Below are positions 1 to 46,337 of a stretch of DNA of 46,337 nucleotides, in pieces. The translations under genes were made by a program, and so were the position numbers. Position 1 is the stretch's first letter. The number at the start of each line of letters is the position of its first letter. The notes under the pieces are model-generated. The model was not told the origin of the DNA, did not search any database, and saw only the letters and a program-made list of their open reading frames with translations. Where the stretch lies: the NCBI RefSeq assembly GCF_001270745.1, contig NZ_LFXL01000050.1:1-46337 (forward strand). Direction: 5' to 3'. This stretch comes from Jiangella muralis (lineage in GTDB: Bacteria; Actinomycetota; Actinomycetes; Jiangellales; Jiangellaceae).

Positions 1-41
1 CGGAGGTCTTCGTCATCGTCCAGCAGGCACGCCGTCCCTAA
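1..41 (+). CDS. possible 3' end of an upstream gene (partial)
   Basis: Bases 3-41 read as an open frame ending EVFVIVQQARRP followed by TAA. In actinobacterial Tad loci the gene before the DUF4244 gene is usually a TadC-like membrane protein, so this could be such a C-terminus, but twelve residues are too few to identify a family. The next gene starts more than 600 bases downstream. Confidence 0.2.
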   Translation, partial: EVFVIVQQARRP

Positions 42-60
42 CGTCCGTGGTCAGTACAGC

Positions 61-410
61 TAGACCGCCGAGCCGCGTGGGCAGTCAGGCCGCGTGGGCC
101 GCCGAGCCGTTCGGGTCGCTGAGGCGCCGGGCCGTTGAGCCGCTGGGCTGGTCGGGCCGTTCTGGTCGGTGGGCCGCCGAACCTCGCGTGGGTCGCCGAG
201 CTGCACGGCGTGCACGTTGAGCACGGCCAGCGTGGCACGGTGTCGGCGTGAAGGCGCGGCCGCAACGGCGCCGAACCCCGCTTGGGTCGCCGAGCCGCCG
301 AGCCGCCGAGCCGTTCGGGTCGCTGAGCCGCCGAGCCGCCGAGCCGCCGAGCCGTTCGGGTCGCTGAGCCGCCGAGCGTCAAGCCGCCGAACCCCCGCGG
401 GGCCGCTGGG
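61..410. repeat. degenerate GC-rich direct repeats
   Basis: The stretch is built from short repeated words around GAGCCGCC. An 18-base unit, GCCGTTCGGGTCGCTGAG, occurs exactly at 106-123, 310-327 and 351-368; the last two copies are 41 bases apart and are separated by further GAGCCGCC units. A second related pair (CGAACCtCGCgTGGGTCGCC against CGAACCcCGCtTGGGTCGCC) lies near 178 and 272. Open frames on both strands here translate to low-complexity Arg/Ala/Pro runs and are not believable genes. The rest of 42-670 holds no gene I can support. Confidence 0.7.
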
Positions 411-526
411 CCGGCGGGCTTCCGCGCCACCGGCGACCTGCTCGGCCACGCAGCTAGGACACCACGCTGCTGGACGGAACCGCTGCCGCGCCATGAGATC
501 GCCGCTGAGCCTGCCCTTGCGCCCCG

Positions 527-564
527 TTGTCCACAGGCCGATCCGATTCCGCTGGTTGTCCCCA
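527..564 (+). other. two DnaA-box-like nonamers
   Basis: TTGTCCACA at 527-535 is identical to the DnaA box form favoured in Streptomyces. A one-mismatch copy, TTGTCCCCA, follows at 556-564, 29 bases later on the same strand. No dnaA, dnaN or dense cluster of boxes is present, so this is not an origin. It could be a minor DnaA-titration or regulatory site, or chance. Confidence 0.25.
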
Positions 565-673
565 AAACCGGATTCGGCGCTGGGATCCGCTCGCCCGGCC
601 GAAGAACCTGGTCGCAGGCCTACAGCTCGTGGGCTCCGCGCCGGCCGGTCGCCGGATTCCAGGGAGGTTCACC

Positions 674-862
674 ATGTCCAAGTTCACCAGCAGGCTCGGT
701 CGGTTGCGCAGCGAGCGCGGCATGACCACCGCCGAATACGCCGTCGGGACGGTCGCGGCGTGCGGCTTCGGCGGCGTCCTCTACAAGTTGCTGACGAGCG
801 AGCCGGTTCAGGCCCTGCTGAACAACGTCATCGAGAAGGCGTTCGGGGTGATCGGCGGATGA
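674..862 (+). CDS. DUF4244 pilin-like small membrane protein
   Basis: 62 residues. A charged N-terminus (RLRSERG) is followed by MTTAEYAVGTVAACGFGGVLYKLL, a single hydrophobic helix preceded by a Thr-Ala-Glu-Tyr signature like that of Flp/Tad pilins, and then a short amphipathic tail. This is the pattern of the DUF4244 family, which in Mycobacterium (Rv3656c) and Streptomyces sits next to tadE-like genes in the Tad locus; it is probably a small pilin-like subunit processed before export. The ATG at 674 has a good ribosome binding site (AGGGAGG, about six bases upstream). Its TGA overlaps the next gene's ATG (ATGA), implying translational coupling. The Tad ATPase and TadB/TadC genes expected upstream are not in this window. 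Confidence 0.85.
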   Translation: MSKFTSRLGRLRSERGMTTAEYAVGTVAACGFGGVLYKLLTSEPVQALLNNVIEKAFGVIGG

Positions 863-1236
863 GCCGCCGGCGACCCGTGGCGCGGGGCGATCCACAGCGC
901 GGCATGGTGACGGCCGAGATCGCGGCTGGGTTCCCTGCCCTCGTGCTGGTGCTGTTCATGGCGATCTGGGCGATCACGATCGCCGTTGGGCATCTGAGGT
1001 GCTCCGACGCCGCTCGCGAGGCGGCTCGGGCGGCGGCTCGTGGCGAGGATCTGGCGGTCGTGCGCGAGGTCGCGGCAGAGTCGGCGCCATCGGGTGCGGA
1101 TGTCGTCATCGACGAGGTCGACGGGACGATCGAGGTCCGGGTCAGCACGCGAATGGCCATGCCCGGTCCGCTGGGCGACACCTTGCCGGCGCCCACCGTG
1201 TCGGGGCACTCGGTCGCACTGGCCGAGGCCGGCTGA
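859..1236 (+). CDS. TadE family protein
   Basis: 125 residues. A basic N-terminus leads into GMVTAEIAAGFPALVLVLFMAI, the TadE-type motif in which a Gly and a following Glu precede one long transmembrane helix; the remainder (residues about 45-125) is a small extracytoplasmic domain. TadE proteins are minor pseudopilins of Flp/Tad pili. The ATG overlaps the stop of the DUF4244 gene, and its own stop overlaps the next start (TGATG), so the three genes form one tight unit matching Rv3656c-Rv3655c-Rv3654c of M. tuberculosis in order. I chose the overlapping ATG because the family's conserved helix then begins near residue 15. Confidence 0.85.
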   Translation: MSRRRPVARGDPQRGMVTAEIAAGFPALVLVLFMAIWAITIAVGHLRCSDAAREAARAAARGEDLAVVREVAAESAPSGADVVIDEVDGTIEVRVSTRMAMPGPLGDTLPAPTVSGHSVALAEAG

Positions 1237-1601
1237 TGCCGGTCCAACGCCGCTCCGGCGAGCGCGGTGCGGGGACGGTACTGATCCTGTCGATCGTGCT
1301 GGCGATCATGGTCGCTGTGCAGGCCGTCGCGGTCTTGGCGGCGGGTCAGTCGGCCCGTCACCGGGCGGCCGCGGCGGCGGATCTTGCTGCGCTGGCGGGA
1401 GCGAACCAGCTGGCGCTCGGCTCGGCCGATCCCTGTGCCGTCGCCGGCCGCATCGCCGACGCCAACGGCGCGACCCTGCGCGACTGCGTCATCGACGGCA
1501 TGGAGGTCGAGGTCCAGGTGCGGGTGCCGACGACGTCCGCGTTGCCGTGGCTGCCGGGTCAGGACCGACGTGCCCGTGCCGGTCCGCCGCGGCCCGGCTG
1601 A
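1236..1601 (+). CDS. Rv3654c-like TadE-related protein of the helicase/secretion neighbourhood
   Basis: 121 residues. After the leader RRSGERGAGTVLILSIVLAIM comes a single membrane helix, then the typical RHRAAAAADLAALAGA segment and a Cys pair (PCAVAG near residue 67, DCVIDG near residue 86). This architecture is that of the 'helicase/secretion neighborhood TadE-like' family, found beside both TadE and a large DEAD/DEAH helicase; that helicase is present here at 3420-5837. The C-terminal tail after residue 105 (GQDRRARAGPPRPG) is low complexity. The start codon overlaps the previous stop. Exact role in the pilus or secretion apparatus is unknown. Confidence 0.8.
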   Translation: MPVQRRSGERGAGTVLILSIVLAIMVAVQAVAVLAAGQSARHRAAAAADLAALAGANQLALGSADPCAVAGRIADANGATLRDCVIDGMEVEVQVRVPTTSALPWLPGQDRRARAGPPRPG

Positions 1602-1753
1602 GGCCCGGACGGCGCAGTCGCTGCGCACGGATCGGCTCGTCCCGCTCGGCGCGGCCGCCGCACGGTGGGCTCGTACGAGGTACGGACGGACGTGGACGAG
1701 GTTGTGGCCGCTTCGCCCACATCGGTCGACGGGTGTAGTGGTCGTGCGTCGGT

Positions 1754-1793
1754 GCGATCTGGGCGTGCGTCGGTATCAGCGCGCCCAGATCGC
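1754..1793. terminator. bidirectional hairpin between convergent genes
   Basis: GCGATCTGGGCG (1754-1765) and CGCCCAGATCGC (1782-1793) form a perfect 12-bp stem with a 16-base loop. It lies between the Tad unit reading right and the EamA gene reading left, where a shared terminator is expected. There is no T-run, as is common in GC-rich actinobacteria. A 10-base direct repeat GTGCGTCGGT (1744-1753 and 1765-1774) surrounds the left arm. Confidence 0.6.
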
Positions 1794-1832
1794 TCGTCAC
1801 GCCGGACCGTCGAGCCTCCCTGTGCGTCCAGG

Positions 1833-2702
1833 TCAGGGCTCGGTGCGGCTCGGACGTTGCTGGGTCGCGCCGAGGCAGGCCGCCACGACGAGGCCGATCG
1901 CGAGCCACTCCTGAACGTGCAGGATCTCGTCCAGCACGAGGAGCCCGACCAGTGCGGCCGCCGCAGGTTCGAGGCTCATCAGGATCCCGAACACCGTCGC
2001 GGGCATGCGACGCAACGCTTCCAATTCGAAGGAGTACGGAATCACCGATGAAAGCAGAGCGATTCCAGCAGCCAGAAGCAGCACCTCGGTCTGCCAGAGG
2101 TCGGATCCGCCGGTCGTCAGGCCGATCGGCGCTACCGCGACCGCGCCCACGACGCTGGCCACGGTCAGTCCGGACGAGCCCGGGAAGCGCTGACCGAGCT
2201 GCTTGCCGAGCAGGATGTACGACGCCCAGCCGACGGCCGCCACCAGCGCGAACAGCACGCCCACCGGATCGATCTCGCCTGACCCGCCGCGAGCCAGCAG
2301 CACGACACCGGTGCCGGCCAGCAGCACCCAGAGCAGGTCGAGCCGGCGTCGCGACAGCGCGACCGCCACCCCGAGCGGCCCGATGAACTCGATGGTGACT
2401 GCGATGCCGAGCGGGATGCGCGAGAAGGACTCGTAGATTGCGATGTTCATCGCGGCCAGCGAGAGCCCGAAGGTGACCGCGAGCCCGAGGTCACCGCGCG
2501 ACGCCCGGCGCAGCGCCGCGCGGACCGCATGTTGAGTGATGGCCGCCAACGCCACGGCCGAGAACGCCAGTCGCAGGAACACGACGGCGGTCGGCGGCAG
2601 CGTGTCGAACAGGCCTTTCGCGAGACCGGCGCCGATCTGCAGCGAGAAGATCCCACCGAGCACCAGCCCGGGAGCGGGAATCGACCCGAGCGGCGACGTC
2701 AC
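1833..2702 (-). CDS. EamA/DMT family exporter (RhtA-like)
   Basis: 289 residues with about ten hydrophobic helices arranged as two EamA repeats (residues about 15-140 and 150-280). Features typical of the RhtA branch are VFLRLAFSAVALA in helix 2, YESFSRIPLGIAVTIEFIGPLGVA in the first half and LEALRRMPATVFGILMSLEPAAAALVG in the second. Family members export amino acids such as threonine or homoserine or small metabolites across the cytoplasmic membrane; the substrate here is unknown. The start is a GTG with no clear ribosome binding site, so a slightly later start is possible. It is monocistronic as far as seen and converges with the Tad unit. Confidence 0.8.
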   Translation of the reverse strand: MTSPLGSIPAPGLVLGGIFSLQIGAGLAKGLFDTLPPTAVVFLRLAFSAVALAAITQHAVRAALRRASRGDLGLAVTFGLSLAAMNIAIYESFSRIPLGIAVTIEFIGPLGVAVALSRRRLDLLWVLLAGTGVVLLARGGSGEIDPVGVLFALVAAVGWASYILLGKQLGQRFPGSSGLTVASVVGAVAVAPIGLTTGGSDLWQTEVLLLAAGIALLSSVIPYSFELEALRRMPATVFGILMSLEPAAAALVGLLVLDEILHVQEWLAIGLVVAACLGATQQRPSRTEP

Positions 2703-2910
2703 GCGGTCAGCCTAGGCGTTGGGCTGACCCACCTCGGCTGACTCATCTCGGCCGAGCGCCGGGGACGTGGCGCCGTGGGTCGTGCAGGCCTGCGGTGCGA
2801 TGCGTAGAGGTGGGCGGTGCGGCACCCGGAGGCGGATGATGCGATGTCCAGAGGTGCGCTGTGGGACGCGGGTGGGCTGGGCTGGGCGAAGGTGCGCGGT
2901 GGGCCGGGCG

Positions 2911-3351
2911 TCAGGAGTTGTCGCGGTCGGCGACCGGCGATCCGGAATCGGCGCGGGCCGGCTCCTGTCGATCGCCGTCTGCGTCTTTGCCGCGACGGTC
3001 TCCGTCTGCGTCACCGTCGGCGCCGGTGGCCTGCCGGCCGCCGTCGGTAGAGGGATGGTCGGCAACGGGGGATCCGTGCGGATCGTCGGCGCGGTCGGCA
3101 CGTCGTTCGAGGTCGCGGATCCGCTTGCGCTGCTTCAGCTCCTTACGCAGCCCGATCCGCAGCAACCACAGGGCGGCCAGCGTCGCCAGGCCGGTGATCA
3201 GACCGGCGATGTACAGACCGGACCCCGACGTCGTGACCTCGGAACCGAGCAGGTCCACGGAAAGCGACTCGCCGGCGCCGGTGAGCACACCGATGGTGAG
3301 CAACAGAGCGAGCAGGAGAACGATCAGTGCGACAGCGACCACGGCGACCAC
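2911..3351 (-). CDS. small membrane protein with charged C-terminal tail
   Basis: 146 residues. Two predicted membrane helices (residues about 2-25 and 46-67) flank a short polar loop, a two-helix arrangement reminiscent of LapA-type proteins. They are followed by a basic coiled stretch (LRKELKQRKRIRDLERRADR) and a long Asp/Gly/Arg/Ala-rich disordered tail. No catalytic motif is seen. The first GTG (3351) directly abuts an AAGGGG sequence; the GTG at 3342, nine bases from it, may be the true start. Function is unknown; the gene lies between the EamA exporter and the large helicase on the same strand. Confidence 0.6.
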   Translation of the reverse strand: MVAVVAVALIVLLLALLLTIGVLTGAGESLSVDLLGSEVTTSGSGLYIAGLITGLATLAALWLLRIGLRKELKQRKRIRDLERRADRADDPHGSPVADHPSTDGGRQATGADGDADGDRRGKDADGDRQEPARADSGSPVADRDNS

Positions 3352-3419
3352 CCCTTCATCGATCCCCCGGAGTCCACCGTAGCGATCACCGGCCCGTCGG
3401 CGGGCGAATCCGGGTCGGG

Positions 3420-5837
3420 TCAGTCGGCCCCGGAGAGCAGCACGTCCAGCAGCCGCACCGCACCGGCTTTGTCGAGCGGTTCGTTACCATTGCCGCACTT
3501 CGGCGACTGCACACACGATGGGCAGCCGTCGCGGCAGGGGCAGGACGCGATCGTGTCACGCGTCGCCGTCAGCCAGGACCGCGCCGCGTGGAAGCCGCGT
3601 TCCGCGAAGCCCGCGCCGCCGGGATGACCGTCGTGCACGAAGACCGTGAGCATGCCGGTGTCCGGATGCAGCAGCGTCGACAGCCCGCCGATGTCCCAGC
3701 GGTCGCAACTGGCCACGAGCGGCAGGATCCCGATCGACGCATGCTCCGCGGCGTGCGCCGCGCCTGGCGCGTCCGCCATCGACACCCCGGCGGCGGCGAT
3801 CACGTCGTCGGGCAGCGTCCACCAGACGGACCGGGTGCGCAGGCGGCGTTCGGGCAGGTCGAGCGGCACCTCGCCGAGCACCGCACCATTGCGCAGCGCC
3901 CGTTTGAGGTATCCGACGACCTGGCTGACCACCTCGACGGTGCCGAAGGCGAGGCGCGCCGACCCCCACTTCTCCGACGCCGACTCCTCCAGCACCCGCA
4001 ATGTGCTGACCTCGCGCGCCGTCGTCGTGTAGTCGGGCGCACCGGGCAATGCCATCGCGACACCGTCGTCGAGGTCCAGGCTCTCGATGACGTAGGTGTC
4101 GCCCTGGTGCACGTAGACGGCGCCTTCGTGGGCGGTCGAGTGCGCCCGGACGCCATCGACGGTGCCGAGCACGCGGCCGGTGCCGGCTTCGACCAGGCTG
4201 ACCAGTCCACCGGAGCCGCGCAAGTCTGCCAGGTCGGTCGGGCGCTCGCGCTTGGTCCAGTGCCAGGTGGTCTCGTCCTTGACCCTTCGCCGCAGCAGCC
4301 GCCGGTGCTCCAGCGTCGCCAGGACGTCGTCGGTCGACGGGCCGAAGATGGCCGCGTCCTGGGTGGTCAGCGGACGTTCGGCCGCGGCGGCGCACAAGTG
4401 CGGCGCCAGCACGTACGGATTGTCCGGGTCCAGCACCGTCTCCTCGACGGGCTGCTCGAAGATCGCCTCCGGGTGCTGGACGAGGTACGAGTCGAGCGGG
4501 TTGTCGCTGGCCACCAGGACGGCGAGGCTTGCCTGACCCGCGCGGCCGGCCCGGCCAGCCTGCTGCCACAGCGACGCCCGCGTCCCCGGCCAACCGGCGA
4601 TCAGGACGGCATCCAGCCCGCTGACGTCGACACCCAGCTCGAGCGCCGTCGTCGCGGCGAGGCCGACCAGCGATCCGTCGTTGAGGGCGGCCTCCAGGGA
4701 CCGGCGCTCGTAGGGGAGATAACCGGCTCGGTACGACGCGACCCGGCTCGGCAGCGACGCGTCCACTTCGGTCAACGCCGACCGCGCGAGCCCGGCGACC
4801 GTCTCGGCGGCACGGCGGGAGCGGACGAACGCGACGGTCCGGGCGTCGGCGATGACGAGATCGGTGAGCAGGTCCGCGGACTCGGCCAGCACGCTCCGCC
4901 GCCGCGCCGTCCCGCCGTCGACCCCCCAGGAACCCGAGTCACCGCCTGGACCGGCGGAGTCACTGGTGACGGCGGCAATCGAGGAACTGACGGTTGTAGG
5001 GCCGGTGCCGACGCTGCGGGTGTTCCGGTTCGTGCCGTCGCCGAGCAGGGGCGGCTCCCAGAGGAGGAACGTCTTCGCGCCGCTGGGCGAGCCGTCCTCG
5101 GTCACGGCCTCGATGGGCAGCATGCCGATGAGCAGCTCGGCGGTGCGGGCCGGGTTCGCCGTCGTCGCGGAGGCGAGCACGAACGTCGGCGTCGAGCCGT
5201 ACATCGCGCAGACGCGCCGCAGCCGCCGTAACACCTGCGCCACGTGGGAGCCGAAGACGCCGCGGTAGCCGTGGCACTCGTCGACCACGACGAACCGCAG
5301 CGACCGGAGGAAGCCGGCCCAGCGGTGGTGCGCCGGCAGCATCGCGTGGTGCAGCATGTCCGGGTTCGTCAGCAGGTACGTCGCATGCGTCCGAGCCACG
5401 TCGCGCAGCTCGATCGGGGTGTCGCCGTCATAGGTGGTGGCCATGACGCCGGGGACGCCGAGCTCGTCGAGCGAGCGCAGCTGGTCGGCGGCCAGCGCCT
5501 TGGTGGGCGAGATGTACAGCGTCGTGCCGCCGAGGCGCCGGCCGGTGCGGGCCGCCGTCAACGCCGGGAGCTGGTAGGCAAGCGACTTGCCCGACGCGGT
5601 GCCGGTGGCGATGACGACGTGCCGCCGGGACCAGGCCAGCGCAGCGGCCTGTGCCTGATGGGCCCAGGGCGCTACGATGCCTGCGGTCATGAAGCGATCG
5701 CGCACGACGGGGTCCACCCAGAGCGGCCACGCGCCGGGCTTGGCGGCCCGGGCGGGTATCGATTCGATGTGCGTGACACGTCCGGTCCGGTGCGGACCGG
5801 TCAGCAGGACATCGAGCAGGTCGTTCGGGCGGGGCAC
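3420..5837 (-). CDS. MrfA/YprA-like DEAD/DEAH-box helicase with C-terminal DUF1998-type cysteine cluster
   Basis: 805 residues. Superfamily-2 motifs occur in order: Walker A in ATGTASGKSLAYQLP (residues about 77-91), the DECH box in VVVDECHGYRG, motif III SATTANP, and motif VI QQAGRAGRAGQ. The C-terminus carries CPCRDGCPSC and a following KCGNGN, the four-cysteine metal-binding signature of the DUF1998 region in Bacillus MrfA (YprA), a helicase involved in mitomycin-lesion repair. M. tuberculosis Rv3649 has the same architecture and a Tad locus near it, as here. A Ser/Gly/Thr-rich insert (residues about 268-318) separates the two RecA-like lobes. The start is GTG. A role in DNA repair is inferred from the family. 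Confidence 0.88.
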   Translation of the reverse strand: MPRPNDLLDVLLTGPHRTGRVTHIESIPARAAKPGAWPLWVDPVVRDRFMTAGIVAPWAHQAQAAALAWSRRHVVIATGTASGKSLAYQLPALTAARTGRRLGGTTLYISPTKALAADQLRSLDELGVPGVMATTYDGDTPIELRDVARTHATYLLTNPDMLHHAMLPAHHRWAGFLRSLRFVVVDECHGYRGVFGSHVAQVLRRLRRVCAMYGSTPTFVLASATTANPARTAELLIGMLPIEAVTEDGSPSGAKTFLLWEPPLLGDGTNRNTRSVGTGPTTVSSSIAAVTSDSAGPGGDSGSWGVDGGTARRRSVLAESADLLTDLVIADARTVAFVRSRRAAETVAGLARSALTEVDASLPSRVASYRAGYLPYERRSLEAALNDGSLVGLAATTALELGVDVSGLDAVLIAGWPGTRASLWQQAGRAGRAGQASLAVLVASDNPLDSYLVQHPEAIFEQPVEETVLDPDNPYVLAPHLCAAAAERPLTTQDAAIFGPSTDDVLATLEHRRLLRRRVKDETTWHWTKRERPTDLADLRGSGGLVSLVEAGTGRVLGTVDGVRAHSTAHEGAVYVHQGDTYVIESLDLDDGVAMALPGAPDYTTTAREVSTLRVLEESASEKWGSARLAFGTVEVVSQVVGYLKRALRNGAVLGEVPLDLPERRLRTRSVWWTLPDDVIAAAGVSMADAPGAAHAAEHASIGILPLVASCDRWDIGGLSTLLHPDTGMLTVFVHDGHPGGAGFAERGFHAARSWLTATRDTIASCPCRDGCPSCVQSPKCGNGNEPLDKAGAVRLLDVLLSGAD

Positions 5838-5926
5838 CTCGTGAGTCTCGCATCATGGTTGAATGCGGATGAGCCCGGCACGCGGTGAGCGCTGTGTGTT
5901 GACCGATGGAGGCATGGAGGATCTGC

Positions 5927-6274
5927 GTGGACCTGTCGTTGTCGACCCGTACCGAGAGCGGCCGCAGCGTGGTCGCGGTCGGTGGTGAGATCGACGTCTA
6001 CACGGCGCCGAGACTGCGCGACCAGCTGGTCGAGCTCGTCGACTCGGGTCACTACCACATCGTCGTTGACATGCGTGAGGTCGAGTTTCTCGACTCGACC
6101 GGGCTCGGCGTCCTCGTCGGCGGCCTCAAGCGGGTCGGCCAGCACGACGGTTCCCTCCGGCTCGTCTGCAACCAGGAGCGGATCCTGAAGATCTTCCGGA
6201 TCACCGGCCTCACGAAGGTCTTCCCGATTCACGAGACGCTCGAGGAGGCCGTGGCCGCCACGGAGACGCCCTGA
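5927..6274 (+). CDS. bldG: anti-sigma factor antagonist BldG (STAS domain)
   Basis: 115 residues, a single STAS domain. [41 protein letters not shown] and [18 protein letters not shown] closely match Streptomyces BldG as I know it. The phosphorylatable serine falls at residue 57 (FLDSTG) with this start, the same number as in S. coelicolor BldG, where phosphorylation switches binding to anti-sigma factors such as ApgA and RshA/UshX; that supports the GTG at 5927. It has GGAGG six bases upstream; an ATG at 5906 lacks a comparable site. The gene is divergent from the helicase with under 90 bases between them. It probably regulates development or stress sigma factors. In Streptomyces an anti-sigma gene usually follows bldG; here the next gene is the pyrophosphatase. 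Confidence 0.92.
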
Positions 6275-6511
6275 GAGGGCTCGCGCAGGCGGCATCGTGT
6301 GGGTACTTTCACACGGTGGTGACGATGTCGGTAGGTGGACCGACGTGAACTTTGGGTCCGGGGCGCTCTAGACTCCGCAGGTCGGTCGGATCCTGCCCAT
6401 CTTGCGGGCCGTCGACACGAACGAGCCGATTCCTGTCAGCGGTCGGTCCAGCGGACCGGGCGCGGACAGCTGTTTCAACGCCCTGCCCGAGGGCGACGTC
6501 AAGGAGGACGA

Positions 6512-8770
6512 ATGACCGGGCTCAACCTCTCCTATGTGGTTGTCGTCGCGTTGATCGCGGTGGCAGCCCTCGCTATGGCGGCGCTGTTTCGCCGGGAGGT
6601 TCTCGCTGCCCCTGAGGGCACCGAGAACATGAAGACGATCGCGCGCGCCGTGCAGGAGGGCGCCGCGGCCTACCTCAACCGGCAGTTCCGGACGCTGGCC
6701 ATCTTCGTGGTGCTGGTGTTCGGCCTGCTCTTCCTGCTGCCCGGCGACGCCGACGTTCGCTTCGGCCGGTCGCTGTTCTTCCTGGTCGGTGCGGCGTTCT
6801 CCGCCGCCATCGGCTACATGGGCATGTGGCTGGCCACGCGGGCGAACGTCCGTGTCGCCGCCGCCGCTCGTGACGAGGGCCGCGACCCGGCGATGAAGGT
6901 CGCGTTCCGCACCGGTGGCACCGTCGGTATGGCCACCGTCGGTCTGGGTCTCCTGGGCGCGGCCGTCGTCGTCCTCGTCTATCAGGAGGACGCGCCGACG
7001 GTGCTCGAGGGCTTCGGCTTCGGCGCCGCGCTGCTCGCCATGTTCATGCGTGTCGGCGGCGGCATCTTCACCAAGGCCGCCGACGTCGGCGCGGACCTCG
7101 TCGGCAAGGTCGAGCAGGGCATCCCCGAGGACGACCCGCGCAACGCGGCGACCATCGCGGACAACGTCGGCGACAACGTCGGTGACTGCGCCGGCATGGC
7201 GGCGGACCTGTTCGAGTCCTACGCCGTCACGCTGGTGGCCGCGCTCATCCTGGGCCAGGTCGCGTTCGGCCAGGAGGGCCTGGTCTTCCCGCTGATCGTC
7301 CCGGCGCTCGGTGCGCTGACCGCGGTCCTCGGCATCTACCTGACCCGCCCCCGTCCCGGCGAGAACGGTCTCACGACCATCAACCGGGCGTTCTACATCT
7401 CAGCGGTCGTCTCGGCGGTGTTGTGTGCCATCGCGGCGTTCGCCTACCTGCCCGACAGCTTCGCCCAGCTCGACGGCGGCCTCGGCGACCACGACGGCGA
7501 CCCGCGCGTCCTGGCGACCGCCGCCGTGTTCCTCGGGATCGTGCTGGCCGGCATCATCCTGTGGCTGACCGGCTACTTCACCGGCACCGACAAGAAGCCG
7601 ACCGAGGACGTCGCCAAGACGTCGCTCACCGGCCCGGCGACGGTCATCCTGTCCGGCATCGCGCTCGGACTGGAGTCGGCGGTCTACACCGCACTTGTCA
7701 TCGGCGGCGCGGTCTACGGCGCGTTCCTGCTGGGTGACGGCTCGGTCGAGCTGTCGCTGTTCCTCATCGCGCTGGCCGGCACCGGCCTGCTTACCACCGT
7801 GGGCGTCATCGTAGCGATGGACACCTTCGGCCCGGTCAGCGACAACGCTCAGGGCATCGCCGAGATGTCGGGCGACGTCGACGGCGAGGGCGCGCAGATC
7901 CTCACCGAGCTGGACGCGGTCGGCAACACCACCAAGGCCATCACCAAGGGCATCGCCATCGCGACGGCGGTCCTCGCGGCGACGGCGCTGTTCGGCTCCT
8001 ACATGGATGCCATCTCGCGTGAGCTGGTCAACGTCGGCGGCGACATCGCCGGCGAGTCGTCGTTCATCCTCGAGATCGTGTCGCCGAACGTCCTCGTCGG
8101 CGTGATCATCGGTGCCGCGGTCGTGTTCATGTTCTCGGGTCTGGCCATCAACGCGGTCGGCCGGGCAGCCGGTGCGGTCGTGTTCGAGGTGCGCCGCCAG
8201 TTCCGCGACGACCCGGGCATCATGGCCGGCACGTCGACCCCGGCGTACGGCCGCGTCGTCGACATCGTCACGAAGGACTCGCTGCGCGAGCTGGCGACGC
8301 CGGGCCTGATGGCGGCGCTGGCGCCGATCGCGGTCGGCTTCGGTCTCGGTGTCGGCCCGCTGGCCGGCTACCTGGCCGGTGCCATCGCGACCGGTGTGCT
8401 GATGGCGGTGTTCCTGGCCAACTCCGGTGGCGCCTGGGACAACTCGAAGAAGCTGGTCGAGGACGGCAACCACGGCGGCAAGGGCTCCAGCGCCCACGAC
8501 GCCACCGTCATCGGCGACACCGTCGGCGACCCGTTCAAGGACACCGCCGGTCCGGCCATCAACCCGCTGATCAAGGTGATGAACCTGGTCTCCGTGCTGA
8601 TCGCGCCGGCCATCGTCTCGATGTCGGTGGGCGCGGACGCCAACGACGGTCTGCGCTACACGATCGCCATCGTCGCGGTCGCGATCATCGTCGGCGCCGT
8701 CTGGTTCTCGAAGCGGCGCTCGGCCATCATCGGTGAGGACGAGCCGGCCCGGGAGGGCGCGGCGGTCTGA
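6512..8770 (+). CDS. hppA: K+-insensitive H+-translocating membrane pyrophosphatase
   Basis: 752 residues, about 15-16 membrane helices. It couples hydrolysis of pyrophosphate to proton export across the cytoplasmic membrane. The substrate-binding signature DVGADLVGKVE and the following IPEDDPRNAATIADNVGDNVGDCAGM are intact, as is the second acidic motif near the C-terminus (VIGDTVGDPFKDTAGPA). The residue that sets potassium dependence is Lys475 in GNTTKA, marking the K+-independent class (K+-dependent enzymes have GNTTAA). The ATG at 6512 has AAGGAGG five bases upstream. A 237-base leader separates it from bldG; a TAGACT at 6369-6374 could be a -10 element, but no convincing -35 was found. 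Confidence 0.95.
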   Translation: MTGLNLSYVVVVALIAVAALAMAALFRREVLAAPEGTENMKTIARAVQEGAAAYLNRQFRTLAIFVVLVFGLLFLLPGDADVRFGRSLFFLVGAAFSAAIGYMGMWLATRANVRVAAAARDEGRDPAMKVAFRTGGTVGMATVGLGLLGAAVVVLVYQEDAPTVLEGFGFGAALLAMFMRVGGGIFTKAADVGADLVGKVEQGIPEDDPRNAATIADNVGDNVGDCAGMAADLFESYAVTLVAALILGQVAFGQEGLVFPLIVPALGALTAVLGIYLTRPRPGENGLTTINRAFYISAVVSAVLCAIAAFAYLPDSFAQLDGGLGDHDGDPRVLATAAVFLGIVLAGIILWLTGYFTGTDKKPTEDVAKTSLTGPATVILSGIALGLESAVYTALVIGGAVYGAFLLGDGSVELSLFLIALAGTGLLTTVGVIVAMDTFGPVSDNAQGIAEMSGDVDGEGAQILTELDAVGNTTKAITKGIAIATAVLAATALFGSYMDAISRELVNVGGDIAGESSFILEIVSPNVLVGVIIGAAVVFMFSGLAINAVGRAAGAVVFEVRRQFRDDPGIMAGTSTPAYGRVVDIVTKDSLRELATPGLMAALAPIAVGFGLGVGPLAGYLAGAIATGVLMAVFLANSGGAWDNSKKLVEDGNHGGKGSSAHDATVIGDTVGDPFKDTAGPAINPLIKVMNLVSVLIAPAIVSMSVGADANDGLRYTIAIVAVAIIVGAVWFSKRRSAIIGEDEPAREGAAV

Positions 8771-8787
8771 TCGACTGCTCCACGGCG

Positions 8788-8829
8788 CGGCGGCCGCTCC
8801 CCCTGGGGGCGGCCGCCGTTCCTTTTGTT
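8788..8829 (+). terminator. intrinsic terminator after hppA
   Basis: A long GC stem begins 17 bases after the hppA stop: CGGCGGCCGCTCCCC pairs with GGGGGCGGCCGCCG with a single unpaired base, the loop is about two to four bases, and the stem is followed by TTCCTTTTGTTG. The T-rich tail is unusual in this GC-rich window and makes this the clearest rho-independent terminator. Confidence 0.85.
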
Positions 8830-8922
8830 GTGACGGAATCGGCTACGGCTGGGTGCCTGGTTGCGGCCGCACACCCGGAGGAACCCGTCGCCGGAACCGA
8901 CGCGAGCAGCGACGGCGGCCGG

Positions 8923-10221
8923 TCAGCGGACGGCAGCCACGGAGATCACGGCGCCGGGGTGACCCGCGTCGTCCACCGGGGCGGCCGGTACGCCGGACGA
9001 CAGCAGCTCGCCGACCAGCGCCGCCGCGTCCACCGTCGGGGCGAAGGCGTGCACCCCGACCGGCGCGCCGCCGAGTTCGTACCGAGGCGCCAGCCGCGCC
9101 GTCAGCAGGGACCGGCGTTCGTCGTAGACGCGGCGTGCGCGGCGGAGGTGGCGGTCCAGCCCGCCGGACTCGATCAGCGCGGCGACGGTCAGCTGCAGCA
9201 CGACCGAGACGCCGAGGTCGGAGTCTTCGCGCTGCTCCCGCAACCTGTCGGCCACGGTCGGTGGTGCGACGATCCAGCCGAGCCGCAGCCCCGGCGCCAG
9301 CAGCTTGGACAGCGACCCGGTGAACACGACCAGGTCCGGCGCCAGCGCCTGCACCGCCGCCGGCACGACGCCGGGGGCGGCGAGGTGCGAGTCGTAGTCG
9401 TCCTCGACCAGCCAGCGGCCGGCGACGCGGCACCCGTCGACCAGCGACCGTCGCCGGGACGCGGACAGCTGCACGCCGGTCGGGTACTGGTGGCTCGGCG
9501 TGATCATCACGGCCCCGACGCCCGCACCACCGGCGCCGGACCCGTCCAGCAGCGCCGGATCCAGGCCGTCCGCGTCGATCGGGATCTCGACGACCTCGAC
9601 CGGACGGCGCACCAGGTGATGCATGGTGCCGGGCGAGCACGGCCGCTCGACCGCCCACGTCGCGACGTCGAGCACCGTCGTCAGCATCCACATCGCGTGC
9701 GAGACGCCGCCGGTGACGTGGATCTGGTCGGGTTCGGCGGACACGCCGCGGGTCCGGGCCAGCCAGTCGGCCAGCGCCGCCCGCAGCCGTGGATGACCGG
9801 CCGGATCCGGATAGCCGAGGTCCCGTTCGGACAGCCGGGCCAGCGCCTCACGCGTCGCGGCGGCCCAGGCGCGGTGCGGGAACAGCGCCGGATCGGGCAC
9901 GCCCGGAGACGGCGGCGGCGCGGCCGAGCTGGGCGGCGCCAGCGCCGGTGCGCCGGCGCCCGGACCGCCGCTCACGACCGGCCGCCGCCGCGGCGCGGAG
10001 CGGATGAACCCCTCGTCCTGCAGTTGGGCGTAGACGGCGTCGGTGGTGCCGCGGGCGAGGCCGACGGCCTGGGCGAGGTCGCGTGCGCCGGGCAGCGCCG
10101 TGCCGGGCGGCAACCGTCCGCCGAGGATCGCATCGATCAGCCGGCCGCGCAGCCAGGCGGCCTTCGCGACCGGCGGAGGCGGACCCCAGGGCGCGACCAG
10201 CTCGGCGGCGATGTCGGACAT
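8923..10221 (-). CDS. MocR/PdxR-type regulator (GntR wHTH fused to aminotransferase fold)
   Basis: 432 residues. Residues about 15-85 form a GntR winged helix (LRGRLIDAILGGRLPPGTALPGARDLA), then a Pro/Gly/Ala linker, then a class I aminotransferase-like domain. PLP-site features are present: TPSHQYPTG, EDDYDSHL and GSLSKLLAPGLRLGW, whose Lys306 should form the Schiff base. MocR proteins use PLP or an amino-donor compound as ligand and often control a divergent gene, here an EamA transporter. The ATG at 10221 is preceded by an in-frame GTG at 10224; neither has a strong ribosome binding site. Ligand and target are inferred from position only. Confidence 0.88.
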   Translation of the reverse strand: MSDIAAELVAPWGPPPPVAKAAWLRGRLIDAILGGRLPPGTALPGARDLAQAVGLARGTTDAVYAQLQDEGFIRSAPRRRPVVSGGPGAGAPALAPPSSAAPPPSPGVPDPALFPHRAWAAATREALARLSERDLGYPDPAGHPRLRAALADWLARTRGVSAEPDQIHVTGGVSHAMWMLTTVLDVATWAVERPCSPGTMHHLVRRPVEVVEIPIDADGLDPALLDGSGAGGAGVGAVMITPSHQYPTGVQLSASRRRSLVDGCRVAGRWLVEDDYDSHLAAPGVVPAAVQALAPDLVVFTGSLSKLLAPGLRLGWIVAPPTVADRLREQREDSDLGVSVVLQLTVAALIESGGLDRHLRRARRVYDERRSLLTARLAPRYELGGAPVGVHAFAPTVDAAALVGELLSSGVPAAPVDDAGHPGAVISVAAVR

Positions 10222-10222
10222 C

Positions 10223-10269
10223 ACTGGCCTAGTGGACCATGTCGCCTCTGGCCCTGTCCATGGGCCAGT
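10223..10269. promoter_or_regulatory. candidate MocR operator in divergent intergenic region
   Basis: A perfect inverted repeat CTGGCCC-7-GGGCCAG spans 10248-10268, and an upstream half-like element ACTGGCC at 10223-10229 is the reverse complement of GGCCAGT at 10263-10269. A related word TAGTGGACCAT (10230-10240) resembles the TGTCCAT at 10255-10261 in inverted orientation. Such paired sites between a MocR gene and a divergent transporter are a common regulatory arrangement. Confidence 0.4.
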
Positions 10270-10289
10270 TGCTTGGCGACGATCGTCTC

Positions 10290-11222
10290 ATGACCCGATT
10301 CGCGTCGCCCACCACCACAGGAGCGCTGGCCTGCACCGTCGGCATGACCGTCGTCGGCGCCTCGATCGCGTTCGGACCGCTGCTCGCGGACTATCCGGTG
10401 CTGGCCGGGCAGGCATGGCGGTACCTGCTGGCCGGGTTCGTGCTGCTCGCCGTCATGCGGCTGCGCCGGGTACGGCTGCCGCGGGTGCGTCCGGGCCAGC
10501 TCGGTCGGCTCGTGCTGCTGGCGGGTACCGGTCTGGCGGCGTTCAACTGGCTGCTGATCGAGGGCACGCGGCACTCCGACCCGGCGTTCATGGCGGCGGT
10601 GGTCGGCGCGACGCCGCTGGTGCTCGCGCTGGCCGGGCCGCTGCTCGACGGCGGCCGGGTGCGCGCGCGGACGGTCGCGGGCAGCACGGTCGTGGTCGCC
10701 GGCATCCTGATCGTGCAGGGCGCGACGACCGCCCCGCTGGGCGCCCTGCCGTACGCCGTCGGCTTCCTGCTCTGTGAGGCGGCGTTCACGCTGCTCGCCG
10801 TCCCGCTGCTGAAGGAGTTCAGCCCGCTACAGGTGTCGAGCGCGGTGTGCCTGGTCGCGGTCCCGCTGCTGGCCGGGCTCGCGGTGCTGGAGCCGGGAGC
10901 CGACCTGGTCGTCCCGACCGTGTCCGAGGCGGCGACGCTCACGTTCCTGGCGGTGTGCACGACGGCGGTCGCGTTCCTGCTCTGGTATGGCGGCGTGATC
11001 CGCCTCGGCGCCGACCGGGCCGGCCTGTTCGCCGGCATCATGCCGATCGCCGGGATGGTCGTCGGCGTCGTCGCCGGGACGTCGGTCTGGACCCCGATCG
11101 GGCTGGTCGGCTCGCTGCTCTGCGGCGCCGGCATCGCCCTGGGCCTGCGCCGTCCATCCGCACCTCGCCGGGCTCCCGTCGCCGGGGACACCGTCGGCGA
11201 TGCCGTGGCCGAGACCGTCTGA
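10290..11222 (+). CDS. EamA/DMT family transporter
   Basis: 310 residues from the ATG at 10290; an in-frame ATG at 10239 would add 17 residues but would place coding sequence over the palindromic candidate operator, so I prefer the later start. About ten hydrophobic helices form two EamA halves; the first contains AGQAWRYLLAGFVLLAVMRLRRVRLP and WLLIEGTRHSDPAFMAAVVGATPLVL, the second AAFTLLAVPLLKEFSP and LAVCTTAVAFLLWYGGVIRLGADRAG. Likely an exporter of an amino acid-like or other small metabolite, probably controlled by the divergent MocR protein. Substrate unknown. Confidence 0.82.
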   Translation: MTRFASPTTTGALACTVGMTVVGASIAFGPLLADYPVLAGQAWRYLLAGFVLLAVMRLRRVRLPRVRPGQLGRLVLLAGTGLAAFNWLLIEGTRHSDPAFMAAVVGATPLVLALAGPLLDGGRVRARTVAGSTVVVAGILIVQGATTAPLGALPYAVGFLLCEAAFTLLAVPLLKEFSPLQVSSAVCLVAVPLLAGLAVLEPGADLVVPTVSEAATLTFLAVCTTAVAFLLWYGGVIRLGADRAGLFAGIMPIAGMVVGVVAGTSVWTPIGLVGSLLCGAGIALGLRRPSAPRRAPVAGDTVGDAVAETV

Positions 11223-11242
11223 CCGCGCCGTTCGCGACGGGC

Positions 11243-11272
11243 GTAGGGCCGGCCGCAGCCGGGGCGGCCTAC
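11243..11272 (+). terminator. possible short hairpin after EamA gene
   Basis: GTAGGGCCG (11243-11251) can pair with CGGCCTAC (11265-11272) with one bulged G. It sits between the EamA stop and the next start, 20 bases before the latter. No T-run follows, so this is a weak terminator candidate. Confidence 0.3.
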
Positions 11273-11291
11273 GGCGTCCGAGAATCGACGG

Positions 11292-11702
11292 ATGACGGAG
11301 TGGCTGGACGATCTCGGCGTGGTGACCCTGCCCAGCGGCGTGACGGTGCGCGGGCGACCGCTCGGCGCGGCGGCCACTCCGGCGGACTTCACGCTGGTGC
11401 TGACCGACGGGACGATGCCGGAGTGGCCGCACCGGCGGATCCGCTGGCCGGACTTCTGGATCCCGCTCGACCGCGCCGACGCCCTCGACGCGCTGCACGA
11501 TGCCTACCGGCGTGCGGTCGACGGCGAGCGGGTGGAGGCCGCGTGCCGTGGCGGTCGCGGGCGGACGGGGACGGCGCTGGCGGCGCTCGCGATCCTGGAC
11601 GGCGTGCCGGAGGGCGAGGCGGTCGGCTGGATCCGTACGCACTACCACCCGAAGGCGGTCGAGACGCCCTGGCAGCGCCGCTGGCTGCGCGGCGTGCGCT
11701 GA
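11292..11702 (+). CDS. protein-tyrosine-phosphatase-like protein (CX5R motif)
   Basis: 136 residues. The segment EAACRGGRGRTGTALAALAIL carries the cysteine phosphatase P-loop: Cys85, five residues, Arg91, then Thr-Gly. The residue before Cys is Ala rather than the His of classical HCX5R enzymes, as seen in a group of small actinobacterial phosphatase-like proteins. A Trp-rich segment (PHRRIRWPDFWIPLD) precedes the loop and may supply the general-acid Asp. It is probably a cytoplasmic phosphatase; whether it acts on proteins, nucleotides or other phosphoesters cannot be told. It stands alone, 69 bases after the EamA gene and facing the sigma-factor gene. Confidence 0.75.
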   Translation: MTEWLDDLGVVTLPSGVTVRGRPLGAAATPADFTLVLTDGTMPEWPHRRIRWPDFWIPLDRADALDALHDAYRRAVDGERVEAACRGGRGRTGTALAALAILDGVPEGEAVGWIRTHYHPKAVETPWQRRWLRGVR

Positions 11703-11771
11703 CGTCCGGCTGGCGCGACGGCCGTCCGGCCGGCCGGCCTGACGTCGTGGGTGAGGCCGGCCGCGGCGCGG

Positions 11772-12281
11772 TCAGTCGGTCGCCAGGTACGCCGTCCGCA
11801 ACGCCTGCCGCGCCCGCGACGCCAGGCTGGAGACCGCGTTCGGCGTCAGCGAGAGGCCGGGCGCGAGTTCGGCCGGCGAGTACCGGTCGACCTCGACGAG
11901 CCACAGGATGCTGCGCCACCGCGGCGGCAGCGACGCCCACGCGGCCGTGACCCGCTCCGTCTGCACCGCCGGCAGCACGACGTCGGTGTGGCGCTCCCAC
12001 ATGTCCGGATCGTCGTTGGCGACGGTGCGGCTCTCGGTCTTGCAGTACCGGTACGCCAGGTGCTTCACCGTCGCCAGGACGTAGCCGGCGAAGGAGTCCC
12101 GCGGGCCGCGGCCGGACCGGACCGCCCGCAGCACGAGATAGAACGTCTCCTGGACGAGGTCGTCGGCGGCATGTGAGTCACGCACGATGTTGTGCGCGGC
12201 GCGCCGGGCCATCGGGGACACCCTGCGGTAGAGAGTGCCGAACGCGGCATCGTCCCCCTGATACACACGGTCGAGCAACAT
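11772..12281 (-). CDS. ECF-like RNA polymerase sigma factor
   Basis: 169 residues. Region 2 is recognisable in AFGTLYRRVSPMARRAAHNIV and HAADDLVQETFYLVLRAV, followed by FAGYVLATVKHLAYRY; region 4 is SLPPRWRSILWLVEVDRYSPAELAPGLSLTPNAVSSLASRARQALR, a helix-turn-helix that reads -35 elements. The ATG at 12281 is preceded by GAGGAG at six bases, better than an in-frame ATG at 12314 and longer upstream frames. No anti-sigma gene adjoins it on either side, so its control is unclear; the C-terminus ends soon after region 4. The promoter probably lies in the AT-rich stretch upstream. Confidence 0.82.
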   Translation of the reverse strand: MLLDRVYQGDDAAFGTLYRRVSPMARRAAHNIVRDSHAADDLVQETFYLVLRAVRSGRGPRDSFAGYVLATVKHLAYRYCKTESRTVANDDPDMWERHTDVVLPAVQTERVTAAWASLPPRWRSILWLVEVDRYSPAELAPGLSLTPNAVSSLASRARQALRTAYLATD

Positions 12282-12324
12282 GGTCGACTCCTCATGATCC
12301 CACCCCTTGATCATGAGCAAACAT

Positions 12325-12500
12325 TCCCTGTGACCAGGCCGGCCCGGCGTCGGGGATGTCCGCATTCGTGTATTCGGTAAACACGTACGTGGTCCGGAAA
12401 TTACCTGAAATAGACGGTTCAAAACTGTTGAAATCACTCCAATATGGACAAGCGAAACCAATGACTGTGAGGCAGATCACGTTTATCATTCGTGCTGTGG
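12325..12500. promoter_or_regulatory. AT-rich intergenic island upstream of the sigma-factor gene
   Basis: Between the sigma-factor start (12281) and the hmuV terminator lies a non-coding stretch of about 600 bases; 12325-12500 is strikingly AT-rich compared with everything around it. It contains a perfect 10-base palindrome CACGTACGTG (12382-12391) and an inverted repeat TTCAA-5-TTGAA near 12418-12432. It most likely holds the sigma-factor promoter and possibly a rightward promoter for the small gene at 12558. I could not assign -35/-10 elements with confidence. Confidence 0.45.
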
Positions 12501-12557
12501 TGCCGACGTGGTGGCTCTTCAGGGGTGAGGCCGCCAGTTGGAGGGGGCGAACGATCC

Positions 12558-12722
12558 ATGGCAGAACGCAGGCGTAGATACAGGGCCACGCACGTCCAGT
12601 TCGGGGCGGGCCCGCGATACCTGACCGCGCTGAGCCGAAGCGCCGGAGCGCATCGTGCCCGCGCGCACCGGCCCGGGCTGCGCCAGCGGTTCAGAAGCAG
12701 GTTCGTGGGCCGGTCCTGGTGA
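12558..12722 (+). CDS. possible small arginine-rich protein
   Basis: 54 residues, of which 15 are Arg and only one is acidic (MAERRRRYRATH at the start, FRSRFVGRSW at the end). The ATG follows GGAGGGGG at about ten bases, a usable but not ideal spacing, and the AT-rich region upstream could supply a promoter. No family is recognised. In GC-rich DNA, short Arg-rich frames arise by chance, so this may not be a gene. Confidence 0.3.
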   Translation: MAERRRRYRATHVQFGAGPRYLTALSRSAGAHRARAHRPGLRQRFRSRFVGRSW

Positions 12723-12755
12723 CGCCTCGCCGCACCCGATCGGCCCATTGAGCTC

Positions 12756-12804
12756 GGCGCCTTTCCCGGTGACGGCCCGTCCGCCCGAAGCCGGGGAAGG
12801 CGCC
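12756..12804. terminator. imperfect hairpin between small gene and hmu operon
   Basis: GGCGCCTTTCCCGG (12756-12769) pairs with CCGGGGAAGGCGCC (12791-12804) with one mismatch and a 21-base loop. It could terminate transcription entering from the left. No T-run is present. Confidence 0.4.
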
Positions 12805-12856
12805 GCGGTACGCGCATGGCGACCCGGCGGCGTTGGGGGATGCCGGGCCGACGGAC

Positions 12857-12887
12857 GCCGGCCTGGCCGGGCCGAGGCCAGGCCGGC
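12857..12887 (-). terminator. terminator of the heme operon
   Basis: GCCGGCCTGGCC (12857-12868) and GGCCAGGCCGGC (12876-12887) form a perfect 12-bp stem with a 7-base loop. It begins six bases beyond the hmuV stop codon on the leftward strand, the position expected for an operon terminator. Confidence 0.65.
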
Positions 12888-12893
12888 CCGCGG

Positions 12894-13739
12894 TCAGCGC
12901 CGCGGGAGGATGACCGGCGCGCCGGTGCGTGGATGGGCGATCACCTCGACGTCGTGCTCGTAGACGTCGGTGAGCAGCGCGCCGCCGAGTACCTCGCGCG
13001 GCGATCCCGTCGCGACGAGGCGGCCGCCCGCGAGGACGGCGACGCGGTCGGCGTGCGCGGCGGCGAGGTTGAGGTCGTGCAGCACGACCACGACGGCGAC
13101 CCCGGCGGCGGCCCGGGTCCGGGCGACCCCGAGGACGAGCTCCTGGTGCCGCAGGTCGAGGGCGGCGGTCGGCTCGTCCAGCAACAGGACGCCGGTCCGC
13201 TGCGCGAGGACCCGGGCCAGCGCGACCCGCGCCTGCTCGCCGCCGGACAGCGACGTGAACCGGCGACCGGCGAACGACGCGACGTCGGCCTCGGCGAGTG
13301 CGGAGCGGACCGCCTCGTCGTCGCCGTCCTCGAGCGGCGTGCCGGCCCAGGGCGCCCGGCCCATCTCGACCACCTCGGCGACGGTGAACGGGAACGACAG
13401 CCGGACCTGCTGGAGGAGGACGGCGCGGCGCATGGCGGCCTCGGTCGCCGACCACGCCGTCAGCGTTGCGCCGTCGAGCGTGACCGTCCCTGCCGACACC
13501 GCGACGTCACCGGTGAGGGCGGACAGCAGCGTCGACTTGCCGGCGCCATTCGGCCCGACCAGCGCCAGCACCTCGCCCGCGCGGGCCTCGACGCTGACGT
13601 CGTCCAGCACCCGTGCCCCGCCGAGCGTGACGGATACGCCCGCGGCCTCGCTGGCGATCGACCCGGCGACGGGGGTCGCGGGCAGCCGGTGCCCGCGGCG
13701 GACGGCGGCCCAGCCCCGGCGAACCTCCGTGCGGGTCAT
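12894..13739 (-). CDS. hmuV: heme ABC transporter ATP-binding protein
   Basis: 281 residues. After a non-conserved N-terminus of about 35 residues the ATPase shows Walker A GPNGAGKST, Q-loop region RRAVLLQQVRLSFPFTVAEVV, signature LSGGEQARVALARVL, Walker B VLLLDEPTAALD and the H-loop VLHDLNLAAAHAD. The MGRAPW segment is typical of the siderophore/heme (FecE/HmuV) subfamily. It would power import of heme through HmuU. The ATG at 13739 overlaps the stop of hmuU (ATGA). The frame stays open far upstream inside hmuU, but the overlap and the family length fix the start. It is the last gene of the heme oxygenase-hmuTUV operon. Confidence 0.92.
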   Translation of the reverse strand: MTRTEVRRGWAAVRRGHRLPATPVAGSIASEAAGVSVTLGGARVLDDVSVEARAGEVLALVGPNGAGKSTLLSALTGDVAVSAGTVTLDGATLTAWSATEAAMRRAVLLQQVRLSFPFTVAEVVEMGRAPWAGTPLEDGDDEAVRSALAEADVASFAGRRFTSLSGGEQARVALARVLAQRTGVLLLDEPTAALDLRHQELVLGVARTRAAAGVAVVVVLHDLNLAAAHADRVAVLAGGRLVATGSPREVLGGALLTDVYEHDVEVIAHPRTGAPVILPRR

Positions 13740-14896
13740 GCCCAGCCGCCTTGGCTGGTGCGGGTCCGGCGCAGCAACCAGAAGAACAGCGGACCGCCGA
13801 CCAGCGCCGTCAGCATGCCGAGCGGGAGGTCCGCATACCGGATGGCGGTCCGGGCGACCAGGTCGGCCGACACCAGCAGCAGCGCCCCGCCCAGCGCGCT
13901 CGCCGGCAGCAGCACCCGGTGCCCGGGCCCGGCGATCATCCGGATCAGGTGCGGCACGACCAGCCCGACGAAGCCGATGACGCCGGCGAAGGCGACTCCG
14001 GAGCCGACCAGCATGGCGACCGCGGCGATGGCGACGAGACGGAGCCGCTCGACGTGGACGCCGAGGTGGCGGGCGGAGCGCTCGCCGAGCGCGAGCAGGT
14101 CCAGCGACCGCGCCATCCCGATCGCCAGCGCCAGTCCCACGACCATGAACGGCAGGACGGCGACGACGGCCTGCCAGCGGGCGCCGTTGAGGCTGCCGAG
14201 CTGCCAGAACACGATCTGCTCCCGCGCCTCCGGTGTCGCGACGAACGTCGCGAACGCGACGATGGCGAACGCGACCGCGGTGACGGCCACGCCGGTGAGC
14301 ACGAGCGTGACCACCTCCGTCCGGCCGCCCGACCGCGACAGCGCGTAGACGAGCAGCGTCGTGACCAGCCCGGTCGCGAACGCCGCCACAGCGACCGTCC
14401 ACTCGCCGAGGAAGTTCGCGCCGGTGACGAAGACCAGGCTGGCCCCGACCGCCGCGCCCGGCGAGACCCCCACGATGGCGGGCTCGGCCAGCGGGTTGCC
14501 GAACACGCCCTGCATCAGCGCGCCCGCCGTCGCCAGCGCGGCGCCGACCAGCAGCGCCAGCACGACCCGCGGGAACCGGACCAGCCAGAGCGTGTTCTCG
14601 CCCTGCACGTGCTCCGGCCGCGGCCCGACGTCCAGCGGCAGGTCCGCCGTCACGCCGATCTGCCGCAGCACCCACTCCAGGTTCGCGTCCAGGCGGTGCA
14701 GGATCGACCCGACGACCTCGGCCGGCGGGATCTGCAGCTGGCCCCGTCCGGCCGACACGATCGTCACGACGACCAGCGCGATCGAGAGCGCCGCGATCAG
14801 GACGCCGCTCCGGCCGCGCCGCCACCGGCTCACGCGCGCGACACCGGTGTCGGGCCCGGCCGGCGCCGACGGCGGAGCCGACACCGTCGCCGTCAT
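13736..14896 (-). CDS. hmuU: heme ABC transporter permease (FecCD family)
   Basis: 386 residues with about ten membrane helices. Family landmarks include LVRFPRVVLALLVGAALATAGALMQ, NPLAEPAIVGVSPGAAVGAS, GVHVERLRLVAIAAVA and FAGVIGFVGLVVPHLIRM, the last being the coupling-helix region that contacts the ATPase. A basic, Pro-rich cytoplasmic N-terminus of about 30 residues precedes helix 1, and a 45-residue extracytoplasmic loop containing HRLDANLEWVLRQIG follows it. Stop and start codons overlap with hmuV downstream and hmuT upstream by four bases, so the three subunits are translationally coupled. Confidence 0.92.
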   Translation of the reverse strand: MTATVSAPPSAPAGPDTGVARVSRWRRGRSGVLIAALSIALVVVTIVSAGRGQLQIPPAEVVGSILHRLDANLEWVLRQIGVTADLPLDVGPRPEHVQGENTLWLVRFPRVVLALLVGAALATAGALMQGVFGNPLAEPAIVGVSPGAAVGASLVFVTGANFLGEWTVAVAAFATGLVTTLLVYALSRSGGRTEVVTLVLTGVAVTAVAFAIVAFATFVATPEAREQIVFWQLGSLNGARWQAVVAVLPFMVVGLALAIGMARSLDLLALGERSARHLGVHVERLRLVAIAAVAMLVGSGVAFAGVIGFVGLVVPHLIRMIAGPGHRVLLPASALGGALLLVSADLVARTAIRYADLPLGMLTALVGGPLFFWLLRRTRTSQGGWA

Positions 14897-16077
14897 GGCT
14901 GGTAGACGGCGTGGGCGAGCGCCTCGATGGTGCGCCCGGAGCGTGGGCCGAAGCTGAGCAGCACGGAGTCGGCCATGTCGACGACGCGCAGCTTCTCGCC
15001 CGCCGGCGTCTGCGCGACGCCGGGCAGCTTCAGCATGCCGTCGACGCCGCCGATGGACTCGAGGCCCTTGCTCATCATGATGATGACGTCGGGGGCGGCC
15101 TCGATCAGCGCTTCGGACGTGATCTGCGTGAACGGCCGGTCCAGCCCGATGTCGGTGCCGACGTCGACCGCCCCGATGGCACGGATCATCGCGTCGGCGC
15201 CAGACCCCGGCCCGGCCAGCAGTTGCACCATGCCGCCGCGGGTGTAGAGGAACGCGACGCGCAGCGGGTCGGCGCCGGCCGGGGCGAGCCCGAGCGCGTC
15301 GGCGATCTCGCCGGACGTCCGCTCGACCAGCTGCTCCCCCTCGTCGGGGACGCCGAGGGCGCCGGCGACGGCGCGGATCTGGCTGGGGATGCGGTCGAGG
15401 TCGCGGGCGTCGTCGAAGAAGATCACCGGGATGCCGGCGTCGCGCAGCTGCTGCTGCACCTCGGGCGGGCCGACGCTGGCGTCGGTGAGGACGACGGTCG
15501 GGTCGAGCTCGAGGATCGCCTCGGCGTTCATGTCGTGGCCGCCGGGCGTGACCAGCGGTAGGGCGGCGGCCTGCGGGAACCCGGTGGACGCGTCGCGGCC
15601 GACGACGTGGTCACCGAGGCCGAGGCTGAACACGATCTCGGCGAGCGTGCCGTAGAGGTCGACGGCGAGGATGCGGCTGGCGTCGTCGACCACCACGGTC
15701 TCGCCGTCGCAGGACTCGACGGTGACGGGGAGCGCGGGCGCGGGGTCGTCGGCCACTGGGGTGACGGTCTGGTCGACGACGGCGGTGGACGGGCCGAGGA
15801 TCGTCCGCGGGTCCCCGCCCTCGTCCGTGCTCGCGCCCGTGCTCGATGGGCGGGGCGGCAGCGGCTCACCGTCCGCGTCGACGCTCACCCCGAACCCGGG
15901 TACCGGTTCCTGACAGGCATGGACGGAATCGGCTGCGGGGTCCGCCGGGGTGCTCTGCGACGAGGGCTGCGCGTCCGTCCCTCCATCTGCCGCGTCGTCC
16001 GCCGGCGCCACGCACGCCGTCGCGCCCAACAGCAGGCCGGCCGCCACGACGACGACCCTGCGCCCCCATCGCCACAC
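14893..16077 (-). CDS. hmuT: hemin-binding lipoprotein of the HmuTUV transporter
   Basis: 394 residues. A lipoprotein signal peptide ends in LLGATAC (Cys22), so the protein is anchored outside the membrane. A Ser/Pro/Asp-rich linker of roughly 80 residues follows. The periplasmic-binding-protein core has the class III features ILAVDLYGTLAEIVFSLGLGDHVVGRD, HDMNAEAILELDPTVVLTDAS and VIFFDDARDLDRIPSQIRAV. Expected to receive heme from surface proteins and deliver it to HmuU. It starts at a GTG immediately after the heme oxygenase stop (one base between) and overlaps hmuU. Heme specificity is inferred from operon partners; siderophore binding is the main alternative. Confidence 0.88.
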   Translation of the reverse strand: MWRWGRRVVVVAAGLLLGATACVAPADDAADGGTDAQPSSQSTPADPAADSVHACQEPVPGFGVSVDADGEPLPPRPSSTGASTDEGGDPRTILGPSTAVVDQTVTPVADDPAPALPVTVESCDGETVVVDDASRILAVDLYGTLAEIVFSLGLGDHVVGRDASTGFPQAAALPLVTPGGHDMNAEAILELDPTVVLTDASVGPPEVQQQLRDAGIPVIFFDDARDLDRIPSQIRAVAGALGVPDEGEQLVERTSGEIADALGLAPAGADPLRVAFLYTRGGMVQLLAGPGSGADAMIRAIGAVDVGTDIGLDRPFTQITSEALIEAAPDVIIMMSKGLESIGGVDGMLKLPGVAQTPAGEKLRVVDMADSVLLSFGPRSGRTIEALAHAVYQP

Positions 16078-16078
16078 G

Positions 16079-16768
16079 TCAGCCGGCCGCGGGCGTCGCC
16101 GGGTGCACCGCGCCCAGCGCGAGGAAGATCTCGGTGTTCAGCCCGTACGCGAGGACCACCTCGTCGATGACCCGTTCCCGCTCGTCCGGGTTCCACCGCG
16201 CCGCGTCGAGCCGGGCGCGGTAGGCGTCCTTGAACGGCCGCGGCTTCGGGATCTGCGCGAAGTGGTAGAACAGCACGCCCTCGCCGCCCAGCTGGAAGCC
16301 GTACGTACGCGACACGATCGTCCCGACGGCCAGCCCGCCGGAGAGGTCGCCGAGGTAGCGGGTGTAGTGATGCGCGATGAACCCGCCGGGCCACTGCGCC
16401 GTCTCGCGGATGCGGTCGGCATAGCGGCGCGTGGCCGGCAGCGGCTCGAGGTCGTCGACGGCGTCAGCGCTGCCGAGGAGGAACGCGAGGTCGCGCCGCA
16501 GCGACGGCACCCGGGTGAGCTCGTCGGTGACGAACGGCCCGGCGATCGGGTCGTCGCGCATGCCGGCGGCGACCGATTCCAGCGCTTCGTAGACGAACAG
16601 GTGCTGCGTGACCAGCGCCGCGTAACCCGCGCGGCTGATGCGGCCCTCCATCAGCGCGTTGATGAACTCCGCGCCGTTGGCGACGTCGTGCAGGGGCCAG
16701 CTGCGCTCGCGCAGGGCCTGGGAGAACGTTCGGGGCTCGGCCTCGGCCGGCGTTCGGGTGGTCGGCAC
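16079..16768 (-). CDS. hmuO: biliverdin-producing heme oxygenase
   Basis: 229 residues. The proximal heme ligand region SWPLHDVANGAEFINALMEG includes the conserved His, and the distal helix has YLGDLSGGLAVG, matching the GDLSGGQ-type glycine-rich motif. Heme oxygenases open the porphyrin to biliverdin, CO and free iron in the cytoplasm. I chose the GTG at 16768 because GGAGGAGC lies five to six bases upstream; a longer frame to 16813 has no such site and would cross the promoter. First gene of the operon with hmuTUV. An iron box overlaps its promoter, so repression by an IdeR/DmdR-type iron regulator is expected. Confidence 0.92.
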   Translation of the reverse strand: MPTTRTPAEAEPRTFSQALRERSWPLHDVANGAEFINALMEGRISRAGYAALVTQHLFVYEALESVAAGMRDDPIAGPFVTDELTRVPSLRRDLAFLLGSADAVDDLEPLPATRRYADRIRETAQWPGGFIAHHYTRYLGDLSGGLAVGTIVSRTYGFQLGGEGVLFYHFAQIPKPRPFKDAYRARLDAARWNPDERERVIDEVVLAYGLNTEIFLALGAVHPATPAAG

Positions 16769-16803
16769 GGATGCTCCTCCGGGTCGGCGCTGCGGATGAG
16801 ACA

Positions 16804-16833
16804 AGTATTGCATCTTAGGTTTGCCTACCCCAA
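16804..16833 (-). promoter_or_regulatory. candidate promoter of the heme oxygenase operon
   Basis: On the leftward strand TTGGGG (16828-16833) and AATACT (16804-16809) are separated by 18 bases, a plausible -35/-10 pair 36 bases before the start codon. The first iron box covers the -35 and spacer. Confidence 0.5.
16815..16833. promoter_or_regulatory. iron box 1 (IdeR/DmdR-type operator)
   Basis: TTAGGTTTGCCTACCCCAA matches 15 of 19 positions of the actinobacterial iron-box consensus TTAGGTTAGGCTAACCTAA. Regulators of the DtxR/IdeR/DmdR family bind it with Fe2+ and repress iron-acquisition genes. Confidence 0.75.
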
Positions 16834-16834
16834 T

Positions 16835-16853
16835 GTAGGTATGCCTTACCTAT
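16835..16853. promoter_or_regulatory. iron box 2 (IdeR/DmdR-type operator)
   Basis: GTAGGTATGCCTTACCTAT matches 13 of 19 consensus positions and is itself a good palindrome. Its centre is 20 bases from that of box 1, two helical turns, so dimers could bind the same DNA face and repress both divergent units. Confidence 0.7.
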
Positions 16854-16909
16854 GCCGATATGGTGCGTCATCGATCCGCAGAACCCGACATCAGGTTGAA
16901 GGGTGGGAC

Positions 16910-17761
16910 ATGTCGAACGTTTCCCGACGGCGCTCACGTCGCCGTCGACTCGTGACGGCGCTGGGGGTGGTCCTGGCGACGGGGAGCTCGCTGAGCCTCG
17001 CCGGGACCGCGGCGGCCGCATCCGCCACCGGCCCGGAAGGCCAGACCATCACCGTCTCCAAGGTCGACGGACTCGACCCGGCCGGTGAGACGATCACCGT
17101 CCACGGCGAGGGCTACGAACTCAACAAGGGCATCTACGTCGTCGTGTGCGTCGACAACGGCGCAGGTCAGCAGCCCACTCCGTGTCTCGGCGGCGCCGAC
17201 ATGGAAGGCGGCGGCGGTGCCTCGGCATGGATCTCGTCGAACCCGCCGTCCTACGGCGAGGGCCTGGCGACACCGTTCGAGGAGGTCGGCGGCAAGGGCT
17301 CGTTCGACGTCCAGTTGAGCGTCGCCGCGCGCGACGAGTTCACCGACTGCCTCGACCCCGCCCAGGCACCCAACGGCTGCGTCGTCGGCACCCGCGCCGA
17401 CCACACCCGCACGGCCGACCGCAGCGCCGACGTGCTGCTCCCGATCACCTTCGCCGCCGCCGGAACCGGCGCGGACGGCGGGAGTAGCGGTACCGGCGGG
17501 GGCGACGGCGCCGATGGCACGGGCGGCGCCGGCGGTACGGGCGGAGCCGGCGGTACGGGCGGCACCGCTGGGAATGGCGGCGCCGCGTCCGGCGGTAGCG
17601 GCGGCCAAAACGGCGCCGCGGGGTCGGCGGCCGGCGGGTCTGACCTCGCCGAGACCGGCGCCCCGATCATCCCGGCCGCGTTGGCCGGACTGGCCCTGCT
17701 CGGCGGCGGAGTCGTGGCCGTCGCCGCACGTCGTCGCAGCGAGGAGACGAACCGACCGTGA
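16910..17761 (+). CDS. sortase-anchored surface protein (LAETG) of the heme locus
   Basis: 283 residues. A signal peptide with a twin-basic start (RRRSRRRR) ends near AAAASA (residue about 38). Residues about 45-185 form one Ig-like domain, starting TVSKVDGLDPAGETITVHGEGYE, with a Cys pair (TDCLDP and PNGCVVG) and a closing VLLPITFAAA strand; it resembles the neocarzinostatin-like fold and the last inserted domain of the next gene's product. A Gly/Ala/Thr linker (about 186-245) leads to LAETG (246-250), a hydrophobic helix and ARRRSEE, the wall-sorting signal of class E sortases. The iron boxes lie just upstream. Its stop overlaps the next start (GTGA). I infer a heme-binding or relay role; no family member of known function is recognised. 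Confidence 0.8.
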   Translation: MSNVSRRRSRRRRLVTALGVVLATGSSLSLAGTAAAASATGPEGQTITVSKVDGLDPAGETITVHGEGYELNKGIYVVVCVDNGAGQQPTPCLGGADMEGGGGASAWISSNPPSYGEGLATPFEEVGGKGSFDVQLSVAARDEFTDCLDPAQAPNGCVVGTRADHTRTADRSADVLLPITFAAAGTGADGGSSGTGGGDGADGTGGAGGTGGAGGTGGTAGNGGAASGGSGGQNGAAGSAAGGSDLAETGAPIIPAALAGLALLGGGVVAVAARRRSEETNRP

Positions 17762-20700
17762 GAACCACATCGTTCAGACGAACCGTGGCGGCGCTGATCG
17801 CCACTGCGCTGGCCACCGGCACGTTGGTCGCGGGTACCGCACCCGCCGCCACCGCCGCCGCCTCTGCACCATCCGCCTTTGCACCCGCCGCCTCCGCACC
17901 GTCCGCCTTTACACCCGCCGCCGCCTTCGCGGCAGAGCCCGCCGAGTCGGCTGGGCCTGCCGAGTCGGCTGGGCCGGGCGTCGCCGCCGGTGCACCGGAC
18001 ACAGCTGCCGCGGCCGACGCCGCCGGCGGCACCCTCGACTGGGGCGTCAAGGCGTCGTTCCGGAACTACATCACCGGCCCGATCGCGCACGGCTCGATCG
18101 AGGTCCGCGACCCGGCGACGCGCAACACCGACGGCACGGTGCGGTTCGCCGACGCGACCGGCAGCGCCGACCCCGACGCCGGCACGGCCGACCTGGCCTT
18201 CGCCGGTGAGGTCTACTTCGCCGGTCACGACATGGGCGCCGGCCCGCTGCTCGAACTGACCGTCACCGACCCGCGGGTCGCCGTGACGTCCGCGACCGAG
18301 GGCGTGCTGGTGGCAGACGTCGTCAGCAAGGCGCTGGACTCCGGCGAGTTGGTCACCTACGACGACGTCGAGCTGGCCGACCTCGACCTCGCCGACCACC
18401 CGCTGACGTTCGACGGCGACACGGTGTCGGCGACGGGCGTTCCGGCAACGTTGACCGCAGCTGGCGTGCCGGCGTTCGCGAACTTCTACACCGCCGGCGC
18501 CGCCCTCGACCCGCTCACCTTCACCGCCACCCTGGAGGCGACGGCGCCGGTCTGGGAACCGTCGATCGAGGTGTTCGCGGCCGACGGGACCACCCCAGCA
18601 GCGGATGCCGACCTCAGCTACGGGGACACCGTCGTGGTGCGCGGCAGCGGCTTCGACCCGTTGGGCAACGTCGCGCCCGAAGGCAACCGCCCGCCGATCC
18701 CCGCCGGCGTCCCCGCGGGCACGTACGTCGTCTTCGGTAAGTTCGCCGACGACTGGCGGCCCTCGACCGGCGCGCCGCCGGCCGGCCGCGTGGTCGGCAC
18801 CCAGAAGTGGGCGCTGGCGCAGGCCGCACTCGACCAGGTGCCGGCGCAGTACCAGAGCGCGATCCGCGCCCAGTGGGCCGACGTGCAGCCGGACGGCACC
18901 TTCACCGCGGAGCTGACGCTGGCCAAGCCGACGGACCGCACGACCGGCGAGCCGGTCGAATGGCCGGAGGCCGGCACGCTCGGCGTCTACACCTATGCCG
19001 CCGGCGGCTCGACCAACGTGGACCAGGAACTGGCCGTGCCGCTCACCGTCGCCGAGCAGACCGACCCGGACCCGGAGCCGGTCGTGGTCACCGACGCGAC
19101 GTTCGAGTGGGGCATCAACCTGGTCTCGCAGTACGGTTCGCCGGCCGGTGGCTGCAGCTTCTTCGTCGCCGGCATCGCCGACGGCACCGAGGCCAGCTAC
19201 AAGACGCAGGACGGTGCTGTCTATCTGCTCAAGCGGCTGGCCGACGGCCGTGCCACGCAGGTGACCGCCGAAAACCGCTGCCTCCCGCTCGTCGACGACA
19301 AGATCAACCAGCGCGCGCTGTTCACCGGCGGCACGGGTGAGCTGGACGCGATCGGCGCCGGCGGCATCGCGTGGACCGGCGCGTTCACCATCTACTCCTA
19401 CGGCGGCATGGTGCCGTGGTACGTCAAGGACCCGGTGCTGACGATCGACGGCGCGGGCAACGGCGCCATCACCGCTGAGGTCGGCGGCTTCGCGTCGTCG
19501 ATGGAGGATCCGACGGTCAAGGAGCCGCTCGACCCCGAGCAGGACGTGACCATCCTGGAGCTGTCGGGCGTCGTGATCGAGGACGGCGTCGTCTCCGGCA
19601 CGCCGGTCTATCGGGGCGTCGACTACTTCCCGCTGAACGACCCGACGGACCCGGCGTCTGGCCGGCGCGAGACGTCGGCGATCCCGGACGAGGCGAAGGC
19701 GGCCAACCCGGACTGGGGCGCGTGGCCAACCCCGATCGTCGACTTCCACTACCGCACCGGGCTGTCGTCGTACTGGCACAGCAGTGGCCTGAGTGCCGAC
19801 CCGAACAAGCCGCCGCTGCCCGTCCTGCTCGACCTCGACGGTGGCGTGCCCGAGTTCGTCGACGTGTACCCGATCACCATCAGCGGCCAGCCGCAGTGGG
19901 CGCAGGTTGTCACCGGCGACGACGCCACGTTCACCGTCGGCGCCGAGAGCGACGAGTCGCTGACCTACCAGTGGCAGCGACGTGCGCCAGGGGCGAGCGA
20001 CTGGGTGGACGTCGACGGCGCGACCGGCACGACGCTGACACTGCCGGGCGTAACACCGGTCGACACGGGCACCTACGTCCGCGTGACGATCGCCAACAGC
20101 ACGACGTCGGTGACGTCGAGCGCGGCCGGGGTTCAGGTCCAGGACGCGGCGGCTCTGGAGCTGTGGTCGTCGCCGAAGGACGAGACCACGTTCGTGGGGT
20201 ACGAGGCGCAGTTCGCCGCCGACATCGCCGGCTGGCCGCGGCCGACGTACCTGTGGCAGACGAGCGCCGATGGCGGCGCCACCTGGATCGACAGCGGCGA
20301 GCCCGGACAGCTGCCGTCGCTGGAACTGACCGGCGTCACCGCCGGCCAGGACGGGCTGCAGGTCCGTGCGGTCGGCAGCAACGGCCGCGGGCCGGACGTC
20401 GTGACCGAGGTCGCCGAGCTGACCGTGTTGCCGGCGCCGTCGGAGCCGACGCTGGTGTTCCCCGCGGGCACCGATTACGACCCCGCGGCGGACTTCCTGG
20501 TGATCGAGGCGCTCGGCGGCGGTTACCCGGTGCCGACGAGCGACACGATCGTGGCCGTCGTCGAGGCCGAGGTCTGGGCCGCGCGCGACGAGTCGTTCGA
20601 CCACGAGACCGACACCGTCGCATGGTCGAACCTGCAGTCGATCAACTACCGCGACGGTTTCGTCAACGCCGGGGTGTACGTGGAGCCCGGGAAGATCGAC

Positions 20701-23700
20701 GCGGACAAGGACTACGTTCTCGTCACGTTCAGCACGACGCCGGGCGACCGAAGCCACGACGCCGAGGTGGTTGTCCCGTTCGGATCGGGGGAGCCCACCT
20801 GGGAGCCGTCGATCGAGGTGTTCGCGGCCGACGGTGTGACCCCGGTGGCCGAGGCCGAGCTGAGCTACGGCGACAGCGTCGTGGTGCGCGGCAGCGGGTT
20901 CGACCCCGAGGGCAACGTCGCACCCGAAGGCAACCGGCCGCCGATCCCGGCCGGCGTACCCGCCGGCGCGTACGTCGTGTTCGGCTCGTTCGCCGACCAG
21001 TGGCGGCCGTCCGAGGGCGCACCGTCGTCGGCCCGGACCGTCGGCTCGCAGCAGTGGGCACTTGCGCAGGCCGCGCTGGACCAGGTGCCGGCGCAGTACC
21101 AGGACGCGATCAGGGCCCAGTGGGTGGGGATCGCGGCCGACGGCACGTTCACCGCGGAGCTGACGTTGGCCAAGCCGGCCGACCGCACCACCGGTGAGCC
21201 GCTCGAGTGGCCCGCCGGCACCACGCCGGGCGTGTACACGTACGCCGCCGGCGGCGCCGTCAACGCCGGCCAGGAGCTCTCCGTTCCGCTCGCCGTCGTC
21301 GACGACGAGGAGCCGGCCGGGCCGTCCATCGAGCTGTCGGATTCCGAGGGCCTGTCCAATATCGGCGGCAACACCGTCGGCGTGACCGGCGCCGGTTTCG
21401 CGCCGCAGATCGCCGTGGAGGTCGTCCAGGCCGTGCGCATCGACGGCACGGACCCGACCACCTGGCCCCGAGCGAACGGCGCGGCGCGGCTGATGACGAC
21501 CGCCGACGGAGGCTTGATCGTTCCGGCGACGTTGAGCGAGGTGACCTCGCGCTTCGTGCCCGACGGGAGCGGCGACGTCTACGACTGCGCGGTGGTCGAG
21601 TGCGTGGTGCTGGCCTCCAACTTCAGCGACCAGACCGACCGCTCCCAGGACGTCTGGGTGCCGATCTCCTTCGACGACGCCGAGCGGCCCGTGCCCGCGG
21701 TGACGCTGAGCCGGACCGAGCTGCCGGCCGAGGGCGGCGCGGTGAACGTCACCGGAACCGGCTTCGTGCCCGGCGACAACGTGCTCGTCGCCCAGACCAC
21801 CGCGCTGGATGACGCCACCGACGCACGCGAACTGCCCCGCAACCCGGGCGGCACGAGCTACGTCGTGCCGGGCACGGGCGACCAGTCGTGGGCGACGACG
21901 CTGGGCGACATCACGCCGTCCTTCACGACGGACGACGGAGAGACCGTGGACTGCCGTGAGGTCGAGTGCGCGGTGGCGGTCTTCCCGAGTGGGCGTGCCG
22001 ACCTGTCCCAGAGCGTGTTCGTCCCGATCACATTCGCCGACGAGGAACCGCCGGCCGACGACGGCTACCTCGACTGGGGTCTGAAGGCGTCGTTCCGGAA
22101 CTACATCACTGGACCGATCGCGCACGGCGCCATCGAGGTACGCGAGCCGGCCACGCGGAACGAGGACGGCACCTTCCGGTTCGCCGGCGGCGCCGGCACC
22201 GGGTCCGCGGCGGCGGCCGAGCTGACCTTCGCTGGGGAGGTGTACTTCTCCGGGCACGACCTGGGCTCCGGTCCGCTGCTGGAGCTGACCGTGACTGATC
22301 CGAGGGTCACAGTGGCGTCGGCGACGGACGGCGTGCTGGTGGCCGACGTGGTGAGCAAGTCGCTGGACTCCGGCGAACTGGTGACCTACGACGACGTCGA
22401 GTTCGCGACGCTGGACTTCACCGACCACCCGGTCACGGTGACCGACGGGGTCGCTGCGGCGTCGGACGTACCAGCGGCGCTGACCGAGGCGGGCGCCGAG
22501 GCGTTCGCCGGGTTCTACACCGCGGGCACCGAGCTGGACCCCGTCACGTTCAGCGTGACGCTCGAGGACGAGCCGCCGGTTCCGACGCCGAAGGTCGTCG
22601 TGTCGGAGGTCGCGGATCTCGACCCGTACGCCGACCAGATCACCGTCACCGGGTCCGGGTTCACCCCCGCCGACCTTGCTGGCGGCCTGCGGGTCGGTGT
22701 TGGCGTGGTGACCGGCGACGGCAGCGTGCCGGCGCTGGACCCGGTCGAGACCGTGACGTTCGAACCGGCCGGCGGCCTGCTGTCGTTCGGCCGGGCGGCA
22801 CTCGGCGCGTTCGAGGTGACGCTGACGACCGGCACGGTCGAGCCGGGCACGACGCTGGCGGTCTACACGTCGCCGGTCGACCCCGCGGCGAACCCCGCGT
22901 ACGCGACGCGGACGCCCATCGCGTTCGCCGACGTCCGCACCCCACAGCTCACCGTCACGCCGACGGAGGAGCTGGCGGTCGGCACCGAGGTGCGGATCGA
23001 GGGCACCGGATTCGCGCCGAACCGTCGGATTTCGCTGGCGATCACGGCGAACGCCGAGCAGGACCCCGACTACGGCTGGCCCACCGGCTGGCTGCAGCAC
23101 GAGGTCGTGCAGGCTGACGCGTCCGGCGCACTCTCGCGGACACTGACGCTGGCCGGCACCGTGACCGGCAACGGAGTGGACTGCGCGGAGACGGCCTGCT
23201 TCGTGGCGAGCTTCAGCTCGGCGCAGGCGTCCGACGCGACGCCGGTCGACTACCGCGCCGACCGCAGCCAGGACGTAGTGGTCCCGGTGACGTTCGCGAC
23301 CGACCCCGGCCCCGAGCCGGAGCCGCCGGCCGTCACCGTCGACCCTGACCCGGTCGTGCAGGGCGAGGCGGTGACGTTCACCGGCATCGGGTTCGAGCCC
23401 GGCGCCACGGTGACGGCCGTCGTCGACCGAGACACGCCGCCGCCGGGTGACACCGGCACGCTGGACTGGGGCGTCAAGGCGTCGTTCCGGAGCTACATCA
23501 CCGGGCCGATCGCGCACGGCGCCATCGAGGTGCGCGACCCTGCGACGGAGAACGACGACGGCACCTTCCGGTTCGGCGAGGGCAGCGGCGACGCGACCGC
23601 CTTGACGTTTGCTGGGGAGGTGTACTTCGCCGGGCACGACCTGGGCTCCGGTCCGCTGCTGGAGCTGACGGTGACTGATCCGAGGGTCACGGTGGCGTCG

Positions 23701-25164
23701 GCGACGGACGGCGTGCTGGTGGCCGACGTGGTGAGCAGGTCGCTGGACTCCGGCGAACTGGTCACCTACGACGACGTCGAGTTGGCGACGCTGGACTTCA
23801 CCGACCATCCGGTGACGGAGACCGGTGGCGCCGTGGCGGCGTCGGACGTGCCAGTGGCGCTGACGGAAGCCGGCGTGGCGGCGTTCGCGGACTTCTACCC
23901 CGCGGGCACCGAGCTGGACCCGGTCACGTTCAGTGTCCCGGCCGGCGTGGCGGACGCCGCGACCGGCGTCCGGACCGCGGGCGTCGATGCCGGTGTCGGC
24001 ACCGCGGGCGAGGACGGCACGGTCGAGATCGGCTGGACCGTGCCGCGCGACCTCTCGGCCGGCGGGCACACCGTCGATCTCGTGGTCGCGGACGAGTCGC
24101 CTGCCAGCACCGCGTTCACCGTCGAAGAGGCCGGCGAGGAGCCGCAGCCCGACCCGGACCCCGCGGTCAGCGTCGACCCGGAGACGGTGGCACAGGGCGA
24201 GACGGTCACCTTCACCGGCACCGACTTCGGCGCCGAGGAGACCGTCGAGGCGACGATCCTGATCGACGCCGCAACCGAGGAGCTCACATTCCAGAACGAC
24301 CACGGCCAGGCGATCACCGTCAGGTCTGCCGATGGCACCCCGCTGGTGCAGCGCGACGGCAAGCTGCTGGTCGTCGACGGCGGCGAGCTGGACGTGACGC
24401 TCACCGGGCTGGAGCCGACCAGCGAGGAGAACACGCCGGAGTCTCCGGCCGGGTTCTACCTGCTGACGGCGGTCGACAACGGTCCCGGTGAGGTCGCGAC
24501 TCCGGCCATCGGCGGCGCCGACACCAGCGGCGAGTCGGGCACCTCGAGGTGGATCACCAACTTCCCGTACGCGGGGAGCGAGGACGTCGTGGTGCCGATC
24601 GCCGGCGGTGTCGCCGAGACGTCGATCGCGCTGGTGGCGGCCGACGAGTACGCCGACTGCGACGCCGGCTGCTTGCTCTACCTGCGCACCGACCACCGGT
24701 CGGCGGCCAACCGCGCGTTCGACCTGCGGGTGCCGCTGGAATTCGTCAGCGCCGACGAGCTGGCCGCCGCGGCCGAGGCAGAGCCCGTCGCCGTGACGGG
24801 TACGACGTCGGAGGACGGCTCGGTGCGCATCGACTGGACCGTCCCGGCCGACTCGCCGGTGGGGCCGGCCACCGTCACGCTGGCCGGCGCGGACTCCGCG
24901 CTGACCGCGTCGGCGCCGTTCACCGTGACCACCGCCCAGCCGGGCGGCGACGACGGCGGCTCCGACGAGAGCGGCGCCGATGACGGTGGCGACACCGGTG
25001 GGGCGGCGGACGGCACCGATGACGGCAACGATGACGGCGCCGGCGGCGGTGACGGCGACCTGCCTGACACCGGCGCCGACCCGCTGGTCGTGCTGTTCGC
25101 CGGGCTGGTGCTGCTGGCCGGTGGCATCGCGGTCGTGCTCTACGACCGCCGCCGCTGGGCCTGA
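17758..25164 (+). CDS. htaA: giant HtaA-family hemin-binding surface protein (LPDTG)
   Basis: 2468 residues; signal peptide (cleavage near residue 34). Canonical HtaA domains lie at about 92-260, 1435-1603 and 1901-2059. Each keeps the Tyr/His/Tyr set expected for heme: Tyr104, His157, Tyr244; Tyr1449, His1500, Tyr1587; Tyr1913, His1960, Tyr2047. A diverged HtaA-like domain lies at about 442-698 (WGINLVSQYG, WTGAFTIYSYGGMVPWYV). Between them are two copies of a 174-residue module (about 262-435, 1014-1187), two Ig domains (701-895), several neocarzinostatin-like Ig modules and two interrupted Ig domains near the end. An Asp/Gly linker precedes LPDTG (2435-2439), a membrane helix and YDRRRWA. 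Corynebacterial HtaA proteins bind hemin and feed HmuTUV; that role fits here. GTG start, coupled to the preceding gene. Confidence 0.9.
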   Translation: MRTTSFRRTVAALIATALATGTLVAGTAPAATAAASAPSAFAPAASAPSAFTPAAAFAAEPAESAGPAESAGPGVAAGAPDTAAAADAAGGTLDWGVKASFRNYITGPIAHGSIEVRDPATRNTDGTVRFADATGSADPDAGTADLAFAGEVYFAGHDMGAGPLLELTVTDPRVAVTSATEGVLVADVVSKALDSGELVTYDDVELADLDLADHPLTFDGDTVSATGVPATLTAAGVPAFANFYTAGAALDPLTFTATLEATAPVWEPSIEVFAADGTTPAADADLSYGDTVVVRGSGFDPLGNVAPEGNRPPIPAGVPAGTYVVFGKFADDWRPSTGAPPAGRVVGTQKWALAQAALDQVPAQYQSAIRAQWADVQPDGTFTAELTLAKPTDRTTGEPVEWPEAGTLGVYTYAAGGSTNVDQELAVPLTVAEQTDPDPEPVVVTDATFEWGINLVSQYGSPAGGCSFFVAGIADGTEASYKTQDGAVYLLKRLADGRATQVTAENRCLPLVDDKINQRALFTGGTGELDAIGAGGIAWTGAFTIYSYGGMVPWYVKDPVLTIDGAGNGAITAEVGGFASSMEDPTVKEPLDPEQDVTILELSGVVIEDGVVSGTPVYRGVDYFPLNDPTDPASGRRETSAIPDEAKAANPDWGAWPTPIVDFHYRTGLSSYWHSSGLSADPNKPPLPVLLDLDGGVPEFVDVYPITISGQPQWAQVVTGDDATFTVGAESDESLTYQWQRRAPGASDWVDVDGATGTTLTLPGVTPVDTGTYVRVTIANSTTSVTSSAAGVQVQDAAALELWSSPKDETTFVGYEAQFAADIAGWPRPTYLWQTSADGGATWIDSGEPGQLPSLELTGVTAGQDGLQVRAVGSNGRGPDVVTEVAELTVLPAPSEPTLVFPAGTDYDPAADFLVIEALGGGYPVPTSDTIVAVVEAEVWAARDESFDHETDTVAWSNLQSINYRDGFVNAGVYVEPGKIDADKDYVLVTFSTTPGDRSHDAEVVVPFGSGEPTWEPSIEVFAADGVTPVAEAELSYGDSVVVRGSGFDPEGNVAPEGNRPPIPAGVPAGAYVVFGSFADQWRPSEGAPSSARTVGSQQWALAQAALDQVPAQYQDAIRAQWVGIAADGTFTAELTLAKPADRTTGEPLEWPAGTTPGVYTYAAGGAVNAGQELSVPLAVVDDEEPAGPSIELSDSEGLSNIGGNTVGVTGAGFAPQIAVEVVQAVRIDGTDPTTWPRANGAARLMTTADGGLIVPATLSEVTSRFVPDGSGDVYDCAVVECVVLASNFSDQTDRSQDVWVPISFDDAERPVPAVTLSRTELPAEGGAVNVTGTGFVPGDNVLVAQTTALDDATDARELPRNPGGTSYVVPGTGDQSWATTLGDITPSFTTDDGETVDCREVECAVAVFPSGRADLSQSVFVPITFADEEPPADDGYLDWGLKASFRNYITGPIAHGAIEVREPATRNEDGTFRFAGGAGTGSAAAAELTFAGEVYFSGHDLGSGPLLELTVTDPRVTVASATDGVLVADVVSKSLDSGELVTYDDVEFATLDFTDHPVTVTDGVAAASDVPAALTEAGAEAFAGFYTAGTELDPVTFSVTLEDEPPVPTPKVVVSEVADLDPYADQITVTGSGFTPADLAGGLRVGVGVVTGDGSVPALDPVETVTFEPAGGLLSFGRAALGAFEVTLTTGTVEPGTTLAVYTSPVDPAANPAYATRTPIAFADVRTPQLTVTPTEELAVGTEVRIEGTGFAPNRRISLAITANAEQDPDYGWPTGWLQHEVVQADASGALSRTLTLAGTVTGNGVDCAETACFVASFSSAQASDATPVDYRADRSQDVVVPVTFATDPGPEPEPPAVTVDPDPVVQGEAVTFTGIGFEPGATVTAVVDRDTPPPGDTGTLDWGVKASFRSYITGPIAHGAIEVRDPATENDDGTFRFGEGSGDATALTFAGEVYFAGHDLGSGPLLELTVTDPRVTVASATDGVLVADVVSRSLDSGELVTYDDVELATLDFTDHPVTETGGAVAASDVPVALTEAGVAAFADFYPAGTELDPVTFSVPAGVADAATGVRTAGVDAGVGTAGEDGTVEIGWTVPRDLSAGGHTVDLVVADESPASTAFTVEEAGEEPQPDPDPAVSVDPETVAQGETVTFTGTDFGAEETVEATILIDAATEELTFQNDHGQAITVRSADGTPLVQRDGKLLVVDGGELDVTLTGLEPTSEENTPESPAGFYLLTAVDNGPGEVATPAIGGADTSGESGTSRWITNFPYAGSEDVVVPIAGGVAETSIALVAADEYADCDAGCLLYLRTDHRSAANRAFDLRVPLEFVSADELAAAAEAEPVAVTGTTSEDGSVRIDWTVPADSPVGPATVTLAGADSALTASAPFTVTTAQPGGDDGGSDESGADDGGDTGGAADGTDDGNDDGAGGGDGDLPDTGADPLVVLFAGLVLLAGGIAVVLYDRRRWA
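18550..19056 (+). repeat. intragenic duplicated module, copy 1
   Basis: This segment encodes EPSIEVFAADG through QELAVPL, about 170 residues, and recurs at 20803-21299 with most residues identical, including GNVAPEGNRPPIPAGVPAG. The unit begins like an Ig-type GSGFDPxGNV surface module and holds the unusual ALAQAALDQVPAQYQ helix. Confidence 0.8.
20803..21299 (+). repeat. intragenic duplicated module, copy 2
   Basis: Second copy of the module at 18550-19056, sharing EPSIEVFAADG, GNVAPEGNRPPIPAGVPAG and AQAALDQVPAQYQ. It follows the two Ig domains and precedes the neocarzinostatin-like modules. Confidence 0.8.
22231..22433 (+). repeat. near-identical HtaA segment, copy 1
   Basis: By direct comparison this 203-base segment of the third HtaA-type domain differs at only 7 positions from 23611-23813 in the last canonical HtaA domain (about 96.5% identity). 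The surrounding parts of the two domains are less alike, which suggests gene conversion or a recent partial duplication. Confidence 0.9.
23611..23813 (+). repeat. near-identical HtaA segment, copy 2
   Basis: Partner of 22231-22433, 1380 bases downstream in the same frame, with 7 mismatches in 203 bases. Confidence 0.9.
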
Positions 25165-25174
25165 CTGGCGGTTC

Positions 25175-25214
25175 GTGCACCTGGCCGCTCTCGCGAGAGG
25201 ACGGCCAGGTGCAC
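25175..25214 (+). terminator. terminator of the htaA unit
   Basis: GTGCACCTGGCCG (25175-25187) and CGGCCAGGTGCAC (25202-25214) form a perfect 13-bp stem. The 14-base loop contains its own palindrome CTCTCGCGAGAG, so the hairpin may extend. GTCTGTCTTTCG follows, weakly T-rich. It lies 11 bases after the htaA stop. Confidence 0.8.
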
Positions 25215-25230
25215 GTCTGTCTTTCGTACG

Positions 25231-25318
25231 CATGTCGCCCTCCTTGAACTCGAAGTTGATCTTGAGAAGAGGTTGGCATACTCTCGTTTCAAGATCAACT
25301 CGGAACGGAGGGAGCGTG
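25231..25318. promoter_or_regulatory. orphan divergent promoter-like inverted repeat
   Basis: AGTTGATCTTGA (25254-25265) and TCAAGATCAACT (25289-25300) are perfect 12-base arms with a 23-base centre; each arm holds TTGAtcTTGA. Outside the left arm, on the leftward strand, AAGGAGGGCGAC precedes an ATG (25233-25231); outside the right arm GGAGGGAGC precedes a GTG (25316-25318). TTGATC (25256-25261) and CATACT (25277-25282) could form a rightward promoter. Neither start opens a believable gene: the frames run antisense to htaA and to the MFS gene, whose stop codon (25295) lies inside the right arm. Confidence 0.5.
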
Positions 25319-26728
25319 ACGATGAGAGCCGAGCAGCAGGGCGGTCAGGGCGGCGGCCGCCAACAGGATCACGCCGCCGACGGTCAGCGCGGCCGTGTAG
25401 CCGTGCACCACGGCCGCGGCCGCCCCCCGCCCGGCGAAGGCGGCCGTCGCGGCCGCGGCCACCGTGTTCAGCAGCGCCGTCCCCAGTGCGGCGCCGACCT
25501 GCTGGGCGGCGTTGTACGCGGCCGACGCGGCGCCGACGTCGTGCCCACGCATGCCCTCGGTGGCCAGGCTCGCCGTCGGCGACAGCACGCAGCCGAGACC
25601 GAGCCCCGTCAGAGCCATCGCCGGCAGCAGGTACAGCACGAGCACATGCGACGTGTCCGCGCTCAGCTGCGTGAGCAGCAGTGTCCCGGCGGCGGCCGCG
25701 AGCAGTCCGGGCACGATCAACGCCGCCGGCCGGACCCGCCCGTACAGCCGCCCGGCCACCAGCACCGACCCGACCACGGCGGCCGCGGAGTTGACGATCA
25801 ACGTCAGGCCGGCCTGCGCCGGGGAGTAGCCGAGCACCGTCTGCGTGTAGTAGCTCATGAACAGGTAGAAGCCGAACATCGCGACGAACAGCAGTGTCAC
25901 CGCGACGAACGCGGCGGCCCGGGCGCGGTGCCGCAGCACGTGCATCGGCAGCAGCGGGCGCGCCACCCGCGACTCCACCACGACGAACGCAGCCAGCAGC
26001 GCCAGCCCGCCGGCCAGCAGCGTCCACACCTGGACGGAACCCCAGCCCAGCGACTCGGCCCGGGCGAAGCCGTACACCAGCGCGGCGCATCCGGCCAGGC
26101 TGAGCAGCGCGCCGCCGACGTCCAGCCGGCCGCGGTCGCGGATCGCCCGGCTGGCCGGGAGCAGCGCCACGCCGAGCGCCGCGAGCAGCGCGATCGGCAC
26201 GTTGACGTAGAGGCACCAGCGCCAGCCGGCATACTCCGTCAGCAGCCCGCCGGCGATCAGCCCGACCGCCGACCCAGCCGCACCGACCGCCGCGAACACG
26301 CCGAACGCGCGGCCGCGGTCGCCCCCGGTGAAGGTCATGGCCAGCAGCGACAGCCCGGCCGGTGCAAGCAGTGCGGCGAACGCGCCCTGCAGTGCCCGCG
26401 CGCCGAACAGCAGCTCCGGTGTGCCCGCGGCGCCGCCCAGCACCGACGCGGCGGCGAAACCGAGCAGCCCGATGAGGAACGCCCGCCGGTGCCCCAGCAC
26501 GCCGCTGACCCGCCCGCCGATCAGCAGCAGCCCGCCGAATGTCAGCGCGTAGGCGGTGATCGCCCAGTGCCGGTCGCCGTCGGCCATCCCCAACGACTCC
26601 TGCGCCGATGGCAGCGCGATGTTCACGATCGTGCCGTCCAGAACGACCAGCAGCTGGGCTGCGCTCACCACCGCCAGCGTCCACCATCGCCGGCCGGTGA
26701 CCTGCGTCTTCTCCGTGTCGAGACTCAT
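25295..26728 (-). CDS. MFS multidrug exporter of the DHA2 (EmrB/QacA) family
   Basis: 477 residues, about 14 membrane helices. N-terminal helix 1 has VLDGTIVNIALPSAQ, the DHA2 motif with the membrane Asp; motif A is GGRVSGVLGHRRAFLIG; the mid-part reads GGLLTEYAGWRWCLYVNVPIALL, the family's WRW...NVP segment. Such proteins expel lipophilic drugs or metabolites using the proton gradient. The ATG at 26728 was chosen; another in-frame ATG at 26737 and upstream frames exist and none has a clear ribosome binding site. The C-terminal residues (HRHAPSVPS) run into the inverted repeat at 25289-25300, so the original end may have been altered. Divergent from the LysE gene; no regulator gene is adjacent. 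Confidence 0.85.
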   Translation of the reverse strand: MSLDTEKTQVTGRRWWTLAVVSAAQLLVVLDGTIVNIALPSAQESLGMADGDRHWAITAYALTFGGLLLIGGRVSGVLGHRRAFLIGLLGFAAASVLGGAAGTPELLFGARALQGAFAALLAPAGLSLLAMTFTGGDRGRAFGVFAAVGAAGSAVGLIAGGLLTEYAGWRWCLYVNVPIALLAALGVALLPASRAIRDRGRLDVGGALLSLAGCAALVYGFARAESLGWGSVQVWTLLAGGLALLAAFVVVESRVARPLLPMHVLRHRARAAAFVAVTLLFVAMFGFYLFMSYYTQTVLGYSPAQAGLTLIVNSAAAVVGSVLVAGRLYGRVRPAALIVPGLLAAAAGTLLLTQLSADTSHVLVLYLLPAMALTGLGLGCVLSPTASLATEGMRGHDVGAASAAYNAAQQVGAALGTALLNTVAAAATAAFAGRGAAAAVVHGYTAALTVGGVILLAAAALTALLLGSHRHAPSVPS

Positions 26729-26867
26729 GACTTCCATCGTGTCGTTGAAGTCGGCCCGGAGACTTTTCGTCGCCCGTCGTCCGGTGAGCAGCATGGATCG
26801 TCCGTTCGGCCCTCAACCGGCGGTTCAAACGCGGAATCGATCCGGCGGGCGGCCGGTTGGATCGAGC

Positions 26868-27518
26868 ATGGTGACCACCGGAGCACTGCTCGGAATCGCG
26901 GCCGTCGCGCTGGGCCTCGTGCTGACGCCGGGGCCGAACATGATCTACCTGGTGTCGCGGTCGGTGACCCAGGGACGCCGCGCCGGTCTCATCTCACTGA
27001 CCGGCGTCGCCGCGGGGTTCCTCGTCTACCTGCTGGCTGCGGCGGTCGGCATCGCTGCGGTGTTCACACTGGTTCCGGCGCTGTACACGGCGCTGAAGAT
27101 CGCCGGTGCGGCGTACCTGCTGTGGTTGGCGTGGAAGGCCATCCGGCCGGGCGGCGACTCGGTGTTCGCGCCGAAGCCGCTGCCGCCCGACCCAACCCGT
27201 CGGCTGTTCACCATGGGCCTGGTGACCAACCTGCTCAACCCGAAGATCGCGATCCTCTACGTGTCGCTGCTGCCGCAGTTCGTCGATCCCGCGCGCGGCA
27301 GCGTGGCGACGCAGAGTGTGCTGCTCGGGCTGACGCAGATCGTGGTCGCGCTGTCTCTCAACGCGCTGATCGTGCTGACCGCCGGCTCGCTGGCGTCGTT
27401 CCTCGGCTCGCGGCCGGTATGGCTGCGGGCGCAGCGCTGGGTGATGGGATCGGTGCTGGCCGGGCTCGCGGTGAAGATGCTCACCGACCGGTCGAGGCCG
27501 GTGGCCGCCGCCACCTAG
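26868..27518 (+). CDS. LysE/RhtB family amino acid exporter
   Basis: 216 residues with about six hydrophobic helices. The family signature GLVLTPGPNMIYLVSRSVTQGRRAGLISLTGVAAG lies at residues about 15-50, followed by AAYLLWLAWKAIR and, after a cytoplasmic loop, FTMGLVTNLLNPKIAILYVSLLPQFV, all typical. It exports amino acids or related small molecules across the membrane; substrate unknown. Divergent from the MFS gene with about 140 bases between the starts. Its TAG overlaps the stop of the broken gene on the other strand within a CTAG. Confidence 0.88.
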   Translation: MVTTGALLGIAAVALGLVLTPGPNMIYLVSRSVTQGRRAGLISLTGVAAGFLVYLLAAAVGIAAVFTLVPALYTALKIAGAAYLLWLAWKAIRPGGDSVFAPKPLPPDPTRRLFTMGLVTNLLNPKIAILYVSLLPQFVDPARGSVATQSVLLGLTQIVVALSLNALIVLTAGSLASFLGSRPVWLRAQRWVMGSVLAGLAVKMLTDRSRPVAAAT

Positions 27519-28132
27519 CCGTCCCGGCAACGCAGCTGGACGACGCCGTTGCGGACGTGGTGACGCTGGGCGACCGCGCCGAGGACTGGCAGCGGGCCAG
27601 GTTCGCCGTGGTGCTCGTCGACCAGCTCCAGGTCGAGCCGGACGTCGTCGGGCAGGGAGCGCCTGCCGCCCAGGACGATCGGCGAGATCAGCAGCCGGTA
27701 CTCGTCGACCGGCCCGGCGCGGATTGCGGGTGCGGCCAGATTGGGTTCGCCGACCACGAGGTCGGCGTTCGTCTCGGCTTCCATGCGGCACACCGGCTCG
27801 GTGCCGACGACGCGCTCCAGGTGCGTCCGCGCCGTCGACGCCGTGGCGAGCGCGCTCGAGTAGGAGACCTTCCCGGCGGCGTGCCAGTTCGGGGCGTACG
27901 TGCGGGCTCATTCGGGCAGGTCGCGCACCGTGTCGTCGTCCTCAGCCACCGCCATGACCTCGTCGAGACGGCGCCCGGACAGGTGTGTGCCGATCGGGCG
28001 CAGGAGGTCGTTGACGACCGCGGGCACCTCTGCGTCGGGTACGGACCAATCGAGCCGGCCGTGCGGGTCCTCGATGTAGCCGTCGAGCGACTTGGTCCCC
28101 GGGTCGACGACCGCGCCCATGGGCCGACGCAA
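27515..28132 (-). pseudogene. broken RibD/DHFR-like reductase gene
   Basis: The N-terminal part (MGAVVDPGTKSLDGYIEDPHG, then DWSVPDAEVPAVVNDLLRPIGT and GRRLDEVM) and the C-terminal part (VGEPNLAAPAIRAGPVDEYRLLISP, RSLPDDVRLDLELVDE, NGVVQLR) are both clear pieces of a RibD C-terminal-type dihydrofolate-reductase-family protein. They lie in one frame but are separated by a TGA at 27908-27910, after DTVRDLPE where intact relatives continue. A further oddity is extra sequence (GEPGPLPVLGAVAQRHHV) before NGVVQLR, and the middle (VCRMEAETNADL) is eroded. Both parts may be untranslated remnants. In the family such proteins are NAD(P)H-dependent reductases of uncertain substrate. Confidence 0.8.
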
Positions 28133-28156
28133 GCGGGACCGGCGGTGGGTGTGGCG

Positions 28157-29083
28157 TCAGCCGAGCCGTCGGCGGACACCGGCGAACCCGCGCGCCGCTT
28201 CCGCGCGGCAGTACTCGGCGAGCGTCGGCAGCCCGGGCTGCGGCGGCTGCGCGCCACGCCAGGCCTGCGCCCCGGCGAAGGCCAGCAGCAGATCCGTCAC
28301 GACGTCGGGGCCGACCGGCTGGGTGGCCATCAACTCGTCGAACGCGGGCGTGTCCACCCAGGTCAGCGCCAGCATGAACGCGTCGCCCCAGGATGGGCCG
28401 AGGCACGACATGCCCCAGTCGACGATCACCGCGGCGCCGTCCGGCCGCACGAGCAGGTTGTCCTCGCGGACGTCCCAGTGACACAGCGCCTCGGTCGTGA
28501 GCCGCTCCGGCAGCGTCGCGACCCGCCGGTAGAGCTGAGCGACCAGGCCGGCCATCCACGGTGGTAGCACGTGGTCCGGTGCGCCGGCGAGCTCGGCCCA
28601 GCGCTCCCGCCAGCGCTCGGCCATCTCCGGCAGCAGCCGGTTGCCGCTCACTCCCGGCGGCGGGGGCGTCAGCTCGCGGGCCTGCCGCCCGACCAGCTCC
28701 CGGACGGCGGCAGCGTCGGTGCCGTATGGGTCGGCGAGATCCGGCGGGCGGGCGTCGACGTCCTCCAGCAGCAGCGCGACCCAGTCGCCGTCGTCGTAGT
28801 GCGCCAGCAGCGCCGGCCGGTACGGCGCCGGCGGGAGGGCGCGCAGCACGTCCATCTCGCGGCGGAACAGCGCCGGCGTGTCTGGCTGCAGCGAGGTGCC
28901 GACCGCCTTGACGAACGCCGTGCGTCCGCCGGCGGTCGCCAGCCGCGTCGCGCACCCCGACGACATGCCGCCGGCCTGCTCGTTCGTCGTGACGACGGGG
29001 GAGCCGAGCGACGTCTCGACCCAGTCGCGCACCGCTGCGGAAACATCCTCATACCGGACTCGGACGCCGACGGCTCGTGTCAT
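28157..29083 (-). CDS. aminoglycoside phosphotransferase (APH)-like kinase
   Basis: 308 residues. The catalytic loop ALCHWDVREDNLL contains the Brenner motif (His-x-Asp with the metal-binding Asn) and VIVDWGMSCLGP is the DxG-equivalent loop; FVKAVG in the N-lobe carries the ATP-binding Lys. This is the APH/choline-kinase fold of small-molecule kinases. The N-terminus (residues 1-30) and the C-terminal Arg-rich helix (ARGFAGVRRRL) are typical of uncharacterised actinobacterial members. Resistance to an antibiotic is possible but not shown. The ATG at 29083 is 18 bases from the divergent methyltransferase start. Confidence 0.8.
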   Translation of the reverse strand: MTRAVGVRVRYEDVSAAVRDWVETSLGSPVVTTNEQAGGMSSGCATRLATAGGRTAFVKAVGTSLQPDTPALFRREMDVLRALPPAPYRPALLAHYDDGDWVALLLEDVDARPPDLADPYGTDAAAVRELVGRQARELTPPPPGVSGNRLLPEMAERWRERWAELAGAPDHVLPPWMAGLVAQLYRRVATLPERLTTEALCHWDVREDNLLVRPDGAAVIVDWGMSCLGPSWGDAFMLALTWVDTPAFDELMATQPVGPDVVTDLLLAFAGAQAWRGAQPPQPGLPTLAEYCRAEAARGFAGVRRRLG

Positions 29084-29101
29084 CGCGACAGAATATTCGC
29101 C
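29084..29101. promoter_or_regulatory. minimal divergent intergenic region
   Basis: Only 18 bases separate two divergent start codons, and they contain the palindrome GAATATTC (29091-29098). On the leftward strand TATTCT lies six bases before the ATG, fitting a -10 element of a leaderless transcript. A matching rightward -10 is less clear. Neither start has a ribosome binding site in this gap, which supports leaderless translation at least on one side. Confidence 0.35.
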
Positions 29102-30598
29102 GTGACGACTCTGACTCCCGGCCTGTCCGACGACGACGTCGCCCGTGTACGCGACGCGTTGGCGGCGGCCGGGTACACCGTCGACGGCGTTCGCGACCTG
29201 CTCGGTCCGCGGGCGGCAGCGGCGCTGGACCGCAACGAGACCACCCCCGGCCGACTCGCCGTCGCCGGGTCGGACGAACCCGTGGCGCTGCTGGCACGGC
29301 TCTGGTCGCTGCAGGCGCCGGTCGAGCGGTGGCTGCTCGAGCGGGTGCTGCCGGTCGAGCCGCTGCTGGCCGGCGGCATCCTCGAAGCCAGCACCGACGG
29401 CGACACCGTCCGGGCCGTGGTCGACATCCGGCCGTACGCCGACGACGCCGGCGACTGGTGGGTGGTCGCCGACCTCACACCCGGCATGGACGGCCAGCGG
29501 GCGCCGATCCCCGACGACCACGTCCTCGGCCTCAACGCCGCGTCCAGCACGCTTGCACAACTCGCCGTCCGGCGGCCGGTCTCGCGTGCGCTCGACCTCG
29601 GCACCGGCTGCGGCGTGCAGTCGCTGCACCTCGCGCGGCACAGCCAGCAGATCGTCGCGACCGACGTGAACCCGCGGGCGCTGGCGCTGGCCGCGCTCAC
29701 CGTCCGGCTCAACGGTCTGGACGTCGACCTGCGCCGCGGCAGCCTGTTCGAGCCGGTGGATGGCGAGACGTTCGACCTGATCGCGACCAACCCGCCGTTC
29801 GTCGTCTCGCCCGGCGGCACGCACGTCTACCGCGACGGCGGCCTGCCCGGCGACGAGATCTCCCGCCGCGTCGTGGTTGACGGCGCCCGCCATCTGGCCG
29901 ACGGCGGACTGTTGCAGTCACTGGCGAACTGGACGCACGTGCGCGGGGTCGACTGGCGTGACCGGCTCGGCGAGTGGGTCGCCGCGACCGGCTGCGACGC
30001 GTGGGTGATCCAGCGCGAGGTCGAGGACCCCGCCGAGTACGTCGAGTTGTGGCTGCGCGACTCCGGCGAGATCGGCGACACCGGGTACGCGCAGCGCTAC
30101 GCCGACTGGCTGCGCTGGTTCGACGAGCAGTCCGTCGAGGGCATCGGGTTCGGCTGGATCGCGCTGCGCCGGTCCGGTGCCGTCGACCCGTCCGTCCGCA
30201 TCGAGGAGTGGCCGCACGCCGTCGAGCAGCCGCTCGGCCCGACGGTCGCCGCGTGGTTCGACCGCGTAGCTGACCTTCGTGTCGACGACGAAGCGCTGCT
30301 GGCCGCTCGGCTGACCCAGGTCGACGGGGTCGTGCAGGAGCAGGTCGGGCGCCCCGGCGACGAGGACCCCGAGCACATCGTCCTGCGGCAGCGGCGTGGC
30401 CTGCTGCGCGCCGTCACCGCCGGGACGGCCGAGGCCGGGTTCGTCGGCGCTTGCGATGGGACGCTACCGGCCGGGACGATCGTGGACGCGCTGGCGACGG
30501 TGCTATCGGTCGACGCGGCGGCGTTGCGGGCCGACCTGCTGCCGCGGGTGCGGACGTTCGTGCAAGACGGCTTCCTGGAGGTCGCGAAGTCATCGTGA
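29102..30598 (+). CDS. SAM-dependent methyltransferase with DUF7059-type N-terminal domain
   Basis: 498 residues. An N-terminal helical region (residues 1-120) precedes a class I methyltransferase: SAM-binding motif LDLGTGCGVQSLHLA (about 163-177), the acidic residue in IVATDVNPRA, and the NPPF catalytic tetrapeptide in FDLIATNPPFVVSPG, as in HemK/PrmC- and RsmC-like N-methyltransferases acting on Gln, adenine or guanine. A C-terminal domain of about 150 residues is shared by actinobacterial 'DUF7059' methyltransferases. The substrate is unknown; RNA, DNA or a ribosome-associated protein are all possible. The GTG start is likely used without a leader. Confidence 0.85.
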   Translation: MTTLTPGLSDDDVARVRDALAAAGYTVDGVRDLLGPRAAAALDRNETTPGRLAVAGSDEPVALLARLWSLQAPVERWLLERVLPVEPLLAGGILEASTDGDTVRAVVDIRPYADDAGDWWVVADLTPGMDGQRAPIPDDHVLGLNAASSTLAQLAVRRPVSRALDLGTGCGVQSLHLARHSQQIVATDVNPRALALAALTVRLNGLDVDLRRGSLFEPVDGETFDLIATNPPFVVSPGGTHVYRDGGLPGDEISRRVVVDGARHLADGGLLQSLANWTHVRGVDWRDRLGEWVAATGCDAWVIQREVEDPAEYVELWLRDSGEIGDTGYAQRYADWLRWFDEQSVEGIGFGWIALRRSGAVDPSVRIEEWPHAVEQPLGPTVAAWFDRVADLRVDDEALLAARLTQVDGVVQEQVGRPGDEDPEHIVLRQRRGLLRAVTAGTAEAGFVGACDGTLPAGTIVDALATVLSVDAAALRADLLPRVRTFVQDGFLEVAKSS

Positions 30599-30602
30599 CG
30601 TC

Positions 30603-31601
30603 CTATGAGGCGCCGGCGACCGCCGTCACGCCGACCACGAGGTAGACCAAGCCGCCGAGCGTCACGCCGAGGGCGGCGACCAGTGGTACGCCGCGGATGA
30701 GGAGGGAGAGCCGGGACGAGCGGTGGGCCGAATCGGTCAGGAGCGAGCTGCCCTTGATCACCAGCAGGCCGACCGCGGTCAGCGTCCCGGCCAGCCCGAC
30801 CGCGAAGCAGACCACCAGGATCAGCGCGTACGCCGTCCGGCCGGTGAGGATGCCGCTGACCAGGATCAGGAACGCCGACGGCGACGGCAGCAGGCCGCCG
30901 GACAGGCCGAGCGCGACCAGACCCCGTCGCGACCACGGCGCCACGCCGGGCGGCGGCCCGTGCCCATGACCGTGGCCGTGGCTGTGCCCATGACCGTGGT
31001 CGTGCCCATCCCAGCGGCTGTGCCCGTCCTGGTGACCAGGGCCATGGCCGTGGGTATCCCCGTGGCTGCGCCCACCCCAGCGGCCGTGCTCATCACCGTG
31101 ACCCTGCCCGTGCCCGTGCTCATCACCGTGGCCGTGCCCATCCCAGCGGCCGTGCTCATCCTTGTGACCGTGACCGTGACCGTGACCGTGCCCGTGCCCA
31201 TGGCCGGCCGCGGCCAGCGCCCGCACGGACCGCATGCTGCGCATGTACCGCCACAGCAGCCCGACCCCGACGGCGACGACGACGAGGGCGGAGATGACCT
31301 GCAGCCAGGAGGTCAGCAGCCGCGTGTCGGTGCCGCCGGACGCCGTCAGGCCGACCCAGCCGAGGGCCAGCACGAGCACTGAGAACGTGTGCATGCCCGC
31401 GACGATCGCGCCCAGCAGCAGCGCGTCGCGGTAGCGTCCGTGCGCGCCGATCAGGTACGCCGCCGCGATGGTCTTGCCGTGCCCGGGCGCGACGGCGTGC
31501 GCGCAGCCCACCACGACCGCCACGACCAGCCCGGCCCACCAGATGCCGGGGTTGTCGAAGAGCGCGATCAGCCGGTTGTCGAGTTCGTAGAGCCAGTTCA
31601 C
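30603..31601 (-). CDS. NicO-type nickel/cobalt transporter with histidine-rich loop
   Basis: 332 residues. Helix 2 carries GCAHAVAPGHGKTIAAAYLIG, the H-x4-D-like His motif region of the NicO/RcnA family, and later GLSGGLLPSPSAFLILV, a second family motif. Between helices 3 and 4 lies a loop of about 85 residues (about 132-217) composed mostly of GHGH, HGDEHGH and HGRWDGH repeats, an expected site for binding Ni2+, Co2+ or Zn2+. The corresponding DNA is a GTG/CAT-rich repeat. Six to seven membrane helices overall. The GTG start overlaps the stop of the preceding secreted protein gene (GTGA); the gene converges with the methyltransferase with four bases between them. Import or efflux cannot be decided. 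Confidence 0.85.
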   Translation of the reverse strand: MNWLYELDNRLIALFDNPGIWWAGLVVAVVVGCAHAVAPGHGKTIAAAYLIGAHGRYRDALLLGAIVAGMHTFSVLVLALGWVGLTASGGTDTRLLTSWLQVISALVVVAVGVGLLWRYMRSMRSVRALAAAGHGHGHGHGHGHGHKDEHGRWDGHGHGDEHGHGQGHGDEHGRWGGRSHGDTHGHGPGHQDGHSRWDGHDHGHGHSHGHGHGHGPPPGVAPWSRRGLVALGLSGGLLPSPSAFLILVSGILTGRTAYALILVVCFAVGLAGTLTAVGLLVIKGSSLLTDSAHRSSRLSLLIRGVPLVAALGVTLGGLVYLVVGVTAVAGAS

Positions 31602-32308
31602 CGGGCGGTCCCGACCAGGTCAGAGGTCGCGGCGCGCTGGGTGGAGCCGCGGCGCCACCAGAGCAGCAGCACTCCGGCGAGCGCGGCCAGGATGAGCGCG
31701 CCGGCCGCCATCAGCGCGGCGCGCGCCGTGCCGGGTCCGCCCGCCGGCGCGTCGAAGCTCCACCGTTGCGTGGCGGTCGAGTTCGTGAACAGCGCCTGCG
31801 CCGGCTCCGACGCGTCGTCCGATGTGACGACCGTGCGGTAGTTCTCGTTGATGTCGGTGAGCGTGGTGACCGTCAGCTGCACCGTGCCGACCGGCCGCGG
31901 GCACGTGTAGACCATGCCGGCGCCCAGCGTCAGCAGATCCTCCAGCTGCGTCACCTGCCCCTCGCACGGCCGCCCGTCCTGCTCGACGACGAAGTGTGAG
32001 AGCAGGTAGCTGGGCAGGTTGTCGGAGCGGGCGAGCAGCTCGGCGCCGGTCAGCTGCCCGCCTGTGCCACCGGTCTGGTCGGTGAAGGCGCCGAGGAACT
32101 CGCCCAGGTTCACCCAGTCGTCCTCGGCCGCGGTCCATGTGACCGCCACCTCAGCGCCGTCGACGTCCAGCCGCGCCGACAGCGGCGGTCCGAACGGATG
32201 TGCACCGGCCGGCGGCGCAGCGACCAGCATCCCGACGGCGGGTATGACGGCCGCGATCGCGACGGCGGCCAGCCGGCGCGGACCACGACGGCGGTGGACG
32301 ATCGGCAC
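31598..32308 (-). CDS. exported protein partnered with the NicO transporter
   Basis: 236 residues. A signal peptide ends near APPAGAH, so the mature N-terminus would be His-Pro-Phe-Gly, a possible metal-binding amino terminus. An extracytoplasmic domain (residues about 37-195) has two cysteines (RPCEGQ, YTCPRP), and a C-terminal helix (AALMAAGALILAALAGVLLLWW) with basic residues anchors it in the membrane. The pattern matches proteins encoded beside NicO/RcnA-type transporters in actinobacteria, whose role is uncertain. The GTG start has AGGAGG seven bases upstream. It is the first gene of the two-gene unit, so it probably assists metal delivery to or from the transporter. Confidence 0.7.
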   Translation of the reverse strand: MPIVHRRRGPRRLAAVAIAAVIPAVGMLVAAPPAGAHPFGPPLSARLDVDGAEVAVTWTAAEDDWVNLGEFLGAFTDQTGGTGGQLTGAELLARSDNLPSYLLSHFVVEQDGRPCEGQVTQLEDLLTLGAGMVYTCPRPVGTVQLTVTTLTDINENYRTVVTSDDASEPAQALFTNSTATQRWSFDAPAGGPGTARAALMAAGALILAALAGVLLLWWRRGSTQRAATSDLVGTAR

Positions 32309-32492
32309 GGGCCCCTCCTACGGCGTGACGAGACTCCGCACAGCCAACCTCGGCCGGGCGCGCAGCATCCGCCCCGTGGCCGTCGTCCGCGTGAACCCCG
32401 GATGAACATCCCGTTCGTCCTGGCATGTCCGGTTCGGTCGGTCGCGGCGTGTCGTCAGGCGAGGGTCCTGCGTGCGGTCGGTGAGGCGATCG

Positions 32493-33155
32493 TCACGCCC
32501 CGGCGCGGACCAGGCCGCACTCGTAGGAGAAGATCACGGCCTGCACCCGGTCCCGGAGATCAAGCTTTGTCAAGATGCGGCTGACGTGGCCCTTCACGGT
32601 CCCCTCACTGAGGAAGAGCCTGCTGGCGATCTCGGCGTTGGACATTCCTCGGGCGATCAGTTCGAGCACTTCGCGTTCTCGCTCGGTGAGGACGCGAAGC
32701 TCGGCCTCCGTGCGGGGCAGTGGGTCGCCGGAGGTGCCGATGTGGCGTTCGATCAGGCGGCGGGTGATCGATGGCGCCACGATGGCGTCGCCCCTGGCCA
32801 CCACGCGGATCGCGGAAAGCAGATCGGCGGCGAGGCTGTCCTTGAGCAGGAATCCACTGGCTCCGGTCCGCAGCGCGGAGTACACGTACTCGTCGAGATC
32901 GAAGGTGGTGAGGACCAGGATGCGTGGCCCGTCCGGAAGGGACGCGCGGATGCGGCGGGTGGCCTCCAGTCCGTCGACCCCGGGCATCCGGATGTCCATC
33001 AGGACGACGTCGGGCGCCTTTTCAACCGCAAGGGCGGTGGCCGCGGCGCCGTCGTCGGCCTCCCCGATGACGTCCATGTCGTCGGTGTTCTCGAGGATCA
33101 TCCGTAGGCCTGCGCGCAGCAGCGCCTGGTCGTCGACCACGAGCACACGGATCAT
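32493..33155 (-). CDS. NarL/FixJ-family response regulator
   Basis: 220 residues. Receiver domain: acidic pair Asp8/Asp9 in VLVVDDQ, phosphoacceptor Asp54 in VLMDIRMPG, Thr in ILVLTTFDLDEYV and Lys in FLLKDS. A LuxR-type helix-turn-helix at the C-terminus begins LTEREREVLELIARGMSNAEIA and includes SEGTVKGHVSRILTKL. Phosphorylation by the adjacent kinase should trigger dimerisation and DNA binding. Its start overlaps the kinase stop by four bases, a standard cognate pair. Targets are unknown; the nearest candidate is the divergent lipoprotein gene at 34662. Confidence 0.92.
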   Translation of the reverse strand: MIRVLVVDDQALLRAGLRMILENTDDMDVIGEADDGAAATALAVEKAPDVVLMDIRMPGVDGLEATRRIRASLPDGPRILVLTTFDLDEYVYSALRTGASGFLLKDSLAADLLSAIRVVARGDAIVAPSITRRLIERHIGTSGDPLPRTEAELRVLTEREREVLELIARGMSNAEIASRLFLSEGTVKGHVSRILTKLDLRDRVQAVIFSYECGLVRAGA

Positions 33156-34510
33156 GCGGTCTCTCCCGGATCGAGGGGGATGCGAGCCCGCACGACATAG
33201 CCGCCGTCCGGCCCCCGGCCGGTGGCCACCTCGCCGCCCAGCAGTGCAGCACGTTCCCGCATGCCCCGCAGTCCGTTGCCGTTCCCGTCTGAGATCGACT
33301 CGTTGGTGCCGTTGTCGCTGACTTCGAGCCGCAGCTCGTCGCTCCGGTAGGACACGATCACCTGGGCCGCGGCTTCGGGACCGGCATGCTTCAAGGTGTT
33401 GGTCAGCGACTCCTGCAGGATCCGGTACGACGAGACGTCCACTCTGGTGGGTAGCGGTCGCGGTGCTCCGTCGATGTGCAGCTGGACCGTGGTGCCCGCC
33501 TGCTCTACCTGGTCGACGAGGCGGCGCAGCTGCGCCAGGCCCGGCACTGGCCGTGCGGAGTCATCGATCTGCCCGTCCACGAAAGGCGCGGCCAGGACGT
33601 GACGTATATCGGCGAGAGAAGCGCGGCCGGTCGCCACGATGGCGTCGAGCGCCGCGAGGGTGTCGGCGGGTCGCTTGGCGAAGGCTGCGGCGCCGCCCTG
33701 CGCCTGCATCACGATGACGGCCAGCCCATGCGCCACCACATCATGCATCTCGCGGCTGATCCTGGCCCGTTCGGCGGCCACTGCCAGCGCGGCCTGCTGG
33801 TCCCGCTCACGCTGCACGTCACGCGCCCTCGCCTCGAGCTGACCGAGGTAAGCGCGGCGGCTCTGCACACCCCACCCGATCGCCCATGCGACGACCAGCA
33901 GGGAGCCGAGGACGGGCGTCCCGCCCCAGTCCGTGGGACCGAACGTCTCGAGTGTCTCGCCGCCGTCCCGCAGTGGCAGGTCGCGTTCTGCCCCCTGTGG
34001 CTGCGGGCCAGGAGCCTCCGGCGCGCGTGCCCCTGCACCCGCGCCGAAAGGACCCTCGTAGACCCAGCCGTTGACCCTGCCGTCGAGGTTCACGTACGCC
34101 GACCATGCCGTTACCACGGCCAGGGCGGCACCGAGCAGTGCCAGCGAGGCCTTGCGCGGCCGCTGAGAGGCGATCGTATAGAGGATGATCGGAACGGCCA
34201 GGTCGGCGGGCACCGGTCCAGCTGCCAGCGCCATCTGCACCATGCCGGCCAGCGCCGCCGCGGCGAGCGCTGGAATCGGCCACCTGCGGCGCACCGCCAC
34301 GGCGGCCACGCAGATGACGATCAAGACCCACCGCGCGTGCGGCCACAAGGCCTCGGCGAACGAAGCGCTGACCACCGGAGTCGCGGCGGAGCCGCCAACC
34401 GCCCAGGTGCCGGCCAGCAGCGCGGCAGCCAGGCCGGCATCCTGGATGCTCGATCGGCGCAAGGCACCCCCGAGGGCCGCCACGAAAGTCTTCATGTCTG
34501 GCGACACCAT
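33152..34510 (-). CDS. sensor histidine kinase (HisKA_3 type)
   Basis: 452 residues. An N-terminal membrane region with several helices (residues about 20-155) is interrupted by a Pro/Gly-rich extracytoplasmic loop (GAGARAPEAPGPQPQG onward) before a last helix (LGSLLVVAWAIGWGV). A coiled linker leads to the dimerisation helix ERARISREMHDVVAHGLAVIVMQ with the phosphoacceptor His, then an HATPase domain with YRILQESLTNTLKHAG (N-box) and EVSDNGTN/GNGLRGMRERAALLGG (G-boxes). Signal unknown. The ATG at 34510 is one option; starts at 34507 (GTG) and 34495 (ATG) are in frame and the ribosome binding site GAGG lies just before 34510, so the exact start is uncertain. Confidence 0.88.
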   Translation of the reverse strand: MVSPDMKTFVAALGGALRRSSIQDAGLAAALLAGTWAVGGSAATPVVSASFAEALWPHARWVLIVICVAAVAVRRRWPIPALAAAALAGMVQMALAAGPVPADLAVPIILYTIASQRPRKASLALLGAALAVVTAWSAYVNLDGRVNGWVYEGPFGAGAGARAPEAPGPQPQGAERDLPLRDGGETLETFGPTDWGGTPVLGSLLVVAWAIGWGVQSRRAYLGQLEARARDVQRERDQQAALAVAAERARISREMHDVVAHGLAVIVMQAQGGAAAFAKRPADTLAALDAIVATGRASLADIRHVLAAPFVDGQIDDSARPVPGLAQLRRLVDQVEQAGTTVQLHIDGAPRPLPTRVDVSSYRILQESLTNTLKHAGPEAAAQVIVSYRSDELRLEVSDNGTNESISDGNGNGLRGMRERAALLGGEVATGRGPDGGYVVRARIPLDPGETA

Positions 34511-34661
34511 AGGCCTCGGCGTCGCCGCGTGGCACCCGCCGAAAGTCAGGGATCCGAACATGACCGAGGACGGGTGCGCGGCCGATCTGGAACCGCGCAG
34601 CCTGTGACGCATGACGAACATCTCTCGCAGTGGCCGCTGCCGTTCTCGCCGCGATCGTGTG

Positions 34662-35723
34662 ATGAAGGCGCCACGTCTTCTGCTGGTCGCCCTGGCCTTC
34701 GTGCTGGCCGGTTGCAGTCTCCCCGGGGAAGGCTCCGCCCGGGACTTGGAATGGGAGCGGGTCGTGCCTGCCGGTGATTGCCACTGCGCTGATGGCAGCG
34801 AGTTCTCATTCTGGGAACAGCGGGCCGATCCGACGAAGGTCGTGTTGTTCATCAACGGCGGCGGCGTCTGCTGGGAGGCGGAGACCTGCGCTTTCACGGG
34901 CGAGCGCGGCGAGAGCGACTTCTACGACTGGAACCTCCAGGGAGTGAATCCGGAGAACCGGAGCGGAATGTTCGACGTCACGGAGGGGGACAACCCGTTC
35001 GCCGACTACTCGTTCATCTATATGAGTTCCTGTACGGGCGATGCGCATCTGGGCAACGTCTCACAGGTGTACTCGCCGGAGTTGACCGTCGAACACCGCG
35101 GCTACGTCAACGGCACGGCGGTGCTCGACTACCTCGCCGAGCACTATCCCAACGCCACCGAGGTCATCGTCATCGGCAAGACCGCGGGGTCGGTCGCAGC
35201 TCCGCTCTACGGAGGCCTCGTCGCGGACCTGCTACCCGAAGCCGAGGTCACGGTATTCGGCGCCCAGTCCGGCGCCTGGCCGGACAACCCCGACTTCAAT
35301 GCCGACATCCTCGACGCTCGGTGGGGCGCCTACGACACCATGCCGGGCTGGGCGGTCGACGGACTCACGGTCCCCGACTGGGGCGTCCCACGATTCTGGA
35401 CTCAGGCCGGCATGCATGATCCCGACCTCGCCCTGGCCCGCTTCGACTTCGCCTACGATCCCAATGCGGCCGTGGAGGTGACCCCGTGGATGGACGGGAA
35501 TCCGCCGGACCTCCTCACCGTCATCGACGGCAACGAGGCGGCTATCGAGGCCGACGGGGTGCGCCTGCACAGCTACACCGCACCCGGCGACGACCACGGA
35601 CTCTTCGAGTTCGACACGTTCTATGAGATCGAGGTGAACGGCGTCCGGTTGGTCGACTGGCTCGAGGCGCTGATCACCAACGAATCGCCCGACGACGTCC
35701 ATTGTGACCAGTGCGATCCGTAG
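34662..35723 (+). CDS. lipoprotein related to pectinacetylesterases, catalytic Ser replaced by Thr
   Basis: 353 residues. The signal peptide MKAPRLLLVALAFVLAGC has a lipobox Cys at 18. The body matches the pectinacetylesterase/Notum alpha/beta-hydrolase family: VVLFINGGGVCWEAETC (the oxyanion region), DYSFIYMSSCTGDAHLG, and a nucleophile elbow that reads GKTAGSVAAPLYGGL. Relatives have Gly-x-Ser-Ala-Gly here, but residue 174 is Thr, so classical esterase activity is doubtful. A later DDHGLF supplies the usual His region. Cysteines occur in pairs, as expected for an exported protein. The ATG at 34662 gives the signal peptide. Divergent from the two-component system, which may regulate it. Confidence 0.75.
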   Translation: MKAPRLLLVALAFVLAGCSLPGEGSARDLEWERVVPAGDCHCADGSEFSFWEQRADPTKVVLFINGGGVCWEAETCAFTGERGESDFYDWNLQGVNPENRSGMFDVTEGDNPFADYSFIYMSSCTGDAHLGNVSQVYSPELTVEHRGYVNGTAVLDYLAEHYPNATEVIVIGKTAGSVAAPLYGGLVADLLPEAEVTVFGAQSGAWPDNPDFNADILDARWGAYDTMPGWAVDGLTVPDWGVPRFWTQAGMHDPDLALARFDFAYDPNAAVEVTPWMDGNPPDLLTVIDGNEAAIEADGVRLHSYTAPGDDHGLFEFDTFYEIEVNGVRLVDWLEALITNESPDDVHCDQCDP

Positions 35724-35772
35724 GCCACGCGCCCGACCGGACCAGCCGCCCAAGCCGCTCGGCGGCGCCCGC

Positions 35773-36183
35773 TCAGGCCGGCGCCGCGGCGGCAGCGGCC
35801 AGTTGAGCGTCGCTGCGGAGGACGCAGAACTCGTTGCCCTCGGGGTCGGCCATCGTCAGCCAGCCGGTGCCGGGGCCGTACTTGCCGCGATGGTCGGCCA
35901 CCTCGGTCGCGCCGATGGAGCGCAGCCGCTCGATCTCCTCGTCCTGGGTGCGGTCGGTCGGCCGCAGGTCGAAGTGCAGCCGGTTCTTGACGGTCTTGCC
36001 CTCGGGGACCTCGATGAACAGCACCATATGGCTGCCGTCGGGCGTCTGGATCATGCACTCCTCGTGGCCGGGCTCGTTGGGGTCGTCGGCGATGTCGACG
36101 TAGCCGAGGACCTGGCGCCACCACTCCGACAGCTCGTAGGCGTTGGCGCAGTCGATGCTCGTGTGCGAGATGCGGGACGTCAT
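35773..36183 (-). CDS. VOC (glyoxalase/bleomycin-resistance fold) family protein
   Basis: 136 residues. The protein has the paired beta-alpha-beta modules of the vicinal oxygen chelate family: HTSIDCANAYELSEWWRQVLGY at the start, MVLFIEVPEGKTVKNRLHFDLRPTD in the middle and GWLTMADPEGNEFCVL at the end, where DPEGNEF is the family's usual final metal-ligand strand. Metal ligands may be His7, His95-region and the Glu of GNEF. Enzymatic role is unknown; resistance, detoxification or dioxygenase functions all occur. The ATG at 36183 fits the family start, although the frame is open further upstream. It follows the direction of the sugar operon but comes after it with a 42-base gap. Confidence 0.78.
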   Translation of the reverse strand: MTSRISHTSIDCANAYELSEWWRQVLGYVDIADDPNEPGHEECMIQTPDGSHMVLFIEVPEGKTVKNRLHFDLRPTDRTQDEEIERLRSIGATEVADHRGKYGPGTGWLTMADPEGNEFCVLRSDAQLAAAAAAPA

Positions 36184-36225
36184 GGCGCACAGCCTGCCGC
36201 CCCGCACCTCGGCACGTCGACGCAA

Positions 36226-38445
36226 TTACGGGAGATCGGCGAACGCCGGTCGTAGGGACGGCCAGTCCGCCGCACGGCAGTAGACCGGGATCTCGTCGAG
36301 AGGCACCGGCCGCGTCACCGTCCGCCCGCCGTCGACCACAGCGCCCGTCCAGACATCCACCCACGAGCCCGCCGGCAGGTACACGTCCCAGGTGGCAGAG
36401 CCGGCAGACAGCACCGGCGCCACCAGCAGCGCGTCACCCAGCAGGAACTGCCGGTCGACAACCGACCAGACAGAAGCATCAGCGGGGAAGTCGAAGAACA
36501 GCCCGCGCATCAGCGGCGCCCCGCCCGAAACAGCAGAAGCAGCCGACGACGTGAGGTACGGCACCAGCTGCTCCCGCAGGTGCGCGAACCGGCGGAACAC
36601 CGGCAGCACCCGCTCGTCCCCGGTCTGCGCGGCGACGTTCCACGGCGTGCGGTCGCGGGCCGGCAGCCGGTGGTGGTTGAACTCCGAGTGGTACTGCATG
36701 ATCGGCATGAACGCCGACGCCGCCGCGGCCCGCAGGTACAGCTCGGCGTCCGGCACGTCGCCGGAGAAGCCGGCCAGGTCCCAGCCCCAGTAGACGATCC
36801 CGCACGCGCCCGCGGTCACGCCGGCGACCACGGCGGCGCGGAACCCGGCCCACGTCGAGTCCTCGTCGCCGGCCCAGAACGCGCCGTGCGCCTGCGACCC
36901 GGTGAACCCGGCCCGGCTGAACGTCACCGGCGCCTTGCCGGCCGAGCGCAGCAGGTCGCCGTAGGCCCGCGCGTATTCGACCGGGAACCGGTTGTTCCCG
37001 GCCAGCCCGCGTGCGGCCCCACCCGAATGCCACAGGTCATGGCCCCACGCGTGCTCACCACCGTCGGTCTTGAAACCGTCGATGCCGAGCTCCTCGACGA
37101 GGTACCGCCGCTTCGACGTCCACCACTCGCGCGCCTTCTCCGACGCGAGGTCCGGCATCAGCGCGAGCGGGAACCACCAGCCGCGGTTGCGGTACGGCCG
37201 CCCGTCCGCCTCCGTCACGGCGAAGCCGCCCGAGACCAGAGCGCGCGCGTCCGCCGCGAGCTGGCCGCGTGGGTGCGGCCGCATCTTCAGCAACGGGATC
37301 TGCCACAGCAGCACCTTCACGTCCCGCCCATGCAGCTCCTCGACCATCCCGCGAGGGTCCGGCCAGGCGCCGTCGGCGGGGAAGGTGAAGTCGGCCAGCC
37401 GGTGCGGCCCGCCGTCCTCATTGACGTCATAGACGGCGTCGCGGAACGCGGTGAACGTCGACTCGTCGCTCCACGCCTCGATGACCAGCGCGCCGACGGG
37501 GATGTCGTGCTGACGGTGCGCGTCCAGCTCCGCCATCACCCGGGCCTGCGTGTTCCACTCGTTGCCGCTGGCCCAGAGCCGGAACACCCAGTCGGGCAGC
37601 TCCTCGGGCCGGCCGGCCTCGTCGAGGAACTGCCGGACCACGGAAGCGGGCGTCCCGGAGAAGAGCCCGACGGAGAGCGCGTCGTCGCCGTCGAGATCGG
37701 CCTCGACGACCAGCCGGTCCGGCGTCGTCGCGCCGACGTCGTACCAGCTGCGCCGGGCCGTCCGGACGTGGAATCCCCACGACGACGAACCGCCGACCAC
37801 CAGCGCGAACGGCATCGGCAGGTACGTCCGCCCGTGCGCGCCCTGCGCCTTGTACTGCTCGAACACGACGGCGTCCAGCGTGCGGCCGCGCTGGTCGACG
37901 GCGTCGTACCGCTCGCCGAACCCGACCACGTGCTCGTCCGGCGCCAGCCGCAGCGCGAACCGGACCCGCCGCGGACCTTCCGGCCCGGTCAGCCACTCGA
38001 CGCTGCCGGGCACCAGCCGGTCGCCCTCCACCGTCAACGACCTACCAGAAGCGGCCCACGAGCCCGCCGCCACCGGGAACCACCGCGTCCGCCGCGCCGC
38101 GCCGGACGACAGCGTCGCCACGAACCGGTACCGGTACGTCGTCCCGGCGGCCAGCGGCGGCGTCGTCACCGACCAGAACGACCGGTCCGCCAGCGACCGC
38201 GCCTGCGCGGCGGCCAGGTGCCCGCCGTCGGCGGAGTCGGCACCAGAGGACGAGGAGGACGGCGGCAGCAGCGGCCACGTCTCCACACCGGACGGGCCGG
38301 ACCACTCGCACACCACGGACGTCACCGACGCCGACGCCCGGACCCGCAGCTCGCACGTCTCGCCGTCGACCGGCAGCGCCGGCACCCGCTGATCGCCGGT
38401 GACGGCGTACGGGTGCTCGGAGCCGAACGGACGGTGCCGGATCAT
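36226..38445 (-). CDS. glycoside hydrolase family 31 (alpha-glucosidase-like)
   Basis: 739 residues, no signal peptide, so cytoplasmic. The GH31 barrel is clear: GFGERYDAVDQRGRT in the N-terminal sandwich, nucleophile Asp461 in GIDGFKTDGGEHAWG, probable acid/base Asp527 in WAGDEDSTW, then YWGWDLAGFSGD and MPIMQYHSEFNHH. Residues about 1-160 form an extra N-terminal domain with a Ser-rich run. GH31 enzymes release alpha-linked glucose, xylose or sulfoquinovose; the KTDGGE form at the nucleophile differs from the WxDM motif of maltases, so the substrate is unsure. The start overlaps the stop of the GH15 gene by four bases and has GGGAGGG upstream. Last gene of the ROK-controlled operon. Confidence 0.88.
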   Translation of the reverse strand: MIRHRPFGSEHPYAVTGDQRVPALPVDGETCELRVRASASVTSVVCEWSGPSGVETWPLLPPSSSSSGADSADGGHLAAAQARSLADRSFWSVTTPPLAAGTTYRYRFVATLSSGAARRTRWFPVAAGSWAASGRSLTVEGDRLVPGSVEWLTGPEGPRRVRFALRLAPDEHVVGFGERYDAVDQRGRTLDAVVFEQYKAQGAHGRTYLPMPFALVVGGSSSWGFHVRTARRSWYDVGATTPDRLVVEADLDGDDALSVGLFSGTPASVVRQFLDEAGRPEELPDWVFRLWASGNEWNTQARVMAELDAHRQHDIPVGALVIEAWSDESTFTAFRDAVYDVNEDGGPHRLADFTFPADGAWPDPRGMVEELHGRDVKVLLWQIPLLKMRPHPRGQLAADARALVSGGFAVTEADGRPYRNRGWWFPLALMPDLASEKAREWWTSKRRYLVEELGIDGFKTDGGEHAWGHDLWHSGGAARGLAGNNRFPVEYARAYGDLLRSAGKAPVTFSRAGFTGSQAHGAFWAGDEDSTWAGFRAAVVAGVTAGACGIVYWGWDLAGFSGDVPDAELYLRAAAASAFMPIMQYHSEFNHHRLPARDRTPWNVAAQTGDERVLPVFRRFAHLREQLVPYLTSSAASAVSGGAPLMRGLFFDFPADASVWSVVDRQFLLGDALLVAPVLSAGSATWDVYLPAGSWVDVWTGAVVDGGRTVTRPVPLDEIPVYCRAADWPSLRPAFADLP

Positions 38446-39557
38446 CGGGCCCTCCCCACCAGGCCGAGCTCGGCCGCCAGCACCAGGTACATGCCGTGCG
38501 ACCACAGCAGCGGCGTCGCGACGGTGCCCCAGCGGTCGATCCACTCCTGCTCGCGGTCCGGGGCCAGCAGGTGGTGCCCGACCTGCTCCGGCAACTCGCC
38601 CGACGGGGTCGCCTGCGCCGCGATCCACCGCAGCGACGCCAACGCCTCCGCACGACGCCCGGCGGCCGCGTGATTCCAGCCGAGGAACGCCGTGAGCAGC
38701 GGCCACTGCCCGCCGCCATAGAACGTGTCGGCGGCGTAGCGGTGCACCCCGCCGTCCACGCACAGCGCGTCCTCGACCGCGGACACCGTCGCCCGCCCGA
38801 TCGGACTGTCGACGCCGGCCAGCCCGAACGGCACCACGCAGGCCAGCAGGCTCGCGTCGACGTCGGCCGCGCCCAGCCACTTCGTCAGGTGCCCGTCGAC
38901 GGCGCCGGACGACAGCACCAGCGCGTCGATGGCGCCGACGGCCTCCGCCGCGGCCGCGCGCTCGGCCGGGGCCAGCGCCGCGGCCAGCGCCGGATGCGAC
39001 ACCGCCGCCGCCAGCCCGGCCCGGATCGCACCCAGCGTGGACACGTGCCGGTGGTCGACGTGCTCCTCCCACCAGTCGTAGCAGGGCCGGGCCCAGAACG
39101 TCGTCAGGTACCGGACCGCCGTCGCCACGCCGCCGTCCACGCCGTCGACCGGCCCGTGCCGGTCGGCGTGTGCCGCGAGCGCCCACAGCCAGGTGCCGTA
39201 GCCGTCCAGCTGGAAGTCCCACCACGGGTCGTTCCCGACGCCGCCGTCGATCGTGTACCGGGTCGGCAGCAGGTCCGCGACCGGGATGTGCTCGCCGCGC
39301 ACGGACAGCGCGACCAGCGCGTCGACCTGGTCGGTCCGTTTGCTCAGCACGTCGGCGCACCAGCGGTGGAACGCCGCCGGGCCGTCGGCGTCGCCGTAGC
39401 GGCTGACGCCCTCGGCGATGAACGCGCCGTCGCGGAACCAGCTGTAGCCGCGGTACGCACTGAACGTCGGGCTGGCCGGGTAGGCACCGGACGGCGCCTG
39501 GTGGGTCGCGATGACCCGGTGGCTGGCCTCGGCCAACGCGAGTAGGTCGTCCGTCAC
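38442..39557 (-). CDS. glycoside hydrolase family 15 (glucoamylase-like)
   Basis: 371 residues, cytoplasmic. The (alpha/alpha)6 barrel family is indicated by PSGAYPASPTFSAYRGYSWFRDGAF near the N-terminus, where YSWFRDGAF is the substrate-binding Arg-Asp motif, by WARPCYDWWEEHV (the likely acid Glu pair) and by GTVATPLLWSHGMYL near the C-terminus. It is shorter than secreted glucoamylases, lacking their N-terminal beta domain. It should trim glucose or a related residue from a short alpha-linked oligosaccharide. The GTG at 39557 overlaps the stop of the binding-protein gene, so translation is coupled. Acts with the GH31 enzyme on the imported sugar. Confidence 0.85.
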   Translation of the reverse strand: MTDDLLALAEASHRVIATHQAPSGAYPASPTFSAYRGYSWFRDGAFIAEGVSRYGDADGPAAFHRWCADVLSKRTDQVDALVALSVRGEHIPVADLLPTRYTIDGGVGNDPWWDFQLDGYGTWLWALAAHADRHGPVDGVDGGVATAVRYLTTFWARPCYDWWEEHVDHRHVSTLGAIRAGLAAAVSHPALAAALAPAERAAAAEAVGAIDALVLSSGAVDGHLTKWLGAADVDASLLACVVPFGLAGVDSPIGRATVSAVEDALCVDGGVHRYAADTFYGGGQWPLLTAFLGWNHAAAGRRAEALASLRWIAAQATPSGELPEQVGHHLLAPDREQEWIDRWGTVATPLLWSHGMYLVLAAELGLVGRAR

Positions 39558-40801
39558 AGCAGCTCGTCCACCCTCGCGGCGGCGTCGGCGACGGCCTGCT
39601 CGACGGTCTTGCGGCCGGCCGCGGCGTTGCCCAGTTCCTCGGTGACGGCGTCCTGCATCTCCTGCTGGCGGACGATCACCGGCGGCAGCACGGTCGCGTC
39701 CAGCGCGTCGAACACGGCCTGACGGTTCGCCGGCGGGCTCTGCTCGAGGTACGGCGCCAGCTTGTCCTGGTCGGCGATCGGCGGCAGCTCCCAGCCCGCG
39801 TTCAGCCGGGTGTCGACGGTGGTGTCGGACGCGGTGAGGAACTCCAGCCAGGCCTGCGCCTCCTCCGGGTGATCGCTGTTCGCGCTGACCACGACGCCGT
39901 TGGTGAACATGGCGCTCGCCTTGTCGGTGTCGCCCGGCTCGACGACGACGTCCCACTCGAACGGGACGTCGGCCAGCGGGCCGAACATCCAGATGCCGCT
40001 GTGCCACATGGCCAGCTTGCCGTCGCGGAACAGCGTCGAGTCGAAGTCCGGCGTGCCGGCGCCCTCAGCCTCGGTCGGCATGACGGTGCCCGACTTCTCG
40101 GCCAGCCAGGTGGCCGCGGCGACGCCCTCAGCGGAGTTGAACGCCGTCGCGCTGCCGTCGTCGGTGAGGAACTGGCCGCCGGCCTGGGCCAGCGCCTTGT
40201 AGAACTCGTGGAACGTGGCCGGCTGGTAGTCGCCCCAGACGCCGGCCGCGGTGTCCGTCAACGCCTGGGCCGCGGCCCGCTCGTCCTCCCACGTCCAGTC
40301 CGCCGTCGGCTCCGGCACGCCGGCCGCCGCGAACAGGTCCTTGTTGTAGAAGAGGACGACGTCGCTGAACGACTCGGGCAGGCCGACCTGGGCGCCGTCG
40401 TGCTGGAACGCCTCCAGCAGCGACGGCGTGTACGCCGTACCGTCCACGGAGAGCTCCGCGAGCGCGCCGCTGTCGGCGTAGGTCACGAAGTTCTCGTAGT
40501 TCAGCTCGAACGCGTCGGCCTCGGTGCCACCGGCGACCGCCGTCTGCAGCTTGGTGAAGTAGTCGGCGTACGGCGTCGTCTCGACCTGGACGTCGATGCC
40601 GGGGTTCTCCTCCTCGAACGCCGTCACGATGGCGTCGAGGTTCGCCTCGTTGCCGCCGTTGGACGAGAACTCCTGGTACCGGACGACGACTTGGCCGTCC
40701 TCGCCGCTGTCCTCACGGGTCGCGGACCCCTGCGAGCAGGCCGACAGTGCCAGCAGCGCGGCCGCCGCGGCCACCGCGCCGAGCCGGATCGGGTGAGTCA
40801 T
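39554..40801 (-). CDS. sugar-binding lipoprotein of an ABC importer
   Basis: 415 residues. Signal peptide with lipobox LSAC (Cys22). Family 1 extracellular binding protein: RYQEFSSNGGNEANLDAIVTAFEEENPGI, GLPESFSDVVLFYNKDLFAAAGV, WTWEDERAAAQALTD and HPEEAQAWLEFL are all typical. It captures the oligosaccharide outside the membrane for the two permeases encoded just upstream. The ATG at 40801 has GGAG at six bases; 11 bases separate it from the second permease. Many aromatic residues around FYKALAQAGGQF and MWHSGIWMFG may line the sugar site. Substrate is inferred to be an alpha-linked oligosaccharide from the GH15/GH31 genes downstream. Confidence 0.9.
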   Translation of the reverse strand: MTHPIRLGAVAAAAALLALSACSQGSATREDSGEDGQVVVRYQEFSSNGGNEANLDAIVTAFEEENPGIDVQVETTPYADYFTKLQTAVAGGTEADAFELNYENFVTYADSGALAELSVDGTAYTPSLLEAFQHDGAQVGLPESFSDVVLFYNKDLFAAAGVPEPTADWTWEDERAAAQALTDTAAGVWGDYQPATFHEFYKALAQAGGQFLTDDGSATAFNSAEGVAAATWLAEKSGTVMPTEAEGAGTPDFDSTLFRDGKLAMWHSGIWMFGPLADVPFEWDVVVEPGDTDKASAMFTNGVVVSANSDHPEEAQAWLEFLTASDTTVDTRLNAGWELPPIADQDKLAPYLEQSPPANRQAVFDALDATVLPPVIVRQQEMQDAVTEELGNAAAGRKTVEQAVADAAARVDELL

Positions 40802-40812
40802 GGGAACTCCAT

Positions 40813-41613
40813 TCACTTGAGCCCGGAGCGGGCCACGCCTTGGATGACGTACTTCTGCGCCGCGAGGTAGAGCACGGCGATCGGGATGATGCTGATCACG
40901 GAGCCGGCCATCACCACGTCCCACTCGGTGGTGAACTGGCCGTGCAGGGTGGACAGGCCGAGCGGCAGCGTCATCAGCTCCGGCGAGCGGATGACGACCA
41001 GCGGCCAGAGGAAGCTGTTCCAGCTGGACATGAACGCCAGGACGGCGAACGTGGCCAGCGCCGGGCGGATCAGCGGCCAGACGACGGAGACGAAGATGCG
41101 CAGGTGCCCGGCGCCGTCGATGGTCGCGGCCTCGTCCAGCTCGATCGGGACCTGTGCGACCGCCTGCCGCAGCAGGAACACGCCGAACGCCGACGCGATG
41201 GACGGCGCCAGCAGGGCGGCGTAGGTGTCGACGAGGTTCAGCTCGCGCATCTCGATGAACAGCGGGACGACCAGCACCTGCATCGGCACCATCAGCGTCG
41301 CGAGGTAGACGAGGAACAGCCCGTTGCGGCCGGGGAAGTTCAGCCGGGCGAACGCGTAAGCGGCCATCGCGCTGGTGACGAGCTGCAGCAACGTCGACGC
41401 GACGGCGATCCACAGGCTGTTCGCCAGGATCCGCCAGAACGGCATCGCGTCCAGCAGCGTCCGGTACGCGTCCAGGCCCGGCTCGTCCGGGATCAGGTCC
41501 GGGGTGCCCAGGCCGGCGCCCGGCGTGATGGACGTGATCACCGTCCACACGAACGGGAACAGCATGACGAGGGCGCCGACGGCGACGCCGGCGTACAGCA
41601 ACGCCCTACGCAT
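40813..41613 (-). CDS. sugar ABC transporter permease (MalG-like)
   Basis: 266 residues with six membrane helices. The EAA loop that docks with the ATPase is present: LDEAATIDGAGHLRIFVSVVWPLIRP. MVPMQVLVVPLFIEMRELNLVDTYAALL and FMSSWNSFLWPLVVI are classic for the CUT1 MalG-type partner. Its ATG overlaps the end of the first permease gene by eight bases. It works as a heterodimer with the product of 41606-42562. Confidence 0.9.
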   Translation of the reverse strand: MRRALLYAGVAVGALVMLFPFVWTVITSITPGAGLGTPDLIPDEPGLDAYRTLLDAMPFWRILANSLWIAVASTLLQLVTSAMAAYAFARLNFPGRNGLFLVYLATLMVPMQVLVVPLFIEMRELNLVDTYAALLAPSIASAFGVFLLRQAVAQVPIELDEAATIDGAGHLRIFVSVVWPLIRPALATFAVLAFMSSWNSFLWPLVVIRSPELMTLPLGLSTLHGQFTTEWDVVMAGSVISIIPIAVLYLAAQKYVIQGVARSGLK

Positions 41614-42562
41614 ACGTCACCCACCTGCGCTGGCCGCGGACCTGAACGACCGTGACCACCAGCACCACCACGAACAACAGCCACGACAGCGCGGACGCGT
41701 CGCCGGCCCGGCCGTACCGGAAGGTGAGGTCGTAGATCTGCTGGACGACGACCTCGGTCGAGCCGGCCGGGCCGCCGCCGGTCATCACGTACACCTGGTC
41801 GAACACCTGGAAGCCGTTGATCAGCGAGATGACCACCACGAAGAAGGTCGACGGCGACAGCAGCGGCAGCGTCACGTGGCGGAACCGCTGCCACGTGCTG
41901 GTGCCGTCGACCCGGGCCGCGTCGTACAGCTCACCGGGAATCGCCTGCAGCCCGGCCAGCAGGATGATCATGACGAAGCCGAGGTCCTTCCACGCCGACG
42001 CGAGGATCACCGACGGCATCGCCCAGGTGGGGTCGGTCCACCAGCCGGGCCCGTCGATGCCGACCAGCCCGAGCAGATGGTTGACCAGCCCGTTCGACGG
42101 GCTCAGCAGCCACCGCCAGAGCAGCGCGACGACCACCCAGCTGGTGACGACCGGCAGGAAGTACGCGGCCCGGAACACGTTGCGGCCACGCAGCGCGGTG
42201 TTCAGCGCCAGCGCCGCGGCCAGGCCGAGCAGGTAGACCAGCGGCAGGTAGCCGGCGATGTAGCCGAGCGTGTGCCCGAACGCGGCCCAGGTGTCGCCGT
42301 CGGCGAGCAGCTCGCGGAAGTTGGCCAGCCCGACGAACTCCATCGGCGTGATGAGGTTCCAGTCGTGCAGCGCCACCCACAGCGAGCTGACCATCGGGAC
42401 CAGCGTGAACAGCGTCAGCGGGATCAGGCTCGGCGCCAGGAACAGCGCGACGATGCCGGCGTAGCGCAGCCGGTTGCCGCCGTAGCGCAGGGCATTGCGG
42501 CGGCGTGGCCGCTTCCGGGCGGGAGTGACGGCGGTGGGCCGGCTGCTCGTGGTCGTGCTCAC
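41606..42562 (-). CDS. sugar ABC transporter permease (MalF-like)
   Basis: 318 residues. A basic N-terminal tail (residues 1-30) precedes six helices; [28 protein letters not shown] and [24 protein letters not shown] are typical CUT1 MalF-type segments, and the EAA loop is [27 protein letters not shown]. The GTG at 42562 overlaps the stop of the ROK gene (GTGA). No ATP-binding subunit is encoded in the operon, so the pair probably uses a shared multitasking ATPase (MsiK type) encoded elsewhere. Confidence 0.9.
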
Positions 42563-43719
42563 GGCAGTTCCCCGGAGAGCGCCCCGCCGAGCCGGGCCCG
42601 GACCAGCTCGCCCTGACCGCCGGTCGCGCCGGCCGCGTCGTACGGCGTCGCGAGCACCAGCGCGGCCGCGCCCAGTGCCCACGACGTGTCGTCCCAGGAC
42701 TCGACGACGACGGGCACGCCGCGGCGCGACGGCATCAGGTGCGCGCGCAGGCTCGGCTCGAACCCCGGCCGCCAGTGCTCCCACGCGCGGGTGCCCTCGC
42801 CGAGCACGATCACGACCTCGGGGTCCATGACGTTGATCAGCCCGGCGACGCCGCGGCCGAACAGCTCGCCGGCGGCCGCGAAGATCGTCGGGTCCGGCGC
42901 GTCGAGACCGGCCGCCCGCGCGGCGCGCAGCAGGCCGTCCTGGCCGACCGACGCCTCCAGGCAGCCGGTGTTGCCGCACGAGCAGCGCGGGCCGTCGGGC
43001 TGGACGGGGAAGTGGCCGAACTCGCCGGCGCCGCCGCCCGCGCCGCGGTACACGGTCCCGTCGACGACCAACCCGGCACCCACGCCGCGCCCGATCGTCA
43101 CGACGAGGAAGTTCCGGTGCTCGCGGCCGCGGCCGTACAGCCGCTCGGCGACGGCGAGCGCGTTGACGTCGTTCTCGACCAGGACGGGGACGGGCAGCGC
43201 CGCGCGCAGCCGGGCGCCGAGCCCGAGCCGGCGCCAGCCCAGCGTCGGCGCGTCGACGACGCCCGCCTCCTGGTCGTCGACCGAGCCGGGGACGCCGACG
43301 CCGATGCCGAGGATCGGCGCATCGTCGCCCGCGGGCGCCTCGATCAGCGGCCGCAGCAGGTCGACCAGCCGGTCCGGCGCGTCGGCCGCCATCGCGTCGA
43401 ACGGCCACTCCCACGACTGCCGCACCTGACCGTCCAGCTGGACGTCCACGACGGCGACGTGGTCGGCGGCGACCTTGGCGCCCAGCGCTCGCCCGGCCGA
43501 GCCGACCAGCCCCAGCAGCACGGCGGGGCGGCCGCCGCGGGACGGCCGGTGCTCGACCTCCGCAACCAACCCGCGGGCCACCAGGTCCTTGACGATCTGG
43601 GTGACGGTGGCCGGGCTCACACCGAGCGTGCGGGCGATGTCGGTCCTGCTCAGCGGGCCGGACGTGCCCAGCGCGGCCAGCACGGCCGAGCGGGTGAGGT
43701 CACCGCGGGGAACGGGCAT
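42559..43719 (-). CDS. ROK family transcriptional repressor
   Basis: 386 residues. N-terminal winged helix ([29 protein letters not shown], residues about 22-52) followed by a sugar-kinase-like ROK domain: [50 protein letters not shown] and the zinc motif [10 protein letters not shown]. Such proteins bind a sugar and release their operator. It is the first gene of its own operon, so negative autoregulation through the palindrome at 43736-43749 is likely. The ATG at 43719 has GGAAG about six bases upstream. The effector is probably the imported oligosaccharide or a hydrolysis product. Confidence 0.9.
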
Positions 43720-43735
43720 CCAGCACTTCCTTCGG

Positions 43736-43749
43736 GACTAAAGTTAGTC
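43736..43749. promoter_or_regulatory. candidate ROK operator
   Basis: GACTAA-AG-TTAGTC is a perfect 6-base inverted repeat, AT-rich in a GC-rich setting, placed where transcription of the operon should start. The form resembles TTAGT/ACTAA-type operators of XylR/ROK repressors. Confidence 0.6.
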
Positions 43750-43752
43750 ATA

Positions 43753-43781
43753 AAGAAACACCCGCGACATCGCCCTGTCAA
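43753..43781 (-). promoter_or_regulatory. candidate promoter of the sugar operon
   Basis: On the leftward strand a perfect TTGACA (43776-43781) is followed after 17 bases by TTTCTT (43753-43758), an acceptable -35/-10 pair just upstream of the candidate operator. Confidence 0.5.
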
Positions 43782-43790
43782 GTGATCCTT

Positions 43791-43806
43791 GACAAAAACT
43801 TTTGTC
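43791..43806. promoter_or_regulatory. second palindrome upstream of the sugar operon
   Basis: GACAAAA-AC-TTTTGTC is a perfect 7-base inverted repeat ten bases beyond the -35 element. It shares the GAC...GTC frame of the first operator and may bind the same repressor or another regulator. Confidence 0.45.
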
Positions 43807-43875
43807 GGAAGGAAGGCTGGAGGAGTTCCGAGACGGTGTACGAGCGCCGTTCAGCGGCAGCAGCGGGGAACCGCT

Positions 43876-43933
43876 CCCATGATCATCAACCTTTTGTGCT
43901 GCTGGGACGACCAAAAAGGTTGATGATCATGGG
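43876..43933. terminator. long perfect hairpin downstream of the DEAD-box helicase gene
   Basis: Arms 43876-43895 and 43914-43933 are perfect 20-base inverted repeats (ending CAACCTTTT and beginning AAAAGGTTG) with an 18-base loop. It lies 11 bases beyond the helicase stop, so it can act as a terminator, with T-runs inside the stem rather than after it. The ATGATCATCAACC core is much more AT-rich than the surroundings and could be one copy of a dispersed element. Confidence 0.65.
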
Positions 43934-43943
43934 GTGGGGTGGG

Positions 43944-45584
43944 TCAGCGGCGGCGCAGCGACGCCGAGAAGCTACCGGCCGTCGCGGAGGTGCTGGAGCC
44001 GCCGCGGTTGCCGTTTCGGGACCGCCCGCCGGAGGTGTTCGGCGAGCGTCCACCGGACGTGTTCGCGGTGCGGTCCTGCTGCTCGCGGCCGGTGCGGCCG
44101 GCGGTGCGACCGCCCGCCGCGCCCGAGCCGTTCGATCCGTTCGAGCCACCGGCAGTGCCGCGCCCGCCGCGCCCGCTGCGGCGTCGGCGGCCGCCCGCAC
44201 GGTCTCCGGCGGAATCGTCCGCGGCGGCGCGGCGCCGGTCCGGAGCCGCGGGCGATGCCAGCGGCGGCGCGACGAGGTCCGCCTTCGGGCCGGTGAGCTC
44301 GGTGATCGCCGGGTGTCCCGGGCCGACCCGGGTGATCGTCGGCGTGATGCCGGCCTGGCGGGTCAGCGTCCGTACGTCGCCGGTCTGGTCGTGCGTCATG
44401 ACCGTGACGACGGTGCCGCCGGCCCCGGCGCGGGCCGTGCGGCCGGACCGGTGCAGGTACGCCTTGTGCTCGGCCGGCGGGTCGACGTGGACGACCAGGC
44501 CGATGTCGTCGACGTGGATGCCGCGGGCGGCGATGTCGGTGGCGACCAGCACGCGCGACGTCCCGTCCGAGAACGCGGCGAGGTTGCGCTGCCGTGCGCC
44601 CTGGCTGAGGTTGCCGTGCAGGTCGACGGCGGGGATGCCGGCCGCGGTGAGCACCTTCGCCAGCTTCTTGGCGCCGTGCTTGGTGCGGGCGAACAGCAGC
44701 GTGCGGCCCTGGCCCGAGGCGAGCTCGCGCACCACCTGGCCCTTGTCGGTCGCCTCGACCGCCAGGACGTGGTGGGCCATGGTCGAGACGTGCGCGACGG
44801 CCGGTGCCGTCGAGTGCAGGACCGGGTTGGTGAGGTAGCGGCGCACGAGGGTGTCGACGCCGTTGTCGAGCGTCGCCGAGAACAGCAGCCGCTGGCCGCC
44901 GCGCGGTGTCGCGTCGAGCAGCCGCCGCACAGCGGGCAGGAAACCGAGGTCGGCCATGTGGTCGGCCTCGTCCAGGACGGTGATCTCGACGGCGCCGAGG
45001 TCGCAATGGCGCTGCGCGATGAGATCCTCGAGCCGGCCGGGGCAGGCGATGAGGACGTCGACGCCGTTCCTGAGCGCCTTGACCTGCGGGCCCTGCCCTA
45101 CGCCGCCGAAGACGGTGGTGATGCGCAGGCCGGTGGCCGCGGCCAGCGGAGCCATCGTCGCGGCCACCTGGTTGGCGAGCTCGCGGGTCGGCACCAGGAC
45201 GAGTGCGCGCGGCTGCCGGGCCTGGCGGCCGGTGCGCGAGGCGACCAGCCGGGTGACCGTCGGGACCGAGAACGCGATGGTCTTGCCCGACCCCGTCTGG
45301 CCGCGACCGAGCACGTCCTTGCCGGCGAGGGTGTCGGGCAGGGTGGCTGCCTGGATCGGGAACGGGCTGGTCACGCCCTCGGCGGCGAGGGCCGCGACGA
45401 TGGCGGCGGGCACGCCGAGCTCGGCGAACGACCGGTCGTCGGCGACGGCGGGTCGCGCCGGCGCGACCGCGGTGTCGGACGCGACCTGGGGATGCGTGGT
45501 GGCCGCCACAGCGGGGCGGCGGTTCCGGTTGCGGGGGCGGCGACGAGCGCCGTCGCCCCGCGAGGTGCGGGTGTCGGTGGGCAC
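43944..45584 (-). CDS. DEAD-box RNA helicase
   Basis: 546 residues. Motifs in order: Q motif (FAELGVPAAIVAALAAEG...FPIQAATLP), I GRGQTGSGKT, Ia PTRELA, II VLDEADHM, III SAT, IV LLFARTKHGAK, V ATDIAARGIHV and VI HRSGRTARAG. It unwinds structured RNA, in ribosome assembly or mRNA turnover, often in the cold. N- and C-terminal extensions are basic and disordered; the C-terminal 130 residues are rich in Gly, Arg, Ser and Asn, typical of RNA-binding tails. The GTG at 45584 has AAGGA six bases upstream; the frame is open for another 19 codons without such a site. A leader of about 190 bases is shared divergently with the cupin gene. Confidence 0.92.
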   Translation of the reverse strand: MPTDTRTSRGDGARRRPRNRNRRPAVAATTHPQVASDTAVAPARPAVADDRSFAELGVPAAIVAALAAEGVTSPFPIQAATLPDTLAGKDVLGRGQTGSGKTIAFSVPTVTRLVASRTGRQARQPRALVLVPTRELANQVAATMAPLAAATGLRITTVFGGVGQGPQVKALRNGVDVLIACPGRLEDLIAQRHCDLGAVEITVLDEADHMADLGFLPAVRRLLDATPRGGQRLLFSATLDNGVDTLVRRYLTNPVLHSTAPAVAHVSTMAHHVLAVEATDKGQVVRELASGQGRTLLFARTKHGAKKLAKVLTAAGIPAVDLHGNLSQGARQRNLAAFSDGTSRVLVATDIAARGIHVDDIGLVVHVDPPAEHKAYLHRSGRTARAGAGGTVVTVMTHDQTGDVRTLTRQAGITPTITRVGPGHPAITELTGPKADLVAPPLASPAAPDRRRAAADDSAGDRAGGRRRRSGRGGRGTAGGSNGSNGSGAAGGRTAGRTGREQQDRTANTSGGRSPNTSGGRSRNGNRGGSSTSATAGSFSASLRRR

Positions 45585-45777
45585 AGACGTCCTTCCAGGA
45601 CGTAGAGGGAGTGGCCGGTCACGATGGGGGCGCCCGCTCATTGGAAGGGGGAACCTGCGCCGGCATCGGCGCTACGCACTCGACCTCGGGGACGTGTCAT
45701 GTCGTCCCGTCGGTGCCTAGTGTGCCTTATCGGGTGCCCGGCCACCAACCGGGTTCTGCTGCGATCGGAGGAACGAG

Positions 45778-46278
45778 ATGAGTTTCGCGCCCTATCCGCC
45801 CAGTCGCTACGACGGTGCGAACGGCGAGGTCGACGTGCGGTTGCGCCGCGCCGACGAGCCGCCGGAGGTGACGTACGCGTCCGGCGTGACGGTCGACTAC
45901 CTGGCCACCGGCGCCACCACCGGCGGCGACTTCGGGCTCTACCGGTGGACCTTCGGCCCCGGCCAGTCCGGCCCCGGCCCGCACTTCCACCGCACCATCA
46001 CCGAGTCGTTCTACGTGCTCTCCGGTGCGGTCAGCCTCTACGACGGCACCGGCTGGACCGAGGCCGGCCCGGGCGACTTCCTGCACGTCCCGCCGGGTGG
46101 CGTGCACGGCTTCAAGAACGTCCTCGGCGAGCCGGCGTCGATGCTGCTGATGTTCACGCCGGGCGCGCCGCGCGAGGACTACTTCGAGACGCTGGCCGCG
46201 GTGTCGAAGGGGCTGGAGCTGAGCGACGAGGAGCGCTCCGCCTTCTACCTACGCCACGACAACCACTGGGTCGACTAG
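45778..46278 (+). CDS. cupin domain protein
   Basis: 166 residues. A single cupin barrel: motif 1 is GPGPHFHRTITESFYVLSG (His, His, Glu metal ligands) and motif 2 is GDFLHVPPGGVHGFKN with the last His. Small cupins include dioxygenases, isomerases and sensing proteins, so function cannot be named. The C-terminal 35 residues form helices (YFETLAAVSKGLELSDEERSAFYLRHDNHWV). The ATG has GGAGG seven bases upstream. It is divergent from the DEAD-box helicase gene; the last 59 bases of the window after it hold no feature I can identify. Confidence 0.85.
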   Translation: MSFAPYPPSRYDGANGEVDVRLRRADEPPEVTYASGVTVDYLATGATTGGDFGLYRWTFGPGQSGPGPHFHRTITESFYVLSGAVSLYDGTGWTEAGPGDFLHVPPGGVHGFKNVLGEPASMLLMFTPGAPREDYFETLAAVSKGLELSDEERSAFYLRHDNHWVD

Positions 46279-46337
46279 CCTCGGGGTTTCACGTCTGCCG
46301 GGGTGGTGTGTGGCGTGTGATGCACGGAAGTGCCTGT

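Follow-up and report, generated by a model that had tools for sequence, protein, structure and literature searches.

A divergent heme-uptake locus of Jiangella muralis with a giant modular HtaA protein and a small wall protein, P2, proposed to pass heme to HmuT

The window analysed here is a whole contig of 46,337 nt from the 7.27-Mb genome of Jiangella muralis. It holds a real locus that, by its gene content, looks like one for heme uptake: a heme oxygenase-HmuT-HmuU-HmuV operon on the minus strand diverges from the genes of a small wall protein (P2) and a giant HtaA surface protein on the plus strand, with two DtxR-type boxes between them. We lean slightly towards a model in which the locus as a whole would serve iron-repressed heme acquisition, with the HtaA domains capturing heme and P2 helping to pass it to HmuT. 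The genes, domains, ligand residues, boxes and P2-HmuT link are read from the sequence; P2 as the hand-over step is our proposal. The main features are as follows.

12894-13739, minus strand: HmuV, ABC ATPase (PF00005); its ATG overlaps the HmuU stop (ATGA)
13736-14896, minus strand: HmuU, FecCD permease (PF01032, 296.8 bits)
14893-16077, minus strand: HmuT, predicted heme-binding lipoprotein; putative ligands His181 and Tyr278 with Arg280
16079-16771, minus strand: heme oxygenase (PF01126, 161.6 bits; heme oxygenase structures, E 5e-34)
16815-16833, no strand: DtxR-type iron box 1, 16/19 to the DtxR consensus
16835-16853, no strand: DtxR-type iron box 2, 14/19 to the same consensus
16910-17761, plus strand: P2, 283 aa; predicted neocarzinostatin-fold domain (aa ~41-182), Gly-rich stalk, LAETG anchor
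17758-25164, plus strand: giant HtaA surface protein, 2468 aa; its GTG start overlaps the P2 stop (GTGA)

The first-pass annotation had described one divergent, iron-boxed heme acquisition unit, and both parts of this description hold. Matches to PF01126 heme oxygenase, Peripla_BP_2, FecCD and ABC ATPase lie on the minus strand, and the two boxes stand in the promoter common to both operons. For the heme oxygenase, GTG 16771, which has GGAGGA upstream, is a likelier start than ATG 16813. The best solved relative of HmuT is C. glutamicum HmuT (5az3, E 1.4e-66), and His181, Tyr278 and Arg280 align with CgHmuT in this structure, which gives the His/Tyr/Arg heme-ligand set named in PMC4926363. The order HmuV-HmuU-HmuT-heme oxygenase, divergent from P2-HtaA protein, is kept in Jiangella stretches of sufficient length and recurs in the two sister genera, whose HtaA frames measure ~1,000-1,200 aa. 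Downstream of HmuV lies an ECF-type sigma factor gene (11772-12461, minus strand), whose position is kept in six of the Jiangella stretches examined; it is a possible extra regulator of the locus.

With one mismatch allowed, a degenerate box pattern has four sites in the 7.27-Mb genome, one of which is this locus; the backward control has none. The genome encodes a DtxR-family repressor, and the box upstream together with this repressor places the locus in a DtxR/IdeR regulon by sequence, so that iron would be expected to repress it. The other three sites adjoin a Peripla_BP_2 gene (L152), a class-III aminotransferase gene (L151) and a ZnuA-family gene with an ABC ATPase gene behind it (L150). 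As metal-uptake or possibly siderophore genes, these neighbours count in favour of iron boxes; they do not shift our overall leaning, which is limited by the P2 step. The ZnuA-family neighbour counts against our model, as the box could be one for zinc or manganese rather than iron.

The giant open reading frame was accepted as a real gene because three PF04213 matches lie far above the cut-off, its GC by codon position (0.70/0.54/0.93) is like that of neighbouring genes, and four full-length homologues exist. An antisense frame of 2660 aa (17251-25233, minus strand) was rejected as a high-GC shadow frame, with a third-position GC of 0.71 compared to 0.93 in the giant gene. The four best full-length homologues (78-85% identity) all carry the name Jiangella, in three cases down to the species. 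The nearest named relatives are therefore not the corynebacteria. Both surface proteins had been called wall-anchored, which agrees with our results. The giant protein scores 17.2 bits with the LPXTG_anchor model (TIGR01167, cut-off 15.9); the genome has seven sortase matches, none on this contig, and a C-terminal LPXTG-type signal plus a sortase in the genome mark this protein as a predicted sortase substrate. P2 carries LAETG, a signal that is under the cut-off or unlisted for the anchor models.

The giant protein was divided into the following modules.

18019-18543, plus strand: HtaA domain 1 (aa 88-262), PF04213
18541-19077, plus strand: module A, copy 1 (aa 262-440), without Pfam match; ~82% identical to aa 1013-1186 over the best part
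19075-19878, plus strand: D4, diverged HtaA-related domain (aa 440-707); HtaA profile match and 6jsa hit, no Pfam hit
19873-20433, plus strand: two Ig-like domains (aa 706-892), the first by PF13927, the second by repeat match
20431-20787, plus strand: module X893 (aa 892-1010), end of the D4-Ig-Ig cassette; also behind D4-Ig in P0019 and P0020, 33-34% identity
20788-21327, plus strand: module A, copy 2 (aa 1011-1190), repeat match to copy 1
21325-22056, plus strand: neocarzinostatin-like domains 1 and 2 (aa 1190-1433), PF00960 and repeat matches
22057-22569, plus strand: HtaA domain 2 (aa 1434-1604), PF04213
22567-23307, plus strand: neocarzinostatin-like domains 3 and 4 (aa 1604-1850), PF00960 strongest at aa 1731-1824; domain 3 placed by position alone
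23305-23451, plus strand: carrier domain A, N-half (aa 1850-1898), predicted by model; matches the carrier B N-half
23449-23943, plus strand: HtaA domain 3 (aa 1898-2062), nested in carrier A
23935-24141, plus strand: carrier domain A, C-half (aa 2060-2128), repeat match
24133-24303, plus strand: carrier domain B, N-half (aa 2126-2182), TIG match below cut-off
24295-24762, plus strand: P2-like domain (aa 2180-2335), nested in carrier B; 33-39% identical to P2
24760-24942, plus strand: carrier domain B, C-half (aa 2335-2395), repeat match
25060-25155, plus strand: LPDTG sorting signal, hydrophobic stretch and positive tail (TIGR01167)

HtaA1-3: The three canonical HtaA domains proposed earlier were recovered by the PF04213 HMM search at 163.9-176.9 bits (cut-off 24), and they keep the Tyr/His/Tyr set, with the axial Tyr at 104/1449/1913, the helper His at 157/1500/1960 and the C-terminal Phe-Tyr at 244/1587/2047. 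Among 135 HtaA domains, the axial Tyr is present in 135 and the helper His in 134, and the CR-domain fold of the HtaA family was found. HtaA1-3 would bind hemin, and heme capture by the HtaA domains is well supported by homology.

Length: Judging from the domain map, the protein owes its length to about a dozen other modules, not to extra heme sites. Extra HtaA copies are not unusual, as four HtaA domains occur in frames of only 948, 955 and 1114 aa (G104, G209, G257). HtaA1 and HtaA2 are about 1,170 residues apart, with at least eight modules between them, and HtaA2 and HtaA3 about 295 residues. Such gaps mean that heme transfer would need bending or chain-to-chain contact, and the idea of a long relay within one extended chain is thus doubtful. 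The description of the protein as exceptionally large is right in that frames of this length are the longest among the HtaA frames listed from 296 class genomes, where none outside the family exceeds 1664 aa; it goes too far in that databases already name large "HtaA domain-containing" proteins from Jiangella (to 2,460 aa) as well as from Georgenia, Oerskovia and Cellulosimicrobium (search range 1,357-4,319 aa). Those proteins likewise have mostly two or three HtaA domains and module A repeats, several of them share neocarzinostatin-like and carrier domains with the giant protein, and within that search range the ones outside Jiangella measure about 1,360-1,780 aa. Across 12 Jiangella genomes, counting that of the window, the open frame is 2,484-2,647 aa long in six, cut by contig ends in two and shorter (1,834 and 1,348) in two, while two lack HtaA. 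Two Jiangella carry a further, separate HtaA protein of ~895 aa away from the locus (L055:8235-10928 and L056:8141-10819).

D4: A fourth, diverged HtaA domain had been suggested, and a distant relationship is indeed seen by profile. D4 aligns with HtaA profiles over the full length (hhalign 96.8%, E 3e-10; the comparison was built from strong members only), and a five-row D4 alignment matches C. glutamicum HtaA (6jsa) among solved structures with E 2.7e-4, while the Pfam scan gave no PF04213 or other Pfam hit on D4. The conserved axial Tyr is absent, a nearby Tyr of the window's D4 occurs in only 1/11 aligned rows, and the helper His is replaced by Tyr548, which is kept in 25/25. Lacking the conserved axial Tyr, D4 should be left out of the count of known-type heme sites; binding of another ligand or a structural role is more likely. 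Together with the Ig domains it forms a cassette that recurs in other large surface proteins, and three stand-alone D4 proteins were found. The window's D4 shares 60% identity with the third of the D4 domains in a Nakamurella protein; for the Ig and X893 parts of that protein the agreement is lower (33-45%). Large surface proteins of 1,497-2,197 aa with two or three D4 plus Ig units were also seen (P0016 and P0019-P0022; PF04213 listed only for P0016), and by sequence these D4 proteins represent an HtaA-related domain family without a name. Among the proteins mapped, the cassette occurs together with canonical HtaA only in Jiangella-type proteins and the metagenomic P0010.

These D4 and Ig domains raise the alternative that the main role of the giant protein is that of an adhesin or receptor, e.g., for hemoproteins, and that its heme domains are incidental. 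We consider this unlikely, as the giant gene shares an iron-boxed unit with the importer, and P0009 of J. endophytica has all three HtaA domains while the entire D4-Ig cassette is missing, which makes the cassette dispensable.

P2: Modelling predicts a neocarzinostatin fold for P2. The P2 of the window has no PF00960 hit and does not reach NF040680, many P2 relatives do list PF00960, and the Foldseek search alone gave no match under E 0.001; the fold assignment is based on a second comparison. A 603-aa open frame was replaced by the ATG start at 16910. As Pfam scans found no PF04213 in P2, it is not an HtaB-type HtaA/CR domain; only the giant protein matches PF04213 in this genome, and a separate HtaB was not found there. 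From neocarzinostatin and macromomycin chromoproteins (PF00960), P2 differs in being wall-anchored, ~30 residues longer and linked to heme import. An alignment of 31 chosen rows has 49 invariant columns, including Trp107, Tyr115, Asp164, His165, Arg167 and four Cys, and identity to the window's P2 is 47-59% in the 26 rows that come from outside Jiangella. The hand-over role is proposed because of this conservation, the linkage to HmuT and the vacancy left by the missing HtaB.

Several results count against the hand-over. No known heme motif was found in P2, and its most conserved loop has low model confidence. The closest solved sequence to the P2 profile is that of ThiX (7qhm_M, E 0.005), which is not a heme protein. 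ThiX is a lipoprotein in the bcc-aa3 supercomplex of C. glutamicum; it has the Cys pattern and an Asp-His-Thr motif in common with P2, and its soluble domain is described as unresolved in the supercomplex structure (PMC8795186). The Ig-like protein RoxP of Cutibacterium, for which heme binding is a matter of dispute (PMC8873378, PMC13244789), was set aside as a parallel; it is absent from the solved sequences matched by P2.

A set of 80 loci was collected with P2 as the only criterion; 77 of them have HmuT at a distance of at most 10 kb, 74 an iron box upstream and 38 heme oxygenase. HmuV was counted with a 300-bit bar because its model lacks specificity, scoring 291 and 161 bits in two loci without P2; in a small control of five such P2-free loci, the HmuT model gave no matches. 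Across the 296 class genomes, HtaA was found in 68 and P2 in 56. Heme genes are linked to P2 in 51 of these 56, one is unlinked (G132), and G055, G109, G137 and G279 fall outside the scope of this count. HtaA domains occur in 16/22 Jiangellaceae genomes, and P2 adjoins heme oxygenase in all 17 P2-bearing members of this family. In 12 further genomes, P2 lies at most 10 kb from heme oxygenase or HtaA; in G188 the match is inside the HtaA frame. P2 with heme oxygenase and HmuTUV was also seen in a Chloroflexi metagenome bin (L137).

Three observations count against the model. In 34 Streptomyces loci, P2 has HmuT in its flank, but HmuUV was found in one, heme oxygenase in one and HtaA above 60 bits in none. 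The two Jiangella without HtaA have, in one case, P2 (a partial match) and heme oxygenase but no HmuT and, in the other, heme oxygenase alone. In G132 (L166), P2 has no HmuT nearby.

Small genomes: In 23 small genomes (1.3-3.1 Mb) with P2 and without an HtaA match, a divergent HmuT adjoins P2 in 22, the exception being G132. HemB (PF00490) is absent from all 23 and present in 11/11 comparison genomes, which we chose ourselves. As the 23 fall into three families (13, 9 and 1), they represent few independent events. No heme oxygenase match was found in 22 of them, G290 having fragments elsewhere; no LPxTG- or LAxTG-type motif lies near the P2 end in any of the 23; and none of 19 P2 promoter regions has an iron box above 12/19. 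An anchorless, box-free P2 facing HmuT is as expected if P2 serves heme import itself, and the missing heme oxygenase and iron box are as expected if the heme is wanted intact. Judging from genome size and G+C, some of these genomes probably belong to abundant freshwater actinobacteria, the Nanopelagicales; Planktophila is reported as a heme auxotroph (PMC12381374). In many of the small-genome loci, P2 is followed by another exported protein whose P2-like domain is weak, as in L154 (8124-9110); comparable weak matches occur in L155-L161, L164, L165 and L180. This layout echoes that of the window, where P2 is followed by a larger protein.

These loci bear on two further explanations. P2 and the modules of the giant protein could be only a stalk or wall scaffold, with heme moving from HtaA to HmuT directly and the P2-HmuT link reflecting co-regulation. 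The folds of neocarzinostatin-, Ig- and TIG-like modules are typical of stalks, and carrier B matches plain Ig-like sandwiches. We still hold a scaffold to be rather improbable, though worth keeping in mind, as the conservation of P2 exceeds the needs of a spacer, and P2 stays next to HmuT even where HtaA, anchor and iron box were not found. Alternatively, the substrate of the P2-linked transporter could be a different tetrapyrrole, for instance cobalamin, above all in the small-genome lineages, as the HmuT/HmuU proteins also receive scores from BtuF/BtuC models, none of which reaches the cut-off. This is very unlikely. The HmuT of L154 matches a heme-binding HmuT structure with E 1e-45 and a B12-binding protein only with 6e-7; the HmuT of the Streptomyces locus L094 matches 5gj3 (Periplasmic binding protein) with 3e-58 and C. 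glutamicum HmuT with 2e-53, against 4e-7 for B12-binding proteins. The His/Tyr/Arg set is present in every ungapped alignment row of the P2-linked HmuT proteins, and the heme oxygenase in 38 of the 80 P2 loci points the same way.

Under the heme hand-over model, the DtxR-type repressor would leave the two boxes at low iron and both operons would be expressed. The giant protein would extend as a long modular stalk from the peptidoglycan. Its tip would carry HtaA1, HtaA2 and HtaA3 would lie closer to the wall, and each of the three would bind one hemin via the axial Tyr helped by His. P2 and the P2-like foot domain would sit between the HtaA domains and HmuT, in the place of HtaB in corynebacteria, and P2 would receive hemin or present it to HmuT. 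HmuUV would then import heme, and heme oxygenase would free the iron.

Compared to the corynebacterial HtaA/HtaB/ChtA-HmuTUV-HmuO system, the Jiangella locus has one 2468-aa LPXTG protein with three HtaA domains, no separate HtaB, the additional P2 and D4-Ig cassette, and heme oxygenase at the head of the hmuTUV operon. In the Isd/NEAT systems of Firmicutes, surface heme-capture proteins feed a lipoprotein and an ABC importer, as proposed here, but Pfam scans found no NEAT match in the giant protein or P2. Corynebacterial HtaA-type proteins are small and tethered via a C-terminal helix, according to a 2025 structural paper on C. diphtheriae, which gives both the question of rapid CR-to-CR heme passage and the roles of wall-buried HtaB/ChtB as still to be determined (PMC12494546). 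An LPXTG HtaA protein of Streptomyces was assayed for export (PMC10924467). In the open-licence literature searched, no paper was found that joins neocarzinostatin with HtaA, and none among the 12 of 38 matches listed joins it with HmuT. As HtaA, HmuTUV and large HtaA proteins are already known, the role of P2 would be the new part.

We are evenly divided on the broader reading that P2 represents a so far undescribed class of neocarzinostatin-fold proteins that deliver heme, a core HmuTUV partner across Actinomycetota that would be anchored, iron-regulated and HtaA-fed in iron scavengers, and an anchorless, exported, box-free main surface factor beside HmuT in small-genome heme auxotrophs. For heme passage across the thick actinobacterial wall, the locus would offer three CR domains on one chain, with P2 filling the gap next to HmuT. 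If this is true, the P2-like and HtaA domains nested in equal carriers at the foot of the giant protein would be a hand-over built into one chain. The P2-HmuTUV pair would also be a directly testable candidate for the heme supply of HemB-less lineages, some of which are probably freshwater heme auxotrophs.
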